A stretch of DNA of 64,000 nucleotides from Aurantibacillus circumpalustris (GTDB lineage: Bacteria; Bacteroidota; Bacteroidia; B-17B0; Aurantibacillaceae), in assembly GCF_029625215.1 (NCBI RefSeq), contig NZ_CP121197.1:620001-684000 (forward strand), read 5' to 3'. The position numbers and the translations under genes are program-made. Below the pieces are notes generated by a model. It was not told where the DNA came from. It did no database searches and saw only the letters and a program-made list of their open reading frames with translations. This document shows, one piece after another, positions 1 through 64,000 of the stretch (the stretch's first letter is position 1; each line of letters starts with the position of its first letter).

Positions 1-703
1 TACGGTACAAATCTTCAGCATCTTTAAATTTCACAGCCTGATCATTTGTTCCATGAACAATTAAAAAGGGAATTTCCAAACGCTTTACGGCATGATTAAT
101 ATTGAGGCGTTCTTTATTAGCTTGTTGATTTTCATAAAATTGGTAATACAAAGGCATATCTTGTTTTGTTCGTGCATTCTTTGCAAACACCACGCCATCC
201 TTTTTCCAGGTTTCAATAGTGCGAAGTTTATTTCTGTTTACTAAATCACTTACCGCTGCCCAGGTTGCAATTTTTTTTACTCTTTTATCTTCCCCTGCTT
301 TTAAAATTACTATGCCGCCACCGCGACTATGTCCTAACAAGTATACTCTTTCAGGATCAATTTCTTTTTTTAATCCGTCAAAACTTAGAGTCCAATCAAT
401 CACATTTTTACAATCATCTAGTTCAATTGTAAAATTGTTATTTCCAAAAGCTTCTAAGTCTCCAAAATTTAAAGGGTCCTCAGGCGTAGTGCCATTGTGC
501 GAAAAATTAAATTTAATAAATACAAAACCTCCTTCCGTAAAAGTATTGGCCATATGATCAAAATGCCCCCAATCTTTAAATCCCTTAAATCCGTGCGCGA
601 AAATAACGACTGCTTTTGGCTTTTCTGTGCTAGTGTAGAAACAGTCTAACAAAATTGGTTTCTCTTTTGAGCCGTCGATCAGAATATTTTTAAGTTGCAG
701 CAT
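1..703 (-). CDS. alpha/beta hydrolase family protein (C-terminus outside window)
   Basis: The minus-strand frame is open from an ATG at 701-703 to the window edge, about 234 residues, so the C-terminus is missing. It reads as a serine hydrolase of the alpha/beta fold. There is an early strand followed by an oxyanion-type FAHGFKGFKDW loop near residue 35, the nucleophile elbow GHSRGGG near residue 125, and a later VHGTNDQAV segment that usually carries the acidic residue. The catalytic His would lie outside the window. There is no signal peptide, so it is probably cytoplasmic. The substrate cannot be told; dienelactone hydrolase-like or acyl esterase are both possible. The family is clear from the motifs and the specificity is unknown. 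Confidence 0.8.
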   Translation of the reverse strand, partial: MLQLKNILIDGSKEKPILLDCFYTSTEKPKAVVIFAHGFKGFKDWGHFDHMANTFTEGGFVFIKFNFSHNGTTPEDPLNFGDLEAFGNNNFTIELDDCKNVIDWTLSFDGLKKEIDPERVYLLGHSRGGGIVILKAGEDKRVKKIATWAAVSDLVNRNKLRTIETWKKDGVVFAKNARTKQDMPLYYQFYENQQANKERLNINHAVKRLEIPFLIVHGTNDQAVKFKDAEDLYR

Positions 704-780
704 AGTCAAAGATAGTATTTCCAAATTTTAAAATTGATAGCTAGTAATTCCCGATTCATAAAAAAGATTATTTAATTTTG

Positions 781-1131
781 ATGGGAATGACCGAAACGGA
801 AGAAGTAACAGAAGTAAAAACATTACAAAGCGAAGAGCGTCAAACCATAGTACATTGCAGCGTGGGTTCAGATTACGCTTTTCGTGTGTGGCCAAGCACT
901 TTTTTAATTGAACGAGGCACTGGAAAACGTGCCGCATTAATTACAGCATTTAATATAACTTTTGCGCCGCAATGGACCTTGAATGATGGTAAAGGCTTTA
1001 CTCTCATTTTTGAAGGTCTTAGTAAAGAATGTGCTTTGTTTGATTTGAAAGAAATTATTCCACAAGAAGGTGGATTTGAAGTAACCGGAATTAAACGTAA
1101 TAATAGTGATGTTTATCATGTTAAATTTTGA
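781..1131 (+). CDS. conserved hypothetical protein, 116 aa
   Basis: A small acidic soluble protein with no signal peptide or membrane segment. The ATG at 781 is preferred over an upstream TTG at 778, and a second ATG at 787 is also possible. The sequence TAATTTTG at 773-780 matches the Bacteroidota -7 element TAnnTTTG and abuts the start, so the message would be nearly leaderless and might begin at the 787 ATG. The predicted strands (TIVHCSVG, FRVWPSTFLIE, GFTLIFEG) suggest a mostly beta fold. It is transcribed divergently from the hydrolase. I do not recognise a named family. Confidence 0.6.
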   Translation: MGMTETEEVTEVKTLQSEERQTIVHCSVGSDYAFRVWPSTFLIERGTGKRAALITAFNITFAPQWTLNDGKGFTLIFEGLSKECALFDLKEIIPQEGGFEVTGIKRNNSDVYHVKF

Positions 1132-1364
1132 ACGTTTGGATAAAAAAGTGACTACCCCCAAAGCATTCTGCTTTTTTTATCAAACAAAAAAAATCATGTT
1201 AACAACTTCCTCATAATAGATTTAACGGCGGTTACAGGCCAATTTATCAAAATCTATTGCCCGATTTATTAAGCATTTATTAATTAAAAACGTCAACAAT
1301 GGGTTGTGAGGAACTAAAACAAGCGATACGAAATTTATACTTTTTTGAGCTTATTTTTATCCGT

Positions 1365-1619
1365 ATGACCTTTGGAGAAAAGCTAAAAGAAATGCGGGAA
1401 GAATCGCTTCACCTGCAGCGCGAATTTTTAGTGGTGATTGGCGAAATAAGAGTAATAGCTACACAAGGTGACGCGCTTCCAGAAGAATTGCTGTTTCGTA
1501 GAGATAAATTGTACAATCAGTTTAACAAAATCTTAAAAGCGCATCGGAACCTTACGAATTATGTAACCGAAAATTCTGTTGATTTAAGCAATGAGTTTTC
1601 AGAACCTCAAGACTTTTAG
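1365..1619 (+). CDS. hypothetical protein, charged helical, 84 aa
   Basis: I do not recognise this protein. The frame opens at an ATG at 1299, but its first 22 codons encode a hydrophobic stretch that looks like translated leader. The ATG at 1365 gives a more natural start, MTFGEKLKEMREES, which resembles the first helix of XRE-type regulators from Bacteroidota. The rest (LLFRRDKLYNQFNKILKAH) is helical and lacks the recognition helix of such a domain, so it may be a relic or simply a coiled helical protein. The next gene starts about 40 bases downstream on the same strand. Confidence 0.5.
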   Translation: MTFGEKLKEMREESLHLQREFLVVIGEIRVIATQGDALPEELLFRRDKLYNQFNKILKAHRNLTNYVTENSVDLSNEFSEPQDF

Positions 1620-1657
1620 ACGATTATTTGTTTCATGTCACCTATAAAATAGTTACT

Positions 1658-2026
1658 ATGAAAAATAAATTTCTCTTTTTAACTTTTGGGTTGATTTTCA
1701 TTACGTTAAATTTAAATGCACAAGATCAAGAAGAAAAATATCCTGAAACTGTTTTAATAAAACTCGTCGAAACCGTTTATGAAGGTGCTTCTATTAAGGC
1801 AGAGTCAAAATTAATTATTGTAAAGCCTGATAATAGCATTGAAACCAAAATGCTTGAAAGAACGAGTTACTTAAGAGGGGCTGAATTGATTCTCAATGAT
1901 AATCTTATAAAGACACGAATCGAATTGCAGTTATGGCAAAATCAAGGGTTTGAGCTCAAAGGTATGAGCACTACTTCGCCCATGGATTATCTCATGATTA
2001 CTACTTTTGTAATGACAAAAAACTAA
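1658..2026 (+). CDS. small exported protein of unknown function, 122 aa
   Basis: The ATG at 1658 opens directly into a signal peptide (MKNKF, a hydrophobic core, then LNLNAQ), which supports this start over an in-frame ATG ten codons upstream. Cleavage is expected after the Ala of NAQ. The mature protein of about 100 residues is charged and predicted beta-rich, with two short strands around VYEGASIKAESKLIIV. It has no lipobox and no sorting domain, so it is probably periplasmic. No family recognised. Confidence 0.6.
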   Translation: MKNKFLFLTFGLIFITLNLNAQDQEEKYPETVLIKLVETVYEGASIKAESKLIIVKPDNSIETKMLERTSYLRGAELILNDNLIKTRIELQLWQNQGFELKGMSTTSPMDYLMITTFVMTKN

Positions 2027-2047
2027 ATAGCATTTTAGAAATAAATT

Positions 2048-2707
2048 TCAGAATAACTCTTGCGTTATTTTATTTAGAATTTCTTTTACCTCAGCTAATT
2101 GCTGTTCAAGAGTAGCTACTCGGTTTTCCAATTCACTTACATGTTTACGCGCAGGTTCCTGTGGTAAATCATTTTCATAATTCGTATCTTCAATAATTTC
2201 GTCACCCAAAAGATGAGTGTATCGCGCTTCCTTTTGTCCTGGCCTCTTTGCAAGTTCCTTCAAGTATGGTGGCTCCGCACTCGCTAATTTATTCAGCGTT
2301 GAATGCACTTCGTCTAAAGATCGAAACTCATATAAACGTGCCGAGTTTGTGTTAATCTCACCGGGGGTTTGTGGTCCGCGTAACATCAATAAACACAATA
2401 CCGCCAGCTGCTCTGGCTCAATTTCGTATGCTGTAACGAAATTATGTTTGTACTTTATAACGCGACTACCACCGCCAACAGCAGTGGCAATTAAACTTTG
2501 TGCTTTTAAACTATTAAGTGCCAGCACTACAACTTCCTCTTCATAATTTGTTACGGGATGCCTTGAGGTTTTTTGATTGCACGCAGCTGTAAGCGCGTTT
2601 AATGTCATAGGATAATAATCTGGCGTTGTTTTACTTTTTTCTATAAGAGCTCCTAATACTCTTAACTCTGGCTGACTTAAAGTCGGTAATGTTTTATTTG
2701 AGTCCAT
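2048..2707 (-). CDS. yceH: YceH/DUF480 (UPF0502) family winged-helix protein
   Basis: 219 residues, the usual length of the YceH (DUF480) family. The N-terminal motif LRVLGALIEKSKTTPDYYPM followed by LNALTAACNQKTSR is diagnostic for the family. A second winged-helix unit follows (LLMLRGPQTPGEINTNSARLYEF). The last 30 residues form a coiled coil (LENRVATLEQQLAEVKEIL), as in other members. The fold is a tandem winged helix. The biological role is not established, although a DNA-binding or regulatory job is often presumed. It lies tail to tail with the preceding small exported protein and 38 bases from the Lys/Ala-rich gene upstream. Confidence 0.88.
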   Translation of the reverse strand: MDSNKTLPTLSQPELRVLGALIEKSKTTPDYYPMTLNALTAACNQKTSRHPVTNYEEEVVVLALNSLKAQSLIATAVGGGSRVIKYKHNFVTAYEIEPEQLAVLCLLMLRGPQTPGEINTNSARLYEFRSLDEVHSTLNKLASAEPPYLKELAKRPGQKEARYTHLLGDEIIEDTNYENDLPQEPARKHVSELENRVATLEQQLAEVKEILNKITQELF

Positions 2708-2745
2708 TTTACAATTAGAAATTTAAGTAGCGGGGAATGAGATTA

Positions 2746-4497
2746 TTATAATTTTCTATAAATGCTATGCTTAGAATTCCCCTTTTTTTGTTTTCCTGAT
2801 TTTTCTTTCGAGTCGTCTGATTGTTTTGGAACAATCACATTCTTATCCTTATTTTCAGGTGCTGAGCTTTTTGTTGTTGATTCAGGTTCTGCCTTTGTCT
2901 CAGCTGGTTTTTCTTTCGGAGTTTCTTTTTCTACTGGTTTTTCTTTCGCGACACGATCTGCTTCTGCTTTTTCAGCTGCAGCCTTATCGGATGCGGCTTT
3001 TTCTTTTGCTACTCTGTCTGCCTCAGTTTTCTCTTTAGCCGCTTTATCCTTAGCAATACGATCCGCATCAGCTTTATCTTTTGCGGCTTTATCGGCAGTT
3101 TCCTTTGCTGCCTTATCAGTCGAGGCTTTATCTGATGCTATCTTTGCCGCATCTGCCTTTTCTTTAGCTATTCTATCTGCTTCTGCTTTATCTTTTGCGG
3201 CTTTATCTGTAGCCAATTTATCAGCGGCGGCTTTATCAGCATTTGCCTTCTCCTTAGCTATTCGATCTAACTCAGCCTTTTCTTTGGCAGCTTTATCGGC
3301 AATTAATTTATCAGTAGAAGCTTTCTCTGCTGCTAGTTTATCCGCCGCAGCCTTTTCCTTTGCTACTCGATCTGCTTCGACTTTTTCTTTTGTTGCTTTA
3401 TCAGCAGCAACCTTATCAGCTGCTGCTTTATCTGCCGCTGCTTTTTCTTTTGCTATTCGATCTGCTTCTATTTTATCTTTTTCGGCCTTTTCCTTTGCAG
3501 CTTTGTCAGCGGCTACCTTATTAGTTTCAGCTTTTTCAGCTGCTGCCTTGTCCGCTGCTGCTTTCTCTTTTGCAACTCTGTCTGCTTCTAATTTATCCTT
3601 TTCGGCTTTTTCTTTTGCTGCCTTTTCTGCTGCAATTTTATCGGCCTCCGCCTTTTCCTTTGCCAATTTATCTGCTGCTTCCTTATTCTTTGCGGCCTTT
3701 TCCTTCGCGGCGTTATCTGCTGCAAATTTGTCTGCTGCTGCTTTTTCTGCTGCTGCCTTCGCTGCTGCCGCATCCGCTATTTTTTTTGCCTCATCATCTT
3801 TACCTTTAAGGCACAGCCCTACTTTTACTAACTGATCTGTTGGATATTTTTCACCAGAAATTAAACTGAGGGCTTTTTCGTAATTTGTTTTCGCTAAGGG
3901 GCAATCATTCTTTTTTAATGCATCGTCACCAGCCTTTGCGGCATCAATAAATTTTTCAATTAACGCATTCTCGTTTTCAGCTACTCTTCCTAAACCATCT
4001 AAAATTTTATCTGTATATCCCTCATCATGATCGAATTTTTTTCTATCGGCAATCCATTTTACCTTTACTAGTGGTTGCCCTAAAATACCGTAATCAATTC
4101 CAGGCAATGGCCTCGCCATTAAAAAGCCTCCAATACCAAAACTCGGTGAAAAATTAATAGAACCAATGTCGGGTGGAACTCCCATTGTATTTACTGAAAA
4201 CTTTTTCGCATTACAATCTCCATACGATACAACTAACATAAAATCTCCATTTGCAGGCACTTCAATTGTAAAATCGCCACTACCCGAACTTCGTATTGTT
4301 TTTACCAATTTATCTCCTTGGTACAAGGCAATGTTAGCGCCACTTAACCCCTTTTCTTCCCGGTCGGCTTTGCTAGTTAACTTAAGGGTTCTTAATTCTA
4401 CATTACTGCTAAGTTTCAAAGACCAGGCGGCTGACTGCCCCTGACTATTATATACAAAACCTACTGTAAGTGCGATTAAACCAAGGTATTTCTTCAT
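2746..4497 (-). CDS. exported protein with long Lys/Ala/Glu repeat (TolA-like) coiled coil
   Basis: 583 residues. A signal peptide (MKKYLGLIALTVGF...SQGQ) is followed by a domain of about 215 residues with a carboxypeptidase-regulatory-like strand pattern (LSGANIALYQGDKLVKTI, GDFTIEVPANGDF). A short helical part follows, with two Cys (KKNDCPLAK, VGLCLKG) and a TPR-like character. Residues about 235-545 are an almost pure Ala/Lys/Glu/Asp repeat with units such as ADRIAKEKA and ADKAAAEKA, predicted to form a very long single helix or coiled coil. The basic tail KSGKQKKGNSKHSIYRKL ends the protein. The repeat resembles TolA-type periplasm-spanning helices, but no TolA domain III is visible. The role is unknown; a structural spacer in the envelope is an inference. 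Confidence 0.75.
   Translation of the reverse strand: MKKYLGLIALTVGFVYNSQGQSAAWSLKLSSNVELRTLKLTSKADREEKGLSGANIALYQGDKLVKTIRSSGSGDFTIEVPANGDFMLVVSYGDCNAKKFSVNTMGVPPDIGSINFSPSFGIGGFLMARPLPGIDYGILGQPLVKVKWIADRKKFDHDEGYTDKILDGLGRVAENENALIEKFIDAAKAGDDALKKNDCPLAKTNYEKALSLISGEKYPTDQLVKVGLCLKGKDDEAKKIADAAAAKAAAEKAAADKFAADNAAKEKAAKNKEAADKLAKEKAEADKIAAEKAAKEKAEKDKLEADRVAKEKAAADKAAAEKAETNKVAADKAAKEKAEKDKIEADRIAKEKAAADKAAADKVAADKATKEKVEADRVAKEKAAADKLAAEKASTDKLIADKAAKEKAELDRIAKEKANADKAAADKLATDKAAKDKAEADRIAKEKADAAKIASDKASTDKAAKETADKAAKDKADADRIAKDKAAKEKTEADRVAKEKAASDKAAAEKAEADRVAKEKPVEKETPKEKPAETKAEPESTTKSSAPENKDKNVIVPKQSDDSKEKSGKQKKGNSKHSIYRKL
2850..3800 (-). repeat. degenerate in-frame tandem repeat encoding (A/D)K-A-A-A-x-K units
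   Basis: About 950 bases of internally repetitive coding sequence in the Lys/Ala-rich exported protein. The units encode variants of ADRIAKEKA, ADKAAAEKA and AAKEKAEAD with a period of roughly 8-9 codons. Copies differ at synonymous positions, so this is an old, drifted array. The complementary strand is open for 357 codons purely because of the biased composition. Confidence 0.8.
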
Positions 4498-4800
4498 GCT
4501 AGTAGTTACGAATGCCAGACATTCTCATTGCTGGAGTTCGGATTATTGCGAATATATTAAACTCTGTTGAAGGAACGAATTTAAGCAATGACTTTAAATA
4601 AAAAAGTTAAAAAGTTTTCATAAACCAAATCTAGAATTTAGCTTGACTCGTAACGACAAAAAAAGCAGCATTTTATGAAATATTCATCGCATTCCCGAAT
4701 TAGTCTCAACTGCGTCCATTAGAAAAATTAGCATTAATATAAGTCTTCAAAATTGCCTAAAACTGTATATTTACGGCTTAATTTATAAAACTTATTTCGC

Positions 4801-5562
4801 TTGTTTAAATTTATTGGAGCCGCCATAGGCTTGTTGTTTTTAAGAAGCTTTAGTGCTGCTATAGTTGGTTTCGTCATCGGATCACTCATTGACAATTTCA
4901 CCGTTATCAAGGGTCGAATCGATTCTGGCGGAAGACCTGAAGATATGTTTGATTATTACCGCACGCAAGCCTCACGCACACACGAAGACTTTGCAACCAT
5001 GCTTATTGCACTTTCGGCAGCTGTAATGAAGGCAGATGGCAGACCGCTAAAAGTAGAATTAGAATACATAAAAACTTTCTTTGCACAACAATTTGGACCA
5101 CAATACACTCAGCAGCATTTACAGATTCTTAAACGCTTTTTGGATGCTCCTCAAATTCCACTGGATCAAATTTGTCGTGACATTGCCCTCCGTACTAAAG
5201 AAGAAGTGCGTATACAGTTACTTCATTATCTATTTGGCATTGCTAAAGCCGATGGACACGTGGCAGATCAGGAAATCAATGTAATAAAACGTATCGCCAA
5301 TCTACTTGAAATTCCAAACACAGACTTTGAAAGTGTAAAAAACATGTTTTACCGTGATGTGAACTCAGACTATCACGTATTGGGAATTGAACCGAATGCA
5401 ACAGAAGACGAAATTAAAAAAGCTTACCGTCAAATGGCTATTCGTTATCATCCAGATAAAGTAATTCACATGGGTGAAGAATATCAAAAAGGTGCGAAAG
5501 AAAAATTTCAGAAAATTCAAGAAGCTTACGAGGCAATTAAAAAGTCCAGAGGTATTTCTTAA
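4801..5562 (+). CDS. membrane-anchored TerB/DnaJ-domain co-chaperone (DjlA-like)
   Basis: 253 residues. The start is a TTG, chosen because it places a hydrophobic segment ([27 protein letters not shown]) at the very N-terminus, as in DjlA-type membrane-anchored J proteins; no in-frame ATG precedes it. Residues about 60-165 form a TerB-like helical domain with the repeated A.KADG motif ([18 protein letters not shown]). Residues about 190-250 form a J domain with the HPD motif in YHPDKV, which stimulates the ATPase of DnaK-type Hsp70. The protein is probably tethered to the inner membrane facing the cytoplasm. Domain order matches DjlA; the partner chaperone is inferred. Confidence 0.85.
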
Positions 5563-5621
5563 ATCGTTGCTTTTACTCCTTTAAAAACTCTTCTTACTAT
5601 TAATTATAGTATCTGTTAAGG

Positions 5622-5629
5622 TATTTTTG
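5622..5629 (+). promoter_or_regulatory. putative Bacteroidota -7 promoter element
   Basis: TATTTTTG matches TAnnTTTG. It lies about 119 bases before the H1-like/CFI-box gene, leaving a long leader. No convincing TTG -33 element is seen at the usual distance. Confidence 0.35.
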
Positions 5630-5747
5630 TATTTTGTACCAACAAACGGTCGCCTTCATTAGACCAAGAAAATCATTCCATTTCTGTACTATTATTAGTT
5701 CTTTAAAAACACCTATACTTAAAATTACTTAAATAACACATCAGCTC

Positions 5748-6272
5748 ATGGCAAAAAGGAAAAATACACCAGCTAAAAAAACCGTTCCCAAAAAGAAACC
5801 GGGAATTAAAAAACAAACAAATAAACTTAAAACAAAAGTAGCCAAAAAGCCTCTAGCTAAGGCAAGTTCCGCAGCTAAGAAAGTTACTGCGAAAAAACAA
5901 TCGGCTAAAAAAACAAAAAGTAAAACAACTCGTAGAAAACCTGAAACACTCATGTGTTTTCTGACCACCGCTTGCGTGGACTATTATTCTCTTTCGGATA
6001 ATGGGTATGAGTTAAATACATTAAGAAATTACCGTGATACTTATCTTGCCTCAACTACAGAAGGAAAAAAACTTATTCAGGATTATTATAGAGTTTCGCC
6101 AGAAATCGTTGAACGGATTAATTCTGATAAAAAAAAGAATACTGTTTACGAATACATCTACGCACAAGTAAAAATTTCATGTTCAGCAATAGAAGATCAA
6201 AAATTTCTTCTCGCAAAAAGAACGTATACAAATATGGTTAAGACGCTTATGAACAAGTATGATCTGAACTAG
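5748..6272 (+). CDS. histone H1-like basic tail fused to a CFI-box domain
   Basis: 174 residues in two parts. Residues 1-65 are extremely Lys/Ala/Pro-rich (TPAKKTVPKKKPGIKK and similar), like the tails of bacterial histone H1-like proteins (Hc1/AlgP type), which bind DNA nonspecifically. From about residue 69 the sequence CFLTTAC begins a domain resembling the CFI-box (CFIATAAYG type). Its typical continuation follows: LNTLRNYRDTYLAST, then YYRVSPEIVERI. The two Cys flanking the TTA are visible. The domain's function is not known. The fusion suggests a nucleoid- or nucleic-acid-associated protein, which is an inference from composition alone. Confidence 0.65.
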   Translation: MAKRKNTPAKKTVPKKKPGIKKQTNKLKTKVAKKPLAKASSAAKKVTAKKQSAKKTKSKTTRRKPETLMCFLTTACVDYYSLSDNGYELNTLRNYRDTYLASTTEGKKLIQDYYRVSPEIVERINSDKKKNTVYEYIYAQVKISCSAIEDQKFLLAKRTYTNMVKTLMNKYDLN

Positions 6273-6287
6273 GTTTGTTTTACTTTT

Positions 6288-6980
6288 ATGAAAATGCAAA
6301 AACAATTTATACTCCCTTCATCCTTTGAGTTTTTAAAACTCCTTAAGAAAAATAATAACCGCGACTGGTTCAATGCTCACAAAGAACGTTACCTCATCGA
6401 ACTTGAAACTGTTGAAAATTTTGCTGAAGCTTTATTACGCGAAATGAATAAACACGACGTGATAGAAACAGTGAGCGGCAAAAAAAGCCTTCACCGGATT
6501 TACAGGGATATTCGTTTTTCAAAAGATAAAACTCCGTATAATAGTCACTGGGGTGGCGGTTTTAAAAGAGCCTCTAAATACAGAAGAGGTTCTTACTATT
6601 TTCATTTATCTCCGGGTAATTCTTTTTTGGCGGGTGGTTTTTGGGGGCCTGAAGCAAACGACCTTAAACGTATTCGCGATGAATTTGCCTACGACGCGAA
6701 ACCATTTCGAAAAATTTTAAAAAGTAAATCTTTTGTAAGCACCTTTGGTACTTTAAAAGGAGAACAAATTAAAACTTCGCCAAAAGGCTTTAATGCTGAC
6801 GATGAAGCCATAGATCTCTTGCGTTACAAACAATTTCTCTTAATTAAATCTTTTAATGATAAAGAAATTATGTCAGCGGACTTTCTTAAAAAAGTTAACG
6901 AAACATTTCGTCAGATGCGTCCATTCCTAGATTACATGAGCGAGGTGCTTACTACGGACATAAACGGGGAATCCATTTAA
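6288..6980 (+). CDS. DUF2461 family protein
   Basis: 230 residues, the normal size for DUF2461/TIGR02453. Family hallmarks are FLKLLKKNNNRDWFNAHKE at the N-terminus, the central FSKDKTPYNSHWGG, and YYFHLSPGNSFLAGGFWGP. The protein is soluble with no signal peptide. The function of the family is uncharacterised. The stop codon ends exactly one base before the stop of the convergent FKBP gene, leaving no room for a separate terminator. Confidence 0.9.
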   Translation: MKMQKQFILPSSFEFLKLLKKNNNRDWFNAHKERYLIELETVENFAEALLREMNKHDVIETVSGKKSLHRIYRDIRFSKDKTPYNSHWGGGFKRASKYRRGSYYFHLSPGNSFLAGGFWGPEANDLKRIRDEFAYDAKPFRKILKSKSFVSTFGTLKGEQIKTSPKGFNADDEAIDLLRYKQFLLIKSFNDKEIMSADFLKKVNETFRQMRPFLDYMSEVLTTDINGESI

Positions 6981-7433
6981 TTAGTTTACGTCTAACAATT
7001 CAATATCAAAGATTAAAACTGAATTAGGAGGAATGGTTCCTGCGCCCTGCGCGCCATAACCAAGCCTAGAAGGTATTAACAAAATACCTTTTCCACCTTT
7101 TTTAAAATAAGGGATGCCTTCTTGCCAGCCCTGAATCACTTGAGTTAATAGCGTAGAATATCCACCTGATTTACTATAGTCAAAAACACTTCCATCAGTT
7201 AAATAGCCCTTATAATTAACTTTTACAGTTGAGTTCACTGTAGGTTGAACACCACTACCTTGTGTTTGAATAACGTAATAAAGTCCAGACCCAGTGGCTG
7301 TTGCATTAAGTTTATTGTTGGAAATATATTTGGTAATTATTTCTTCGTCCACCGCTACTTGATCAACCGTTTTCTCTTTTTTGCATGCAACAAAACTTAA
7401 AATAAAGACCAGAACGCTTAAAAATTTTTTCAT
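6981..7433 (-). CDS. FKBP-type peptidyl-prolyl cis-trans isomerase lipoprotein
   Basis: 150 residues from the ATG at 7431-7433, chosen because it starts a lipoprotein signal peptide (MKKFLSVLVFILSFVACKKEK, lipid Cys at residue 18). An upstream in-frame ATG adds six residues. The C-terminal 100 residues are an FKBP domain with the signature strands VNYKGYLTDGSVFDYS, the VIQGWQEGIPYFKKGGKG hinge, LGYGAQG, and IPPNSVLIFDIELL. It would catalyse Xaa-Pro isomerisation in the periplasm or at the outer membrane, helping exported proteins fold. Such lipoprotein FKBPs are common in Bacteroidota. Confidence 0.92.
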   Translation of the reverse strand: MKKFLSVLVFILSFVACKKEKTVDQVAVDEEIITKYISNNKLNATATGSGLYYVIQTQGSGVQPTVNSTVKVNYKGYLTDGSVFDYSKSGGYSTLLTQVIQGWQEGIPYFKKGGKGILLIPSRLGYGAQGAGTIPPNSVLIFDIELLDVN

Positions 7434-7531
7434 ACTTTTTTCTATGAGCATAAATATACTCGATTATTTTCAAGGTAGTTTCCTTTATTATTCTAACAGA
7501 ATTTTATTTACATTTATTCTAAAAATAAATT

Positions 7532-8164
7532 ATGTCAAAGACTGATTGGGTAACCGCAACAAAGGAGCTCTTGAAAAAATACAAGGGCAAAGCGCATCCT
7601 TTAGAATATAAAAACCTTTATCAACTCGTTGTTATGGTTGTGTTATCTGCACAAGACTCAGACAAACACATAAATAGTATAGCTCCGATCTTTTTTAAAG
7701 AATATCCTGACATGAAAAGTCTGGCTACGGCAGATGAAGGTTCTTTATTTAAGTTGATAAGCAAGGTGCGCAACTTCGGTAATAAAACAAAGTGGTTAAT
7801 GGAATTGGCAAAAACAGTAAAGATAGATAAAAACATTCCACTTAGCATGGAAGGATTAACAGCGCTTCCCGGCATTGGTAGAAAATCAGCAAATGTGATT
7901 ATGCGCGGTGCTGGTGTAAAAGCCGAAGGTGTTATTGTAGATTTGCATGTGGTGCGCGTTGCCCCTCGCTTAGGAATAGCAAGTGGCACAGATCCCAAAA
8001 AAATTGAAAAACAAATTATGGAAGTTATTCCCGAAAAAGATTGGGGAGAGATTGGAATGGCTATTTCTTTTTTAGGAAGAGAAACGTGTAGACCAACACA
8101 TCCACATCACCACGAGTGTGTGATGAGCAAACATTGTGCTTATTTTAAAGAGAATCATTCTTAG
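7532..8164 (+). CDS. nth: endonuclease III (DNA glycosylase/AP lyase), atypical Fe-S loop
   Basis: 210 residues, standard Nth length. The helix-hairpin-helix LPGIGRKSANVIM carries the catalytic Lys, and VDLHVVRVAPRLG contains the catalytic Asp. The enzyme excises oxidised pyrimidines and cleaves the abasic site in base excision repair. The C-terminal cluster loop reads C-x6-H-x2-C-x5-C (TCRPTHPHHHECVMSKHC). The second cluster Cys is therefore replaced by His, while the surrounding residues follow the eukaryote-like TC.P.HP layout. Whether it still holds a 4Fe-4S cluster is open. The gene is followed by a strong terminator. Confidence 0.92.
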   Translation: MSKTDWVTATKELLKKYKGKAHPLEYKNLYQLVVMVVLSAQDSDKHINSIAPIFFKEYPDMKSLATADEGSLFKLISKVRNFGNKTKWLMELAKTVKIDKNIPLSMEGLTALPGIGRKSANVIMRGAGVKAEGVIVDLHVVRVAPRLGIASGTDPKKIEKQIMEVIPEKDWGEIGMAISFLGRETCRPTHPHHHECVMSKHCAYFKENHS

Positions 8165-8183
8165 AATACGAAGCACTTACAAC

Positions 8184-8216
8184 AAAAAGCCACAGTAAAA
8201 ATTACTGTGGCTTTTT
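8184..8216 (+). terminator. intrinsic terminator after nth
   Basis: The inverted repeat AAAAAGCCACAGTAA / TTACTGTGGCTTTTT has a 3-base loop and ends in a T run, 20 bases after the nth stop. It is symmetric enough to work in both directions. Confidence 0.85.
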
Positions 8217-8642
8217 GCCTTGATCTTAATGGATCAGTTCTGACTACCGTATCCCAGTGTTGCTCATGCGTAACTGTCGGCGTATGGTTTTATTCTTTCC
8301 CCCAATGCAGTCAATATATTTATTAAGCGCGAGGATCAATTATAGTAACTGTATTTAAGGAACAAATTCTATGCCAAATAAAAAATCATTGATATATGGC
8401 CGAATCTTAATACAAATTTAGACAGAATACGTTGTTTTATTCACATGAATGTATTAATTAATTGTAATTAATCATATTTCGTCTTTTTTTATCTAAGTAT
8501 CCACTTCATTGATATTCAAAGAGATTAACAGGATCAATTCAACTAAAATTTAGATTTATTAACCTTCTTTAGAAAAATTCCCGACTTAAAAAAACCTTTC
8601 GTTCATAAAAATTTGTTGAAGTTTATACCATAAAATTCCCAA
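8217..8642. other. 426-base non-coding gap before cheR
   Basis: AT-rich sequence with no reading frame of note and no RNA gene I can recognise. It must hold the cheR promoter, but I see no clear TTG/TAnnTTTG pair. Confidence 0.5.
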
Positions 8643-9449
8643 ATGCTCAACGACGAAGAGATTAATATCATACTAAAAGATTTACTTGAACTTTATTATT
8701 ACGATTTCAATTATTACTCAAGAGATTCTTTTAAGAGAAGAATCAACCGCTTATTTAAACTCGAAAAATTTCAATCGTTTTCTGAATTTAGAAACAGATT
8801 AAGAACTGATAAAAGTTACATTGATCATTTTATAGATCGCATTACTGTAAACGTTACAGAAATGTTTCGCGATGTAAACTTTTTTAAAGAGTTGAGAAAA
8901 GAAGTTATTCCTAAATTAGCGAAGCGCCCTTTTATCAAAGTATGGCATGCGGGTTGTTCAACGGGTGAAGAAGTATACTCAGTTGCTATTCTTTTACATG
9001 AGGCAGGCTTACTCGAAAAATCTGAAATTTACGCAACTGACATTAATCCTCATGTGCTTACCAAAGCAAGAGCTGGAATATTTCCGGTGAGTCTTATGCA
9101 GCTTTATTCGAAAAATTACTCACTCTCAGGTGGAGAGAATAATTTTAATTCCTATTACACCACCACCCCTTTAGGAGAGAAATTTAATAACACGTTTAGT
9201 TCACGAATGACGTTTAGTTCTCATAGCCTTGCCAACGAGGGATACATTAAACATTTCGATTTAATTGTTTGTCGAAATGTATTAATATATTTCGATAAGG
9301 CATTGCAAGAGAGAGCTTTTCAATTATTTAATATTAGTATGTCGCCAAATTCGTTTTTAGCGCTTGGAGAAAAAGAGACCATCAAATTCTCAGGTATTGC
9401 TTTAAAATATACTCAGCTTGGGACGGAAAAAATTTGGAAGAAAAACTAG
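8643..9449 (+). CDS. cheR: CheR-type protein-glutamate O-methyltransferase
   Basis: 268 residues. The N-terminal helical CheR domain is followed by a SAM-dependent methyltransferase. The SAM loop WHAGCSTGEEVYS is near residue 101, the acidic YATDINPHVL follows, and LIVCRNVLIYFDK near residue 205 is the family catalytic-region signature. It would methylate glutamates of a receptor, or act on a histidine-kinase system as many stand-alone CheR proteins do. No cheA, cheB, cheW or receptor gene lies in the window, so its partner is unknown. Confidence 0.9.
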   Translation: MLNDEEINIILKDLLELYYYDFNYYSRDSFKRRINRLFKLEKFQSFSEFRNRLRTDKSYIDHFIDRITVNVTEMFRDVNFFKELRKEVIPKLAKRPFIKVWHAGCSTGEEVYSVAILLHEAGLLEKSEIYATDINPHVLTKARAGIFPVSLMQLYSKNYSLSGGENNFNSYYTTTPLGEKFNNTFSSRMTFSSHSLANEGYIKHFDLIVCRNVLIYFDKALQERAFQLFNISMSPNSFLALGEKETIKFSGIALKYTQLGTEKIWKKN

Positions 9450-9629
9450 TTTGCCTCAACATCCACTTATCTCAGCCAAGTATGCGATTATGAAGGCAAT
9501 TGTTGAGAGCTGCGCTAATAGAACCCACTATAAAGCCGCTGAGGATTATCAAGCGTTTTTTTGTTTTAATACAATGTCGTATATTTCATTTCTATTCTGG
9601 CAACAAAAAAAACATATACACAAGATGAA

Positions 9630-10160
9630 TTGATCATTCTCATTCGAGAGAAAAATCAAAAGGCCTTTTCATACTTATACGATAATTATTCAAAAGCTTT
9701 ATTCGGTGTTATTAATTCCGTTATAAATGATATAGAAGAAGCAGAAGATGTCCTTCAAAAAACTTTTTTAAAAATTTGGAATAATTTTGATTCTTACGAT
9801 ACCGCAAAGGGAAGGTTATATACCTGGATGTTAAATATTGCCAGAAACCTTGCCATAGACAGTACTCGCTCAAAACACGAAAAAATAAAATCTAAAATCC
9901 ATAGTACCTCCGACAACGTATATAAGTTCGAAAACATTTTACGCACTGAAGATAATACCCATGACACTATTGGTCTAAACACAATTTTAAATGGTTTAAA
10001 AGAAGATCATAAGTCGATTATTGACTTGGCTTATTTTGAAGGATACACACAAGAAGAAATTTCTAAAAAGCTCAACTTACCTTTAGGCACGGTTAAAACA
10101 AAGGTTAGGCAAGCTCTGCTTAAATTAAGGGAGCTCGCAAAAAAAGAAATCATAAATTGA
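9630..10160 (+). CDS. ECF-family RNA polymerase sigma factor
   Basis: 176 residues from a TTG. Region 2 (FSYLYDNYSKALFGVI, then EDVLQKTFLKIWNNF) and region 4 (EGYTQEEISKKLNLPLGTVKTKVRQALLKL, a helix-turn-helix) are clear, so it directs RNA polymerase to a specific regulon. No ATG precedes it in frame. Family comparison suggests translation could begin upstream, around a CTG at 9597 (LATKKTYTQDELI...), because the TTG start trims the usual N-terminus. Its stop overlaps the start of the anti-sigma gene (TTGA), so the pair is translationally coupled. Confidence 0.88.
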   Translation: MIILIREKNQKAFSYLYDNYSKALFGVINSVINDIEEAEDVLQKTFLKIWNNFDSYDTAKGRLYTWMLNIARNLAIDSTRSKHEKIKSKIHSTSDNVYKFENILRTEDNTHDTIGLNTILNGLKEDHKSIIDLAYFEGYTQEEISKKLNLPLGTVKTKVRQALLKLRELAKKEIIN

Positions 10161-10969
10161 ATAGTAAGGAAGTCATATCATCTGGTTTATTAGAAAGCTA
10201 TGTTTTAGGTATCAGTACTAAAGAGGAAACGGCTTTGATAAACACTTTATGCAAGGAAAACTCAGAACTACTAAAAGAAATTGAATCCATTGAAGAAACC
10301 CTCATTGATTTTTCTTCAAAACTATCACCACCAATAAACACCGATCTTAAAGAAAAAATTTCCACACAGCTTAATTTTATTGCTGAAGATTCACCAATTG
10401 CCAAAGTAATTTCTATAAAAAACGAAACAGAAGGAAGGCTTAGCATTTATAAACTAGGTATTGCGGCAAGTTTACTTTTATTTCTTACTAGCTTAATGTA
10501 TAATGTTCAGCTCAATCATAAATTAAGTAAAGTGAATTTAGAGCTAGCGCAATTAAATGAGACAAAGTCTTATTTGGCTGATGAACTTAAAATTCAACAA
10601 GCTTCATTAAAGAGCATGGATACTGAATTAGAGATTCTTTCTAATCCAAAAGTAAAAACCATTGCTTTAAACGGCATGAACTCTTTGGATAAAAAAACTG
10701 CCATGATTCATATGAACATGGAAACACACGATGTGTATTTTAATGCGAGCTCTCTGCCAAATTCTCCTACCGACAAACAATACCAGCTTTGGGCAATTGT
10801 TGATGGAAAACCTATTGATGCTGGAATGATTGACATGCATAGTACCGCTTCGGTATTTCAAAAAATGAAATCTGTTTCAGGAGCTCAGGCATTTGCTGTT
10901 ACCATCGAAAACATGGGCGGTAGCCCTGTTCCCACCATGAAGACTATGTGTTTGTTAGGGAATGTTTAA
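10157..10969 (+). CDS. RskA-type anti-sigma factor
   Basis: 270 residues starting with TTG, overlapping the sigma stop by three bases. The N-terminal 90 residues are the cytoplasmic sigma-binding part (SGLLESYVLGISTKEETALI). They lack the His-x3-Cys-x2-Cys zinc motif. One membrane segment lies near residue 98 (IAASLLLFLTSLMYNV). A coiled coil follows, then the periplasmic RskA domain with KQYQLWAIVDGKPIDAGMID and FAVTIENMGGSPVPT. Such proteins hold the sigma factor inactive until cleaved or triggered by envelope signals. The pairing and domains make the call firm; the inducing signal is unknown. Confidence 0.9.
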   Translation: MNSKEVISSGLLESYVLGISTKEETALINTLCKENSELLKEIESIEETLIDFSSKLSPPINTDLKEKISTQLNFIAEDSPIAKVISIKNETEGRLSIYKLGIAASLLLFLTSLMYNVQLNHKLSKVNLELAQLNETKSYLADELKIQQASLKSMDTELEILSNPKVKTIALNGMNSLDKKTAMIHMNMETHDVYFNASSLPNSPTDKQYQLWAIVDGKPIDAGMIDMHSTASVFQKMKSVSGAQAFAVTIENMGGSPVPTMKTMCLLGNV

Positions 10970-10980
10970 GTAATTTAGAC

Positions 10981-11078
10981 ACAGAGGGTCAGAGGCACAA
11001 AGTCACAGAGAGATTATTTTTCACACGAACACTTTGCTTTTCTCTGTGGAACTCCTTTACTCATTTAACTCTGTGGTA
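10981..11078. repeat. nested CACAGAG/CTCTGTG inverted repeats
   Basis: ACACAGAG at 10981 pairs with CTCTGTGG at 11071, and CACAGAGA at 11006 pairs with TCTCTGTG ending at 11050. Together they make a nested hairpin between the convergent anti-sigma and hemE genes. Similar CACAGAG-type intergenic elements recur in Bacteroidota. It may serve as a bidirectional terminator. Confidence 0.5.
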
Positions 11079-11092
11079 AAATTGAAAGCACA

Positions 11093-12115
11093 TTACCACT
11101 TATACTCTTTCACCACATTCACAAACAACTTTACTTTTTCTTTATCAAGATCAGGATATAAACCATGTCCTAAATTGCAGATGTAACGATCCTTACCAAA
11201 GGCCTTAAGCATATTATGAGCTTCCGAAATAATTTTTTTCTCATCCGCGTATAACAAACATGGATCAGCATTCCCTTGTAAGGTTTTATTCCCCGCCTGT
11301 GCTCGGGCTGTTTTTGGATCAATCGTCCAATCTAAACCAATAGAAGAACAAGACGTTTCAGAAATTTTCTTTACCGAATAATGCGCATCCTTTGCAAACA
11401 CTGTCACAGAAACTAAAGGTGAAAGGGCATCGCAAATTTTCGAAATATATTTTAAAGAAAACTCGTAATACATTGCTTCACTTAATACACCTGCCCACGA
11501 ATCAAAAAGTTGCAATAAATCTGCACCGGCGGCAACCTGACCTTTTAAATAATTAATCGTGCTTTGAGTAATTTTTTCCAATAGCAAATGAGCAGCTTCT
11601 GGTTGCGTGTATAAAAATTGTTTTGCCTTGCTAAAAGTTTTGCTTCCGCTTCCCTCAATCATGTAAGCAAATAAAGTCCAGGGTGCTCCAGCGAATCCAA
11701 TTAAAGGAACCCGATCATTCAATCCCTTTTTCGTTAGTTGAAGTGCTTTCATCACATAATCCAAATCACCTGCTTCGGCAATTTTTAACTTTTCCACATC
11801 ACTTTTATTCTTAACCGTATTTTCAAACCAAGGACCTTTTGCTTCTATCATCTGGTAAGGAAGACCCATTGCTTCCGGTATCACTAAAATATCGCTAAAA
11901 ATGATGGCTGCATCCACACCCAATATATCAACCGGCTGGATAGTTACTTCACAAGCTAGTTCCGGATTTTTAACAAATTCTATAAAATTCTTTGTTTTAG
12001 CACGTGTAGCACGGTATTCAGGTAACACTCTACCTGCCTGACGCATTAGCCATACGGGAGCACGTTCAACTTCTTCGCCTTTAGCTGCTCTTAAGAGCAA
12101 ATCGTTTTTTAACAT
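11093..12115 (-). CDS. hemE: uroporphyrinogen decarboxylase
   Basis: 340 residues, full length. The signature [17 protein letters not shown] near residue 22 carries the substrate-binding Arg residues. [12 protein letters not shown] supplies the catalytic Asp, and the end [18 protein letters not shown] is typical. HemE decarboxylates the four acetate side chains of uroporphyrinogen III to give coproporphyrinogen III in cytoplasmic heme synthesis. It stands alone here, away from other hem genes, and is divergent from the M1 peptidase. A small perfect hairpin sits in its leader. Confidence 0.96.
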
Positions 12116-12129
12116 GGGGCGAAGTTACA

Positions 12130-12148
12130 CTGTAATTTTTCATTACAG
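12130..12148. repeat. small hairpin in hemE leader
   Basis: CTGTAAT and ATTACAG form a perfect 7-bp stem around a 5-base loop, 15-33 bases before the hemE start. It could be an operator or a leader hairpin; nothing further can be shown. Confidence 0.3.
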
Positions 12149-12254
12149 AAATAAAAAAATGGCAACCAGGTACCAATTTTGACAATTGTTTTTTGAATAA
12201 TAGCTGTATATTGCCGGTTAAACGCAGGGTACGAACCTGTATATAAAACTACCA

Positions 12255-14258
12255 ATGAAAAATATATTATTTTCAGTAGCAATTTTTTTTGCAACTATTG
12301 TAAGCGCACAACAACATGCCTGCTCAAAAATTAAACAGGCTTCTGCGGCACGCCAAATAAACATTCAGGCAAAAATGATGGCCCAATCTCCGCAGCTTTC
12401 GCATGAATTAGCGTATGACGTAAAATTTGTGCATTTAAATGTGAATGTTGAGCGCATAAACAAAAACATTAGTGGTGGGGTTAAAACTGTAGCTACTGTT
12501 ACCATTGCGGCAATGGATACTTTTATGACTTTACTTCACCAAAATCTTATTTTAGATTCAGTGCGTCTTAATGGAGTATTGATGGCTATGATAAGACAAG
12601 ATAGTATTGTAAAAACCGGACTTTCATCACCACTTGCTAACGGTTCTTCATTTACCGTAAATGTATTTTATCATGGAACTCCTCCAAATGGTGGATCTGC
12701 CATTGGAAGCGGATTTAGCAACGCTACCTCTCCATCATGGGGCAATCAAGCTACCTGGAGTTTAAGTGAAAGTCTTGTTGCATACCACTGGTGGCCTTGT
12801 AAACAAATTTTAACCGATAAAATTGATTCCAGTTGGGTTTATATCACAACCGATTCTCTAAATAAAGCCGGATCAAATGGTCTTCTTCAAAACGTAGTGA
12901 CCATTGGGAATAAAAAACGTTACGAGTGGAAATCCAGAACACCAATTGCATATTATCTGATTTCAGTAGCGGTAGCAAAATACAAAGAGTATAATTTATA
13001 CGCTAAGCCACAATACCTGTTAAACGACTCTATTCTTATACAGAACTATATTTACGATAACGCGATTAACAGTACTAATTTTATTAACGGTCAAAAAATA
13101 CAATTGGATAAAATGCCCCAAGTGCTAGCGTTTGAAAGTGATATGTATGGCATGTACCCATTTTACAAAGAAAAATATGGTCATTGCATGGCACCACTAA
13201 GTGGTGGAATGGAACATCAAACAATGACCACGGTTGGCTTTTTTGACTATTATGTTAACGCTCATGAGCTTGGACATCAATGGTGGGGAGACAATGTAAC
13301 CTGTAAGAGTTGGGCTGATATATGGATCAATGAAGGGTTCGCGTCCTACACAGAACATTTAGTTGCTCAATACTTAGATGCACCTAATTTTGCTCCTAAC
13401 TTAAATTCAGCCCACATTAACGTGATGACTCAACCGGGAGGAAGTATCTTTTTTACAGGAACGGACACGCTTAACTCAACTAGAATTTTTGATTCCCGTT
13501 TAACCTATGATAAAGGTGGAGCCATCATTCATTCCCTTCGTTTTTTAACCAACGATGATTCTCTTTGGTTTAATACCTTGCGTGGATTTCAAAATACTTA
13601 TCAGAACAGCACTGCTTCTGCAATAGACTTCCAAAATTATTATCAAACACAAACCGGAATTAATCCAACACAGTTTTTTAATCAATGGTATTACGGACAA
13701 GGGTATCCAACCTTTAATGTAAAATATAATTATACCGGCACACAAATAATCATCAAAAGTACTCAGTCAGTTAGTTCACCAATTGCAACACCATTATTTA
13801 TAACACCGTTAGAATATAAAATAGGTCGTGTAGGGCTTCCTGATACTACGATACGAGTGATGCACAGCAACAGCGTTGAAATATATACCATTAGTTTAAG
13901 CGGTACAGTTACAGGTGTGGCTTGTGATCCCAATAATTGGATTATTAACAAGGTGGTTGGACCAACACGTGATGCAACATTAGGAGTAGATGTGGTGGTA
14001 GGCATCGACGAATTAAATTCTTTTAATCAAATTAAGATTGGTCCTAATCCGACAAAAGGATTAATAAGGATCAACAATGAGGCGGAAGCAAAAGGAACAA
14101 TTAAAATTTTTGATTTGAATGGAAAACTTCTTTTAGAAAAATTGCTTGTTTCTGATACCAGCGTCGATCTTGGAAATTATGCATCAGGAATCTATTTGAT
14201 TAAAATTTACGATCAAAAAAACGAGGAACGTTTTTCGCAAAAGGTGATTAAGGAATAA
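12255..14258 (+). CDS. secreted M1 family aminopeptidase with T9SS sorting domain
   Basis: 667 residues. A signal peptide (MKNILFSVAIFFATIVSAQ) precedes an M1 N-terminal beta domain. The gluzincin zinc site is HELGHQWWGD near residue 337, with the third ligand in WINEGFAS about 19 residues later. The substrate-binding GAMEN-type loop reads SGGMEHQT. The last 75 residues form a type IX sorting domain (IGPNPTKG, FDLNGKLLLEK, ASGIYLIKI). It should be exported by Sec, passed across the outer membrane by T9SS and attached or released. It would trim amino acids from peptides outside the cell. The M1 C-terminal helical domain is short. Confidence 0.9.
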   Translation: MKNILFSVAIFFATIVSAQQHACSKIKQASAARQINIQAKMMAQSPQLSHELAYDVKFVHLNVNVERINKNISGGVKTVATVTIAAMDTFMTLLHQNLILDSVRLNGVLMAMIRQDSIVKTGLSSPLANGSSFTVNVFYHGTPPNGGSAIGSGFSNATSPSWGNQATWSLSESLVAYHWWPCKQILTDKIDSSWVYITTDSLNKAGSNGLLQNVVTIGNKKRYEWKSRTPIAYYLISVAVAKYKEYNLYAKPQYLLNDSILIQNYIYDNAINSTNFINGQKIQLDKMPQVLAFESDMYGMYPFYKEKYGHCMAPLSGGMEHQTMTTVGFFDYYVNAHELGHQWWGDNVTCKSWADIWINEGFASYTEHLVAQYLDAPNFAPNLNSAHINVMTQPGGSIFFTGTDTLNSTRIFDSRLTYDKGGAIIHSLRFLTNDDSLWFNTLRGFQNTYQNSTASAIDFQNYYQTQTGINPTQFFNQWYYGQGYPTFNVKYNYTGTQIIIKSTQSVSSPIATPLFITPLEYKIGRVGLPDTTIRVMHSNSVEIYTISLSGTVTGVACDPNNWIINKVVGPTRDATLGVDVVVGIDELNSFNQIKIGPNPTKGLIRINNEAEAKGTIKIFDLNGKLLLEKLLVSDTSVDLGNYASGIYLIKIYDQKNEERFSQKVIKE

Positions 14259-14410
14259 ATTTTTAGTGATTTTGTTTTGCTAATCTAGCAGCGTGATAAA
14301 ATTTCATATTCTATTTAAATTCCCCTATAGCTTGAAATCCCTTCAAACACTTAATCGCAGACAATTCTTTTTTTGAACTGTCTGTTTAAGGTTAAAAACA
14401 CTACCTTAAC

Positions 14411-15463
14411 ATGATGGATGATGAAAAACCAAAACCAGAACGTCGCGTAAGATATAAAGGAACACACCCAAAAGCCTTTAAAGAAAAATACAAAGAACTT
14501 CAGCCGGAAAATTACACAGATGATGTTGCCAAGGTCATTCAACAAGGTCGCACTCCCGCAGGGATGCACCGTTCTATTTGTGTTAATGAGATTATAGACT
14601 TCCTTAAAATTAGTCCGGGTCAAATTGGATTAGATGCTACTTTAGGTTATGGTGGACACAGTGCTGAGATACTCAAACACTTAGCGCCGGGAGGACTTTT
14701 ATATGCTACAGATGTAGATCCCTTTGAATTACCGCTTACCAGAAACCGTTTGGCAGCTCTCGGTTTTGGACCGGAAGCAGTCATCATTAAAAAAATGAAT
14801 TTTTCTGGAATCGATCAAATAGCCGCGGAAGCTGGCCCTTTAAATTTTGTTTTGGCAGATCTTGGAGTTTCTTCCATGCAAATAGATAATCCTGAAAGAG
14901 GATTTTCATTTAAGGTGGAAGGACCTCTAGACTTAAGGCTTAATCCAAAGAGTGGAATGTCGGCTGCTGATTTTTTAAAAACAGTTACACTCGACTATTT
15001 GGAACATATTTTTGCCACCAATTCAGATGAGCAATTTTCAGAACAAATTGCGGAAGCCATTATTTCTGCGCGCGCAAAAGGAAAAACGATAACCACCACC
15101 ACACAACTTCAAATACTAATTAAAGAGACACTTAAATTTCTTCCACAAACAACCCGCATGGAAGAGGCTAAGAAATCTTGCCAGCGTTGTTTTCAAGCTT
15201 TAAGGATAGAAGTGAACGATGAGTTTGGAGCCTTGGATAAATTTCTCGAAAAATTACCCGATGCGCTTGCTGAAGGAGGGCGCGTTGCCATTCTTTCGTT
15301 TCATTCGGGTGAAGACCGCAGAGTAAAAAAATCTTTTCAAAGTTTATTTCGTGAAGGTATTTATAGCGAAGTAGCCCCTGATCCTATTCGCGCATCGGCT
15401 GAAGAGTGCAATACAAACCCACGCGCTAAGTCGGCTAAGTTGCGGTGGGCGATCAAGGCTTAA
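14411..15463 (+). CDS. rsmH: RsmH-type 16S rRNA (cytosine-N4) methyltransferase
   Basis: 350 residues. Family features are LDATLGYGGHSAEILKHL (SAM loop, about residue 77), LADLGVSSMQIDNPERGFSF, GPLDLRLN, the CQRCFQALRIEVNDE block and the C-terminal ILSFHSGEDRRVKKSF. RsmH methylates C1402 of 16S rRNA in the decoding centre. Two oddities are a charged N-terminal extension of about 50 residues, and a location away from mraZ, ftsL and the division cluster where rsmH normally sits. It could therefore be a second, divergent copy rather than the canonical enzyme. The motif RTPAGMHRSICVNEII replaces the usual HxPVLLxE start. Confidence 0.8.
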   Translation: MMDDEKPKPERRVRYKGTHPKAFKEKYKELQPENYTDDVAKVIQQGRTPAGMHRSICVNEIIDFLKISPGQIGLDATLGYGGHSAEILKHLAPGGLLYATDVDPFELPLTRNRLAALGFGPEAVIIKKMNFSGIDQIAAEAGPLNFVLADLGVSSMQIDNPERGFSFKVEGPLDLRLNPKSGMSAADFLKTVTLDYLEHIFATNSDEQFSEQIAEAIISARAKGKTITTTTQLQILIKETLKFLPQTTRMEEAKKSCQRCFQALRIEVNDEFGALDKFLEKLPDALAEGGRVAILSFHSGEDRRVKKSFQSLFREGIYSEVAPDPIRASAEECNTNPRAKSAKLRWAIKA

Positions 15464-15526
15464 GCAAATTCCCGTCACTCGTTGACACTCGGAGGGGATA
15501 AACTTCTCGTCCCTTCTTTATAGTAA

Positions 15527-15554
15527 ATAAAAAACCCGCTTAAAATAGCGGGTT
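15527..15554 (-). terminator. terminator of the tRNA-Leu gene
   Basis: AACCCGCT / AGCGGGTT stem with a 6-base loop. Read on the minus strand it ends in a T run, 9 bases beyond the 3' end of tRNA-Leu. Confidence 0.75.
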
Positions 15555-15562
15555 AGTAATAG

Positions 15563-15643
15563 TGCGGATGAAGGGACTCGAACCCCCACGCCTTGCGGCG
15601 CCAGATCCTAAGTCTGGTGCGGCTGCCATTACGCCACATCCGC
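15563..15643 (-). tRNA. tRNA-Leu (anticodon UAG)
   Basis: The minus-strand cloverleaf of 81 bases has a perfect acceptor stem GCGGATG/CATCCGC, discriminator A, anticodon stem CCAGA/TCTGG with loop CTTAGGA (anticodon TAG), a long class II variable arm (CGCCGCAAGGCG), and T arm GGGGGTTCGAGTCCC. CCA is not encoded. A terminator follows. Confidence 0.93.
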
Positions 15644-15729
15644 AAATTTAGGAGGTCAAATATACGGATTTTTTATAAAAGCGGCAAAATTTATTTGTGG
15701 TTAATTGGAATAAGACAAAGAAAGTGCTG

Positions 15730-15829
15730 GATTTTGCTGTTAGTAGAAGCCCCAGCAGGGGAAAAGGTAACAAACTTGTGCGAGAGCAGATTCCCGTCGA
15801 TAATAAAAAAACCCGCGTAGCGGTTTAGT
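15730..15829. repeat. degenerate fourth copy of the 97-bp repeat
   Basis: The stretch from AGCCCCAGCAGGGG through CAGATTCCCGTCGATAATAA to ACCCGCGTAGCGGTTTAGT aligns along its length with the 97-bp unit that follows. It has many substitutions and a broken central palindrome. It looks like an older, decayed copy. Confidence 0.6.
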
Positions 15830-16120
15830 GTGGCTCCGGCGGGCGGCAAAAGTTTGCAAACTTTTGAGCGAGCTCGTGCGCAAGCAGATTCCCGCCGATA
15901 ATGAAAAACCCGCGCAGCGGTTTAGTGTGGCTCCGGCGGGCGGCAAAAGTTTGCAAACTTTTGAGCGAGCTCGTGCGCAAGCAGATTCCCGCCGATAATG
16001 AAAAACCCGCGCAGCGGTTTAGTGTGGCTCCGGCGGGCGGCAAAAGTTTGCAAACTTTTGAGCGAGCTCGTGCGCAAGCAGATTCCCGCCGATAATGAAA
16101 AACCCGCGCAGCGGTTTAGT
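15830..16120. repeat. three 97-bp tandem repeats carrying tRNA-Arg 3' fragments
   Basis: Three copies start at 15830, 15927 and 16024 with exact 97-base spacing, and the intact tRNA-Arg gene starts at the next register, 16121. Each unit holds in order: 14 bases identical to the tRNA-Arg 3' acceptor/T-stem (GTGGCTCCGGCGGG), a perfect 20-bp palindrome CAAAAGTTTGCAAACTTTTG, a GAGCTC-centred dyad, an inverted T-arm fragment GATTCCCGCCG, and a terminator-like AACCCGCGCAGCGGTTT hairpin. The three copies are near identical, so the expansion is recent. There are no unique spacers, so this is not CRISPR. Confidence 0.9.
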
Positions 16121-16121
16121 G

Positions 16122-16193
16122 TGGCTCCGGCGGGAATCGAACCCGCATCTAAAGTTTAGGAAACTTCTATTCTATCCATTGAACTACGGTGCC
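16122..16193 (-). tRNA. tRNA-Arg (anticodon CCU) with a mismatched acceptor stem
   Basis: The minus-strand cloverleaf of 72 bases has D stem GTTC/GAAT, anticodon stem GAAGT/ACTTT with loop TTCCTAA (anticodon CCT), T arm GCGGG TTCGATT CCCGC, and discriminator A. The acceptor strands GGCACCG and CGGAGCC pair except for an A-A clash at position 4:69. The 3' strand is the same sequence that is repeated in the adjacent 97-bp array. No CCA is encoded. Confidence 0.88.
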
Positions 16194-16405
16194 AGTGCGT
16201 TAAAAATGCACCGCAAAAGTAACAAAACCTTAGTATTAAAGAAAGTTAATTGGTGTAAACTTGCGAGTTTGGGTAACTTCTATTTTAGTTCAATTCAATT
16301 AAGCCTCGCTTTGTATGGTTAAAATGCACTCGCTTGTATTCATCCGAATAATTATGCTGCTCGAAAGAAAAAATCGGTTCTTAAATCTTACTCAAAAAAA
16401 CAGAT

Positions 16406-17113
16406 CTAAAACAATTGCGACAACACCAATTGAACCAATTCTTTATAACTTCTGCCAATTGGAATTTGTTTACCAGAAATTTCCACGTCACTTGCGTTAA
16501 AGGCTTCTATTTTTTTCTTCGATACAATAAAAGAACGGTGAATCCGCAAAAAATCAGCCTTTGAAAGAAGCTCATCCAAATCACTTAAAGGAAACTTGGT
16601 AACAATATCTTTAGTATGTGTATGAATTTTTATGTATTCCTTTTGACTCTCTATGTATAATATATCTTCTAAGTAAATTTTTATCTTTTTCTTATTAATA
16701 TTAAAAAACATGTGGGCCTTATTGGCAATGTCTTCAACAGCTTTCTCTGACATTTCCGCCTTGTTTGTATTCAGCTTATTAATTGCCTTTAAAAAACGCG
16801 TAAACTCAATTGGTTTAAGTAAATAATCAATTACATTAAAGTTATAACTCTCCAATGCATATTGATGGTAGGCTGTTGTTATAATTACTTTTGGTGGATT
16901 TTTAAGGGTTGCTAGAAAATCTAAACCCTTGAGTTTAGGTAAATGAATGTCTAAAAAAATGAGATCGACTTTATTCGTCCTCAAAAAATTAAGCGCTTCA
17001 ATAGCATCATTGCATGAGGCTTGTAAATTCAAAAAGGGAACATTTCGAATATGGCTTTCGAGAATTTCTACCGCTAGTGGTTCATCCTCAACTATAATAC
17101 AATCATACTGCAT
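16406..17113 (-). CDS. LytTR-family response regulator
   Basis: 235 residues. The receiver domain (residues 1-120) contains the acidic pair in IIVEDEPLA, the phosphoacceptor Asp in DLIFLDIHLP and the Lys in DYLLKPIEF. The C-terminal LytTR DNA-binding domain (about 135-235) includes DILYIESQKEYIKIHT and FLRIHRSFIVSKKKIE. It is a transcription factor activated by phosphorylation. It overlaps the upstream kinase gene by 11 bases, so the two are co-translated as a cognate pair. Targets are unknown; the divergent ASPIC gene upstream of the pair is a candidate by position only. Confidence 0.94.
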   Translation of the reverse strand: MQYDCIIVEDEPLAVEILESHIRNVPFLNLQASCNDAIEALNFLRTNKVDLIFLDIHLPKLKGLDFLATLKNPPKVIITTAYHQYALESYNFNVIDYLLKPIEFTRFLKAINKLNTNKAEMSEKAVEDIANKAHMFFNINKKKIKIYLEDILYIESQKEYIKIHTHTKDIVTKFPLSDLDELLSKADFLRIHRSFIVSKKKIEAFNASDVEISGKQIPIGRSYKELVQLVLSQLF

Positions 17114-18155
17114 TTGTAGTAAGTTTAATTTGAAGTATTACTTTAAAAACATTTTTTTCTTCATTAAGATTGAAGGAATATTCTTTATACACAAGTTCGA
17201 GCTGTCGCTTTACATTTTTTAAGCCAATTCCCTTTTCATTTTTTTCTTCTTCCAATTCAATGCTATTTGAAATGGCAAAATAAAAATCACCGTTTTTTAA
17301 TTTTACATCAATGGTAATAAAGGCCTCTTTTCTGCTCTCACTTGCGCCATGCTTAAATGCGTTTTCAACCAAGGGTAAAAGTAACAACGGCGTAATGTTC
17401 GCAGAATAATCATCAACATCTTTACTAATAATAATTTTGAGGCGGTCGCTATAACGAAGTGTTTCCAACTCAATGTAATCATCAATAATTTTTAGTTCAT
17501 CTGCAATGCTTATACTTTTTCTTTCTGATTCATAAAGTAAAAACCGCATAAGTTCAGATAGTTTATGTACAACAGGAGCTGTTTGATCAGATTTTTTTAA
17601 AGCCAAGCCATAAATATTATTTAAGGTATTAAATAAAAAATGTGGGTTTATTTGTGATTTGAGTAAGCTTAACTCAGCCTCCGCTTTTTGTTTCACCAAG
17701 GTTAGTTCATATTCTTTCATCTTTATTCTATGGCGGTACAGTCTTATCCCATTCGCAGCTGCATTTAAAAATGATACATCGAGAAAAGCACGAACGACTC
17801 TTTCAGTAACAAAAATAGCTTCATATTCATCTACGAGGTAAATTCTAGGCAATGCATAATACACAACAATAACTCTATAAAAAACAGTTGCGAGCAACAA
17901 AGTTCCGATTAGAATTAAAGAGCCCTTTAAATAGTCTGATTGCTTATTTATAAATCTATCGGAAACATAAAATGAAAAATAAACCATCGGCACCCTAACA
18001 AATAACAAAACATACTCCGCAGCAGAAGCTTTTAAGAAAATTTCAAAATCGGTATTATTGGGGTAATAATGATGAATCCAAACATACTCCATATATACTT
18101 GTGAGTATATATAGGCCATCCAAAATAATAAGTGATAATAAATCCGCTTCGCCAT
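17103..18155 (-). CDS. LytS/YehU-type sensor histidine kinase
   Basis: 350 residues. About four hydrophobic segments occupy residues 5-150 (LLFWMAYIYSQVYM, YVLLFVRVPMVYFSFYV, GSLILIGTLLLATVFY). A coiled linker leads to the His_kinase motif INPHFLFNTLNNIYGLALK with the phosphorylated His, then an ATPase domain (LLLPLVENAFKHG, KGIGLKNVKRQL). It lacks a separate periplasmic sensor, so the membrane part probably senses. It forms an operon with the LytTR regulator. Confidence 0.93.
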   Translation of the reverse strand: MAKRIYYHLLFWMAYIYSQVYMEYVWIHHYYPNNTDFEIFLKASAAEYVLLFVRVPMVYFSFYVSDRFINKQSDYLKGSLILIGTLLLATVFYRVIVVYYALPRIYLVDEYEAIFVTERVVRAFLDVSFLNAAANGIRLYRHRIKMKEYELTLVKQKAEAELSLLKSQINPHFLFNTLNNIYGLALKKSDQTAPVVHKLSELMRFLLYESERKSISIADELKIIDDYIELETLRYSDRLKIIISKDVDDYSANITPLLLLPLVENAFKHGASESRKEAFITIDVKLKNGDFYFAISNSIELEEEKNEKGIGLKNVKRQLELVYKEYSFNLNEEKNVFKVILQIKLTTNAV

Positions 18156-18429
18156 AAAATTTCAGTAACAAAAATAACAATGTGTTGTCATAGAGCTTAC
18201 ATTTTAATATCATTTTCAACGAACGACGGTTTTAAACTCACCAACAACACATGTGTAGTATAAACTTGTTTAATTCAAATTTAGTGGTTTCTAAGTAATT
18301 GAATAAATAGTTTCATAAAACACGGGAATAAATAGTTACATTCTATGTTCGTAAAACCATTCGTACATAGCAAAATGCTTTATAAACGGAGCTACAACAA
18401 TCTCAATGAGCATTTCATAAATTTATTCT

Positions 18430-20187
18430 ATGAAAAAAATACGTTTAATTAGTACCAGCTTTTGTCTTCTGTTCGCATTGAAAATACAAGGGCAATTTTT
18501 CTCCAAAATAACTAATAGCCCTATTTCTATAATTAACTCTGATTCTAGAAGTGTAAATTGGATTGACATAAATAATGACGATTGGCTAGATTGTTTTATT
18601 AGCAATGGTCCAAGTGGCGGGCAGAATAATTTTCTTTTCATTAATACAGGTAGCGGTTCTTTTACATTAGCCGCAAGTGACTCCATTGTATTAGACAATA
18701 AACCTTCAGATGGTGCTACGTTTGGTGATATAAATAATGATGGTTCAATTGATGCGTTTGTTGCGAATTGGTATAATATAAATAATCTTTTTTATACGAA
18801 TAATGGAAATGGAAGTTTTACAAAATCAAATTCAGAAATCATTTCCAATGACCTAGGGTATTCCGAAACAGCAGCTTGGGGCGATTATGACGGAGATGGC
18901 TTGCTTGATTTGTACGTGACAAATAGCGCTGGTCAGAAAAAAAATTATTTGTACCATAACACTGGAAACGGAACTTTTTTGAAAATAAACAGCGGCGATT
19001 TGGTAATAGATGCAAATTATTCAAGAAATGTAAATTGGACAGACATAGATAATGACGGCGACCTTGATGTTTTTGTGACGAATGAAAACGGCCAAAACGA
19101 AAATTTATATTTAAATAATGGGAGTGGGAATTTTACAAAAATAACTTCTGGCACTTTGTTAAATGATGGTGGCAATACAAATAGCAGCAGTTGGGCCGAC
19201 GTTGACAATGATGGAGATCTAGACGTTTTTTTAGCGAACGACCAAGGGTTTAATTCTTTGTTTATAAATGAGGGTAATTTAGTTTTCACAAAGATCTTGT
19301 CAGATACTGTTTCAACAACACCTTCACGCTCATTCAGTTCAGCTTGGAGTGATATTGATAACGATGGTGATGTGGATCTTTTCGTTACAAACTCTTTTGG
19401 CATAAGCAATAAACTAGTTAATTATTTATACATCAATCAAGGAAACGGAACTTTTATAAGAAACTCCAGCGATATTACTGCTAGCGACTCTGCTTTTTCT
19501 TATGGCTGCGCTTTTGGAGACTATAACAATGATGGTTTTGAAGACCTTGCTGTAGCGACATGCCGATTCGGAGGTATCGATCAAAAGAATTCTTTATATC
19601 AAAACGTAACAAACTCTAATAATTGGATTGCGTTTAAACTGATTGGTACTGTGAGTAACGCATCTGCCATTGGTGCAAAAATAAGAGTTAAAGCCATCAT
19701 AAATGGCAATGCAGTTTGGCAAATGCGAGAAATCTCGTCGCAAAGTTCGTATTGTGGGCAGAATGATTTACGTCCGCACTTCGGAATAGGAGACGCAACA
19801 AAAATAGATTCCGTTAAAATTGAATGGCCATCGGGCATAGTAGATTATTTAACTCAACTTACAATAAATCAATTCAAAAATGTAACAGAAAGTGCTAATT
19901 CTACTGACATTTCCGATAGTAAAAAAGACAATGAAAGCATCGTTGTTTTCCCAAATCCCACAGGAAAAATCATACAAATTAAAAGTTTAAAACAAACTTT
20001 TTTTGCTGGAGACGAGTTTGTTCTCTTTAACAGTGATGGAAAACATTTGCTAAACGAAACACTTCTAAAAAATAAAACAGAAATAAATATAGATCTGACT
20101 ACCTTAAACCTTGCCTCCGGTGCTTATTTTGTAATGCTCGTGAGGAAAAACGAAAAAGTAGTTCAGAAAAAGATTTTAATTAATTAA
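18430..20187 (+). CDS. FG-GAP/VCBS repeat protein with ASPIC/UnbV and T9SS domains
   Basis: 585 residues. A signal peptide (ending near KIQGQF) is followed by at least seven FG-GAP-like blades, each with an acidic calcium loop such as DYDGDGLLDLYV, DIDNDGDLDVFVTN and DVDNDGDLDVFLAN. This predicts a beta propeller. An ASPIC/UnbV domain follows at about residues 395-480 (IGAKIRVKAIINGNAVWQMR, FGIGDATKIDSVKIEWPSG). The end is a type IX sorting domain (VFPNPTGKIIQIKS, LASGAYFVMLVRKNEKVVQK). It is a surface or secreted protein, perhaps adhesive or glycan-binding; its ligand is unknown. Confidence 0.88.
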   Translation: MKKIRLISTSFCLLFALKIQGQFFSKITNSPISIINSDSRSVNWIDINNDDWLDCFISNGPSGGQNNFLFINTGSGSFTLAASDSIVLDNKPSDGATFGDINNDGSIDAFVANWYNINNLFYTNNGNGSFTKSNSEIISNDLGYSETAAWGDYDGDGLLDLYVTNSAGQKKNYLYHNTGNGTFLKINSGDLVIDANYSRNVNWTDIDNDGDLDVFVTNENGQNENLYLNNGSGNFTKITSGTLLNDGGNTNSSSWADVDNDGDLDVFLANDQGFNSLFINEGNLVFTKILSDTVSTTPSRSFSSAWSDIDNDGDVDLFVTNSFGISNKLVNYLYINQGNGTFIRNSSDITASDSAFSYGCAFGDYNNDGFEDLAVATCRFGGIDQKNSLYQNVTNSNNWIAFKLIGTVSNASAIGAKIRVKAIINGNAVWQMREISSQSSYCGQNDLRPHFGIGDATKIDSVKIEWPSGIVDYLTQLTINQFKNVTESANSTDISDSKKDNESIVVFPNPTGKIIQIKSLKQTFFAGDEFVLFNSDGKHLLNETLLKNKTEINIDLTTLNLASGAYFVMLVRKNEKVVQKKILIN

Positions 20188-20329
20188 TCGTATTGATGCG
20201 TATGTGAGTTACTGTTTACAAACTATAGATGAAGAAAGCAAGTCCTGAAATACGATTCGAGTCTTCAGAATTATAGCTATTTCAACTCTAAACGAGTTAT
20301 AAAACTGAATACAACTTACTGAGCGGCGT

Positions 20330-23209
20330 CTAACTGATAATACTATTTTCAAACTCCAAAAAAGTTTTGTTCATTTCTTCTATTTCAAAATTAATTGCAA
20401 GTGTTCTCAATCTTTCCGAATACGCTAGTATTTCAAGAACGTTATGATCACAAGCAAATTTGTGAAGTTCTTCAGCAAAACGCAAAATATCATCAATGCT
20501 CATAAGTGCTCGTGCTTCATTCCAGCGAGGTAAAAATTGCTCTTTAAGCTTTTCGCTAAAAACGGAATTGTCCAGGGTTGCAGATTTCATAATTGCTCCT
20601 GTAACATCTAAATATTTTGAGAGTACAACTAATAATGTCTTTTTATCAATTGGCTTACGCAAATAATCTTCACAAAGTAATTGAACTGCCTCATCCTTAT
20701 TTTCTAATCCGGATGCAGTAAGTGCTATTAATGGAATAGATTTATAGTGATCATTTGACTTAATTATTTTTATGGCTGTTTTCCCGTCCATCACAGGCAT
20801 CAGCATATCCATTATGATAATATCAGGCTTTGTTTTCTTTAAGAAATCTAAGGCTTCCTGGCCATTCTCTGCATTTATAATTTTAATATTCGAATCCTTA
20901 AGAAACTCTTTAATAAGTTCTCTGTTAGAAGTTATGTCCTCAACAAGTAATAAGGTTTGACCTCTAAAATCATAATTAACTTTATTTTCAATAGGAATTG
21001 ATTGCGCTCGGTCTGCCAGCACCTTAACGTTTTGCAATTCAAACGAAAAGCAGCTTCCAATTTCAGGCTTGCTCTCCAATGTCAAACTTCCTTTTAATAC
21101 ATCTACCAAACGTTTGGTAATTGCTAGTCCTAATCCCGTTCCTCCATATTCGCTTGTCCTTTGACCTTTTATCTGTTTGAAAGCTTCAAATATTATTTCC
21201 TGTTGATCTTTGGGAATCCCAATGCCTGTATCGGTTACAGTGAATCTAATATCCATCTCATCTTCAGATTTATTTACTACGTCAAGAATTAATGATACAC
21301 TTCCTTTTTTAGTAAACTTAAAAGCATTGCCCAATAAATTAAATAAAATTTGACGAATTCTTGTTTCATCGACTAAACAGGTAATTGGATAAGTTGAATC
21401 GAAAACAACTTTAAATTCTAATTTTTTATCTTCTGCTGTTTGTGTAAAGAGCTGTTTACACTCATTTAAAATAGTTCGAAGATTTAGTGGCACGTTTTGT
21501 ATAGTTACGTGCCCTGCTTCTATTTTTGATAAATCAAGAATATCGTTGATTAAAGACATCAAGTTCTTACCACCTGTTAAAATATTTTCAACATACTTTT
21601 CCTGCACAGGATCCTTTGTACTTCCTTTTAGTAATTCAGAAAATCCTAGAACTGCATTTAACGGCGTTCTAATTTCATGGCTTATATTTGCAATAAAATC
21701 GGTTTTTGCCAAATTTGCTCGCTCAGCTTCTTCTTTGGCTAATCGAAGTTTTTCCTGCGTTGCTGTAATTTCTTTTATGGACTCTTCAATTAATTTCTTT
21801 TGTTTCTCAGCTATTTCGCTTCGTGTGTCCGCAAGAGCACGTTGTTTATCAACCTCGCCTTTTTGTAATTCGATAATTCTTTTTTGATTTTGACTTACCC
21901 GATACCGATAAAAAATAAATCCCGCGAAAATTAAAATTAAGGCTAAAATTGACACCACAGCGGTACTAAAAGTTTTTTCTGTTTTCACTTTTGCTTCAAA
22001 TATTTTTCTCTCTTGAGTACTTTTAATACTATCAACCTCTGCCCTTTTTTGATAATCGTACTGAATGTTTTTAACGAACATTGACTTCTTATTCGATATA
22101 CTATTCACGCTATCTGTCATTTTTTTAAAAAGCACATGCATCTTATAAGCATCTTCAAATTTTTTTTTCTGGAAATAAATTTTGCTTAATGTATAACTCG
22201 ATTGTTTGATGTTCTCCGGGAAACCTAATTTATTCGATAATTTGAACCCTTTTTCAGTGTAATAAAGTGCGCTATCGATTTGGCCCATTAAATAAAACGC
22301 TTCTCCCAGGTTATTATATGATATAGATAATGGACTAGCACTTTTTAACTCGCTAAAAATCTGCAATCCTTTTCTAATGTTTGGTATCGCTAATGAATAA
22401 TTTTTCATTCTATAGAGAACTCTTCCTTTCAACGCGTAGCTGGAACCAACACCCAACTTATCGCCTCTCTCCGTAAATAATATTAAACTACTATCAATTT
22501 TACTAATTGCAGTTTTGAAATCATTTTTATTAGCATATATCCTGGCCAAATTATTATATGAATGCGCGATGGCTGATTTATCCTTAGACTCTAATCTATA
22601 GGCTAATCCTCTTAATGTATATTCTACAGCTTTTGCGGTATCACCCATATCAAAATAAATATCTGCAATATTTTGAAAGGTATTTCCAAGTCCCTTTTTA
22701 TTATTTGTTTGTTCTTTAATTCTAAGGCTCTTATAATAAAACTCAATCGCCATATTTAGATCGCCCTGTAAATAATACATCGAACCTATATTGTTTAAGG
22801 CTGTAGCTTCGCCTTGTTTATCATTTATACTTTGATAAAGGTTAAGTGCTTTTTCGAAAAATCTAATGGACTTTAAAACCGATCCTTTGCCATCGTAATA
22901 AAACCCAATATTATTTGTAAGTCCCGCCATTATTTTAATGATGGTGTTTCGTTCGGTTTTTGAAAGATTTGAATCCTCCAACTTTCGTTGGCAGATTTTT
23001 ATGCCAGGCCGAACAACAATCATAATTTTACTGACCTCGCAGTTTTCACTTAAATCGAAGTATCTCTTGAGAAGATTTGTATCGCTTTTTGAATCCTTAA
23101 GTTGTAATAATAATGAGTCTGTATTAATAGCCCATGTGCTTTGATAAAAAAACAAAAAGAAAATTAAACAAATTGCAATTTTTATGTTTTTTATCAGCCT
23201 ATAAAACAT
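20330..23209 (-). CDS. TPR-containing hybrid sensor histidine kinase/response regulator
   Basis: 959 residues. A signal-like N-terminus is followed by about six tetratricopeptide repeats (for example ALNNIGSMYYLQGDLNMAIE, YNNLARIYANKNDFKTAI) predicted to lie in the periplasm. A membrane segment near residue 420 (AVVSILALILIFAGFIFY) and a coiled coil follow. HisKA has NISHEIRTPLNAV near residue 510, then HATPase (LFNLLGNAFKFTKKG, DTGIGIPKDQ, GTGLGLAITKRL). A receiver follows with the Asp in IIIMDMLMPVMDG near 798. The helical tail could be an HPt-like domain but shows no obvious phospho-His. It is an orphan phosphorelay kinase; output and signal are unknown. Confidence 0.92.
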   Translation of the reverse strand: MFYRLIKNIKIAICLIFFLFFYQSTWAINTDSLLLQLKDSKSDTNLLKRYFDLSENCEVSKIMIVVRPGIKICQRKLEDSNLSKTERNTIIKIMAGLTNNIGFYYDGKGSVLKSIRFFEKALNLYQSINDKQGEATALNNIGSMYYLQGDLNMAIEFYYKSLRIKEQTNNKKGLGNTFQNIADIYFDMGDTAKAVEYTLRGLAYRLESKDKSAIAHSYNNLARIYANKNDFKTAISKIDSSLILFTERGDKLGVGSSYALKGRVLYRMKNYSLAIPNIRKGLQIFSELKSASPLSISYNNLGEAFYLMGQIDSALYYTEKGFKLSNKLGFPENIKQSSYTLSKIYFQKKKFEDAYKMHVLFKKMTDSVNSISNKKSMFVKNIQYDYQKRAEVDSIKSTQERKIFEAKVKTEKTFSTAVVSILALILIFAGFIFYRYRVSQNQKRIIELQKGEVDKQRALADTRSEIAEKQKKLIEESIKEITATQEKLRLAKEEAERANLAKTDFIANISHEIRTPLNAVLGFSELLKGSTKDPVQEKYVENILTGGKNLMSLINDILDLSKIEAGHVTIQNVPLNLRTILNECKQLFTQTAEDKKLEFKVVFDSTYPITCLVDETRIRQILFNLLGNAFKFTKKGSVSLILDVVNKSEDEMDIRFTVTDTGIGIPKDQQEIIFEAFKQIKGQRTSEYGGTGLGLAITKRLVDVLKGSLTLESKPEIGSCFSFELQNVKVLADRAQSIPIENKVNYDFRGQTLLLVEDITSNRELIKEFLKDSNIKIINAENGQEALDFLKKTKPDIIIMDMLMPVMDGKTAIKIIKSNDHYKSIPLIALTASGLENKDEAVQLLCEDYLRKPIDKKTLLVVLSKYLDVTGAIMKSATLDNSVFSEKLKEQFLPRWNEARALMSIDDILRFAEELHKFACDHNVLEILAYSERLRTLAINFEIEEMNKTFLEFENSIIS

Positions 23210-23238
23210 TGTGACAAATCCTACCCTTGAACAAAGTT

Positions 23239-23246
23239 CAAATTTA
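23239..23246 (-). promoter_or_regulatory. possible -7 element for the hybrid kinase
   Basis: On the minus strand the bases read TAAATTTG, matching TAnnTTTG, about 30 bases before the start codon. No -33 TTG is clear. Confidence 0.3.
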
Positions 23247-23321
23247 TTCGAAATCTAAATTACGTTTAATAATTTAATTTTATCCATTAGTTTTCTTTCG
23301 CAAGAGTGGTTGACTCAAAAG

Positions 23322-23358
23322 AAAAAAAGCCATTTCTCATTTGAAATGGCCTTTTTTT
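23322..23358 (-). terminator. terminator after the PNGase F-like gene
   Basis: GCCATTTC / GAAATGGC stem with a 6-base loop, flanked by A and T runs, 17 bases beyond the stop codon at 23375. Confidence 0.82.
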
Positions 23359-23374
23359 ATAGTTCACTCCTGAA

Positions 23375-26300
23375 TTAGTAAATTATTATTTTTCGAATAG
23401 TTTTTTGGTTGCCCTTACTAATTGATATTAAATATGCACCAGCATTTAAATTACGTGTGTCAAAAATTAATCCAGTTTTTTCAATTTTTACAGGCACTTC
23501 AATTGAACGTCCGATTAAATCTGTTAAAATCACACTACAGTTTTGTAAATTCTCTCCCCTCACCTCAAAGAAGTCATGTGCAGGATTTGGAAACACACGA
23601 ATATTCAAATCAGCAAGTTCACTTTTTACACCTACAAAAACTGGTTGCGTTGTACTAAAACTATATTCAAATCCACTTCCAAAATCGGGTTGAAATGTTT
23701 TAAGAACGGTTCCAACGTTATTTTTTATTCGTACATAGCCAGTTCCCTGAGCAGCATTATTCCAGAACTGCACGCCATCACCGCCCGCATCTTGCACTAC
23801 TAATTTGTAACATCCATAAATTTCATAATTATCTGCATACACAGTATTGGCAGTAACTAGAGGGGTTCCATAAGAAACATCAATGCCATTTTCGTCAAAT
23901 AATTTGTAGTTGTTTTCGTAAGGATTGTTATTCGTTTTAAATTCCACAGTTATTTCATTCGGCAAAAGATCCGGTAAAATAAACTTAGAGTGATAAAAAT
24001 TATTGTATGAATAATCATCAGCTACAGCATTCACGGCCGTGATCTCCGCATTAAACATGTTATTGCTTGGTTGAAGGCCGTTTGTCCAAAGTCCATTAAT
24101 AGGTAGTAAAATAGAAACAGTATCCATATTAGCAAGATTTCCTACCCACTGATAGGTTTGTTTTTGCGACGAATTATTTAGCCAGTAGTCTATATCTACC
24201 GAGGTGACAGAGCCAAGACCAGTATTCTGAATTAGTACCACAGGATTTGCGCACATGGGATTAGTGCGGGAATACATAACTTTAGTGCTTGGTGCCAATA
24301 CGTCTATAATAGCAGCGTCATTCGTGTGATTTGCAGGCCCATAACTTATCAATTGATGAGCCGCGATGTAACGATAGTCTCCACTTGGAATTGGCGGATT
24401 AGAACAGTTGTAATCTATGCTCGCAGTGGTACCTGGGGTAACATACTGTGTAATGTAATTTTCTGTTAAGAGTGAAGTTTGACCAGGACACCATCCCTGT
24501 CTAGTATAAATCCAGGTACCGCCTTGAGGGAAAACAGGAATGAAACCACATTTCATTGTAATTGGCCAACTAAACTCGTTAGGCCCACCACCCATGTTTA
24601 AATAATGTGTGATAACACCACCATTTTGACCAAACTCCCCATGCGAACCATGACCTGTAATAGTAGATCTTACTTTGAATATTTCTCCAGTACTTATAAT
24701 AGGGACATTTAGTGTAGGAAAACGTGTATCATTATTCACGCTTGCAATGCTCGATCCACCAATTCTGGCAGCCCCCTGCCACAATTGATTGAACTCTACA
24801 ACGGTGCGTGGTGGTGTTCCTACAATAAACCAAAAATCAATATCCATTTGTTCTTGATATTCGCCGCCAAGCGTCATCATGAAGCGTTTTTTTCCTTTTA
24901 GCACTGGCGCAAAGTCGCTTACATCGTAGTACCAGGTTTTCCCATCCACACCAAGATTTAAACCTTTACCATAAGGTGTTACGAAAGACATAATCTCATT
25001 GTAAAAAGGAAAACGTTTGTAGTAATTTAAAGTTGTTACAGCAATGGTGCTCTGTGAATTCACTGCAATAGTGCCGGTTAGCTGACCGGTATCTCCATTG
25101 TAAATATTTAATGGAGTTGCTGCGTACAAATACACTGTAGATACAGGACTAACAATATCGTGCGCCATAGGTATTGCCGTGGCATTTGAGGTAATAGAAA
25201 ACTCTTGAACTATATTTGGATTTCTACCTACCGAATCTTTAACAGTAACTGATGTTGTCGTTAGAGCATATGTTCCTCTTAAAAAAACAATATTTGGTCT
25301 TATGTTTGTTTCATAAAACATTCTATCTAACTTATTACCGCGATCATAAGTCCATTGAACATATACTCCTGTTGACGTTAAAGTGTTTTTTGTGTCATTT
25401 ACAATTAACCCACTACCTTCGTTCATTTTATAATAGGCTAATAAATTTGTATAAAAAGGGTGTGTCGCGTCAATCGGTTTATTCATCCAGTTAGCAACGT
25501 CGGTTTGCGACAACTCTTTATTCCAAATCGTAAATTCATTTACTTTGCCTTTATAATTATTAAGTAAACTGGTATTTTTTCCAAGAATCAAATTCAAAAT
25601 AGAAATCGGATTTGTTTTTCCAGTACCCGACATCCACAAAGTTCCATTCAAATAAATAGTCATATTACCTGTAACTGCATTTTTTGTAAAGGCCCAATGA
25701 TTCCATTGTCCGCCTTGCTCTGAAGCAATTGCTGTTTTTTGAATCCTATCAAAACCACCGTTTGCAAACCCACAATCAAAATAAATATCATTGTTAGTCC
25801 ATGGCAAGTGAATGTTTAAATTACGATCGCTACCATTAGCCCCTGTACTGTAAACTATTGATGTGCCTGTTGGCATTAAACTTGCTGTTCCAAATGCCCA
25901 AAAAGAAATAGTGATTTCATTATTTATACTTGAAAAAACAGAAGAATTTATAGTTACGTGGCCTGACGAGGAAAGATCAAGAGCGTAATTATTGTTGGCG
26001 TAAAGGCCACTTGTAAATGTGGTTGCAGCCCCGTTTAAGATAATGGGTGAACTCAATCCCGTATTCGTAAAAGAATAATCAATTAAAACATTACTGGTTC
26101 CATTCCAAACAAAAGGAGTGTGAAACTGAACACGATTGCTTCCATTAGCAAACAAATAATTTGCATTATGAACATTTGTGAAGCCAGCTAAAGTAACTGC
26201 TCCAGAATTTAAGTTTGTTTGACTAGTGTGCTGTATTCCAAGTTTTAAAAAATTAGCAGCACCTCCACTATTAGCAACATTTAGCAATATACCATCGATG

Positions 26301-26902
26301 TTCCCGGCACTCAAACCAGCGCCTGTTAACTCAGCAGCAGTATATAAAATTTGAGAGTGCCCAGAACGCTCATTCGTTTTAAGTAAATTAGGGACAGCTG
26401 TATTTCCAACACCAACAGTATATTGATTTTCACTAACTATGTTGTTAACCACAACCTGCGTTTGAGCAAAATTGTAGTAATCAAATAAGGGTATACTCGT
26501 ATAGCTGAATGTATTTCCGCTAAAATTTGAAATCACATATTTCGGAGTAGTGTTAAGTTCTGTCTCAATTTTTGTGGAATCTACAATATAGGTATTGCAA
26601 GAATAATCCCATTCACCACAGCCTTGATTTGGCGCTGTTTGTGTAGATACCAAATTATTTTTACATCGCATGTTGTATTTTAAAATTATTTTTTCAAACG
26701 TTAAGTTACTTGGCGGAAATTGAATGGATGTATCACGCGTGGTACTACCATATTTAAAAGCTTTAACAACTATTGTATCGCCCACAGACTGAGCCTGCAC
26801 GGTTAGACTTAATAAAAGAAAAGCCAAAAGAATTCCGTTTATAAATCGATTTAGATTTTTGGCAGTGCCTTGGCCGACTTTGGAGATGTAATTATTTTTC
26901 AT
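23375..26902 (-). CDS. secreted peptide-N-glycosidase F-like protein with LamG insert and T9SS domain
   Basis: 1175 residues. After a signal peptide ending near LTVQAQ, residues 40-120 resemble the start of PNGase F, including the CGEWD motif near residue 97 that holds a catalytic Asp in that enzyme. A LamG/concanavalin-like domain lies at about 306-490. The second half of the PNGase F fold then resumes (VDFWFIVG-like DIDFWFIVGTPP; TITGHGSHGEFG near 750 with a candidate catalytic Glu; GGTWIYTRQGWCPG near 800). A lectin-like region and a type IX sorting domain (FPNPAHDFF, GAYLISISKGNQKTIRK) end it. It would remove N-linked glycans from glycoproteins outside the cell. Activity is inferred, since the insert is unusual. 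Confidence 0.82.
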   Translation of the reverse strand: MKNNYISKVGQGTAKNLNRFINGILLAFLLLSLTVQAQSVGDTIVVKAFKYGSTTRDTSIQFPPSNLTFEKIILKYNMRCKNNLVSTQTAPNQGCGEWDYSCNTYIVDSTKIETELNTTPKYVISNFSGNTFSYTSIPLFDYYNFAQTQVVVNNIVSENQYTVGVGNTAVPNLLKTNERSGHSQILYTAAELTGAGLSAGNIDGILLNVANSGGAANFLKLGIQHTSQTNLNSGAVTLAGFTNVHNANYLFANGSNRVQFHTPFVWNGTSNVLIDYSFTNTGLSSPIILNGAATTFTSGLYANNNYALDLSSSGHVTINSSVFSSINNEITISFWAFGTASLMPTGTSIVYSTGANGSDRNLNIHLPWTNNDIYFDCGFANGGFDRIQKTAIASEQGGQWNHWAFTKNAVTGNMTIYLNGTLWMSGTGKTNPISILNLILGKNTSLLNNYKGKVNEFTIWNKELSQTDVANWMNKPIDATHPFYTNLLAYYKMNEGSGLIVNDTKNTLTSTGVYVQWTYDRGNKLDRMFYETNIRPNIVFLRGTYALTTTSVTVKDSVGRNPNIVQEFSITSNATAIPMAHDIVSPVSTVYLYAATPLNIYNGDTGQLTGTIAVNSQSTIAVTTLNYYKRFPFYNEIMSFVTPYGKGLNLGVDGKTWYYDVSDFAPVLKGKKRFMMTLGGEYQEQMDIDFWFIVGTPPRTVVEFNQLWQGAARIGGSSIASVNNDTRFPTLNVPIISTGEIFKVRSTITGHGSHGEFGQNGGVITHYLNMGGGPNEFSWPITMKCGFIPVFPQGGTWIYTRQGWCPGQTSLLTENYITQYVTPGTTASIDYNCSNPPIPSGDYRYIAAHQLISYGPANHTNDAAIIDVLAPSTKVMYSRTNPMCANPVVLIQNTGLGSVTSVDIDYWLNNSSQKQTYQWVGNLANMDTVSILLPINGLWTNGLQPSNNMFNAEITAVNAVADDYSYNNFYHSKFILPDLLPNEITVEFKTNNNPYENNYKLFDENGIDVSYGTPLVTANTVYADNYEIYGCYKLVVQDAGGDGVQFWNNAAQGTGYVRIKNNVGTVLKTFQPDFGSGFEYSFSTTQPVFVGVKSELADLNIRVFPNPAHDFFEVRGENLQNCSVILTDLIGRSIEVPVKIEKTGLIFDTRNLNAGAYLISISKGNQKTIRKIIIY

Positions 26903-27026
26903 GATTTAATGATTTAAAATTCCGCGGTGAATTGCGGACTTCTAAAATAAGGTATTTAGCGCTTTATAGCAAATTATCAATGCAGTAAATCTATTTTTAT
27001 GGCTAGTATTACTCAAACAGGCTTTG

Positions 27027-27034
27027 TATTTTTG
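27027..27034 (+). promoter_or_regulatory. putative -7 element for pepD
   Basis: TATTTTTG fits TAnnTTTG and lies 25 bases before the pepD ATG, a typical leader length. The -33 element is not evident. Confidence 0.45.
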
Positions 27035-27059
27035 ATCCCTCTAACAAAATATTTAAATC

Positions 27060-28517
27060 ATGTCGCCCTCTTTATCAAACATAGAACCAAAAGAACTTTG
27101 GAATAATTTTTCTTTATTAAACGCTGTGCCTCGCCCTTCAAAAAAAGAAGAACGCGTAATTGAATTTATCATGCAATTTGGTAAGGACCTAAGTTTAGAA
27201 ACTTCTAAAGATGAAACAGGGAACGTTATCATTAAAAAACCTGCTAGTAAGGGCATGGAGGGAAAAGCAATTGTTGCACTCCAAAGTCATTTAGACATGG
27301 TTCACCAAAAAAATGGTGATACGGATTTTGATTTTTCAACTCAAGGCATTGAAATGTATATTGACGGTGATTGGGTAAAAGCTAAAGGGACAACGCTTGG
27401 CGCAGATAATGGAATTGGCGTGGCTTCTATCATGACCATTCTTGCTTCTAAAGACATTGTTCATCCGCCAATCGAGGCTTTGTTTACAATTGACGAAGAA
27501 ACTGGAATGACCGGCGCCATTGGTTTAAAAGGTGGTTTAATGCATGCTAAATACATGCTGAATCTTGATACAGAAGATGATCGCGAATTAACCATTGGTT
27601 GTGCTGGAGGGGTTGACGTAACTGCAACAGGAACATATCCAACAGAAGTTGTAGGAGGTGCCGTAAAAGCCTTGCGTGTTTGCGTAAAAGGGTTAACCGG
27701 CGGTCACTCAGGCATGGATATTCACTTGGGGCGCGGTAATGCAAACAAATTAATGAACCGAATACTAACCCAAGCAGCCGAATTTTATGGCATTAGCATT
27801 CACATGATTGATGGTGGAAGTCTTAGAAATGCTATTCCTCGGGAGTCAAACGCTGATATTATTATCTCGGCTAAAAGTGAAACGGCATTCGTTTCTTGGA
27901 TAAAAGAAATTGAAACCACCTTAAAACAGGAACATTCTACTACCGATCCAAACCTATCAGTTACATCCACCGAAATTGAAATTCCAAAAACAATTTTGAA
28001 TAAAGAATTTCAAAACAAATTACTTAGAACAATTTATGCTTGTCCGGTTGGAATTTATCGTATGAGTCCTGATATTGATCGTTTAGTACAGACTTCAAAT
28101 AATCTCGCGCGTGTTTTAGTAAAAGATGGCTCCTATTCTATTCAGTGCTTAACACGGAGTTCGGTTGATTCCGAAAAATCAGATTTAGCTCAAGCTATTA
28201 AAAGTACTTTTGAGTTATTAGGCGCAAGTGTTGCTTTCGCTGGTGCTTATCCTGGTTGGACGCCAAACCCTTCTTCTTCGATTGTGAAATTAACAAGTAA
28301 TCTTTATAAGGAAATGTACAAAGAGGAGCCACTTGTAAATGCCTGTCATGCTGGATTAGAGTGTGGTATTTTAGGAAAAAATTATCCGCAAATGGAAATG
28401 ATTTCCTTCGGACCGAATATTCGTGGCGCTCACTCTCCGGATGAAAAAGTTCAAATTACTTCCGTACAAAAATATTGGAACTTTTTATTAGAGACATTAA
28501 AAAGGATTCCTGCTTAA
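27060..28517 (+). CDS. pepD: aminoacyl-histidine dipeptidase (M20 family)
   Basis: 485 residues, full length for PepD. The metal site residues are visible: LQSHLDMVHQ (His, catalytic Asp), TLGADNGIGVA (bridging Asp), TIDEETGMTGA (catalytic Glu plus metal Glu), LNLDTED and, at the end, CHAGLECGILG. The GLTGGHSGMDIHLGRGNANK segment belongs to the lid domain. It is a cytoplasmic di-zinc peptidase cleaving Xaa-His and other dipeptides. The permease gene follows after 10 bases, so the three genes may share a message. Confidence 0.95.
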   Translation: MSPSLSNIEPKELWNNFSLLNAVPRPSKKEERVIEFIMQFGKDLSLETSKDETGNVIIKKPASKGMEGKAIVALQSHLDMVHQKNGDTDFDFSTQGIEMYIDGDWVKAKGTTLGADNGIGVASIMTILASKDIVHPPIEALFTIDEETGMTGAIGLKGGLMHAKYMLNLDTEDDRELTIGCAGGVDVTATGTYPTEVVGGAVKALRVCVKGLTGGHSGMDIHLGRGNANKLMNRILTQAAEFYGISIHMIDGGSLRNAIPRESNADIIISAKSETAFVSWIKEIETTLKQEHSTTDPNLSVTSTEIEIPKTILNKEFQNKLLRTIYACPVGIYRMSPDIDRLVQTSNNLARVLVKDGSYSIQCLTRSSVDSEKSDLAQAIKSTFELLGASVAFAGAYPGWTPNPSSSIVKLTSNLYKEMYKEEPLVNACHAGLECGILGKNYPQMEMISFGPNIRGAHSPDEKVQITSVQKYWNFLLETLKRIPA

Positions 28518-28527
28518 ATTTATAGGA

Positions 28528-29526
28528 ATGCCATTCGTTTTGAAAAATAGCAATCTTATAAAATTTTTAATTCTCATTCTTCTATTTATAATAGGATGTG
28601 CATTAAGTTTGTTTTTTGGTGGTACGGAAAATATTTTAACCTCAGAAATTAACGCACATAATTTTATTTTTTGGCAAATTCGATTTCCCAAAACACTTAC
28701 AGCAATTATCGCAGGAAGTGCTCTGTCCGTCTCAGGATTAATTCTTCAAATAATTTTTAGAAATCCTTTGGCAGGGCCTTACGTTCTTGGAATCAGTTCC
28801 GGTGCATCTCTTATGGTTGCTGTGGGAATTTTAGCTGGAAGTTCTTTGCCATTTGTTCCGGGATTTTTTATCGGAAAAAGTTTTATTGTTTTATCAGCAA
28901 TTACTGGCAGTGTATTGATAACCTTACTCATTCTTCTTATTTCAAAAAAGGTTGGCAGCAACATTATTCTATTATTAATTGGTTTAATGCTCTCCCAAAT
29001 ATGCGGCGCTATTCAAGTAGCGCTCGAATATTTTTCCGATCCTAACGATCTTAAAACCTTTGTTATTTGGGGAATGGGATCTCTTGCTAATACAACTAAT
29101 TTTGATCTTGTAATTTTTTTGCCCCTTACCCTCATTTGTTTGCTCTCACTCTTATTTTTTATAAAACCCCTTAATGCATTGCTATTAGGCCAAAATTACG
29201 TACAAAATGCCGGTATAAATTTTAAACGTAGTCGCTTTTATCTTATTCTTATTTCCTCTATACTAACTGGTTTAACAACTGCTTTTTGCGGACCAATTGC
29301 TTTTGTCGGAATCGCAGTACCAATATTATCACGCATGGTATTCAGTTCCTCCAAACAACAAATTCATTTCGCCTCCTGTATTCTTATTGGAAGTGTTATA
29401 CTTTTATATTCAGACGCTTTGTGCAGTTCGGCAATAAAAGGAATGTCGTTGCCTCTTAACATGATTACCACTCTGATTGGAGCGCCTTTAGTGATTTATT
29501 TAATGTTTAGAAACAAACACTGGTAA
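28528..29526 (+). CDS. FecCD-family ABC transporter permease (iron/cobalamin type)
   Basis: 332 residues with about nine to ten membrane segments. The signature PRTL..ii.GsaLavsG is present as FPKTLTAIIAGSALSVSGLILQ, followed by NPLAGPYVLGISSGA and the C-terminal GPIAFVGIAVPILSRM coupling loop. It forms the channel for a siderophore, heme or cobalamin importer. The ATPase gene begins at the very next base after its stop. No periplasmic binding protein or TonB receptor gene is adjacent, so the substrate is not determined. Confidence 0.92.
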   Translation: MPFVLKNSNLIKFLILILLFIIGCALSLFFGGTENILTSEINAHNFIFWQIRFPKTLTAIIAGSALSVSGLILQIIFRNPLAGPYVLGISSGASLMVAVGILAGSSLPFVPGFFIGKSFIVLSAITGSVLITLLILLISKKVGSNIILLLIGLMLSQICGAIQVALEYFSDPNDLKTFVIWGMGSLANTTNFDLVIFLPLTLICLLSLLFFIKPLNALLLGQNYVQNAGINFKRSRFYLILISSILTGLTTAFCGPIAFVGIAVPILSRMVFSSSKQQIHFASCILIGSVILLYSDALCSSAIKGMSLPLNMITTLIGAPLVIYLMFRNKHW

Positions 29527-30270
29527 ATGAACAACAACGCCAAAATAAGTCTTAAGCATGCAAGTCTTGGTTATAAAAAATCAAGCGAAACTATTGCTAT
29601 TCTTCAAAATTTAAATCTTGATTTTCACTCTGGCGATTTTATTGGCATAGTTGGTTTAAACGGTATTGGCAAATCCACATTTCTAAAAAGCATTTGCGGT
29701 TTACTTCCCGTGCTTAAAGGCGAGGTTTTTATAGATGGTGAATCCATCTTAAATAGTGCATTAACTGATCTGGCGAAAAAGATTTCTATTGTCCTAACCG
29801 AAAAAATAGGTGGTTTTAATCTCACTGCGCACGATGTTGTAGCGGCGGGACAAATGCCTTATACAGACTCATTTCACCGACTAAGGCAAAATAACATAGA
29901 TATTATCAGTAAAGCGATTGAAGCGTGCGGAATTAAAGATCACCAATGGAAACCAGTTAATGAACTAAGTGATGGCTTGTTTCAAAAAACAATCATTGCA
30001 AAAGCGCTGGCGCAACAAACTCCAATCATGTTGCTAGATGAGCCTAGCGCTTTTCTCGATTACGCTTCCAAACATGAGTTATTTATACTTCTTAAAAAGT
30101 TAACTGAAGAAGAAAATAAATGCGTATTGGTAAGCTCCCATGATTTAGATCTTATTATTAAATATTGTAATAAGCTTTTAATCTTTTCTGAAGATTCGGT
30201 GGAACTCATTCCTGTGTCAGAGGTTTCGGCCAACAAGTCTTTTCGAAGAATTGGTGGTGGATATCTCTAG
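29527..30270 (+). CDS. ABC transporter ATP-binding protein (FecE/BtuD-like)
   Basis: 247 residues. Walker A is GLNGIGKST near residue 43, the Q-loop region is unusual (SIVLTEKIGGFNLTAHDVV), and the signature is LSDGLFQKTIIAKAL. Walker B is PIMLLDEPSAFLDY, and the switch His is in LVSSHDLDLI. The signature departs from LSGGQ (LSDGL), a variation also seen in other iron-type ATPases. It pairs with the FecCD permease immediately upstream, with no gap. Confidence 0.92.
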   Translation: MNNNAKISLKHASLGYKKSSETIAILQNLNLDFHSGDFIGIVGLNGIGKSTFLKSICGLLPVLKGEVFIDGESILNSALTDLAKKISIVLTEKIGGFNLTAHDVVAAGQMPYTDSFHRLRQNNIDIISKAIEACGIKDHQWKPVNELSDGLFQKTIIAKALAQQTPIMLLDEPSAFLDYASKHELFILLKKLTEEENKCVLVSSHDLDLIIKYCNKLLIFSEDSVELIPVSEVSANKSFRRIGGGYL

Positions 30271-30333
30271 GAATATATTCGATCAAACTTACCAACATTT
30301 TTTAAAAGGGTTTAAAGTTTAAAAATTAAAGTA

Positions 30334-30341
30334 TATTTTTG
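30334..30341 (+). promoter_or_regulatory. putative -7 element for the SET-domain gene
   Basis: TATTTTTG matches TAnnTTTG and sits 8 bases before the ATG, implying a very short leader. Confidence 0.45.
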
Positions 30342-30349
30342 TCGCCATT

Positions 30350-30766
30350 ATGTCACTAAAAGTAAAAAAGTCTCAATTGCCAAATGCTGGCAAAGGTTTA
30401 TTCACGGAAAAACCTATTAAAAAAGGCGCAAAAATTATCGAGTACAAAGGCGAAATCATCGACTGGAAAGAATATGAAAAACGTGTAATAGATAATAAAG
30501 ACGGTTATCTGTTTTTCATTAATAAAAAAAGATGTATTGATGCGTTTTCTACGCCGCAACATAAAGCCCGCTTTGCAAACGACGCCGCTGGTATAGGCAG
30601 GATGAAGGGTTTAAAAAACAATTCAGATTACGAGATTTTTGACGATAAGTGTTATATAGTTTCCAGACGAAATATTGAAGCCGGCGAAGAGATTTTTGTA
30701 AACTACACAAAAGAATATTGGGATTGCGTGCGATACAATATTAAACACAATCTTAACCAAAAATAA
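30350..30766 (+). CDS. small SET-domain protein (putative lysine methyltransferase)
   Basis: 138 residues, essentially one SET domain. The SAM-binding start is SQLPNAGKGLFTEKPIKKG and the strand EYKGEIIDWKEYEKR follows. The pseudoknot region, normally RFINHSCxPN, here reads ARFANDAAGIGRMKG. The second half ends GEEIFVNYTKEYW with the active-site Tyr. No pre- or post-SET zinc Cys are present. Bacterial SET proteins methylate lysines of host or self proteins, but the substrate here is unknown. Other Bacteroidota carry similar single-domain versions. Confidence 0.88.
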   Translation: MSLKVKKSQLPNAGKGLFTEKPIKKGAKIIEYKGEIIDWKEYEKRVIDNKDGYLFFINKKRCIDAFSTPQHKARFANDAAGIGRMKGLKNNSDYEIFDDKCYIVSRRNIEAGEEIFVNYTKEYWDCVRYNIKHNLNQK

Positions 30767-30802
30767 TAGTACAAAAATTTCAGCTAAACGAAATTAGTTT
30801 AA

Positions 30803-31369
30803 ATGAGCAAATTTTTAATAGTTGGTCTAGGCAATATAGGAGATGAATACGCAGAAACGCGTCATAACATAGGATTTAAGATTGCCGACCAACTAGCATC
30901 CTCTAGTGCTGTGAAATTTTCAACGGAACGTTATGCGGATGTTGCTGAATTAAAACACAAAGGCAAACAACTCATTCTTATTAAACCAAGCACATACATG
31001 AACCTTAGCGGTAAAGCCGTTAACTATTGGTTGCAATCTGAAAAAATTGAGATTGAAAATATGATGGTATTGGTGGATGAACTTGCCTTACCATTTGGAA
31101 AAATACGTATTGGGCCTAAAGGAAGTGACGGCGGACACAATGGCTTAAAAAGTATTCAAGAAACTTTAAATACAAATAACTACCCCCGCCTACGTTTTGG
31201 AATTGCCAACGAATTTAATAAAGGCGGTCAGGTAGATTATGTTTTAGGCAAATGGAATGAAGAAGAATTAAAAACGCTTCACGAGAGAATAAAAATTGCG
31301 TCGGATTCTATTAAAGCCTTTTCTTTTATTGGACTTCAACGGTGTATGAACGAGTTTAATAATAAATAA
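30803..31369 (+). CDS. pth: peptidyl-tRNA hydrolase
   Basis: 188 residues. The motifs are VGLGNIGDEYAETRHNIGF (catalytic His in TRHN), KPSTYMNLSGKAV, and VDELALPFGKIRIGPKGSDGGHNGLKSI. It frees tRNA from peptidyl-tRNAs that drop off the ribosome. The Asp in VDE is retained, although the loop is DELALP rather than the usual DDLDLP. It lies 36 bases after the SET gene and before holB. Confidence 0.96.
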   Translation: MSKFLIVGLGNIGDEYAETRHNIGFKIADQLASSSAVKFSTERYADVAELKHKGKQLILIKPSTYMNLSGKAVNYWLQSEKIEIENMMVLVDELALPFGKIRIGPKGSDGGHNGLKSIQETLNTNNYPRLRFGIANEFNKGGQVDYVLGKWNEEELKTLHERIKIASDSIKAFSFIGLQRCMNEFNNK

Positions 31370-31457
31370 AAGCGTTAACACGGAGTGTCAATTTGAAAAT
31401 TGTGGCTTTTACCACATTTTACATCTTCCCTTTTACATTTTCCATTAAATTTACACC

Positions 31458-32579
31458 ATGCTTTACGAACAAATAGTAGGACAAGAGGAACCGAAACACC
31501 GTTTACTAAAAATGGTGAAAGAAGAGCGGGTTCCACATGCCTTATTGTTTTCGGGAAAAGAGGGTTGTGGCAATTTACCAACTGCAATAGCTTTTTCACA
31601 ACACTTATACTGCACTGATAAAAAAGAAACTGGGGCATGTGGTATTTGTGTTTCCTGTAATAAAGTTTCCAAACTCATCCATCCCGATCTTCATTTAGTT
31701 TTTCCAATTGCAAAAAGTAAAGAGGTTAAAAGCAGTAATGATCTTATTAAAGAATTCAGAGAAGCTGTTTTACAAAATCCTTATTTAACACTTAATGGTT
31801 GGTTTAACGAGATTAGTGCGGAAAACAAACAACCTTTAATTCCTGTTGAAGAAGCAAATGATATTTTAAAAAAATTAAGCTATACAAGCTACGAAGGCTC
31901 CTATAAAATAATGTTGATTTGGCAACCTGAAAAAATGAATGCCGAATCAGCAAATAAATTATTAAAAATTTTAGAAGAACCTCCTGAAAAAACAATTTTC
32001 ATTCTTGTATCCAATAATCCTGAGCAATTATTAGCAACTATTTCTTCACGAGTGCAACAAATTCCTTTTTATTCTAATAGCGAAGAAGAAATTACAAATG
32101 CATTGATCGCAAATTATAAAGTAAACGCAGACGTCGCAAAACAAACCGCAATTCTAGCCAATGGCAATTATTCAGAGGCTTTGAGCTTGTTAACACAGAA
32201 TGAAGAAAGTGTTTCTTTCCTTAGTAATTTTCAAACGTTCATGCGATTAGCTTTAAAATTTGACTGTGGAAAAGCGTTGAACTGGATTGATGAAAATGCA
32301 ACGAGTGGCCGTGAAAAACAAAAACAGTTTTTGCAATACAGTCTCGAAGTTTTTCGTGATAGTCTCATGTTTAATTATGGTGATAAAAATCTTGTTCGCT
32401 TGAGTGGCTCTGAAAAAGATTTTCTTATAAAATTTGCTCCTTTTGTAAATAAAAAAAACTACGAAAAGTTGGTAGAAGAATTTAACAGCAACTACTATTA
32501 TATTGAGCGGAATGCTAATCCTAAAATTCTGTTTATGGATTTAATTCTAAAAACTAATGAATTGATTAACTTAAAATAA
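31458..32579 (+). CDS. holB: DNA polymerase III delta-prime subunit
   Basis: 373 residues. The clamp-loader AAA+ fold is visible from IVGQEEPKHRLLKMVKEERVPHALLFSGKEGCGN, a Walker A-like loop lacking the GKT sequence, as expected for the non-hydrolysing delta-prime subunit. A zinc-type Cys set follows (CTDKKETGACGICVSCNKV). Then comes the sensor region SANKLLKILEEPPEKTIFILVSN and the SSRVQQIPF arginine-finger motif. It is part of the complex that loads the beta clamp. Confidence 0.92.
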   Translation: MLYEQIVGQEEPKHRLLKMVKEERVPHALLFSGKEGCGNLPTAIAFSQHLYCTDKKETGACGICVSCNKVSKLIHPDLHLVFPIAKSKEVKSSNDLIKEFREAVLQNPYLTLNGWFNEISAENKQPLIPVEEANDILKKLSYTSYEGSYKIMLIWQPEKMNAESANKLLKILEEPPEKTIFILVSNNPEQLLATISSRVQQIPFYSNSEEEITNALIANYKVNADVAKQTAILANGNYSEALSLLTQNEESVSFLSNFQTFMRLALKFDCGKALNWIDENATSGREKQKQFLQYSLEVFRDSLMFNYGDKNLVRLSGSEKDFLIKFAPFVNKKNYEKLVEEFNSNYYYIERNANPKILFMDLILKTNELINLK

Positions 32580-32580
32580 A

Positions 32581-32612
32581 AGAGTTGCCAAAAGGCAACT
32601 CTTTTATTTTTC
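32581..32612. terminator. bidirectional terminator between holB and the PKD operon
   Basis: AGAGTTGCC / GGCAACTCT stem with a 4-base loop and T runs on both strands, between two convergent genes. Confidence 0.87.
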
Positions 32613-32624
32613 AGAGAGATCAGA

Positions 32625-34781
32625 TTAGTTGCTGATCACAATTTTTCGGGTAAATGTATTTAGGCCATTACTTAGTTTTACAAAGTATATTCCACTTTTC
32701 ACATTTTTTAAATTCACTGTTTTAACGTCTTTATTTTCGTCGTCTCTTATTTCTTCCATCTGTACCAATTCGCCAACGAGGTTGTAAACCAGAAGAGACA
32801 ATCCTTTTAAATTTTTGGGCAGAGTAATACTAAACTCTCCGTTTGATGGATTAGGGAATACCTTATATGATAAATTTTCAATAACAGTATTTAAAATACC
32901 TGTGCTCATCTCAGGTTGCATCACATTAATCTGTATAATTTCAAATGGATTATCATTTGACTTATTTAAATTATTTGCAAAACAAGTGTAAGATGTGGCT
33001 CCACAAGAAACTGTTACAGATAAGCAAATGGAATAGTTTGCCGCCACAGAATATAAGTGTGAAGCGTAGAGTGAGTTTGAAGTTGTTCCATCGCCCCAAT
33101 ACCAAATAGCTGCTGTAACGTTGTATGGGTATTCTGGTATTGCGATATAATTTTGAGAAGCTGAAAATGTAGGAACCACAATAAAATTAGGATTTGCAAT
33201 ACATGAAATTCCGGTAACATTTATTGCTTGCGTGAGACTATCAAAACAAGCCAAAAATGTAGCATCTTGCAATTTCAAAGTAACCAAATAAGCACCTGCG
33301 TTAACGTAGGTATGAGTTGGTGAACTCGCCAAAGAATAAATTCCATCACCAAAGTTCCAGTAATAATTCGAATTGCTATTTGTTGTCGAAGAACTTCCAC
33401 TAAACTGCACAACGCCGTTTGTAAGTACGGTATGCGTAAAATTTGAAACAAGATTACAGCCACTTACCACAACTGTTTTTGTAACAGAGGAATTACATGT
33501 AGAGCTATTGCTCGCATTTAATGATACAATATAAGAACCACTGCTGGAGTATGAATGGGCACTATTAAGTCCAGTACTTGTATTACCGTCACCAAGGTTC
33601 CATAAATAGTTTGTTCCTGTCAATGTTCCAGTAGAAGTATTTGTAAAACTAATCGTATTGCCGATAGTTTGTATATAAGAATAATTAGCATTAAGCGAGC
33701 AAGCGTTTATGTATACAACAGCACTATCCGAACAAAATGGATTAGAAGATGAAATATAAAGCTTAATAAAATAATTACCACTCGAGTAGTTTTGTGGTGG
33801 TGGAGTTATACCTGCCAGGCCTGAAGCACTATATGTTGGCGCGCCATTACCAAACTTCCAAATGTAAAGTGTTAAACTCGATGTGCCGGTAGAAGTACTT
33901 GTAAAACTATAATTGCCTGCTGTGCCAGCTTGAAAAGAAAAACTAGCAACGCAAGGCGGACCTGTAATATTACTAATATTTATAGTTTGGGTAAATGTGT
34001 TTGCACTGCAACTAGAATTTGCTGTTAATGTTACCGTATAACTACCATTACTGGTATAGGTTATTGAAGGAGACACACTGGTGCTTGTAACGCTATTTCC
34101 AAAATTCCAAAAATAAGTTGTATTACTTGTCGTGTTAACCGACGTGTTACTAAACATAACCAATCCATTTGCCATGCTACTGTATGTATAACCTGCAAAA
34201 ACTAATGGGATTACATTTGGCGTCACACTAGCACTATCACTACACCCTGAAGCGTTAGCTCCAATTACGGAATAAGTGGTGCTTACAGAAGGAGAAACAA
34301 TTATTTGATTACCCGTATTGCTATTACTCCAGGTATACGATTGAGCCCCCGAAGCGCTTAACGTTGTTGTAGAGCCTGCACATAAAGTTGGGCTACTCGA
34401 AATGGTTAAAATAGGCGAACAAAAAACAGGTATTATTAAAGAATTACCGGCAACTAGAGTAGACCCATTCATGGCGGAACAATAAAAAGTATAACTTCCA
34501 CAACAAGGATAAGATACTGTAATAACTGAACCATTAGAAACACTATTAGAAAAAGTTGGTGTGCATGAAGATCCTGCTATAGCCCAAGTATAATTGGTAA
34601 CGGCAGTTGTGGGAGTTACTGTTACAAAAGCAGTTCCCGGGCTAGATGGTCCAGAAAAACATTGAGAACTGGGCGTAACATTAAATGCGAATGTTTGAGC
34701 CCAAAGCTTACTAGAAAAAACACTAAATGCTACAAAGACAAATGAAAAAATAATTTTATGGCTACGAACAAAAAGACTCAT
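32625..34781 (-). CDS. PKD-repeat surface protein with T9SS sorting domain
   Basis: 718 residues. A signal peptide ends near SKLWAQ. The body is Ser/Thr/Asn-rich and holds about five PKD-like modules recognised by W.FG(D/N)G...SP.H.Y...G.Y.V.L (for example WNFGDGIYSLASSPTHTY). It also holds an early Ig-like module with the Cys-rich SPTLCAGSTTTLSASG motif. The C-terminal 80 residues are a type IX sorting domain (FPNPSNGEFSITLPKN, VKSGIYFVKLSNG). It is the last gene of a four-gene minus-strand operon. It is probably an adhesive or structural surface protein, and the ligand is unknown. Confidence 0.87.
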   Translation of the reverse strand: MSLFVRSHKIIFSFVFVAFSVFSSKLWAQTFAFNVTPSSQCFSGPSSPGTAFVTVTPTTAVTNYTWAIAGSSCTPTFSNSVSNGSVITVSYPCCGSYTFYCSAMNGSTLVAGNSLIIPVFCSPILTISSSPTLCAGSTTTLSASGAQSYTWSNSNTGNQIIVSPSVSTTYSVIGANASGCSDSASVTPNVIPLVFAGYTYSSMANGLVMFSNTSVNTTSNTTYFWNFGNSVTSTSVSPSITYTSNGSYTVTLTANSSCSANTFTQTINISNITGPPCVASFSFQAGTAGNYSFTSTSTGTSSLTLYIWKFGNGAPTYSASGLAGITPPPQNYSSGNYFIKLYISSSNPFCSDSAVVYINACSLNANYSYIQTIGNTISFTNTSTGTLTGTNYLWNLGDGNTSTGLNSAHSYSSSGSYIVSLNASNSSTCNSSVTKTVVVSGCNLVSNFTHTVLTNGVVQFSGSSSTTNSNSNYYWNFGDGIYSLASSPTHTYVNAGAYLVTLKLQDATFLACFDSLTQAINVTGISCIANPNFIVVPTFSASQNYIAIPEYPYNVTAAIWYWGDGTTSNSLYASHLYSVAANYSICLSVTVSCGATSYTCFANNLNKSNDNPFEIIQINVMQPEMSTGILNTVIENLSYKVFPNPSNGEFSITLPKNLKGLSLLVYNLVGELVQMEEIRDDENKDVKTVNLKNVKSGIYFVKLSNGLNTFTRKIVISN

Positions 34782-34807
34782 TTTAACTTTTTAATTAAAT
34801 AGTACTA

Positions 34808-35917
34808 TTAATAAGCCACAGAAATAACAACTTCGGCATCGTTTATTGCAATTGCTTTTATTCCACTGTATAAAATGCAACTAAACTTTGCGGTTATTTT
34901 TTTTGTCGTTTGACTATTTTCATTCCTTTCATTTTCACTTACCGAATATATTTGAAAATAACTTTGAGACGGCTGTAAAGGTGTGTTAGAAGTATAGACC
35001 GTACCATTGTCGTCCGTCCAACTAATTAATACCTGCGACAAAGGTGGTTCAGGAGCTATTTTCTTGACAGGAGTAACAGTGTAATTAGCTGCGCTCGATG
35101 ACACGTCATTTATTGTTTTTGCATTATAAGCCGCATATGCAGTGTCACCATAAAAATCTACAACTCTCAAATTAACAGCATAAGCCCCTTGATATGTATA
35201 ACTAATATTTTCGCTATTTAATGTTGAAATCTGTCCATTACCAAAATTCCATAAATATTGGTAAGGGCTCCGCCCGCCAATAACATTAGAACTAAATTTC
35301 ATAGAATTCCCTAAATATTCTGAAGCCGATATTGTTGCGATTAAACCATTTGGATTTACGTTTTCGTAATTACAATTACTACTCTTGTAATTGTTATTAC
35401 TTGTTGTGGTTAAACAAACCCTATGTTTACCAAGAGTTTTATAAAAATGTATTGGGTTTTGACTAACGGAATTAGTACCGTCTCCAAAATCCCAGTCCCA
35501 AGTAGATGTGTTATCGTTTGAACCAAAAAATTGCAATGAATAAGTTGGAGCTGGACTTCCTGCGAGTATCGGATATTGTCCTTTATGTAAAGCGGAATCA
35601 ATATTTGAAGAAGGATTAGAAAGAGACACTTGATAATCTTTAATTTCAATTTTAAGACTATTGGCACAGTTTGAACAGTCTTTTTGTTTTAGATCTGCAA
35701 CAAATGTCTTTACGAAATTAGAATCAACTTCATAGGATGAATACATATAATAACCATCAATACCAGCTTGGAGCTCAAGAGCTTGATTGTTAATTGTGAG
35801 TTTTGAGTAAAAAACTGGGCTGTTCTCCGTAACCTGTGGTTTGGGATATTCTTTTTTATTGCAGGACAACAAGCCCACAAACAGAAAAAACACACATAAA
35901 AATTTAAGTACCTTCAT
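34808..35917 (-). CDS. PKD-domain lipoprotein
   Basis: 369 residues. The lipoprotein signal is MKVLKFLCVFFLFVGLLSCNKKEY, with lipid Cys 19. Two PKD modules lie at about residues 140-175 (WDWDFGDGTNSVSQNP) and 215-255 (YLWNFGNGQISTLNSE), followed by a beta-rich C-terminal domain with no known name. It lies 26 bases before the T9SS PKD gene and 3 bases after the barrel gene. This tight spacing suggests these proteins act together at the outer membrane. It has no sorting domain, so it may be held by its lipid. Confidence 0.85.
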   Translation of the reverse strand: MKVLKFLCVFFLFVGLLSCNKKEYPKPQVTENSPVFYSKLTINNQALELQAGIDGYYMYSSYEVDSNFVKTFVADLKQKDCSNCANSLKIEIKDYQVSLSNPSSNIDSALHKGQYPILAGSPAPTYSLQFFGSNDNTSTWDWDFGDGTNSVSQNPIHFYKTLGKHRVCLTTTSNNNYKSSNCNYENVNPNGLIATISASEYLGNSMKFSSNVIGGRSPYQYLWNFGNGQISTLNSENISYTYQGAYAVNLRVVDFYGDTAYAAYNAKTINDVSSSAANYTVTPVKKIAPEPPLSQVLISWTDDNGTVYTSNTPLQPSQSYFQIYSVSENERNENSQTTKKITAKFSCILYSGIKAIAINDAEVVISVAY

Positions 35918-35920
35918 TCT

Positions 35921-37588
35921 TTATCTTTTTAGAAAATTATAAACAAGAGTTAGTTTCATTCCATTATTTCTTTCAAACACATTTGACTTAAAAAATGCAT
36001 TGTCTTTGATATCTGTTAAACCATAAAATAGTTCTATGTTAAGAGAAAGATTAGGGTAAAATCTCCTTTTATAAAAAAGAGATACTTGTGTGTCATACTG
36101 CTTAAACCCTTCAGTGTATCCACTCGTTTCGCTGAGTGTTTGATTATATTTTGAATTTAGTTTTTCAGTATAATTTTCAACCTCACTTTCCACATTTAAA
36201 AGATAAGCAACATTAAAGCCTAAACCAATCGTATTTAGAGGTGTAAGATGGTAGTTAAATCTTAATGGTGCGATGAGGTAGTGAATTTTTACTGGCGTAA
36301 AAACCGTCACATCACTCTGCTCCCCAAATCCCAAATGAGTGACTCTGGAGGTATAATTACTATAACTTAAATTGCCCACTGACGAATAATGAAGCCCGAA
36401 AGTTAAGGACATTTTGGACGAAAAATTATTAAAATAGTTAATGCCAACCACTGGATTAAAACCATTTGCATCACGCGTTCCGCCATTTTGCCATCCAAAC
36501 AAATAACTCGCCCCTGCTTCAACCGAAAATAAAACCGGATACTCTTTTGGCTTACCAAGCTGTCCTTGATCTGTATCTGGCGGAATATCTGAAATCAAAT
36601 CCGTGTTACCTATTATGACCGCTTTTGCAACCTCAACCTTAGCACTATCCTTTATGTCCATTTTGCCAGCGTCATTACTACTCGCTTCCATAATTTCATC
36701 ACTTGCAATTCCTTCTTGCTTAGATGAAGTTTTATTTGCAAGTAACGAGTTGTCGTTGACGGAATTTTGCTCTTGAGTTTTTACAGTTGGATCAATAATA
36801 TCAGGAATTACAGTTCCAGAATTGGTTGTATTTGCGGCAACGGGGATTTCAATCATCTCTTTAGCAACTATCTTTCCCTCAAAAATTTTAACCGGATTAG
36901 CGCTTTTTACAACAGTTTCAGTATTCTCTTTCGCAACACTTGTGTTTTCTGGATTTACTTTTTCAGCACCAATAATATAAGGCTTAACAACAACGTCATT
37001 CATTCGCGGGTCGCTTGTTTCACTTATACTTGCAACAGGTTGTGAAGCTGCTATCACTTTGGTGGCAAGGTCCACAGGTTTAATGCCGTTAACTTTACTA
37101 TCAAGTGTCGTGTTACGTTTTGTATCTTCAATTTGTTGTTTTGTTTCGCCAATCGGAGCAGGAGCAGATTGGTTTACTTGAGAAACTTCATTTTCTTTTA
37201 CAGGAATGGTTGATGTTTTGTTTACACGAAAAGCTTGCTCGGGTAGTTTTGAAGGTGTTATGGATTCTGTTGTAGCAATAACCACAGCAGCTGCCGGTGC
37301 AATGTGAGTTTGAATTTTTTTGGCAGTTGATGGCTCATTAATTTTACTGTTTGCTTTTGTAGCTAGTGTTTCCTTCGACGTTGTTAAAGTGTCGGTAAAT
37401 AAGTAAACGCCTGTTGAAATCGTTCCGAGCATTAAAACGCTACTAAGTAAGTATAAAAGCATTCTAGGTGGTTTTTTAGATGCGTCAATCATCTGCTGTG
37501 CTTTATCCCAGTTCGATTCATCAAATGCAAATTGCTTTGATGAAAGAAGTTCCTCTAGGGATTTTTTAAATCTTTCTTCGCTATTCAT
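35921..37588 (-). CDS. inner-membrane-anchored outer membrane beta-barrel, probable sigma partner
   Basis: 555 residues. Residues 1-42 are cytoplasmic (FKKSLEELLSSKQFAFDESN, DKAQQMIDASKKP). A membrane segment at about 43-64 (LLYLLSSVLMLGTISTGVYLF) is followed by a 280-residue low-complexity Thr/Lys/Val/Asn/Pro-rich stretch. From about 350 come beta strands ending in Phe-rich LVYNFLKR, typical of an outer membrane barrel of the PorT type. The protein could span both membranes. It overlaps the ECF sigma gene by eight bases, which suggests the cytoplasmic N-terminus acts as an anti-sigma. That function is inferred from position and topology. Confidence 0.8.
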   Translation of the reverse strand: MNSEERFKKSLEELLSSKQFAFDESNWDKAQQMIDASKKPPRMLLYLLSSVLMLGTISTGVYLFTDTLTTSKETLATKANSKINEPSTAKKIQTHIAPAAAVVIATTESITPSKLPEQAFRVNKTSTIPVKENEVSQVNQSAPAPIGETKQQIEDTKRNTTLDSKVNGIKPVDLATKVIAASQPVASISETSDPRMNDVVVKPYIIGAEKVNPENTSVAKENTETVVKSANPVKIFEGKIVAKEMIEIPVAANTTNSGTVIPDIIDPTVKTQEQNSVNDNSLLANKTSSKQEGIASDEIMEASSNDAGKMDIKDSAKVEVAKAVIIGNTDLISDIPPDTDQGQLGKPKEYPVLFSVEAGASYLFGWQNGGTRDANGFNPVVGINYFNNFSSKMSLTFGLHYSSVGNLSYSNYTSRVTHLGFGEQSDVTVFTPVKIHYLIAPLRFNYHLTPLNTIGLGFNVAYLLNVESEVENYTEKLNSKYNQTLSETSGYTEGFKQYDTQVSLFYKRRFYPNLSLNIELFYGLTDIKDNAFFKSNVFERNNGMKLTLVYNFLKR

Positions 37589-38147
37589 GTACCGTTATTT
37601 TTATTGGTAAATCAAATTTGGCTAACATTTCTTTTAATTTTTCCCTTGCCGAATTTAAGTGCCACTTCGATGTGCCTTCACTAATATTAAGCATCGTCGA
37701 AATTTCTTTATGTTTATACCCCTCGATATAATATAAGTTAAACACGTGTTGGCTGGCAGGTGGTAGTTTTGAAATAAAAGCGTAAATCTGATCAACGTTT
37801 ATTTTTGAGATCGCTTCGTTTATTTCTGAGTATGAATCAGACTCATGATATCCATCAATGTATTCTACATTTCCAGTATGGATTTTTTCCTTTTTATATT
37901 CATTTATCAGCGTATTAATCATCACCTTTCTAATCCAGGGTTTAAAGGGTATTTCTGGATTATACTTACCTAAATTATTTAAAATCTTAAGAAATCCTAT
38001 ATTTAATACCTCTTTGGCTCGATCAGGATTTCTTGTATACCTCACACAGATGCTCATTAAATAACTATAGACGGCTTTATAAAGGTCGTACTGAGCTTTG
38101 CGCTCACCTTTAATACAAGATTCTATCAGTTTTTGCTGAATATCCAT
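37581..38147 (-). CDS. ECF-family RNA polymerase sigma factor, first gene of the PKD operon
   Basis: 188 residues. Region 2 (YDLYKAVYSYLMSICVRYTRNPDRAKEVLNIGFLKILNNL) and the region 4 helix-turn-helix (YIEGYKHKEISTMLNISEGTSKWHLNSAREKL) are well formed. It starts with ATG at 38145-38147. Its 3' end overlaps the barrel gene, and all four genes read in the same direction. It would redirect RNA polymerase, probably to its own operon and other envelope genes. No TAnnTTTG element is seen upstream, so the promoter may be of an alternative type. Confidence 0.92.
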   Translation of the reverse strand: MDIQQKLIESCIKGERKAQYDLYKAVYSYLMSICVRYTRNPDRAKEVLNIGFLKILNNLGKYNPEIPFKPWIRKVMINTLINEYKKEKIHTGNVEYIDGYHESDSYSEINEAISKINVDQIYAFISKLPPASQHVFNLYYIEGYKHKEISTMLNISEGTSKWHLNSAREKLKEMLAKFDLPIKITVHE

Positions 38148-38375
38148 TAAATAACTAGGTCTACTATACCATTACACGCTCAGCGCAGTAATGGTTGGGT
38201 TAAAGTAAATTTACCAAGAAAAGACGGAAAATGTCCTTTCATCCCCAAAATAATCTAACATAACTGAGTTTTTGAATTAGACCTGCTATCTAAATACCTT
38301 TACAAGACCATGGGGCTTAAGGTTGGGCTAGGTCAAAAATTTGTGTTTTTTGCGCGATTTAGAGTTAAAAATCGA

Positions 38376-39638
38376 TTAAATTTCGTTTAAAATTAACTTT
38401 TTAAGCATATTTATAGCTGCAGAAGCGGTCATAATAATGTTCCGTTGCCTATTATCCCCAAATTGAAATTTGTGAGTAACAACTCTGTTTTTATTAGCCA
38501 CGGCAACCCAAACCGTACCAACTGGCTTTTCAGGTGTGCCACCGGTAGGTCCTGCGATTCCTGATATGGAAATGGAATAATCACTGTCAAACTTTTTAAT
38601 CACGTTTTGAGCTAATTGTTCAACAACTTCCTTACTAACAGAGCCAACTGTAGTAAAAAGACCATTTTCAACCTGTAATAATTCGCTTTTGGAAAGATTG
38701 GTGTAGGGAACCATAGCTCCTTTAAATATTTCTGAAGCTCCTGATATCGAGGTAAATAAAGAAGAAATATAACCACCTGTACAACTTTCTGCCAGTGCTA
38801 ATGTTTGTTTACGCTCGCGTAAAAGTTCACTAACAATACCTTGAAGCGTCGGTGTTTCCTCGCCATAATTTTCGTAACCAAAAATATATTTTCCAATAAG
38901 GAGATTTAACGCAACTATCTCTTCTTCGATGTTCTTTTTCAGCTCATTCATATCCTTCCCATAGGAAGATAGTCGAAGTTTTACTAAGCCCGGCTGAGGC
39001 AAGTAAGCTAGTTTTATGTTTTTTTCAATTAACGCGTCTTCCCAGGCCTCAACAATTTCGGCAATCGCGCTTTCACCAATTCCTTGGGTTAAAATAGATT
39101 TGTGATAAATTTTTGGTAGTACATTCTCGCTTTTAATTTTCGGCAAAACACCTTCTGTCATCATTCCTTGCATTTCATAGGGCACGCCAGGCATACTAAC
39201 AAACACTGTGTTCCCTTTTTTCATCCACATGCCCGGCGCAGTGCCATTGCTGTTTTTTATCACAATGCAACCTTCAGGAACAAGGGCTTGTTTGCGATTT
39301 ATCTCATTTAACTCACGTCCCCTTTTCGCAAAATAATTATCTAAATTTTTTAAAGCGCCATCATTTAATACGAGTTGGACTCCAAAATAACTAGCAAAAA
39401 CTTTTTTCGTAATATCATCTTTCGTTGGCCCCAGTCCCCCAGTAATAAATACAAAATCAGCGCGACTTTCTGCATCTGTAAGTGCTTTTATTATGGCGTT
39501 TTCTTCATCACTTACGCTGGCCATATGCACCACTTGTATTCCAGCCAAATTTAATTGCTGTGCCATCCATACACTATTTGTATTTACAATCTGCCCTATA
39601 AGTATTTCATCTCCAATTGTCAGTATCTCCGCCTTCAT
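38376..39638 (-). CDS. cinA: CinA-family nicotinamide-nucleotide amidase
   Basis: 420 residues, normal for two-domain CinA. The N-terminal molybdopterin-binding-like domain has EILTIGDEILIGQIVNTNS and FITGGLGPTKDDIT. The C-terminal PncC amidase domain carries LALAESCTGGYISSLFTSI (catalytic Ser) and SGIAGPTGGTPEKPVGTVW. It deamidates nicotinamide mononucleotide to recycle NAD by-products, and the N-terminal domain can have ADP-ribose pyrophosphatase activity in the family. It is transcribed away from the DUF4197 gene. Confidence 0.94.
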   Translation of the reverse strand: MKAEILTIGDEILIGQIVNTNSVWMAQQLNLAGIQVVHMASVSDEENAIIKALTDAESRADFVFITGGLGPTKDDITKKVFASYFGVQLVLNDGALKNLDNYFAKRGRELNEINRKQALVPEGCIVIKNSNGTAPGMWMKKGNTVFVSMPGVPYEMQGMMTEGVLPKIKSENVLPKIYHKSILTQGIGESAIAEIVEAWEDALIEKNIKLAYLPQPGLVKLRLSSYGKDMNELKKNIEEEIVALNLLIGKYIFGYENYGEETPTLQGIVSELLRERKQTLALAESCTGGYISSLFTSISGASEIFKGAMVPYTNLSKSELLQVENGLFTTVGSVSKEVVEQLAQNVIKKFDSDYSISISGIAGPTGGTPEKPVGTVWVAVANKNRVVTHKFQFGDNRQRNIIMTASAAINMLKKLILNEI

Positions 39639-39682
39639 AATTTATTTCACATTTTTTAAAGCGATAAAATTAGCGATTAGTT

Positions 39683-39690
39683 TATCTTTG
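39683..39690 (+). promoter_or_regulatory. putative -7 element for the DUF4197 gene
   Basis: TATCTTTG fits TAnnTTTG and lies 79 bases before the start. No -33 element is visible. Confidence 0.35.
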
Positions 39691-39769
39691 GAAAGCTCTT
39701 TTATAGATTATTTATAAAGTGTGGCTAGAATTTAAATCTTTTATTACTTAACAAAACGCACTTTACAAC

Positions 39770-40492
39770 ATGAAAAAAATTTTTTTAATAACTTTTAGTT
39801 TGGCCTTCTTAGGCGGAATTGCACAAATAAAAATAAAAAGCCTTGTTAATACTAGTACTAAAGTGTTAACTGGCGAAAGCAAGTTGAGTAACGAAGAAGT
39901 AGTTAAAGGCCTAAAAGAAGCTTTGTCAGTGGGTACCGACAAGTCCGCATCCCTCGCCAGTAAACTAGATGGATTTAACAAAAACCCTAGATTGTTTATA
40001 CCTTGGCCAGAAGAGGCTAAAGAAATGAAAGCACGCTTACTAAAAATGGGTTTTGAAAAAAAGATAGAAGAGTTTGAAACGAGTTTAAACCGCGCCGCAG
40101 AAGAAGCCGCCTTAAAAGCCGCTTCCGTTTTTGTTGATGCCATTACTGGAATGAGCGTACAAGATGGTTTTGCAATTTTAAACGGTGCGGACACTTCAGC
40201 TACACACTATTTGCGCAAAACAACTTATACTCCTTTAGAAAATAATTTTTTACCGATTGTAAAAGCGGCTATCGAAAAAGTAAATGTTACAAGTTACTGG
40301 AACCCTTTGGTAACAGCATATAACAAACTCCCTTTAGTAAAAAAACAAAATCCAGATCTAGATAAATACGTAACTAATAAAGCAATAAATGGCTTAATGG
40401 TTTTAATCGCAGATGAAGAAATTAAAATCCGCAAAGATCCAGCTGCACGCGTGTCCGATATTCTTAAAAAAGTATTCGGCGGGAAAGGTTAA
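39770..40492 (+). CDS. DUF4197 family exported protein
   Basis: 240 residues. The N-terminus (MKKIFLITFSLAFLGGIAQ) is a signal peptide. The family features are EVVKGLKEALSVGTDKSASLASKLDGF, then FIPWPEEAKEMKARLLKMGF, NRAAEEAALKAASVFVDAI and KLPLVKKQNPDLDKYVTNKAINGLM. It is all helical and presumably periplasmic. The family has no known function. The gene is tail to tail with the polytopic membrane protein, with 2 bases between their ends. Confidence 0.88.
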   Translation: MKKIFLITFSLAFLGGIAQIKIKSLVNTSTKVLTGESKLSNEEVVKGLKEALSVGTDKSASLASKLDGFNKNPRLFIPWPEEAKEMKARLLKMGFEKKIEEFETSLNRAAEEAALKAASVFVDAITGMSVQDGFAILNGADTSATHYLRKTTYTPLENNFLPIVKAAIEKVNVTSYWNPLVTAYNKLPLVKKQNPDLDKYVTNKAINGLMVLIADEEIKIRKDPAARVSDILKKVFGGKG

Positions 40493-40494
40493 AG

Positions 40495-42006
40495 CTATTC
40501 TCGATTTAAGGTTAAAGAAACAAACTCTTTATTTGATAAGGTGTTATCTTCTATTAGCATCAAACCGTAATCATCTAAACGTTTTATTCTAAAAGCTGAA
40601 TTTCCTTCGCAAGATTTATCAAAATCATAATTCACAGAAAGAAAAATAAATCTTTTAAAAATTTTATTTGCATTTGCTTGACGTACCCAATATCTGCGCT
40701 CGGCCATTGTCTCTTGGCTTTTTGGAAAATCTTCATAGATAACCTCTCCGCCGTAGTTAAGATAAGTACTTAACCAAAATGTGCTTGAAATAAGGAAAAA
40801 ATTCACATCGTTTTTATGACAAATATCTTTAAACGCAATACAACCATTTAAAACCGTTTGAAGTGGGATAAGATGGACACCATTCCAACGCCTTTCTTCT
40901 GTGTGATAACGTATTGAACTTTTGAAATTATAAAATTTAAAAACAGAATAAGCAATCGTAATAACAATTATACTAGTGAAGAAAAAATTAGATTTTACTT
41001 GAAAAAAAACAGTAAAAAGAGCAATAGCAAAGGGAATGGCAATATACATACGACTGAACGAATAAAACGGCCACACTACACCTTCCTGCACTTTACTTGC
41101 AAAAAAAGAAAGAAGAATAACTCCTAAAAAAGAAAGAAAACTCAAAAAAGCAATTTTGTTTTTTTTGAATAAGGCAAATCCAATCGCTGTAAAGGCTACT
41201 AAAACCGTAGCACATATTTCTTCTATAAAAAAACTGACGTGACCAAAACTTTTGTCCAGATGTCTTATAGCATATAAAAAATTTCCAGGAGCCCAGGAGT
41301 TATTAAGTCCATAGATAATGTAATCTGGGTGATCTTTATAAAATTTATCAAAAACCAGATAAAAAAGAATGGATGATAATAAACAGCAAACCGTTATGAT
41401 GTAATATTTTTTGTTTTTGTAGTTATGAAAAAACAAAAAAGTCATAAGCGGAACGCTCACCACCACTGCGTTAGGCGTAACAAAATAAGCCAGTACGGTA
41501 AGAAGCGTGTTCAAGGCTAAAAAACGCATGTGCGTTGGATTTAAAAAACTAAGAATATAAAATCCACAAAGAAAAATACCGCTAATACCTCTTGGTTGAC
41601 TTGTCATCACATCATAACCCGGCGCAAGGCATAAAAAAATTGCTATTACGAGTATTGCATTTTTCTTTCGATTCTTATAAAACAAATAAAAAGCCGTAAA
41701 TAAAAAAGGAAAAACAGCAACAATGTGTGCAATAATTGGTAAAGCATAATAGACAGGAACGCCCAGCCAATAAAGAGGTACGGCAAACAAACATTCCATA
41801 AATGTATTGTAATCTTGTCCGTAAAATCTAGGCTCGTAAAATAAACCTTCAGAATAATCTTTTACTCCCGCCCACATAAATGGCATATCAGAGTCTATAT
41901 AATCTGTATTAAGATTTAGAATCAGTAAGATTCTTGTCGCAAGAAGTATAACAACAAATAAATAAAATGTGAGGGGTAAAAAAATTGGTTTCTTATAGAA
42001 CTGCAT
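40495..42006 (-). CDS. polytopic membrane protein, possible GT-C glycosyltransferase
   Basis: 503 residues with about 11 membrane segments in the first 370. The first loop after helix one contains an acidic YIDSDMPFMW, and a FYGQDYN motif follows. An acidic motif in the first extracytoplasmic loop is typical of GT-C glycosyltransferases, which use lipid-linked sugars. A soluble C-terminal domain of about 130 residues follows (RYHTEERRWNGVHLIPLQ). I do not recognise a named family, and the GT-C idea rests on topology only. It lies 14 bases after the UbiD-type gene and may be co-transcribed with it. Confidence 0.65.
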   Translation of the reverse strand: MQFYKKPIFLPLTFYLFVVILLATRILLILNLNTDYIDSDMPFMWAGVKDYSEGLFYEPRFYGQDYNTFMECLFAVPLYWLGVPVYYALPIIAHIVAVFPFLFTAFYLFYKNRKKNAILVIAIFLCLAPGYDVMTSQPRGISGIFLCGFYILSFLNPTHMRFLALNTLLTVLAYFVTPNAVVVSVPLMTFLFFHNYKNKKYYIITVCCLLSSILFYLVFDKFYKDHPDYIIYGLNNSWAPGNFLYAIRHLDKSFGHVSFFIEEICATVLVAFTAIGFALFKKNKIAFLSFLSFLGVILLSFFASKVQEGVVWPFYSFSRMYIAIPFAIALFTVFFQVKSNFFFTSIIVITIAYSVFKFYNFKSSIRYHTEERRWNGVHLIPLQTVLNGCIAFKDICHKNDVNFFLISSTFWLSTYLNYGGEVIYEDFPKSQETMAERRYWVRQANANKIFKRFIFLSVNYDFDKSCEGNSAFRIKRLDDYGLMLIEDNTLSNKEFVSLTLNRE

Positions 42007-42020
42007 ATTTATAATCTAGA

Positions 42021-43862
42021 TTAAGCCCATTTTTCTAAAACGCCACCCTTTTCAAAAAAGCGTGCGATTTTTTCTTCCGTCTCTTTCGCGACTTTTAACT
42101 CTGGTGCATGGTGAGGTTTCTTCCTGGCATCAATAATCATAGGCCCTCTGCAACCCCAATGTTTATTTTCTATAAACTCAAACACGCCATATATATCATT
42201 ACTTGGATTGCTGCGTGTATAAGTCACCCAAAGATAATCATTTAAGTTTTTTGTAGAAGATGTAAATTCAAAATCATTGTAGATCACAATTTGAACAATT
42301 CCTTTAAAGTGGTCTATACGCTCTTCTATCCAAAGACTTAATATTTTAATTTCCTCTTTCGCGTTTTTAGAATTTGTATAGGAGTTGAGTGTAACTGCAA
42401 TAACACCTTCCATTAAGAAAAATGGGTGCGATATGAAATCACATTCAGCAAGCACGTTCGGCAAGGCCATTGACAAGTCTCTTATTTTATCACCGTAAGC
42501 AGCCAAAACTAATTTACTTCCTTCGTTTATTTCATCACCGCTGTAATCTAAAGTATCAATAGTAGTTTTGGTATGAAAATGTAAATCTCTATTTAAATCT
42601 ATCCGTTCAAAAACATGTTTTAAAAACCCCCGAATATCATGGCAGTTTATTTCTTTGGTTTCATCTGCACTGATAAATAAATATTTTGCAAGACTTAACT
42701 GACCAGTACCTAAAATACGATTAGCTTGGGTAAGAAGTTCAGCAGGACGTTTGTTTTTTAAATAAGGGGTATACCTTTCGCTTCCAACAGCCAGCAATAA
42801 AGGGTGAACACCAGCTGCATCCACTGCGTGAATTTCCTTTACACCCGGTATTTCGTTTGGAATGGCACTCCCGCTAATTTCATGTATTAGTGCTCCAAAA
42901 GCTGTATCCTCTTGTGGTGGCCTGCCAACAACGGTAAATGGCCAAATTGCATTTTCTTTAGCGTACACTTTATGCACGCGCATCACAGGAAATGGATGTT
43001 TTAAACTATAATAACCCAAATGATCACCAAAAGGACCTTCGGGTTTATTTTCATTTGGATGCACTTCACCCGTAATCACAAAATCAGCGTCTAAAGAAAT
43101 ACAAAATCCATCTTTATAGGTATACCGAAAACGTTTTCCTCCCAGAGCACCGGCAAACGTTAACTCACTAATCCCTTCTGGAAGTGGCATTACAGCAGCG
43201 AGCGTGTGTGCTGGTGGTCCCCCAACAAACACACTTACTTTTAGCGGGATATTTTTTTTATTTGTTTTATTTTGATGTACACCTATACCGCGATGAATTT
43301 GATAATGTAATCCTATCTCTTTATTTGTTTCGTAATCGTTTCCGTTTAACTGAACACGGTACATTCCTAAATTGGAGGCCATCACTCCTGGTTTATCTAT
43401 ATCCTCTGTATAAACTTGTGGAAGGGTTACAAAAGCTCCTCCGTCCATCGGCCAATGTTTAATGAGTGGGAGATTTGTTATTTTAATTTCTTTAAAATTA
43501 CCAGAAGAAAAAGAAGATTTTTTTGGTAATGCTTTATAGGCTGCTAATCCGGTAGAAATATAACGCAAAGGTTTTTTTAATGCATCCATAGGACTGTTTC
43601 TCAATTGTACCAATTCTTGCATAACAGAAAGCGTATCCCGAAACATAAATTTACTGCGCTCAAGTGTTCCAAATAAATTGCTCACAGCTTTGTAATTACT
43701 GCCTTTTACTTTTTCAAATAAAATCGCTGGACCACCTTTCGAAAATACTCTTAGATGAATGGCCGCCATTTCCAAATCAGGGTCTACTTCTTCTTTTATA
43801 CGAATAAGGTGTCCGTTTTTTTCGAGATCAATAAGACAAGACTGTAAATTAGTATATGTCAT
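42021..43862 (-). CDS. UbiD-family decarboxylase (menaquinone-type)
   Basis: 613 residues, at the long end for UbiD enzymes and like the menaquinone-biosynthesis decarboxylases. The prenyl-FMN site is suggested by SNLGMYRVQLNG and GLHYQIHRGIGVH. The acid loop GEVHPNENKPEGPFGDHLGYY provides the catalytic Glu residues, and PFTVVGRPPQEDTAFG follows. Such enzymes decarboxylate aromatic or polyprenyl precursors and need prenylated FMN made by UbiX, which is not in the window. Involvement in quinone synthesis fits the nearby nuo operon but is inferred. Confidence 0.88.
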   Translation of the reverse strand: MTYTNLQSCLIDLEKNGHLIRIKEEVDPDLEMAAIHLRVFSKGGPAILFEKVKGSNYKAVSNLFGTLERSKFMFRDTLSVMQELVQLRNSPMDALKKPLRYISTGLAAYKALPKKSSFSSGNFKEIKITNLPLIKHWPMDGGAFVTLPQVYTEDIDKPGVMASNLGMYRVQLNGNDYETNKEIGLHYQIHRGIGVHQNKTNKKNIPLKVSVFVGGPPAHTLAAVMPLPEGISELTFAGALGGKRFRYTYKDGFCISLDADFVITGEVHPNENKPEGPFGDHLGYYSLKHPFPVMRVHKVYAKENAIWPFTVVGRPPQEDTAFGALIHEISGSAIPNEIPGVKEIHAVDAAGVHPLLLAVGSERYTPYLKNKRPAELLTQANRILGTGQLSLAKYLFISADETKEINCHDIRGFLKHVFERIDLNRDLHFHTKTTIDTLDYSGDEINEGSKLVLAAYGDKIRDLSMALPNVLAECDFISHPFFLMEGVIAVTLNSYTNSKNAKEEIKILSLWIEERIDHFKGIVQIVIYNDFEFTSSTKNLNDYLWVTYTRSNPSNDIYGVFEFIENKHWGCRGPMIIDARKKPHHAPELKVAKETEEKIARFFEKGGVLEKWA

Positions 43863-44038
43863 CGGTTGTAGCGTAGTTTATGATTTTATCTAAACGCTTA
43901 AAGGATTTGTTTGTTTAGCTGTGTGAAGGTATTAATTTTTTGAGAGAGAGACTAGAAATAGCCATTGGACCGATCTAATCTTTTTATATTTTTAATTTAT
44001 GTCAAGCTAAATTTTTACCTTGTGTAAATATTTCTGAC

Positions 44039-44365
44039 ATGAAAATTTCTGAAGCACAACAGCTGATCGACGATTGGATTAAAAAATTTGGCGTTCGTTA
44101 CTTTAACGAACTTACCAATACTGCTATGCTAATGGAGGAAGTCGGTGAAGTTGCCAGAATCATGGCGCGTCGTTATGGCGAGCAAAGTGAAAAGGAAAGT
44201 GATAAACAAAAAAGTTTAGAAGATGAGTTAGCAGATGTTATGTTTGTGCTAATCTGTATCGCCAATCAAACAGGAGTAAACCTCGAGGATGCACTCAAAA
44301 AAAACTTAGATAAAAAAACGTCTAGAGATAGCGACCGTCATTTAAAAAATGACAAACTAAAATAA
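44039..44365 (+). CDS. MazG-like nucleotide pyrophosphohydrolase
   Basis: 108 residues, one MazG-type helical unit. The metal-binding ExxE motif appears as MLMEEVGEVARIMARR, and the second acidic site as LEDELADVMFVLICIAN. It is expected to hydrolyse nucleoside triphosphates to monophosphates, cleaning the nucleotide pool. It is closer to the short RS21-C6/dCTPase-like forms than to full MazG. A palindromic element follows the stop. Confidence 0.9.
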   Translation: MKISEAQQLIDDWIKKFGVRYFNELTNTAMLMEEVGEVARIMARRYGEQSEKESDKQKSLEDELADVMFVLICIANQTGVNLEDALKKNLDKKTSRDSDRHLKNDKLK

Positions 44366-44373
44366 ATGCCCTC

Positions 44374-44422
44374 AAACCCTGGAAGGGTTATCCTAAAGTA
44401 ACGTAAAACCCTTCCAGGGTTT
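44374..44422. repeat. palindromic intergenic element and probable bidirectional terminator
   Basis: AAACCCTGGAAGGGTT and AACCCTTCCAGGGTTT form a 16-bp inverted repeat, and each arm is itself nearly palindromic (AACCCTxxxAGGGTT). It sits between the convergent MazG-like and nuoN genes. Such AACCCTTCCAGGGTT units recur in Bacteroidota genomes. Confidence 0.75.
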
Positions 44423-44431
44423 TACAAGAGA

Positions 44432-45823
44432 CTAGAACTTAAACATTTCTGCAATCATACCCGGCGCTAAGCCGATAATAAGCGTTACAGCTGTTGTCAA
44501 AATAATTACAAACTTATTAGAACCTTCCATCACTACTGAATCCTGTTCTTCTTGTTCTTTGAAGTACATAGCAATAATTACTTTTAAATAATAGTATGCG
44601 CCAACTGCGGACGTGATCACCGCTAAAATTAGTAGCCATTGATAATGCGTTCCTATAACTGTTGTAAACACATAGTATTTTGCGAAAAATCCTGCAGTTA
44701 TTGGAATACCAGCTAATGATAACATAGAGATCGTCATGCAAATGGCCAGAAAAGGATTCCGCTTGCTCAAACCATTAAACGCATCAATCGTTTCGTTGCC
44801 TTTGCGTGTTACATTATATAAAATACCAAAAGAAGTAATGCTACCAATTGAATACGCTAACGAATAATAAATAATTGCGTCTAAAGACATATTGCTTCTT
44901 ACGTTAGCCATTATTACCATAAGCATGAAACCAGCGTGACTTATGCTTGAATAAGCCAACATACGTTTTACACTCGTTTGCATAGCAGCAGAGAAATTTG
45001 CAATGATCAAAGATAATGCAACCACAGCCGCAAGTATTCCTGTCCATACTTCACTTACCTCAGCAAAACCAATTAAGAATAAACGTAAGAAGGCAGCGAA
45101 AGCAGCAGTTTTTACAACTGTACTCATTAAGGCTGTAATTAGAGTTGGTGAACCTTCATAAACATCTGGCGCCCAGAAATGGAAAGGCGCTGCAGACACT
45201 TTAAAACACATAGCCACTAACATCATGACTACCCCAACATAAAAAAACATGGGCATGTCGTTAACATGTGCTGATATATATTGCCGAATCACCATAATGT
45301 CAAAGCTTCCAGAAGCTCCGTATATCAAAGCAATACCAAATAATAAAAACGCACTGGCAAAAGATCCCATAATTAAATATTTAAATCCTGCTTCGTTACT
45401 GCGCATGTCATTCTTTTTACTTGCCGCCAACACATACAGAGGAATACTCATAATTTCAATTCCTAAAAATAAAGTAGTCATGTTTTTAAAAGACGTTAAC
45501 ATTAAAGCACCAACAAGAGCAAACAAGACAAGAGCAAAGTGATCAACAAGATTAGATTCCTCTTCAAAATAATCATTGGCGAGAATAAACCAGAAAAAAG
45601 CTGTAGCTAAAATGATCCCTGAAAATGCAATGGCGGGTTTGTCGAAAGAAATCATGTTGTCAAAGTATTGAAAACTCATTCCGGTTTTCCATTCGAAATA
45701 ATTCAACACAAAAGCACTCACTATACCAAGTAAAACAATGGGTAATAGGAGTTTCTTAAATTTAAAAATTTCAGCCAGCATGGCCAATATTCCTAATCCA
45801 CTAATTATTAAAAGACCTTTCAT
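44432..45823 (-). CDS. nuoN: NADH-quinone oxidoreductase subunit N
   Basis: 463 residues with about 14 membrane helices, an antiporter-like proton-pumping subunit of complex I in the inner membrane. Features include LFLGIEIMSIPLYVLAASKK (conserved Glu in helix 5), KVSAAPFHFWAPDVYEGSPT and VKRMLAYSSISHAGFMLM (conserved Lys). It is the last gene of the nuo operon, reading toward the palindromic terminator. Confidence 0.95.
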   Translation of the reverse strand: MKGLLIISGLGILAMLAEIFKFKKLLLPIVLLGIVSAFVLNYFEWKTGMSFQYFDNMISFDKPAIAFSGIILATAFFWFILANDYFEEESNLVDHFALVLFALVGALMLTSFKNMTTLFLGIEIMSIPLYVLAASKKNDMRSNEAGFKYLIMGSFASAFLLFGIALIYGASGSFDIMVIRQYISAHVNDMPMFFYVGVVMMLVAMCFKVSAAPFHFWAPDVYEGSPTLITALMSTVVKTAAFAAFLRLFLIGFAEVSEVWTGILAAVVALSLIIANFSAAMQTSVKRMLAYSSISHAGFMLMVIMANVRSNMSLDAIIYYSLAYSIGSITSFGILYNVTRKGNETIDAFNGLSKRNPFLAICMTISMLSLAGIPITAGFFAKYYVFTTVIGTHYQWLLILAVITSAVGAYYYLKVIIAMYFKEQEEQDSVVMEGSNKFVIILTTAVTLIIGLAPGMIAEMFKF

Positions 45824-45830
45824 ATTTTAT

Positions 45831-45895
45831 ATTTACAATTTTTTGATTTACATCTGATGATTTAATTACAAATCGCCAATCTATAAATTATCAAT
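45831..45895. repeat. nuoM-nuoN gap: AT-rich hairpin repeat
   Basis: The gap holds ATTTACAATT at 45831-45840 and looser complementary stretches (GATTTAC, AAATTATCAATT). It belongs to the same family as the other nuo intercistronic hairpins. Confidence 0.45.
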
Positions 45896-45900
45896 TATTT

Positions 45901-47361
45901 TTATTTCATTACAGTTAATATTGTTCTTGTTGCTTCTTCAGCAATGTCATTTAAAGGCTTTGGATACACACCAAAAGCAACTATCACAATACAAACAATA
46001 ATTAATACCGCTTTTTCAGTTGATGCTAAAGGACCAAAAGTTATATTCGAGTCTCTTCTCTCGCCAAGCATAATATTTTGGTAACTACGTAGCATGTAAA
46101 CAGCACCAAGAATAATTGTAAGTCCTGCAAATGCAGCTAAAATTGCACTGAATTGATAAACACCGTTAATTAATAGAAATTCACCTACAAATCCGTTGGT
46201 TAGCGGAAGCGCTACAGACCCAAGTACAACAATTAAAAATAGAACAGCAAAATTTCCATTCATCCCTCTTATTCCGCCAAGCTTTTCTATTTCACGTGTT
46301 CCTGTATGTTGTAGTAAAATGTCAGCTATAAAAAATAATCCAACAACGTTTACACCGTGCGCTAACATTTGCATTAAGGCTCCTTGGATTCCTTGTTGGT
46401 TCGCTGAAAGAATTCCAGCTGAAATTAATCCAACGTGCGCAATAGAAGAGTATGCAATCAAACGTTTAAAATCTTTTTGAACGATGGCAATACAAGAAGC
46501 GTAAACAATTCCGATAACCGAAAGTCCAATTGCCGTACCACCCCATTTCTCAAGTCCTAAAGGTACAATTGGCAATAACCATTTGATAACACCAAAGGTT
46601 CCCATCTTTAACATGATCCCTGAAAGTAGCATAGTTCCTTGAGTTGGAGCATTTACGTACGTATCGGGCTGCCAGGTGTGAAAAGGGAAAATTGGCATTT
46701 TAATCGCGAAGGCAATAAAAATTAACCAGAAAAGAATTCCTTGCTGACCAGCGTTTAAGCTTCTTCCAGCATTATATAAATCTTGTATCGCCCATGATTT
46801 TAATCCATCAATGTAAGTGTGATTATAGAGATAAATTAATCCCACCAACATAAACAAAGACCCGAATAATGTATAAACGAAAAACTTAAATGTAATAGCG
46901 CCACGATTTTCTCCACCCCACATTAAACAAATAAAATAAATTGGAATTAAAGCTAACTCCCAAAACACATAAAATAAGAATCCGTCATTAGCAGAAAACA
47001 CACCAACCAGAGCCATTTGCATGACTAAAATTAATCCGTAAAAATTATGGCTATTTGCGTAGGAGTTTTTATAAGAACTTAAAATGATAAGTGGAACCAA
47101 AAATGTGGTTAATAGAATCATTAGTATGCTTAACGCATCAATTCCAACAGAGAAGTGAATTCCTAAGGATTGCACCCAAACACAATCAAAAACAAGAAGA
47201 CCAGAATCTGGAGTGTTTTTAAAAACATATAATGCAATGAGTGATATAACAAATTCAATTACTGAAGATGTAAGTGCCAGATTGCGCGCCATGGTTCCTT
47301 TTGAAAAGAAAACCAGCAAGGCTGCGAATAAGGGGAAACCGATTAATAAAGCTGTCAACAT
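45901..47361 (-). CDS. nuoM: NADH-quinone oxidoreductase subunit M
   Basis: 486 residues, polytopic antiporter-like subunit. Signature elements are LYVFWELALIPIYFICLMWGG (the pump Glu), FAIKMPIFPFHTWQPDTYVNAPT and FKRLIAYSSIAHVGLISAG (pump Lys). It pumps protons through the membrane arm. The gene lies 13 bases downstream of nuoL, and a 77-base gap separates it from nuoN. Confidence 0.96.
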   Translation of the reverse strand: MLTALLIGFPLFAALLVFFSKGTMARNLALTSSVIEFVISLIALYVFKNTPDSGLLVFDCVWVQSLGIHFSVGIDALSILMILLTTFLVPLIILSSYKNSYANSHNFYGLILVMQMALVGVFSANDGFLFYVFWELALIPIYFICLMWGGENRGAITFKFFVYTLFGSLFMLVGLIYLYNHTYIDGLKSWAIQDLYNAGRSLNAGQQGILFWLIFIAFAIKMPIFPFHTWQPDTYVNAPTQGTMLLSGIMLKMGTFGVIKWLLPIVPLGLEKWGGTAIGLSVIGIVYASCIAIVQKDFKRLIAYSSIAHVGLISAGILSANQQGIQGALMQMLAHGVNVVGLFFIADILLQHTGTREIEKLGGIRGMNGNFAVLFLIVVLGSVALPLTNGFVGEFLLINGVYQFSAILAAFAGLTIILGAVYMLRSYQNIMLGERRDSNITFGPLASTEKAVLIIVCIVIVAFGVYPKPLNDIAEEATRTILTVMK

Positions 47362-47374
47362 AAAATCTTATATC

Positions 47375-49264
47375 TTATTTAATTAAAAAAGTTAATAGAA
47401 CTATAAATACCACACCTAATACCATACTCATTAGGTAAAAACCAATATTACCGTTTTGTAAATACCTGACAGAGCTTCCAATTGTTTTCACTGTTGACCC
47501 CATTCCATTTACGATACCATCAATGAAACTTTTATCAACATGTCTGAAAAACATTTTTGAGATAGCATCTAACGGTTTACGAATAACTGCATCGTAAATT
47601 TCATCCACATAGTACTTGTTAAAAATAACTCTTTGCCAAGGACGCATCTGCTCTTCTTTGTCCGCTGGCATTACTTTATATTTCATAAACATTAAATAGG
47701 TAAAATAGATAACTGCTAACGCACCTGTTACTGCGATGATCATGAGTGTCCATTCTGTTTGGTGACTCATTGTAGAATAAGAAGGTCTTAGAATGATTGG
47801 TTCTAAATTATGATGCATCCAGTTTGGTAAATGCCAAAACTCTGGAAAACCAAGTACTCCACCGAAGATAGAAAGCACTGCAAGAACAATTAATGGAATT
47901 GTCATTGAAGAAGGTGACTCGTGCAAATGATGTTCTTGATCATGTGTTCCTCTGAATTTACCAAAGAAAGTTAAAAACATTAAACGGAACATATAAAAGG
48001 CAGTAAGCATAGAAGCGAACGTTCCTAGTAGCCAAAGAATAGGACTGTGTTCGTATGCGTGTGCTAAAATCTCATCCTTACTAAAGAAACCGCTAAATGG
48101 AAAAATTCCACTAATGGCAATTGTACCAATCATCATCGTACCGAACGTGATTTTAATTTTTCCTTTTAACCCCCCCATTTTGCGAATATCTTGTTCTCCA
48201 CCCATAGCATGAATAACAGAACCTGCTCCCAAGAATAAAAGTGCTTTGAAAAACGCGTGAGTTGTAACGTGAAAAACTGCTGAACTATAAGCGCCAACTC
48301 CTAAAGCTAAAAACATTAAACCAAGTTGAGAAACCGTTGAGTACGCAAGTATTTTTTTTATGTCCGTTTGAAGAACACCAATCGTTGCTGCAAATAAAGC
48401 GGTAATAACACCAACAACCGCTACCGTTTCACCAGCAACCGCACTCATGGAATAAAACACATTAGAACGAACTATCATAAAAATACCCGCGGTTACCATG
48501 GTTGCAGCGTGAATTAAAGCCGATACAGGAGTTGGACCAGCCATGGCATCTGGTAACCAAGTGTACAATGGGAGTTGAGCAGACTTACCGATTGCACCAA
48601 TAAAGAGTAATAAAGCAATTGCTGTAACTGTTGAGGTGCTTGCAGTACCTGCGTTATCAAATACTTCCGAATAACTTATACTTCCGTAAGTAACAAAAAT
48701 GAGAATAATGCCTAATAAAAATCCAAGATCACCAACACGATTCATGATAAAGGCTTTTTTTGCCGCATTATTAAAAGCAGTGTTCTTATACCAGAAACCT
48801 ATCAAGAGATAAGAACAAAGACCTACACCTTCCCAACCAACAAACGTAATCAGGTAGTTGTTTCCTAATACCAATAAAAGCATGAAGAACACAAACAGGT
48901 TAAGGTAGGTGAAGAAACGTGCGAACCCTTCGTCATCGTGCATGTAACCAATAGAATAGATGTGGATTAGAAAACCAATACCTGTGATGATCAATAAAAA
49001 CACTGTCGAAAGTGGATCAACTAAAAATTCAAAGGGAACTTTAAGCACACCTGAATTTATCCAAGAAAATACATTCACCACAAATTCTTTTTGCGACGAG
49101 GCTTGGAGTTCCATAAATATAAGTACTGAAACGATGAAAGAGGCGAAAATGCTTAATGAAGCAATTGTTCCACTTAATCCTTTGTTTATTTTCTTTCCAA
49201 AAAAGCCATTAAATAAGAAACCCATTAATGGAAATAAAGGAATGAGTGCTACTAATTTGATCAT
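47375..49264 (-). CDS. nuoL: NADH-quinone oxidoreductase subunit L
   Basis: 629 residues. Antiporter-like helices carry FVGWEGVGLCSYLLIGFW, GKSAQLPLYTWLPDAMAGPTPVSALIHAATMVTAG and IKKILAYSTVSQLGLMFLALG. The C-terminal lateral helix HL, which ties the membrane arm together, is represented by the last 100 residues (FINGIVNGM-like DKSFIDGIVNGMGSTVK). It is the distal proton pump. The 34-base gap to nuoK contains nothing notable. Confidence 0.97.
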   Translation of the reverse strand: MIKLVALIPLFPLMGFLFNGFFGKKINKGLSGTIASLSIFASFIVSVLIFMELQASSQKEFVVNVFSWINSGVLKVPFEFLVDPLSTVFLLIITGIGFLIHIYSIGYMHDDEGFARFFTYLNLFVFFMLLLVLGNNYLITFVGWEGVGLCSYLLIGFWYKNTAFNNAAKKAFIMNRVGDLGFLLGIILIFVTYGSISYSEVFDNAGTASTSTVTAIALLLFIGAIGKSAQLPLYTWLPDAMAGPTPVSALIHAATMVTAGIFMIVRSNVFYSMSAVAGETVAVVGVITALFAATIGVLQTDIKKILAYSTVSQLGLMFLALGVGAYSSAVFHVTTHAFFKALLFLGAGSVIHAMGGEQDIRKMGGLKGKIKITFGTMMIGTIAISGIFPFSGFFSKDEILAHAYEHSPILWLLGTFASMLTAFYMFRLMFLTFFGKFRGTHDQEHHLHESPSSMTIPLIVLAVLSIFGGVLGFPEFWHLPNWMHHNLEPIILRPSYSTMSHQTEWTLMIIAVTGALAVIYFTYLMFMKYKVMPADKEEQMRPWQRVIFNKYYVDEIYDAVIRKPLDAISKMFFRHVDKSFIDGIVNGMGSTVKTIGSSVRYLQNGNIGFYLMSMVLGVVFIVLLTFLIK

Positions 49265-49298
49265 ATGTTTTTATTTATAATTTTTTAAAACAAAATAC

Positions 49299-49610
49299 TT
49301 AGTTTTTTAAATTACCTAGTAAATCGGTGTCAATACTTTTAATGTTTCTAAATATCATAGTTAAAATAGCAAGTCCAACCGCAACCTCAGCAGCGGCAAC
49401 TGCCATAATAAAAAATACAAATACCTGGCCGGCGGCATCGTTATGAAGTACACTAAATGCTACCAACAGCAGATTAACTGCGTTTAGCATTAATTCAATG
49501 CACATAAAAATAATAATTGTGTTTCTGCGGGCCATTACGCCAATAGCGCCAATGATAAAAATCACAGTGCTTAGAAGCAGATACATGTTTATGGAGATTC
49601 CGTTGATCAT
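49299..49610 (-). CDS. nuoK: NADH-quinone oxidoreductase subunit K
   Basis: 103 residues with three membrane helices, matching NuoK length. It has the conserved Glu pair in helices 2 and 3 ([17 protein letters not shown] and [13 protein letters not shown]) used in proton translocation. It is normally adjacent to nuoJ, but here a four-helix-bundle gene separates them. Confidence 0.96.
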
Positions 49611-49618
49611 GGTAGTTA

Positions 49619-49643
49619 ATTTACAATTTTGTTATTTACAATT
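49619..49643. repeat. ATTTACAATT direct pair downstream of the four-helix gene
   Basis: ATTTACAATT occurs at 49619 and 49634. The second copy reaches the stop codon of the four-helix-bundle gene. The reverse complements AATTGTAAAT occur just upstream of that gene. Confidence 0.6.
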
Positions 49644-50023
49644 TACGATTGTGTTTGTTGTTTCAATTTGTTGTTTTTTGCAGTAATCGCCGAGGCGGAA
49701 AATATTCGCTCCAACTCTCGAGATTCTTTTAATAATGACTCGTAATTTGATTCATTGATGTTGTTATATTCTTTAATTAACTCTAGCCAATAAACCGATT
49801 CATCAGATTCTTCTTCAACGATTTTTAATTTATTGATAAAATCGGCTGTTGATTTTGCTTTGCAAGCTGCTCTATAATTTGCGCCAACTGAAGTTGCAGA
49901 ACGCAAAACCTGTTTGCTCATCACATCGTTAGCAATTGTTTTTTTTAATCCATCAATTGTTTTCAAAGTATTAAGTGCGAACGTAAACGTTCTTTTTTTT
50001 AATATTTCGGGAGTTAAACTCAT
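49643..50023 (-). CDS. four-helix-bundle protein (S23/IVP family) inside the nuo operon
   Basis: 126 residues from the ATG at 50021-50023; an upstream TTG would add two residues. It matches the family first seen in 23S rRNA intervening sequences (TIGR02436). The hallmarks are VLRSATSVGANYRAACKAKS and FINKLKIVEEESDESVYWLELI. The protein is a small helical bundle of unknown function. It has no role in complex I, so its place between nuoK and nuoJ points to insertion. It is flanked on both sides by ATTTACAATT-type motifs in inverted orientation. Confidence 0.9.
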   Translation of the reverse strand: MSLTPEILKKRTFTFALNTLKTIDGLKKTIANDVMSKQVLRSATSVGANYRAACKAKSTADFINKLKIVEEESDESVYWLELIKEYNNINESNYESLLKESRELERIFSASAITAKNNKLKQQTQS

Positions 50024-50027
50024 ATGC

Positions 50028-50059
50028 AATTGTAAATTGTCAATCTTTAAATTGTAAAT
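50028..50059. repeat. AATTGTAAAT pair upstream of the four-helix gene
   Basis: AATTGTAAAT at 50028 and 50050 is the exact reverse complement of the pair beyond the gene's other end, so the gene is framed by inverted copies. Confidence 0.6.
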
Positions 50060-50060
50060 A

Positions 50061-50573
50061 CTATTTTATCTCCTTTTTCCCAATCATAATTGCACCAACC
50101 AACGCCGATAACAACAACACCGAAACAATTTCAAATGGAAACAAAAATTCATGAAACAACACGTGTCCAAGTTTTTTCACTAAACCAATTTCTGAATGTC
50201 CGTATTGCGATAAGCCTAACTGACTAGTTCCTTTTAAAGCGCCAACTAATACAAGAAGCAACATACCACCTATAACTCCTGCAATTATTTTGGAGACCAT
50301 TGTTTTTTGAGGTTCGGCGTCTTCGTTTAAATTCATGAGCATAATCACAAACAAAAACAAAACCATAATGGCCCCTGCGTAAACAGCAATATGAACCACC
50401 GCTAAAAACTGCGCGTTCATTAAAAGATAATGTCCTGCTATGCAGAAAAACGTTAACACCAGATACAATACTGAGTTAACGGGATTACGGCTAAATACAA
50501 CCATTAAAGCGAACATAATCGCCATAAAGGAAAGTATTCCAAAAATCCATTGTGTAATTGTGTAACCTAACAT
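50061..50573 (-). CDS. nuoJ: NADH-quinone oxidoreductase subunit J
   Basis: 170 residues with five membrane helices. The VFSRNPVNSVLYLVLTFFCIAGHYLLMNAQFLAVVHIAVYAGAIMVLFLFVIM stretch, given here in outline, is characteristic. It includes the pi-bulge helix 3 with GAIMVLFLFVIML, which couples quinone reduction to proton pumping. Confidence 0.95.
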   Translation of the reverse strand: MLGYTITQWIFGILSFMAIMFALMVVFSRNPVNSVLYLVLTFFCIAGHYLLMNAQFLAVVHIAVYAGAIMVLFLFVIMLMNLNEDAEPQKTMVSKIIAGVIGGMLLLVLVGALKGTSQLGLSQYGHSEIGLVKKLGHVLFHEFLFPFEIVSVLLLSALVGAIMIGKKEIK

Positions 50574-50581
50574 ATTTTTTT

Positions 50582-50654
50582 ATTTACAATTTTATGATTT
50601 ACGATTTACGATTGAAAAATTGTCAATTGTAAATTTTTAAATCGTCAATCTATT
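50582..50654. repeat. nuoI-nuoJ gap: ATTTACAATT/AATTGTAAAT hairpin
   Basis: ATTTACAATT at 50582 faces AATTGTAAAT at 50625, with GATTTACGATT and AATCGTCAATC variants between and beyond. Together they give a long AT-rich stem. Confidence 0.6.
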
Positions 50655-51254
50655 TTAGTGTTTTCCTTTATTTAATTTCTCCGTATGCAATTCGTTGTGC
50701 TTTAATCCTGGAATTTTTTTAAATGCCAATACTTCTGGCGTTTGACGTTTCGTGACATCAATACGTTTATCCATTTTTTCAACCAATTTATCTTTTCCAT
50801 AAATAAATTCATCGCGTTCAAATTCAGAAGCTACAATTCTATCAGTTAAAAAGATGGCTTCTTTAGGGCAAGCCTCTTCACACAAACCACAAAAGATGCA
50901 ACGCAACATGTTTATTTCATACATCTTAGCGTATTTTTCTTCTCGGTATAATCCTTCTTCGCCTTTTTTACGTTCCCCGCTTTCCATTGTAATTGCTTCT
51001 GCCGGACAAGCCACCGCGCACATACCACAAGACGTGCAACGCTCAGCTCCGTTTTCATCACGTTTCAAAACATGTTGTCCGCGATAGATTGGCGCGTATT
51101 CACGTTTTTGCTCTGGGTACATAATAGTTGGTCTCTTTTTAAAAAGATGGCTAAACGTGATAAACATCCCGTTTATAATTGCAGGAAAATACATCTTCTC
51201 TGTAAAGCTTTGTTCCTTGTTAGAAACGACTACTTTTCTATTCGTTAATTGCAT
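50655..51254 (-). CDS. nuoI: NADH-quinone oxidoreductase subunit I
   Basis: 199 residues. Two 4Fe-4S motifs, CTSCGMCAVACPAEAI and CIFCGLCEEACPKEAI, bind clusters N6a and N6b in the peripheral arm. The N-terminal amphipathic region (MYFPAIINGMFITFSHLFKK) contacts the membrane. The start at MQLTNRK may be slightly long. It is 10 bases after nuoH. Confidence 0.96.
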   Translation of the reverse strand: MQLTNRKVVVSNKEQSFTEKMYFPAIINGMFITFSHLFKKRPTIMYPEQKREYAPIYRGQHVLKRDENGAERCTSCGMCAVACPAEAITMESGERKKGEEGLYREEKYAKMYEINMLRCIFCGLCEEACPKEAIFLTDRIVASEFERDEFIYGKDKLVEKMDKRIDVTKRQTPEVLAFKKIPGLKHNELHTEKLNKGKH

Positions 51255-51264
51255 TTTAAGTATT

Positions 51265-52320
51265 TTAAAATTGTATGTTTCCTCTGAAAAATTCTATCAC
51301 AACCGTAATCGCTAAATTTAAAAGCGAAAGTGGTAATAAGGTTTTCCAGCCTAAATTCATTAATTGATCATAACGGAATCTTGGTATTGTCCAACGAATC
51401 CACATAAATACAGAAATGAAAATTAGAGTTTTTGTAAAGTATGCACCAAAGCCAATTAGTGAAATTATCCAAGAACCTTCTTGTAATCCCATTGCGTTAT
51501 ATAATTCGTGTGCAAATGGGAAGTTATATCCACCAAAATAAAAACCTGCCATTACTGCCGAAGACACAAACATGTTAATGTATTCTGCAAATAAAAATAA
51601 ACCCAATTTAAATGCAGAGTACTCTGTATGATAACCACCAACTAATTCTGTTTCACATTCTGCTAAGTCAAACGGTGCTCGGTTTGTTTCCGCCAAGGCA
51701 CAAACAAAAAAGATTAAAAAACCAAGCGGTTGCCAAACTACATTTGCAAAACCTTTGTCTTGCATCGCTACAATTTCTCCGAAACTTAGAGTTCCACCAG
51801 CAACAATAATTAATGCTATTAAAGAAATGCCCATTGCTAATTCGTAACTAATCATTTGTGCAGAAGAACGAATAGCGCCTAGTAAAGAATATTTATTATT
51901 AGAAGACCAACCACCGATCATGATACCATAAACACCGATAGAAGTAACGCCCAATAAAAAAATAACACCCACATTAACATCCGCTACTTGAAGTGGATAA
52001 AGTTTCCCGTCCATTGCAAAAGCTGGACCCCATGGAATAAGCACCCCAGCCATGATAGCCGTTACAATAAACAAACCAGGCGCTAGTACAAATAAAAATT
52101 TGTTAGAAACATTTGGAATAATTTCTTCTTTGAAAAGCATTTTTCCTCCGTCTGCTAATGGCTGCAATAAGCCCCAAACTCCAGCGCGACTTGGCCCCCA
52201 ACGATCTTGTAAAAGCCCAGCAAATTTACGTTCCCACCAAGTGGAGTAAGCTGCAATACCAAGCGATATCGCAAAAACAGCCACGCAGATAATTGATTTG
52301 TATATAATAAATTCTAACAT
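51265..52320 (-). CDS. nuoH: NADH-quinone oxidoreductase subunit H
   Basis: 351 residues with eight to nine membrane helices. Conserved blocks are WWERKFAGLLQDRWGPSRAGVWGLLQPLADGGKMLFKEE, shown here in part, ETNRAPFDLAECETELVGGY and FMWIRWTIPRFRYDQLM. It forms the quinone pocket with NuoB and NuoD and links both arms. Confidence 0.97.
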   Translation of the reverse strand: MLEFIIYKSIICVAVFAISLGIAAYSTWWERKFAGLLQDRWGPSRAGVWGLLQPLADGGKMLFKEEIIPNVSNKFLFVLAPGLFIVTAIMAGVLIPWGPAFAMDGKLYPLQVADVNVGVIFLLGVTSIGVYGIMIGGWSSNNKYSLLGAIRSSAQMISYELAMGISLIALIIVAGGTLSFGEIVAMQDKGFANVVWQPLGFLIFFVCALAETNRAPFDLAECETELVGGYHTEYSAFKLGLFLFAEYINMFVSSAVMAGFYFGGYNFPFAHELYNAMGLQEGSWIISLIGFGAYFTKTLIFISVFMWIRWTIPRFRYDQLMNLGWKTLLPLSLLNLAITVVIEFFRGNIQF

Positions 52321-52339
52321 CGTTTAGTATAATAGTTAT

Positions 52340-53323
52340 CTATGGTTTTTTATCTAATGGCATAAAGCCTAATGCATCTTGTTGTTTCATAATTTGAACT
52401 TTTAATTCGTTCAAATTGTTATAGTGGTTTTGTGAAATAACAGAAGCACGGGTAATTTGTGTCGGCCCTTCAATTACCCAATCACTTGTTTTTTTATGAT
52501 CGTAACGACACGAATTGCAAATAAATTCTTCCACCTCATCCCACTGGTCTTTACGAGCTGTTACACGCACAACTTCTTCTCCTTTTAACCACACGCGGGT
52601 TTTACCACAGCACTTATCACAATTACGATGCGCATCAACTGGTTTTGTAAACCATACACGTTGTTTAAAACGAAAAGTTTTGTCTGTTAATGCTCCAACC
52701 GGACAAACATCTATGACGTTCCCAGAAAAATCGTTATCAATAATATTTTCAATGTAAGTAGAGATTTCAGAGGCATCTCCACGGGAAATAACACCATGCA
52801 CGCGGTTATCGGTAATTTGATCGGCAGTTTTTACACAACGGTAGCAAAGAATGCAACGGTTCATGTGTAATTTAATTTTATCACCAATGTCGATCATTTC
52901 AAATTCACGGCGTTTAAATTCATACCGTGTTTTTACAGAACCGTTTTCGTAACCAAGATCTTGTAATTTACACTCACCTGCCTGATCGCACACAGGGCAA
53001 TCTAATGGGTGGTTGATTAATAAAAATTCAACAACACCTTTACGCGCTTCGAGCACTTCTGGATTGGTGAAATTCTCAACCACCATTCCATCCATTACTT
53101 CTGTTCTGCAAGATGCAACGGGTTTTGGCATTGGTGTTGGATTAGCAGCACTTCCTTGCGTTACTTTTACGATACAAGTGCGGCAATAACCACCACTGGT
53201 TTTTAAACTCGTGTAATAACACATGGCCGGCGGAGCAACCTCAGCGCCAATCATACGGGCAGCCTGGAGAATTGTGGTTCCCTTTGGCACATCAATTTCT
53301 TTTCCGTCTATAGTTACTTTCAT
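52340..53323 (-). CDS. nuoG: NADH-quinone oxidoreductase subunit G, short form
   Basis: 327 residues. Present are the 2Fe-2S domain (PPAMCYYTSLKTSGGYCRTC with a later Cys), the His/Cys cluster loop NHPLDCPVCDQAGECKLQD, and a ferredoxin-like motif (CILCYRCVKTADQI ... VIDVCPVGALTDK). A further Cys set follows (NCDKCCGKTRVW, FICNSCRYDH). The large molybdopterin-oxidoreductase-like domain of the 700-900-residue NuoG is absent. Comparable short NuoG proteins are known in Bacteroidota, so this is probably a lineage form rather than a broken gene. The next gene, nuoH, follows after 19 bases. Confidence 0.93.
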   Translation of the reverse strand: MKVTIDGKEIDVPKGTTILQAARMIGAEVAPPAMCYYTSLKTSGGYCRTCIVKVTQGSAANPTPMPKPVASCRTEVMDGMVVENFTNPEVLEARKGVVEFLLINHPLDCPVCDQAGECKLQDLGYENGSVKTRYEFKRREFEMIDIGDKIKLHMNRCILCYRCVKTADQITDNRVHGVISRGDASEISTYIENIIDNDFSGNVIDVCPVGALTDKTFRFKQRVWFTKPVDAHRNCDKCCGKTRVWLKGEEVVRVTARKDQWDEVEEFICNSCRYDHKKTSDWVIEGPTQITRASVISQNHYNNLNELKVQIMKQQDALGFMPLDKKP

Positions 53324-53360
53324 TTTTTAAGCTTTATTCTATGATCAATCTTTTAGTTTT

Positions 53361-53903
53361 TTACTGGACTGCGTATTTAATATTATTAAAAACCCCGTTT
53401 GTTACATAGATGCTATCTCCTGCTGCAGTGGAACCCGACTTGTGCATTCTAAAAGTGAATGTCCCTGAAACCGTTTTGTTAGTGTTATCTACAGCCGTAA
53501 TATTAAAAGTTCCTTCATCCTCAAAGTGCTGTGTTAACAACCCACCGCCTGGTGTTTTTGTGGTGTAGGTAAAGACCGCATCATCTTTTACTCCACCGAA
53601 ATCATGATTTCCTACACTTAGATTCGGATTTGCTGTTGGAAAATCAATTCCAAGAGCGAAAATATCATTTGCAGTTTCTCCATTTAAAACGAGTGCTGAA
53701 AGATCGTTATCTGTGTCTATAACAAATGCTCCGGTGTTTTTAATGGATGTCCAGGTTGTCCCATTTAACTTTGCAGTCATACTACCATTAACACTTGGTG
53801 TAGGAGTGGGGGTTGGTGTAGGAGTTGGGGTTGTACTCTTTTTACAAGAGCTGACAATTGCAAGGCAAACTAAAAGGACGCTTATTTTTTTAAGATGTAA
53901 CAT
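53361..53903 (-). CDS. lipoprotein with Thr-Pro repeat, inserted between nuoF and nuoG
   Basis: 180 residues. The lipoprotein signal is LLVCLAIVSSCKKS with lipid Cys near residue 20. A (Thr-Pro)6 linker follows, then a domain of about 140 residues (MTAKLNGTTWTSIKNTGAFV, GNHDFGGVKDDAVFTYT, GTFTFRMHKSG) like the small DUF6252-type lipoproteins of Bacteroidota, a beta-sandwich of unknown role. It has nothing to do with complex I as far as known. It reads in operon direction, 37 bases before nuoG and 87 after nuoF, so it should be transcribed with nuo. Confidence 0.82.
   Translation of the reverse strand: MLHLKKISVLLVCLAIVSSCKKSTTPTPTPTPTPTPSVNGSMTAKLNGTTWTSIKNTGAFVIDTDNDLSALVLNGETANDIFALGIDFPTANPNLSVGNHDFGGVKDDAVFTYTTKTPGGGLLTQHFEDEGTFNITAVDNTNKTVSGTFTFRMHKSGSTAAGDSIYVTNGVFNNIKYAVQ
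53790..53835. repeat. Thr-Pro-encoding microsatellite
   Basis: Short tandem GGAGTxGGxGTx-type units encode alternating Thr and Pro after the lipid Cys. They could change length by slippage in 6-base steps without shifting frame. Confidence 0.55.
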
Positions 53904-53990
53904 ATTCTATTTTTGTAGATCGGGTTATTTAATTCTTAATCTTTTTTTCTAATTGGTTTTCAATAAACTATTAACTTTTTTGTAATTATT

Positions 53991-55328
53991 TTAAGCCACA
54001 ATATTATTTAATCTATTATAATGACTGATATCGACAAACTTTTTACTTTTTGCGATTTCTAAAAATTCATGTTTAAAGTGACGAATCGCAGCAGCTACAG
54101 GCCATGCGGCAGCTTCTCCTAAAGGACAAATAGTTTTGCCTTCTATTTTACTTTGAATGTCCCACAACAACTCCACATCACTTTCATTCGCTGTTCCATT
54201 CAAAAATTTCTTTAGTATTTTTTCCATCCAACCTGTCCCCTCACGACAAGGAGAACATTGTCCACAAGATTCATGATGATAAAAACGAGCGAACGTAAAG
54301 AGATTTTTTACAATGCTTGTATCTTCATCCATAACAATAAAACCTCCTGAACCCAACATGGTACCAGTTTGAAAACCACCGTCTCCTAAACTTTCGTAAG
54401 TCATTAAACGTGGTTCGCCTTTTGCGGTTTTTAAAATTAAATCTGCTGGAAGAATCGGCACCGATGATCCACCTGCAACTACAGCTTTTAATTTTTTACC
54501 ATTACGAATGCCACCACAATACTCATCACTGAATATAAATTCTTCAACTGGTACGCCTAATTCAATTTCATAAACACCCGGTTTATTAATATGTCCTGAC
54601 GCAGAAATTAATTTTGTTCCCGTTGATTTTCCGATTCCGATTTTCGCGTACTCTTCGCCACCCATCATTACAATCGGACAAACAGCTGCAATCGTTTCAA
54701 CATTATTTACAACCGTTGGGCAACCCCATAAACCTGCTACTGCAGGAAAAGGCGGTTTGATACGTGGATTACCACGCTTGCCTTCTAACGATTCTAATAA
54801 AGCAGTTTCTTCTCCACAGATATAAGCTCCTCCACCAACTTGTACATAACAGTCGTGTGAAAAATTTGTCCCTAAAATATTTTTTCCTAACCAGCCTGCT
54901 GCATAAGCTTCCGCAAGTGCTGCTTCAAGAATACGTGCTATGTAAAAATATTCTCCACGTATATATATGTAGGAGGTTTTTGCTCCCAATGCATAAGAAG
55001 AAGTAATCATTCCTTCAATCAACGCATGTGGAATTTTTTCCATTAAATAACGGTCTTTGAAAGTTCCCGGTTCAGATTCATCTGCATTACAAACTAAGTA
55101 ACGTTCAACACCTTCAGGCTTTGCAAGGAAACTCCATTTTAAACCCGTTGGAAAACCAGCGCCACCGCGGCCTCTCAAACCCGATTTTTTAACCTCATCA
55201 GTTACCTGGTCAGGGGACATTGAATTCAGTGCTTTCTCTACCGAAGCGTAACCACCGTTAGCACGATAAACCTCTAGAGTGTTTATTCCCGGTACTTTGT
55301 CGTTGTGTATTAATAGTTTTTTACCCAT
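53991..55328 (-). CDS. nuoF: NADH-quinone oxidoreductase subunit F
   Basis: 445 residues. The FMN/NADH-binding block [18 protein letters not shown] near residue 50, the [14 protein letters not shown] motif, [13 protein letters not shown]-like [19 protein letters not shown] and the N3 cluster loop [16 protein letters not shown] with a distal Cys ([12 protein letters not shown]) are all intact. It oxidises NADH at the tip of complex I. Confidence 0.97.
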
Positions 55329-55376
55329 TTTTTTAATTTCATTGTGTCCTTTAACTAGACTTAGGACGACAGATCA

Positions 55377-55958
55377 CTATAATGTATTTTTATAATCTTT
55401 ATCGGTGTAACTTTTTAATTTTCCTTCAGCTCTATAACCGTCCATAATTTTATCTAACTTATCGTAAGTCAAATTCTCGTGAAAACTAGCTCCACATTGC
55501 AACATTGGTGCAGTTCCACAAGAACCTAAACATTCTACTGCCTTTAAAGAAAACATGCCGTCGCTACTCGTTTCTCCAACCTTAATATTCAATTTTTTCT
55601 CAATGTATTTAATAATGTCTTCTGCACCATTTAACCAGCATGAACTTGTTTGGCAAACTTCGAGAACACATTTACCCATTGGTTTTAAATTGTACATCGA
55701 ATAAAACGAAGCCACTTCAAACACTTCAATAGGTTTTACTTTTAATAAGCTGGCTACATAATCCATTGCTTCAGGACTTAACCATCCGCCAAATTCTGCC
55801 TGAGCAATGTGCAATACAGGAAGCATCGCCGACTTACGTTTATCCGCAGGATACTGCGCTATAATTTTTTGAGCTGCAATCATTGCATCTTCACTGAATT
55901 TTGTTTCGGCGCGTTTTGTTTTGTTAAACTCCTGTGTTCCGTGTACCTGTGAACTCAT
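55377..55958 (-). CDS. nuoE: NADH-quinone oxidoreductase subunit E
   Basis: 193 residues. The thioredoxin-like 2Fe-2S subunit has Cys ligands in VCQTSSCWLNGAE (C-x4-C) and CLGSCGTAPM (C-x3-C). The helical N-terminus contains PVLHIAQAEFGGWLSPEAM. It holds cluster N1a beside NuoF. Confidence 0.96.
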   Translation of the reverse strand: MSSQVHGTQEFNKTKRAETKFSEDAMIAAQKIIAQYPADKRKSAMLPVLHIAQAEFGGWLSPEAMDYVASLLKVKPIEVFEVASFYSMYNLKPMGKCVLEVCQTSSCWLNGAEDIIKYIEKKLNIKVGETSSDGMFSLKAVECLGSCGTAPMLQCGASFHENLTYDKLDKIMDGYRAEGKLKSYTDKDYKNTL

Positions 55959-55986
55959 CTTTTAATAATTATAAATTTTGAATTTT

Positions 55987-56042
55987 AAATGTTGAATTGT
56001 TTAGCTGTTTATTTATCATTTAAAATCTATTATTCAACATTT
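55987..56042. repeat. nuoD-nuoE gap: AAATGTTGAAT/ATTCAACATTT inverted repeat
   Basis: A perfect 11-bp inverted repeat with inner pairing ATTTTAAA/TTTAAAAT occupies most of the gap between the two genes. Confidence 0.65.
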
Positions 56043-56044
56043 CC

Positions 56045-57256
56045 TTAAGCGTCCAACTCCCCCGCAATTACATTCATACTACTCATGGTAAGAATAGCGT
56101 CTGAAAGTAAACCACCTTTAATCATTTCAGGATAAGCCTGATAATAAATAAAACAGGGCCTGCGAAAATGCAAACGAAATGGAGTTCTTCCGCCATCACT
56201 TATTAAATAAAAACCTAATTCTCCATTCCCGCCTTCCACACAATGATATACTTCTCCTTTAGGAACATCTGTTTCACCCATCACAATTTTGAAGTGATAG
56301 ATCAAAGCTTCCATGTTATTATACACCTCTTGTTTAGGTGGTAAGAAGAAATCAGGAATATCAGCATGCACCGGACCAGTAGGCAAGTTTTTAATTGCTT
56401 GTTTAATAATTTCTAGTGACTGCCACATTTCTTCGTTACGAACAGTGAAACGATCGTAAGTATCACCACTTGTTCCAACTGGAATTTTAAAATCAAAATC
56501 TTGATACGAAGAATAAGGAGTTGCTACACGCACATCGTAATCAATTCCTGCAGCTCTTAAATTAGGTCCTGTAAAACTGTATTCTAAAGCACGTTCTCCA
56601 CTTATAGGACCACAATCAACAGTTCTATCCATGAAAATTTTATTGCGCATTAAGAGTTTATTAAATTCATTTAATGCAGCAGGAAAATCTTTTATAAAAG
56701 CATGAATGCGATCCCAAGTTACTTTAGTCCACTCCACATCAAAACCTCCAATGCGACAAATGTTTGTTGTTAAACGTGCGCCGCAAATACTTTCAAAAAT
56801 ATCATAAATATGTTCACGCCATTGAAACAAATATAAGAAACCAGTTGTAGCGCCAGTATCCTGACCAATAATCGTATTACAAATAATGTGATCGGCAATT
56901 CTGGAAAGTTCCATCACGATTACGCGCATGTATTCTGCGCGTTTAGGAATTTCTGCTTTAATTAATTTCTCCACCGTCATGTGCCAACCCATATTATTAA
57001 TTGGCGATGAACAATAGTTTAAACGATCTGTAATTGGAGTTATTTGCGCATAAGGCCTCCTTTCGGCTAATTTTTCAAAAGCTCTATGTATGTATCCTAA
57101 AGTTGGAACGGCGTCGTGAATGATCTCGCCATCCATTTTTAATACGTTTTGAAAAATACCATGCGTAGCAGGATGAGTAGGACCAAGGTTTAAGGTCGTA
57201 TACTCTTTTTCCATTGTGTCGGCTGGAGGCGTTATCGTATTTTCTTTTTTACTCAT
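56045..57256 (-). CDS. nuoD: NADH-quinone oxidoreductase subunit D
   Basis: 403 residues, a separate NuoD not fused to NuoC. It shows LGPTHPATHGIFQNVLKMDGE, TLGYIHRAFEKLAERR, and the C-terminal GDPSIVSAELDA-like end MSSMNVIAGELDA. It belongs to the 49-kDa/hydrogenase large-subunit family and lines the quinone site, with His in THPATHG contacting the quinone head. Confidence 0.97.
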   Translation of the reverse strand: MSKKENTITPPADTMEKEYTTLNLGPTHPATHGIFQNVLKMDGEIIHDAVPTLGYIHRAFEKLAERRPYAQITPITDRLNYCSSPINNMGWHMTVEKLIKAEIPKRAEYMRVIVMELSRIADHIICNTIIGQDTGATTGFLYLFQWREHIYDIFESICGARLTTNICRIGGFDVEWTKVTWDRIHAFIKDFPAALNEFNKLLMRNKIFMDRTVDCGPISGERALEYSFTGPNLRAAGIDYDVRVATPYSSYQDFDFKIPVGTSGDTYDRFTVRNEEMWQSLEIIKQAIKNLPTGPVHADIPDFFLPPKQEVYNNMEALIYHFKIVMGETDVPKGEVYHCVEGGNGELGFYLISDGGRTPFRLHFRRPCFIYYQAYPEMIKGGLLSDAILTMSSMNVIAGELDA

Positions 57257-57260
57257 TTTT

Positions 57261-57307
57261 GATTTAAGATTTAAGATCGAAGATTTAAGGTTTTTACTTC
57301 TTAAATC
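57261..57307. repeat. nuoC-nuoD gap: GATTTAAG/CTTAAATC repeats
   Basis: Three GATTTAAG-like copies in a row face CTTAAATC at 57300, giving a short hairpin between the genes. Confidence 0.5.
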
Positions 57308-57329
57308 TGAAATCTGATTTCAAACTTCT

Positions 57330-57830
57330 TTAGCGTCCAAATAATTTATCTTCTTTGTCTTCACGTACCTGGTCTTCCAGAGGATACTCTTTTCTCAATG
57401 GAAAAATATCCATTTCATCAACATTTAAAATACGCGTTAAATTAGGATGCCCTTTAAAACGAACACCATAAAAATCGTAACTCTCACGCTCCATCCAATT
57501 GGCTCCAACCCACAGATCAGTAGCGGTAGGAATTTCAGGCTTACTAATATCCACAAATGTTTTTACACGAACGCGCATGTTTTTCGGCATGTTGTGTAAA
57601 TGATAAATCACGCCTAATTGTTTTTCGTCAGCAGTTTGCATTGCGGTTAAATCAGTTAAGAAATGAAAGTTGAGATCAGTATCTTCTTTCAAAAACTTTA
57701 GCACATCGTGCACCTTGTTGTGATCAACCGTAAATACTGGAAAGTCATACAGTAATTCTGCCTCCATTTGAAGGTCAGGAAACTGAATTTTCAGCTTTTC
57801 ATTTACTTTATCTAAAATTTCTTTACTCAT
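57330..57830 (-). CDS. nuoC: NADH-quinone oxidoreductase subunit C
   Basis: 166 residues, 30-kDa subunit family. The signature WMERESYDFYGVRFKGHPNLTRIL and the tail FPLRKEYPLEDQVREDKED are intact. It is a structural subunit of the peripheral arm next to NuoD. Confidence 0.96.
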   Translation of the reverse strand: MSKEILDKVNEKLKIQFPDLQMEAELLYDFPVFTVDHNKVHDVLKFLKEDTDLNFHFLTDLTAMQTADEKQLGVIYHLHNMPKNMRVRVKTFVDISKPEIPTATDLWVGANWMERESYDFYGVRFKGHPNLTRILNVDEMDIFPLRKEYPLEDQVREDKEDKLFGR

Positions 57831-57852
57831 CTATTTGATTTACAATTTAAAA

Positions 57853-57884
57853 AATTTACAATTGACGATTTTCAATTGTAAATT
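57853..57884. repeat. nuoB-nuoC gap: perfect 13-bp AT-rich hairpin
   Basis: AATTTACAATTGA and TCAATTGTAAATT pair perfectly across a 6-base loop. This is the clearest member of the nuo intercistronic hairpin family. Confidence 0.75.
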
Positions 57885-57910
57885 GTCAATCCTTCAATTG
57901 TCAATTCTAT

Positions 57911-58474
57911 TTATTCTATTCCGAAACTATTCATTAAGTCCTTATACTGCTCTGAGTGACGACGGCGACCAGATTCATTTTTAGCTAACTCTTGTATTTT
58001 TAAGATGCCATCAATAATTTGTTCAGGACGAGGAGGGCAGCCAGGAACATAAACGTCAACCGGAATAATTCTGTCAATTCCTTGTAAAACGCTGTATGTA
58101 TCAAAAATTCCACCGCTACTTGCACATGCTCCAACACTTAATACCCAGCGTGGTTCGGCCATTTGTTCATATACTTGACGTAACGTAGGACCCATTTTTT
58201 TTGCAATAGTACCCATTACCATTAAAAGATCTGCTTGACGAGGAGAAAAACTCAAACGTTCCATTCCGAAACGAGCAAGGTCGTAATGCGACCCCATAGT
58301 AGCCATAAATTCAATACCACAGCAAGAGGTAGCAAAAGGTAGCGGCCACAAAGAATTGGCGCGGGCCATCCCCATAACTGCATCTACTTTAGTTGCGAAA
58401 AAACCAGGACCTTCCATCCCATCGGGTTGTTTTGCAATTTCTAGTTTTGTTTTTTTTATAATTTCGTTTGACAT
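57911..58474 (-). CDS. nuoB: NADH-quinone oxidoreductase subunit B
   Basis: 187 residues. The N2 cluster ligands are seen in ATSCCGIEFM (tandem Cys), GACASSGGIF and YVPGCPPRPE. RFGMERLSFSPRQADLL is typical. It hands electrons from cluster N2 to quinone. Confidence 0.97.
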   Translation of the reverse strand: MSNEIIKKTKLEIAKQPDGMEGPGFFATKVDAVMGMARANSLWPLPFATSCCGIEFMATMGSHYDLARFGMERLSFSPRQADLLMVMGTIAKKMGPTLRQVYEQMAEPRWVLSVGACASSGGIFDTYSVLQGIDRIIPVDVYVPGCPPRPEQIIDGILKIQELAKNESGRRRHSEQYKDLMNSFGIE

Positions 58475-58494
58475 TTTTTAAAAATTTTAAATGT

Positions 58495-58545
58495 GAAATT
58501 TTGAATGAGTTTAATTTAAAATTTATCATTCATCATTTATCATTC
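58495..58545. repeat. nuoA-nuoB gap: AAATTTTGAATGA/TCATTC-type hairpin
   Basis: AAATTTT pairs with AAAATTT and GAATGA with TCATTC across about 50 bases, a looser relative of the other gap hairpins. Confidence 0.45.
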
Positions 58546-58549
58546 CCGT

Positions 58550-58921
58550 TTAGTCTTCCCACTTTAGAGCTTTCTTGGAGAGCATGTAATAAAAACCAAC
58601 CAATAAAAGCGCAATAAAACTAAACACTTCAATAACACCAAGCATTCCCAGCTCTTTAAAATTGGCTGCCCAAGGGTACATAAAAATAACCTCGATGTCG
58701 AAAAGCACAAATAAAATGGCAACCAAAAAATACTTGATTGAAAAAGGTACACGGGCGTTTCCTTGTGTTTCGATGCCGCACTCAAACGATTCTAGCTTTA
58801 CTTTTGTTTTACGTTTAGGTCCAAGCGCGTGTGTTGCAATTAATGAAACAACGGCAAAACCAACAGCAATAGTAAACATGATAAAAATCGGGAGATAATC
58901 TACAGGAGAATCAGTGCTCAT
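58550..58921 (-). CDS. nuoA: NADH-quinone oxidoreductase subunit A
   Basis: 123 residues with three membrane helices. The loop KLESFECGIETQGNARVPFSIKYFLVAILFVLFDIEVIFMYPWA contains the conserved Cys and acidic residues near the quinone site. It is the first gene of the operon. The operon promoter should lie in the 230 bases shared with tatA, but no clean TAnnTTTG is visible on this strand. Confidence 0.96.
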   Translation of the reverse strand: MSTDSPVDYLPIFIMFTIAVGFAVVSLIATHALGPKRKTKVKLESFECGIETQGNARVPFSIKYFLVAILFVLFDIEVIFMYPWAANFKELGMLGVIEVFSFIALLLVGFYYMLSKKALKWED

Positions 58922-59097
58922 AGGATGCGAAATTTTAGATTGTAAGATTAACTATTTTTACAGAAACCATCAAACTTTCTGCTAAAAAATTAATAAATAT
59001 ATTCTGCCGATTCAGAGGGTCAAAATACAGAGATAATAAAGGCTTGAAGCGGTTTTTGGCAATAAATCATTTCTAAGTCGCTTTAAAGGTAATAATT

Positions 59098-59127
59098 TTG
59101 CTATCCACTAATATTTGAGTACTTTTG
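59098..59127 (+). promoter_or_regulatory. tatA promoter, TTG-N19-TACTTTTG
   Basis: A -33 TTG at 59098-59100 and TACTTTTG at 59120-59127 match the Bacteroidota consensus (TTG, 19-base spacer, TAnnTTTG). The ATG follows 24 bases later. This is the best promoter match in the window. Confidence 0.7.
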
Positions 59128-59151
59128 CCTAAGAATTTAAAATCAACAGCA

Positions 59152-59337
59152 ATGTTTACATTAGGGATCTTAGGCGGTTTAGGCGCAACAGAAGTTATCG
59201 TAATTTTGGTAATTGTTTTATTAATGTTTGGGGGTAAAAAAATTCCAGAATTAATGAAGGGTTTAGGCAGAGGAATTAAAGATTTTAAAGATGCAAGCAA
59301 AGGAGACTCTGAAGGCAGCGAAATCGAAAAAAAATAA
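59152..59337 (+). CDS. tatA: Sec-independent translocase protein TatA/E
   Basis: 61 residues from the ATG at 59152; an upstream TTG would add nine residues inside the promoter-proximal leader and is less likely. One membrane helix ([31 protein letters not shown]) runs into an amphipathic helix containing the FGxKKIPEL motif, then a charged tail. TatA forms the pore that exports folded, twin-arginine proteins. No tatC is in the window. Confidence 0.95.
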
Positions 59338-59409
59338 TTTTAATTGATTAGATTTGAAGCGTTATTCAAAAAAGGATAACGCTTTTCTTGTTTTATAAAA
59401 CCAAATTTT

Positions 59410-60834
59410 GTGTATTCATTTTTAAGTATAAATAAATTACAGTCCGATCTTAAATCTGGTGCTGTTTCCTGCAAAACCCTCGTTGAAGAGCTTGTTTCAG
59501 AAATCAAAAAAAAGAAACAGTTAAACGCTTTTTTAGAAGTGTTTGAAAAATCTGCTTTAGTACAAGCTATAGTTGTCGATGAAAAAATTAAGTCGGGTAA
59601 ACAAGGTAAACTGGCAGGTGTTGTTGTAGGTTTAAAAGACAATATTTGTTACAAAGGTCATAAAGTTTCTGCTTCTTCAAAAATTTTAGAAGGTTTTGAG
59701 TCTCTGTATTCTGCTACTGTTGTTGAACGGTTATTAGCTGAAGATGCGATAATTATCGGACGTTTAAACTGCGACGAATTTGCCATGGGCAGTAGCAATG
59801 AAAATTCAGCTTTTGGTAATGTATTAAATCCATTGAACGAAAAGTGTGTGCCTGGGGGTTCTTCAGGAGGTGCTGCCGCAGCTGTTGCAGCTAACCTGTG
59901 TCATATTTCTTTAGGGTCAGACACTGGGGGATCTATTCGTCAACCGGCTTCCTTTACAGGAACGGTTGGTATTAAACCAACTTATGGCAGAGTTTCGCGT
60001 TATGGCCTTATTGCTTATGCTTCCTCCTTTGACCAAATTGGTCCAATTACCAAAAGTGTTGAAGACACGGCTCTTGCACTTGAAGTAATCTGTGGTCTAG
60101 ATCCGCGTGATAATACTTCATCAAGTGAAAAGGTTGAAACCTTTTCGAAAGGCCTAGCAGCAGATAAAAAATATAAAATAGCCTATTTAAAGGAATGCGT
60201 GAATGCCGAGGGGCTAGATCCTGAAGTAAAGAGCAGCATTTTAAAACAAATAGAGATCTTAAAAGCAGCGGGACATCAACTAGAGGAAGTTAGTTTTCCC
60301 TATTTGGAATACCTTGTTCCAACCTACTATGTTCTTACTACTGCAGAAGCTTCTTCCAACCTTTCCAGATTTTCGGGTATTCATTATGGACATAGAACCG
60401 AGAATGCTACCGACCTGGAAAGCACTTATAAAAAATCGAGAAGTGAAGGTTTTGGGAAAGAGGTTAAACGAAGGATTATGCTTGGAACCTTTGTGTTAAG
60501 TGCCGGCTATTACGATGCTTATTATAGTAAAGGTCAGAAAGTAAGAAGGATAATTCAACAAAAAACGAAAGAAATCTTTAAAGATTTTGATTTTATTCTG
60601 ACCCCTTCTACACCAGGCACGGCATTTGAATTTGGTAAAAATAGTGCAGATCCAATTAAAATGTATTTGGAAGATATATTTACAGTACAAGCTCCTATAG
60701 CCGGTATACCTGCTATTTCAGTACCCTGCGGCACACACAGTAACGGACTCCCAATGGGCTTACAATTAATGGCCGACTATTTTGAAGAGGAAAAACTTTT
60801 GAATCTTGCTTCCAAAATTAAGCCCTTAGCGTAA
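59410..60834 (+). CDS. gatA: Asp-tRNA(Asn)/Glu-tRNA(Gln) amidotransferase subunit A
   Basis: 474 residues from a GTG start, normal for GatA. The amidase signature is complete: the catalytic Lys in VVGLKDNICYKG, the first Ser in GGSSGGAAAAVAANL, and the nucleophile Ser in LGSDTGGSIRQPASFTG, followed by KPTYGRVSRYGLIAYASSFDQIGP. It releases ammonia from glutamine so that GatB can amidate misacylated tRNA. gatB and gatC are not in the window. Confidence 0.96.
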   Translation: MYSFLSINKLQSDLKSGAVSCKTLVEELVSEIKKKKQLNAFLEVFEKSALVQAIVVDEKIKSGKQGKLAGVVVGLKDNICYKGHKVSASSKILEGFESLYSATVVERLLAEDAIIIGRLNCDEFAMGSSNENSAFGNVLNPLNEKCVPGGSSGGAAAAVAANLCHISLGSDTGGSIRQPASFTGTVGIKPTYGRVSRYGLIAYASSFDQIGPITKSVEDTALALEVICGLDPRDNTSSSEKVETFSKGLAADKKYKIAYLKECVNAEGLDPEVKSSILKQIEILKAAGHQLEEVSFPYLEYLVPTYYVLTTAEASSNLSRFSGIHYGHRTENATDLESTYKKSRSEGFGKEVKRRIMLGTFVLSAGYYDAYYSKGQKVRRIIQQKTKEIFKDFDFILTPSTPGTAFEFGKNSADPIKMYLEDIFTVQAPIAGIPAISVPCGTHSNGLPMGLQLMADYFEEEKLLNLASKIKPLA

Positions 60835-60928
60835 AACTAATTTTACTTATTTTAGCATTAAAATTATGAACACGCTAGTGCAGTGTTTTTAAATATTCTA
60901 AATTTACCAAACATTAAAAAACAGTATA

Positions 60929-61864
60929 ATGAAAGTATCAGTTATTGGAGCAGGAAACGTAGGAGCAACATGTGCAGAGTACATTGCCCTTAATCGCATT
61001 GCAAGCGAAGTTGTTATTTTAGATATTAAAGAAAATTTTGCAGAAGGCAAGGCATTAGATTTAATGCAAACTGCTACCTTAAACGGGTTTAACACCCGTG
61101 TTACCGGAAGCACAAACGATTATAGCAAAACAGCTAATTCAAAAGTAGTAGTTATAACAAGTGGTATTCCACGTAAACCGGGAATGACCCGTGAAGAATT
61201 AATTGGCATTAATGCAGGTATCGTGAAAACCGTTACTGAGAATGTTTTAAAACATTCTCCTGAAGCCATTATAATCATTGTGAGTAATCCAATGGATACA
61301 ATGACTTATTTGGCATTGAAAGAAAGCAAATTACCAAAAAACAGAATTATTGGAATGGGTGGTATCTTAGATAGCGCACGTTTTAAAACTTATTTGTCTT
61401 TAGCATTAGATGCTCCTGCAAGTGATATTAGTGGCGTGGTTATTGGTGGTCACGGTGACACGACCATGATTCCGTTAACGCGTCTTGCTTCTTATACTGG
61501 TGTTCCTGTTTCACAATTTTTAGATGCCGAAGCGTTGAAAAAAGTAGCAGCAGATACAATGGTGGGTGGCGCTACTTTAACCAGTATGCTTGGAACGAGT
61601 GCTTGGTATGCTCCGGGAGCTGCAGTGGCTGCTTTGGTAAATAGCATTATTAACGATCAGAAAAAATTATTCCCTTGTTGTGTTGCCTTGGATGGTGAGT
61701 ACGGACAAAAAGATATTTGTTTAGGAGTTCCAGTAATTATTGGAAAAAACGGCTGGGAGAAAATTGTTGATTATAAATTAAACTCAGAAGAGCAAGCTGC
61801 CTTTAATAAAAGTGCAGAAGCTGTGAGAGCAATGAATACAGTATTAAGTGAAATGAAAGCTTAA
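60929..61864 (+). CDS. mdh: malate dehydrogenase (LDH-like type)
   Basis: 311 residues. The NAD fold starts VIGAGNVGATCAEYIA. The catalytic block VVIGGHGDTTMIPLTR holds the proton-relay His, with its Asp partner in the GILDSARF region. The substrate Arg pattern SGIPRKPGMTREEL indicates malate rather than lactate. It converts malate to oxaloacetate in the TCA cycle and supplies NADH for complex I. Two terminators follow. Confidence 0.96.
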   Translation: MKVSVIGAGNVGATCAEYIALNRIASEVVILDIKENFAEGKALDLMQTATLNGFNTRVTGSTNDYSKTANSKVVVITSGIPRKPGMTREELIGINAGIVKTVTENVLKHSPEAIIIIVSNPMDTMTYLALKESKLPKNRIIGMGGILDSARFKTYLSLALDAPASDISGVVIGGHGDTTMIPLTRLASYTGVPVSQFLDAEALKKVAADTMVGGATLTSMLGTSAWYAPGAAVAALVNSIINDQKKLFPCCVALDGEYGQKDICLGVPVIIGKNGWEKIVDYKLNSEEQAAFNKSAEAVRAMNTVLSEMKA

Positions 61865-61896
61865 TTTTAATTTATTCAAAAAAAACCCGCCTTAAT

Positions 61897-61913
61897 AAGG
61901 GGAATTACCCCTT
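61897..61913 (+). terminator. weak hairpin after mdh
   Basis: AAGGGG / CCCCTT stem with 5-base loop, 33 bases after the mdh stop and preceding the stronger hairpin. Confidence 0.5.
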
Positions 61914-61928
61914 TAACTCACCAAAAAC

Positions 61929-61954
61929 AAAAGAGCATCAATTGATGCTCTTTT
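61929..61954. terminator. strong symmetric terminator between mdh and the next gene
   Basis: A 26-base perfect palindrome, AAAAGAGCATC around CAATTG, followed by GTTTTA. It should stop transcription from mdh. Confidence 0.82.
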
Positions 61955-62019
61955 GTTTTATATATCCCTTTATTTTACTTTCCAATCTTTATACCTTTAT
62001 CTAAACATTGAACAAAGAC

Positions 62020-63357
62020 ATGAAAGAAAAGATACTGCATGAAACATATAAATTTTTCAGGGAATCAAATGATTTTAATGGAATTTCATTAACTGAATTG
62101 GCCAAAAAGGTTGGTATAAGTTATATAGAGATTTTCCCATATATGGAAGGATTAATAAACGAAGATTTTGTCTCAATCCAGGCTGGAGAAAATCCGCATA
62201 TTATTCGTATGGCTCATTACCCAAAAGATAAACAGTTGGAGTGTTTGAAAGAAGCTGAGCAGAACAAAACAGAAGTGATCAAAACTATTGAACCTAAGGG
62301 GTTCGATGTAGAATTTAACCCAATCGTGCTTGTATCTCAAAGTCATTCAAGATGCATTTATCCAAGTCCTAAATATTTAGAACAAACTTTGATTACTGCG
62401 GAATATGATAAAACTCCTTTTACAAAACGAATAGCATATGGAGAAGCACAATTGACTCCTGTATTCTTTGAAATTGATGTTTTGGAACGTTATTCTTCAG
62501 ATCCACGGTATCGTTTCTCGTTTGAAGATTATAGTGGGGAGATCTCAATAAATGAAACCTCAGATAAACCTTCTGAATTAAAAGAGACGGACCAGATTTT
62601 TCTAAAAACCTTTGGATTAGGTTATGATAACGAGGAAAACAGAGTTGCCGTTGCCTATTTAAGATATCTGTCTGATATGTCTTCCGAACATCAACTATAT
62701 TGGTATTCCAAGATGGTGGAAACCAAGTGTAAAATGGTTAAAGAGTATTTTAACAACACGATTATAGGAGATTGGGTATTCAGTCAATCGCTGTTTGCAG
62801 CAGTAATTGAGGAACAAATCTTGATTAATAAAATGTGTAAACTTATTATCGAAAAACCTCTTTTTAGAGAAACATTTAAGGATGAAAAGAGACCAAAGGA
62901 ATTTACCTTCTTCAATTCACCTACACTTGTGAACTATGAAAAGTTCATCACCGTCTTAGATAAAATGCTTTCTGATAATATTAATAAGTCATTTTTCAAA
63001 GGAGATATTGAAGAGTATGATATAGAAACAATTTCCGAGGGTGTAGTTGAACGTAAGCCTAAAGGTACTTTGAGACTTTTAGAAGAATGGTTAAGGCAAA
63101 ACTATACTTTACATGATGAAAATGGTTATGAAACTCTCATGGCACCGTTTAAAGAAGTAAGAAAAGAAAGGCAGAAACCTGCACATAAAATAAGCCAAAA
63201 TTATTATGATAAGGCTCTATTTAAAAAGCAAATGGATTTATTGAGCAAAGTCTATCACTCATTATTAAACTTGAGGTATATTTTTCATCAACACCGTAAG
63301 GCTAAACAAGTTCAAATCCCAAAATGGCTCGAAAAGGGTGAAATAAAGCACTTTTAA
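62020..63357 (+). CDS. unrecognised protein with an N-terminal helix-turn-helix-like segment
   Basis: 445 residues from the ATG at 62020; a TTG four codons earlier is also possible. Residues 1-60 (KILHETYKFFRESNDFNGISLTELAKKVGISYIEIFPYMEGLINEDFV, in outline) look like a winged helix-turn-helix. The rest is mixed and charged with no signal or membrane segment. The middle contains KYLEQTLITAEYDKTPFTKRIAYGEAQLTPVFFEI. The C-terminal half is helical, ending in KAKQVQIPKWLEKGEIK. The family is not recognised. The gene sits alone between strong terminators, as accessory genes often do. A DNA-binding or defence-related role would be speculation. Confidence 0.65.
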   Translation: MKEKILHETYKFFRESNDFNGISLTELAKKVGISYIEIFPYMEGLINEDFVSIQAGENPHIIRMAHYPKDKQLECLKEAEQNKTEVIKTIEPKGFDVEFNPIVLVSQSHSRCIYPSPKYLEQTLITAEYDKTPFTKRIAYGEAQLTPVFFEIDVLERYSSDPRYRFSFEDYSGEISINETSDKPSELKETDQIFLKTFGLGYDNEENRVAVAYLRYLSDMSSEHQLYWYSKMVETKCKMVKEYFNNTIIGDWVFSQSLFAAVIEEQILINKMCKLIIEKPLFRETFKDEKRPKEFTFFNSPTLVNYEKFITVLDKMLSDNINKSFFKGDIEEYDIETISEGVVERKPKGTLRLLEEWLRQNYTLHDENGYETLMAPFKEVRKERQKPAHKISQNYYDKALFKKQMDLLSKVYHSLLNLRYIFHQHRKAKQVQIPKWLEKGEIKHF

Positions 63358-63360
63358 AAT

Positions 63361-63390
63361 AAAAGAAGGAGTCAAATTGCTCCTTCTTTT
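63361..63390. terminator. terminator after the 445-residue protein
   Basis: AAAAGAAGGAG / CTCCTTCTTTT, an 11-bp stem with 8-base loop, between convergent genes; T runs on both strands. Confidence 0.85.
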
Positions 63391-63410
63391 TGCTTATACG
63401 AATATGTTTG

Positions 63411-63872
63411 CTAATTCGCACTACTTCCAGAAACAACAAGATTGTTAATGTATTTTTTGGCCATTTCATCGTTACCAATTACATTTTTTGAATAAAGCCA
63501 TCCTTTGTGCATATCTCCAAAGTTGATTATCCCTACCTTTTCAGGTTTCCTATATGAGTCTTCGAAGGTTATTTGATCTTTAATATCTACAATTTTCTTA
63601 TACCACCTTATTATTTGCACATTTTTATTGAGTTCAATATCATCAAGCAAGCAAAAAAAGTAACCGTTTCTAGCGACCACCCATGTGACTTGAGTGGGCG
63701 TTTGAAAAATTTTTAAAGCATAGGTGTTTATTACCTCCAAATTCCTTGAAGATATATCAATGTTTGAGACACTAAGCTTCTTGTGATTTTCATTAATAAA
63801 ATCAATAACGATGTTTTTAATTTCGTTCTCAGTCTTAAAAGACCTATATCCAAATAAAGAATAAAAGCTCAT
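63411..63872 (-). CDS. hypothetical protein, 153 aa
   Basis: I do not recognise this protein. It is soluble and acidic to neutral, with VTWVVARNGYFFCLLDDIEL and VQIIRWYKKIVDIKDQI as predicted strands. It ends YINNLVVSGSSAN. There is no signal peptide. It follows the small membrane protein gene on the same strand after 5 bases, so the two form an operon of unknown function. Confidence 0.65.
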   Translation of the reverse strand: MSFYSLFGYRSFKTENEIKNIVIDFINENHKKLSVSNIDISSRNLEVINTYALKIFQTPTQVTWVVARNGYFFCLLDDIELNKNVQIIRWYKKIVDIKDQITFEDSYRKPEKVGIINFGDMHKGWLYSKNVIGNDEMAKKYINNLVVSGSSAN

Positions 63873-63877
63873 TTTTA

Positions 63878-64000
63878 TTAAGTTCCAGTTTGGTTTAATT
63901 TTTCATCTTTTCCTTCATTAAGTTTCTTAATGATTTTTGGTAAAATTGTTGGCCAGGTAACTGCTATTGTTACGCACGCTATAATACTACATTTAAACAT
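63878..64000 (-). CDS. small membrane protein, start possibly beyond window
   Basis: The minus-strand frame runs from an ATG at the last three bases to TAA at 63878-63880. It gives 40 residues: one hydrophobic segment (IIACVTIAVTWPTILPKII) and a charged tail (KKLNEGKDEKLNQTGT). The ATG lies at the very edge, so a longer N-terminus cannot be excluded. Function unknown; probably co-transcribed with the 153-residue protein. Confidence 0.45.
   Translation of the reverse strand: MFKCSIIACVTIAVTWPTILPKIIKKLNEGKDEKLNQTGT

Follow-up and report, generated by a model that had tools for sequence, protein, structure and literature searches.

The 64 kb window, by which we mean the whole stretch of DNA analysed, holds four consecutive minus-strand genes. 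The first (38147-37581, 188 aa) encodes an ECF sigma factor, with Pfam matches to Sigma70_r4_2 (E 4e-13) and Sigma70_r2. The second, gene 2 (37588-35921, 555 aa), encodes a putative Dma-type anti-sigma with a C-terminal barrel, assigned from the open reading frame together with AlphaFold, Foldseek and hhalign. The third (35917-34808, 369 aa) encodes a PKD lipoprotein with a PKD_4 domain, and the fourth (34781-32625, 718 aa) a T9SS-exported PKD protein with both PKD_4 and Por_Secre_tail (E 3e-14). The sigma and barrel genes overlap by 8 bases, the lipoprotein gene follows after 3 bases and the T9SS PKD gene after a further 26, with no minus-strand terminator-like site within the four genes. A four-gene operon of this composition was the starting point of the original prediction, and the reading frames, their order, their common strand and the domain identities were all reproduced. 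The genome contains three additional sigma-barrel-lipoprotein cassettes, two of which continue into a T9SS PKD gene, so the layout is more than a chance arrangement.

Architecture and family of the barrel protein

The gene 2 protein matches no Pfam family at E up to 1. Its AlphaFold model, a single-chain prediction built with 41 relatives, has a mean pLDDT of only 66 because much of the chain is disordered. Residues 1–42 (37463..37588, minus strand) are predicted from the model, the alignment and hhalign to be a cytoplasmic segment that presumably binds the sigma factor; they include helices 3–17 and 24–37 and carry a single tryptophan that is conserved among the relatives (Trp27 in the window protein). 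A third helix, residues 43–65 (37394..37462, minus strand), coincides with a hydrophobic segment and is the predicted inner-membrane helix. From about residue 70 to 345 (36554..37381, minus strand) the model is a low-confidence coil, mostly with pLDDT under 50, which we interpret as a disordered periplasmic tether. Residues 352–554 (35927..36535, minus strand) form a block of β-structure with pLDDT mostly 90–98, a predicted β-barrel whose closest solved structures in Foldseek are of the OmpA, Ail, OmpX and NspA types (target-normalised TM-score 0.5–0.6).

The relatives share this plan, with one hydrophobic segment in 39 of 41, two in one and none in one. An N-terminal helix is present in 40 of them, never beginning before residue 43, and is followed by a tether of 145–290 residues (median 227). 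The predicted combination of a cytoplasmic part, one membrane helix, a disordered linker and an outer-membrane-type barrel in a single polypeptide is supported by these models, and the protein probably reaches from the cytoplasm across to the outer membrane.

The first 90 residues were compared by hhalign with Dma-type N-termini, a set of 13 sequences (four from Bacteroides-type loci, the remainder Dma-like neighbours of related sigmas), giving a probability of 97 (E 1e-10), against a probability of 0.4 for a control of just four FecR-type sequences. The overlapping sigma gene belongs to the Das group, clustering with das2-type sigmas in a tree where a 99/94 branch splits 59 rows, including all the Dma-linked ones, from 22 other ECFs. 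The tree labels are approximate: of the 17 rows labelled Dma-like, at least three (L179, L181 and L183) precede a protein of 239–301 aa without a visible barrel, while two rows labelled ‘other’ (L192 and L204) fall on the Dma side and their next genes match the barrel-protein profile weakly (10 and 26 bits). A second sigma tree retained 7 of the 24 ‘other ECF’ rows. With a homologous N-terminal anti-sigma segment, one transmembrane helix, a predicted disordered tether and C-terminal barrel, and an adjoining Das-group sigma, the gene 2 protein conforms to the Dma (dual membrane-spanning anti-sigma) type of regulator known from Bacteroides, the founding paper for which reportedly appeared in PNAS in 2024. 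The idea of sensing across both membranes is therefore sound in its architecture and its Dma homology, but we rejected it as a new type of sensor because the excerpts available from two Dma papers (PMC13088901, PMC9308784) already describe the same layout.

The lipoprotein as a recurrent third component

The order sigma-barrel-lipoprotein was present in all 41 cassettes read in Aurantibacillaceae (four in the genome of the window), which had been selected for having lipoprotein or barrel matches. Of the 80 named Bacteroidota loci, 53 had it as well. A four-row barrel profile matches 40 of the 41 middle genes, the exception being L029; L046–L048, comprising two N-terminal-only matches and filler, were excluded from these cassettes and from the motif-placement counts below. 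Some loci represent one contig present twice (158 sites, 132 distinct sequences). The synteny sought by the original prediction in other Bacteroidota is therefore strong, and the objection that gene order might not be conserved falls away.

The window lipoprotein has its expected lipidation site at Cys19 by alignment, and the cysteine occurs in 41/41 proteins. The usual acidic surface-export signal is absent from all 41, and the sequences suggest that the lipoprotein probably faces the periplasm. It may instead carry a divergent surface signal, since the MucG signal of Capnocytophaga (KKEVEEE) likewise starts with two lysines (PMC5080379). Searched against Pfam at E up to 1, the window lipoprotein gave PKD and two unrelated weak matches but no DUF4943, and a fold search with its N- and C-terminal parts found a match for the PKD part alone, a search that barely tests the remainder.

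We dropped the notion that the lipoprotein is restricted to Aurantibacillaceae, as the named scan also located the triad in Saprospiraceae, Crocinitomicaceae and Flavobacteriales MAGs, and Crocinitomix catalasitica (L120) is a culturable bacterium that has it; a strict phylum search had returned nothing but PKD-region matches outside Aurantibacillaceae. Also abandoned was the reading, suggested by the first sigma tree, of the lipoprotein as the mark of a pure clade of sigmas: in the second tree, all eight loci without a recognised lipoprotein lie inside the triad branch. These loci are therefore cases of loss or divergence, and the lipoprotein is not indispensable to every member. As a recurrent third component of a Dma-type operon, it appears to be new.

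The promoter-like motif and its candidate targets

Upstream of the sigma genes lies a promoter-like motif, tacCCAACctTT-N11-ntcGTatta, which can be abbreviated as CCAAC-N17-YGT. The window has two minus-strand copies before its sigma gene, a distal one (38297..38329, score 20.6) and a proximal one (38169..38201, score 23.3) about 22 bases upstream of the start codon, and these are the only sites in the 64 kb scoring at least 16. Across the wider set, 77 of 104 sigma upstream regions score above the shuffled 99th percentile (highest shuffled score 21.2), against a best score of 4.2 before ECF genes outside the Dma branch. No site was found at L167 or L172, both of which have a lipoprotein-like third gene, or at the four Bacteroides-type loci examined. 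The strict motif was present in 23 of the 53 family genomes with a barrel match versus 3 of the 34 without, 87 genomes in all. The genome of the window has no match to the strict family-wide pattern, and looser patterns come out close to background in it (2 versus 4 in controls; 33 versus 17), so this regulon is only partly visible; of 20 stretches fetched with the loose pattern, two sites (L216 and L226) precede a gene start. The motif appears to be new, and we infer from its placement that it is the promoter of the Dma-linked sigma.

At the same loci, the motif lies upstream of 28 of 74 T9SS-tail genes, with no site found before the other 46, compared with 12 of 699 other genes and with none of the 81 lipoprotein genes or 88 barrel genes. 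These counts omit reading frames shorter than 100 aa, those no more than 250 bases from the end of a locus and those that share their last 60 residues; the 28/74, like the 4/77 obtained in non-random background stretches, depends on home-made sorting-tail profiles. Distant sites behave similarly, 11 of the 20 read leading into genes for T9SS proteins, where the 20 were picked from 50 matches for lying away from known triads and include orthologues (L271/L282, L280/L281 and L269/L279). The 11 assignments were confirmed by Pfam or NCBIfam after T9SS-like tails had been noticed; of the nine remaining sites, the three scanned (L266, L269 and L270) gave no T9SS match. In all 19 same-locus pairs, counted by eye, the variable −10 base of the sigma operon, C or T before GT, is also that of the T9SS gene.

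Because the motif precedes T9SS genes and the −10 bases agree, the T9SS PKD proteins are most likely outputs. The original prediction had cast the window's T9SS PKD protein as a partner sensed by the barrel, a role that the motif placement speaks against. We found no motif copy belonging to this gene itself, and it is therefore presumably transcribed by read-through from the operon promoters. Placement of the motif before T9SS cargo genes appears to be new, and what the gene cluster switches on is probably a set of surface-displayed proteins.

A proposed envelope switch and its known counterparts

The reading we favour, with a probability of roughly 70%, is that T9SS surface proteins are controlled by an envelope switch of the Dma type with three components. 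The proposal builds on the computed architecture, Dma N-terminal homology, synteny, common motif and motif placement, and adds sigma binding, a span of two membranes, a role for the lipoprotein, a signal and a release step in the following conditional form. With its first 42 residues, the Dma protein would tie the ECF sigma to the inner membrane, while the OmpA/OmpX-like barrel would anchor the protein in the outer membrane, with the disordered tether as the connection. The PKD lipoprotein, co-produced with it and probably located in the outer membrane facing the periplasm, would probably determine which state the barrel or tether adopts. When the outer membrane or the surface layer is disturbed, the Dma protein would release the sigma, which would then transcribe its own operon, a positive feedback, as well as genes for T9SS-exported proteins (in this operon, gene 4). 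The T9SS proteins may in turn feed back on the switch. A more ambitious version is speculative and in our judgement rather unlikely: a closed envelope-wide loop in which the two-membrane anti-sigma, gated by the periplasm-facing lipoprotein, would keep watch on the surface layer and drive production of the T9SS-exported coat. The four paralogues in this genome, with differing −10 boxes, would each govern a separate set of secreted proteins, and the coat or the reporting lipoprotein would re-close the switch.

How the sigma would be released invites a different answer. Single-helix anti-sigmas are commonly relieved by regulated proteolysis, and the long tether, if disordered as modelled, would be an easy substrate; a periplasmic protease could cut it and an intramembrane protease free the sigma, with the barrel and lipoprotein only shielding the site. 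We regard this as a credible route, somewhat short of an even chance; a conformational release would fit the present data equally well. Far less plausible, to the point of being very improbable, is that gene 2 encodes an ordinary outer-membrane protein with a signal peptide for a helix and a functionally unlinked sigma neighbour. The barrel does resemble common barrel domains (OMP_b-brl_2 is matched at E up to 1 in 14 of the 41 relatives), but the late start of the helix, behind a Dma-homologous segment with a conserved tryptophan, and the nearly invariant position beside a sigma gene argue otherwise.

The roles of the neighbouring proteins and of the motif can also be read differently. The lipoprotein and T9SS PKD protein are encoded together with the barrel protein, and in P. 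gingivalis PorA, which has a T9SS domain, passes a signal from the surface on to PorXY-SigP (PMC7712824), so both could be inputs sensed by the barrel as surface partners and not products of the switch. This is improbable given that T9SS genes bear the sigma-type motif independently, even far from the operon, and lie directly next in just 21 of 41 cassettes compared with 41 of 41 for the lipoprotein. Similarly unlikely is that a different sigma, for example one like that behind the F. psychrophilum SM6 motif, reads the motif as a general ECF promoter, the Dma-linked sigma being only one of its targets. ECF promoters typically have a CGT −10 box, and those of the SM6 type in F. psychrophilum serve T9SS component genes (PMC9723704). 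Yet the 19/19 agreement of the base before GT is expected for one cognate sigma, and the enrichment in genomes with a barrel match and the low scores before ECF genes outside the Dma branch also weigh against a general promoter.

For the recently described Dma regulators, the window variant of the proposed switch offers a recurrent third partner, the lipoprotein, that can be tested as a sensor input, together with an explicit promoter motif and a concrete predicted output in T9SS-secreted surface proteins. The motif also provides a reporter sequence for a direct hunt for the inducing signal. If correct, the switch would tie Dma signalling to remodelling of the protein coat by Bacteroidota.

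In FecIRA-type cell-surface signalling, a signal likewise traverses both membranes to reach an ECF sigma, but the receptor and anti-sigma are separate proteins, whereas here one polypeptide would serve, and gene 2 has neither FecR-type similarity (probability 0.4) nor a Pfam family. PorXY-SigP of P. gingivalis and the SM6 promoters of F. psychrophilum resemble the proposed switch in linking an ECF sigma to type IX secretion; in the excerpts available (PMC7712824, PMC9723704), these involve a two-component system and secretion machinery genes, in contrast with a Dma-type anti-sigma and secreted cargo. Oxidative stress is linked to EcfO and its partner in Bacteroides fragilis, a sigma/anti-sigma pair of a similar kind, for which the citing papers, in the parts available, mention no third component (PMC9308784, PMC13088901). 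In Phocaeicola vulgatus M0N98_03760/03761, too, a sigma gene precedes one for a large anti-sigma, which is predicted to cross the periplasm and to possess an outer-membrane barrel; the pair is induced by the toxin BcpT, with envelope stress as the likely signal, and no PKD lipoprotein or T9SS target is named in the accessible text (PMC9308784). The dma2-type operon at L164 and L165 has a lipoprotein-like third gene (DUF4943, called a lipoprotein by eye) in a comparable position, to which the PKD lipoprotein of the window is unrelated. The closest counterparts are Dma1/Dma2-Das1/Das2 of Bacteroides thetaiotaomicron, which, as far as the excerpted account goes (PMC13088901), likewise combine an anti-sigma segment, one helix, a disordered tether, a C-terminal barrel and an adjoining ECF sigma, and have operon self-induction in common with the proposed switch. 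Their outputs in Bacteroides are given there as vesicle formation, NigD1 and polysaccharide-use loci, in contrast with the T9SS proteins predicted here.

Gene order and architecture of the operon

The operon lies on the minus strand and comprises an ECF sigma gene (38147–37581), a barrel protein gene (37588–35921) that overlaps it by 8 bases, a PKD lipoprotein gene (35917–34808) starting 3 bases after the barrel gene, and a T9SS PKD protein gene (34781–32625) a further 26 bases on. Gene positions, together with Pfam matches for the first product (sigma regions), the third (PKD) and the fourth (PKD and a T9SS sorting tail), confirmed the four genes of the original prediction; the barrel protein had no Pfam match at E up to 1. 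No terminator-like sites were found on the minus strand within the operon, which is flanked by a cinA gene upstream and, on the other side, by a convergently transcribed gene whose product has a DNA polymerase III delta-subunit domain.

The putative double-membrane architecture of the barrel protein fits its AlphaFold model (from an alignment of 41 relatives), in which two short N-terminal helices precede a helix at residues 43–65, residues to about 345 are unstructured, and a confident barrel spans 352–554. The closest solved structures in Foldseek are OmpA, Ail, OmpX and NspA, and 14 of the 41 relatives matched OMP_b-brl_2 (E up to 1). A single hydrophobic segment is present in 39 of the 41 (none in one, two in another), and the tether measures 145–290 residues (median 227) in the 40 relatives having the N-terminal helix.

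The lipoprotein as a probable third component

The Aurantibacillus circumpalustris genome holds four sigma-barrel-lipoprotein cassettes, with a T9SS PKD gene next in three. Across the family, the barrel profile matched in 53 of 87 genomes, and in 41 cassettes chosen by lipoprotein or barrel matches the three genes follow one another on the same strand without exception (gaps −79 to +51 bases), with a sorting-tail gene directly after the triad in 21. The gene order also recurs in other Bacteroidota. When named genomes were scanned using the sigma factor as query, 53 of the best 80 loci carry the full triad, nine have a third gene that matches the lipoprotein profile in part and seven have no recognised lipoprotein; the remainder are cut by a contig end (8), lack a sigma ORF (2) or lack a recognised barrel (1). 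These loci include Saprospiraceae and Flavobacteriales MAGs and Crocinitomix catalasitica, where the lipoprotein match is weak (36 bits). In a second sigma tree, a single 99/93 branch, comprising 51 rows, holds every lipoprotein-bearing sigma; because eight sigmas without a recognised lipoprotein also fall inside it, the lipoprotein is probably ancestral in this branch and was then lost or diverged.

The lipoprotein cysteine is invariant (41/41). Surface lipoproteins are described as carrying K-(D/E)2 after the cysteine in Capnocytophaga and an acidic run in B. fragilis (PMC5080379). Since position +3 is lysine in 40 of the 41 sequences and none has two acidic residues within +2 to +6, the lipoprotein probably faces the periplasm, although one divergent Capnocytophaga surface signal also starts with two lysines (PMC5080379). 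The structure model (mean pLDDT 90) places PKD-like domains between conserved N- and C-terminal beta parts, of which only the PKD part has known matches.

A promoter-like motif before sigma and T9SS genes

The 41 cassettes and the scan of named genomes supplied 104 distinct sigma upstream regions, of which 29 contain CCAAC-N17-CGTAT; in a single shuffled set, no dyad was present in more than 4. The refined matrix, tacCCAACctTT-N11-ntcGTatta, scored 77 of the 104 above 13.2, the 99th percentile of Markov-shuffled regions (shuffled maximum 21.2). Only two sites in the window score at least 16 (38201–38169 and 38329–38297, minus strand), both within the intergenic stretch upstream of the sigma gene. 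These tandem copies (38169–38329) lie 128 bases apart with similar flanks, and the motif core is likewise present twice upstream of the sigma gene in a related locus, L011. The best score before ECF genes outside the branch of Dma (dual membrane-spanning anti-sigma) systems was 4.2; four Bacteroides-type loci gave no positive score, other Dma-like loci reached 16.0 at best (L173), and L167 and L172, with lipoprotein-like third genes, have no site. The placement of this putative promoter points to autoregulation, which is usual for ECF operons.

The matrix, trained solely on sigma upstream regions, was then run over 120 loci (1.63 Mb), giving 158 sites scoring at least 17, compared with 2 in a single block-shuffled control. 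A site lies upstream of 67 of the 98 sigma genes (used for training) and of 28 of the 74 sorting-tail genes. For the remaining genes the figure is 12 of 699 (sorting-tail against these: odds ratio 35, p = 4e-22), apart from the 81 lipoprotein and 88 barrel genes, none of which has a site. In the L008 cassette (19410–14143), the T9SS gene has its own site. The −10 box base before GT (C or T) is concordant between sigma and T9SS gene in 19/19 same-locus pairs (Fisher 1e-5; 2e-4 after orthologue thinning), the agreement that a single sigma acting on both sites would give.

A strict form of the motif gave 50 matches in the 87 genomes versus 3 for the reversed pattern, and was found in 23 of the 53 genomes that match the barrel profile and in 3 of the 34 that do not (p = 6e-4); A. 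circumpalustris has no strict match. Of 20 strict matches examined away from known triads, 11 lead into sorting-tail proteins, including some with PKD domains or SprB repeats, another 3 fall within ORFs and 6 are upstream of other genes; the background of sorting tails among A. circumpalustris ORFs is 4/77. Far from the cassettes in that genome, a 552-residue T9SS protein (tail confirmed) has a motif site 53 bases upstream. The secreted PKD protein had been proposed as a sensed partner; the motif sites before T9SS genes make it look like the product of the switch instead.

Other genes also adjoin the motif. In triads without a T9SS gene (L065:10119–10804, L066, L067 and L037) it recurs after the lipoprotein, upstream of a gene for a conserved membrane protein of ~174–207 residues (no Pfam family for L065, the one scanned). 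In two genomes, at L269:568–741 and L279:613–786, a gene for a conserved 57-residue protein (no Pfam family for L269) lies 22–31 bases 3' of a strict copy. In A. circumpalustris, a motif-like site scoring 22.6 (L216:1281–1313, contig position about 935,780), which may be chance, lies 32 bases 5' of a gene whose product looks, by eye, like the housekeeping sigma factor.

Relation to Dma systems

To test homology rather than resemblance, dma2-type loci were located via DUF4943, the family of the gene adjoining dma2. In two, probably from Bacteroides (L164 and L165), the sigma gene is followed by genes for a Dma-type protein of 351–356 residues, a DUF4943 protein that begins like a lipoprotein (Pfam for L164; lipobox judged by eye), a 216–224-residue protein and, by eye, a nitronate monooxygenase-like protein, an order that agrees with that described for BT_1559 to BT_1555. 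An invariant tryptophan is present in each of two N-terminal sets, 15 from the window's group and 13 of Dma type, whose profiles match with a probability of 97 (E = 1e-10), versus 0.4 for a small FecR-type control. In a tree of 81 sigmas, a 99/94 branch separates 59 rows, including all Dma-linked ones, from 22 other ECFs; L192 and L204, labelled 'other' beforehand, group with the Dma-linked rows. Of the rows labelled Dma-like, at least three (L179, L181 and L183) have an anti-sigma polypeptide on which no barrel was seen.

Several variants were seen. A. circumpalustris has a fifth sigma/Dma-like pair (L196:6598–8455, contig position about 2,344,500; second protein 460 residues), with no lipoprotein gene next and no motif copy found. 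A separate branch of Dma-like pairs (L168:4466–8621, L169:4375–8222 and L176:2728–6885) is followed by a conserved set of genes of its own, for a lipoprotein-like protein, one of ~180–190 residues (YceI-like by eye) and one of ~280–297 residues. At L049:9125–10681, the N-terminal tryptophan motif occurs twice in tandem, as would result from duplication of the presumed sigma-binding segment.

The operon is best read as a Dma switch of three components: the Dma-type anti-sigma would hold the sigma, the barrel and lipoprotein would report on the state of the outer membrane, and release of the sigma would lead to transcription of its own operon and of T9SS coat genes. Direct control of the sigma by the predicted Dma-type protein, as originally proposed, is retained as probable. 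A literature search that did not extend to most subscription journals or to the founding Dma paper returned no account of the lipoprotein triad, of this motif or of T9SS cargo being under Dma control, which is weak evidence of absence. A T9SS-domain protein able to influence a sigma pathway is described in P. gingivalis (PorA; PMC7712824). The layout of the barrel protein is the published Dma layout: Dma proteins are described as having an anti-sigma segment, a membrane helix, a disordered tether and a C-terminal barrel, with an ECF21 sigma adjoining (PMC13088901). A Phocaeicola sigma/anti-sigma pair published in 2022 is of the same design (PMC9308784).
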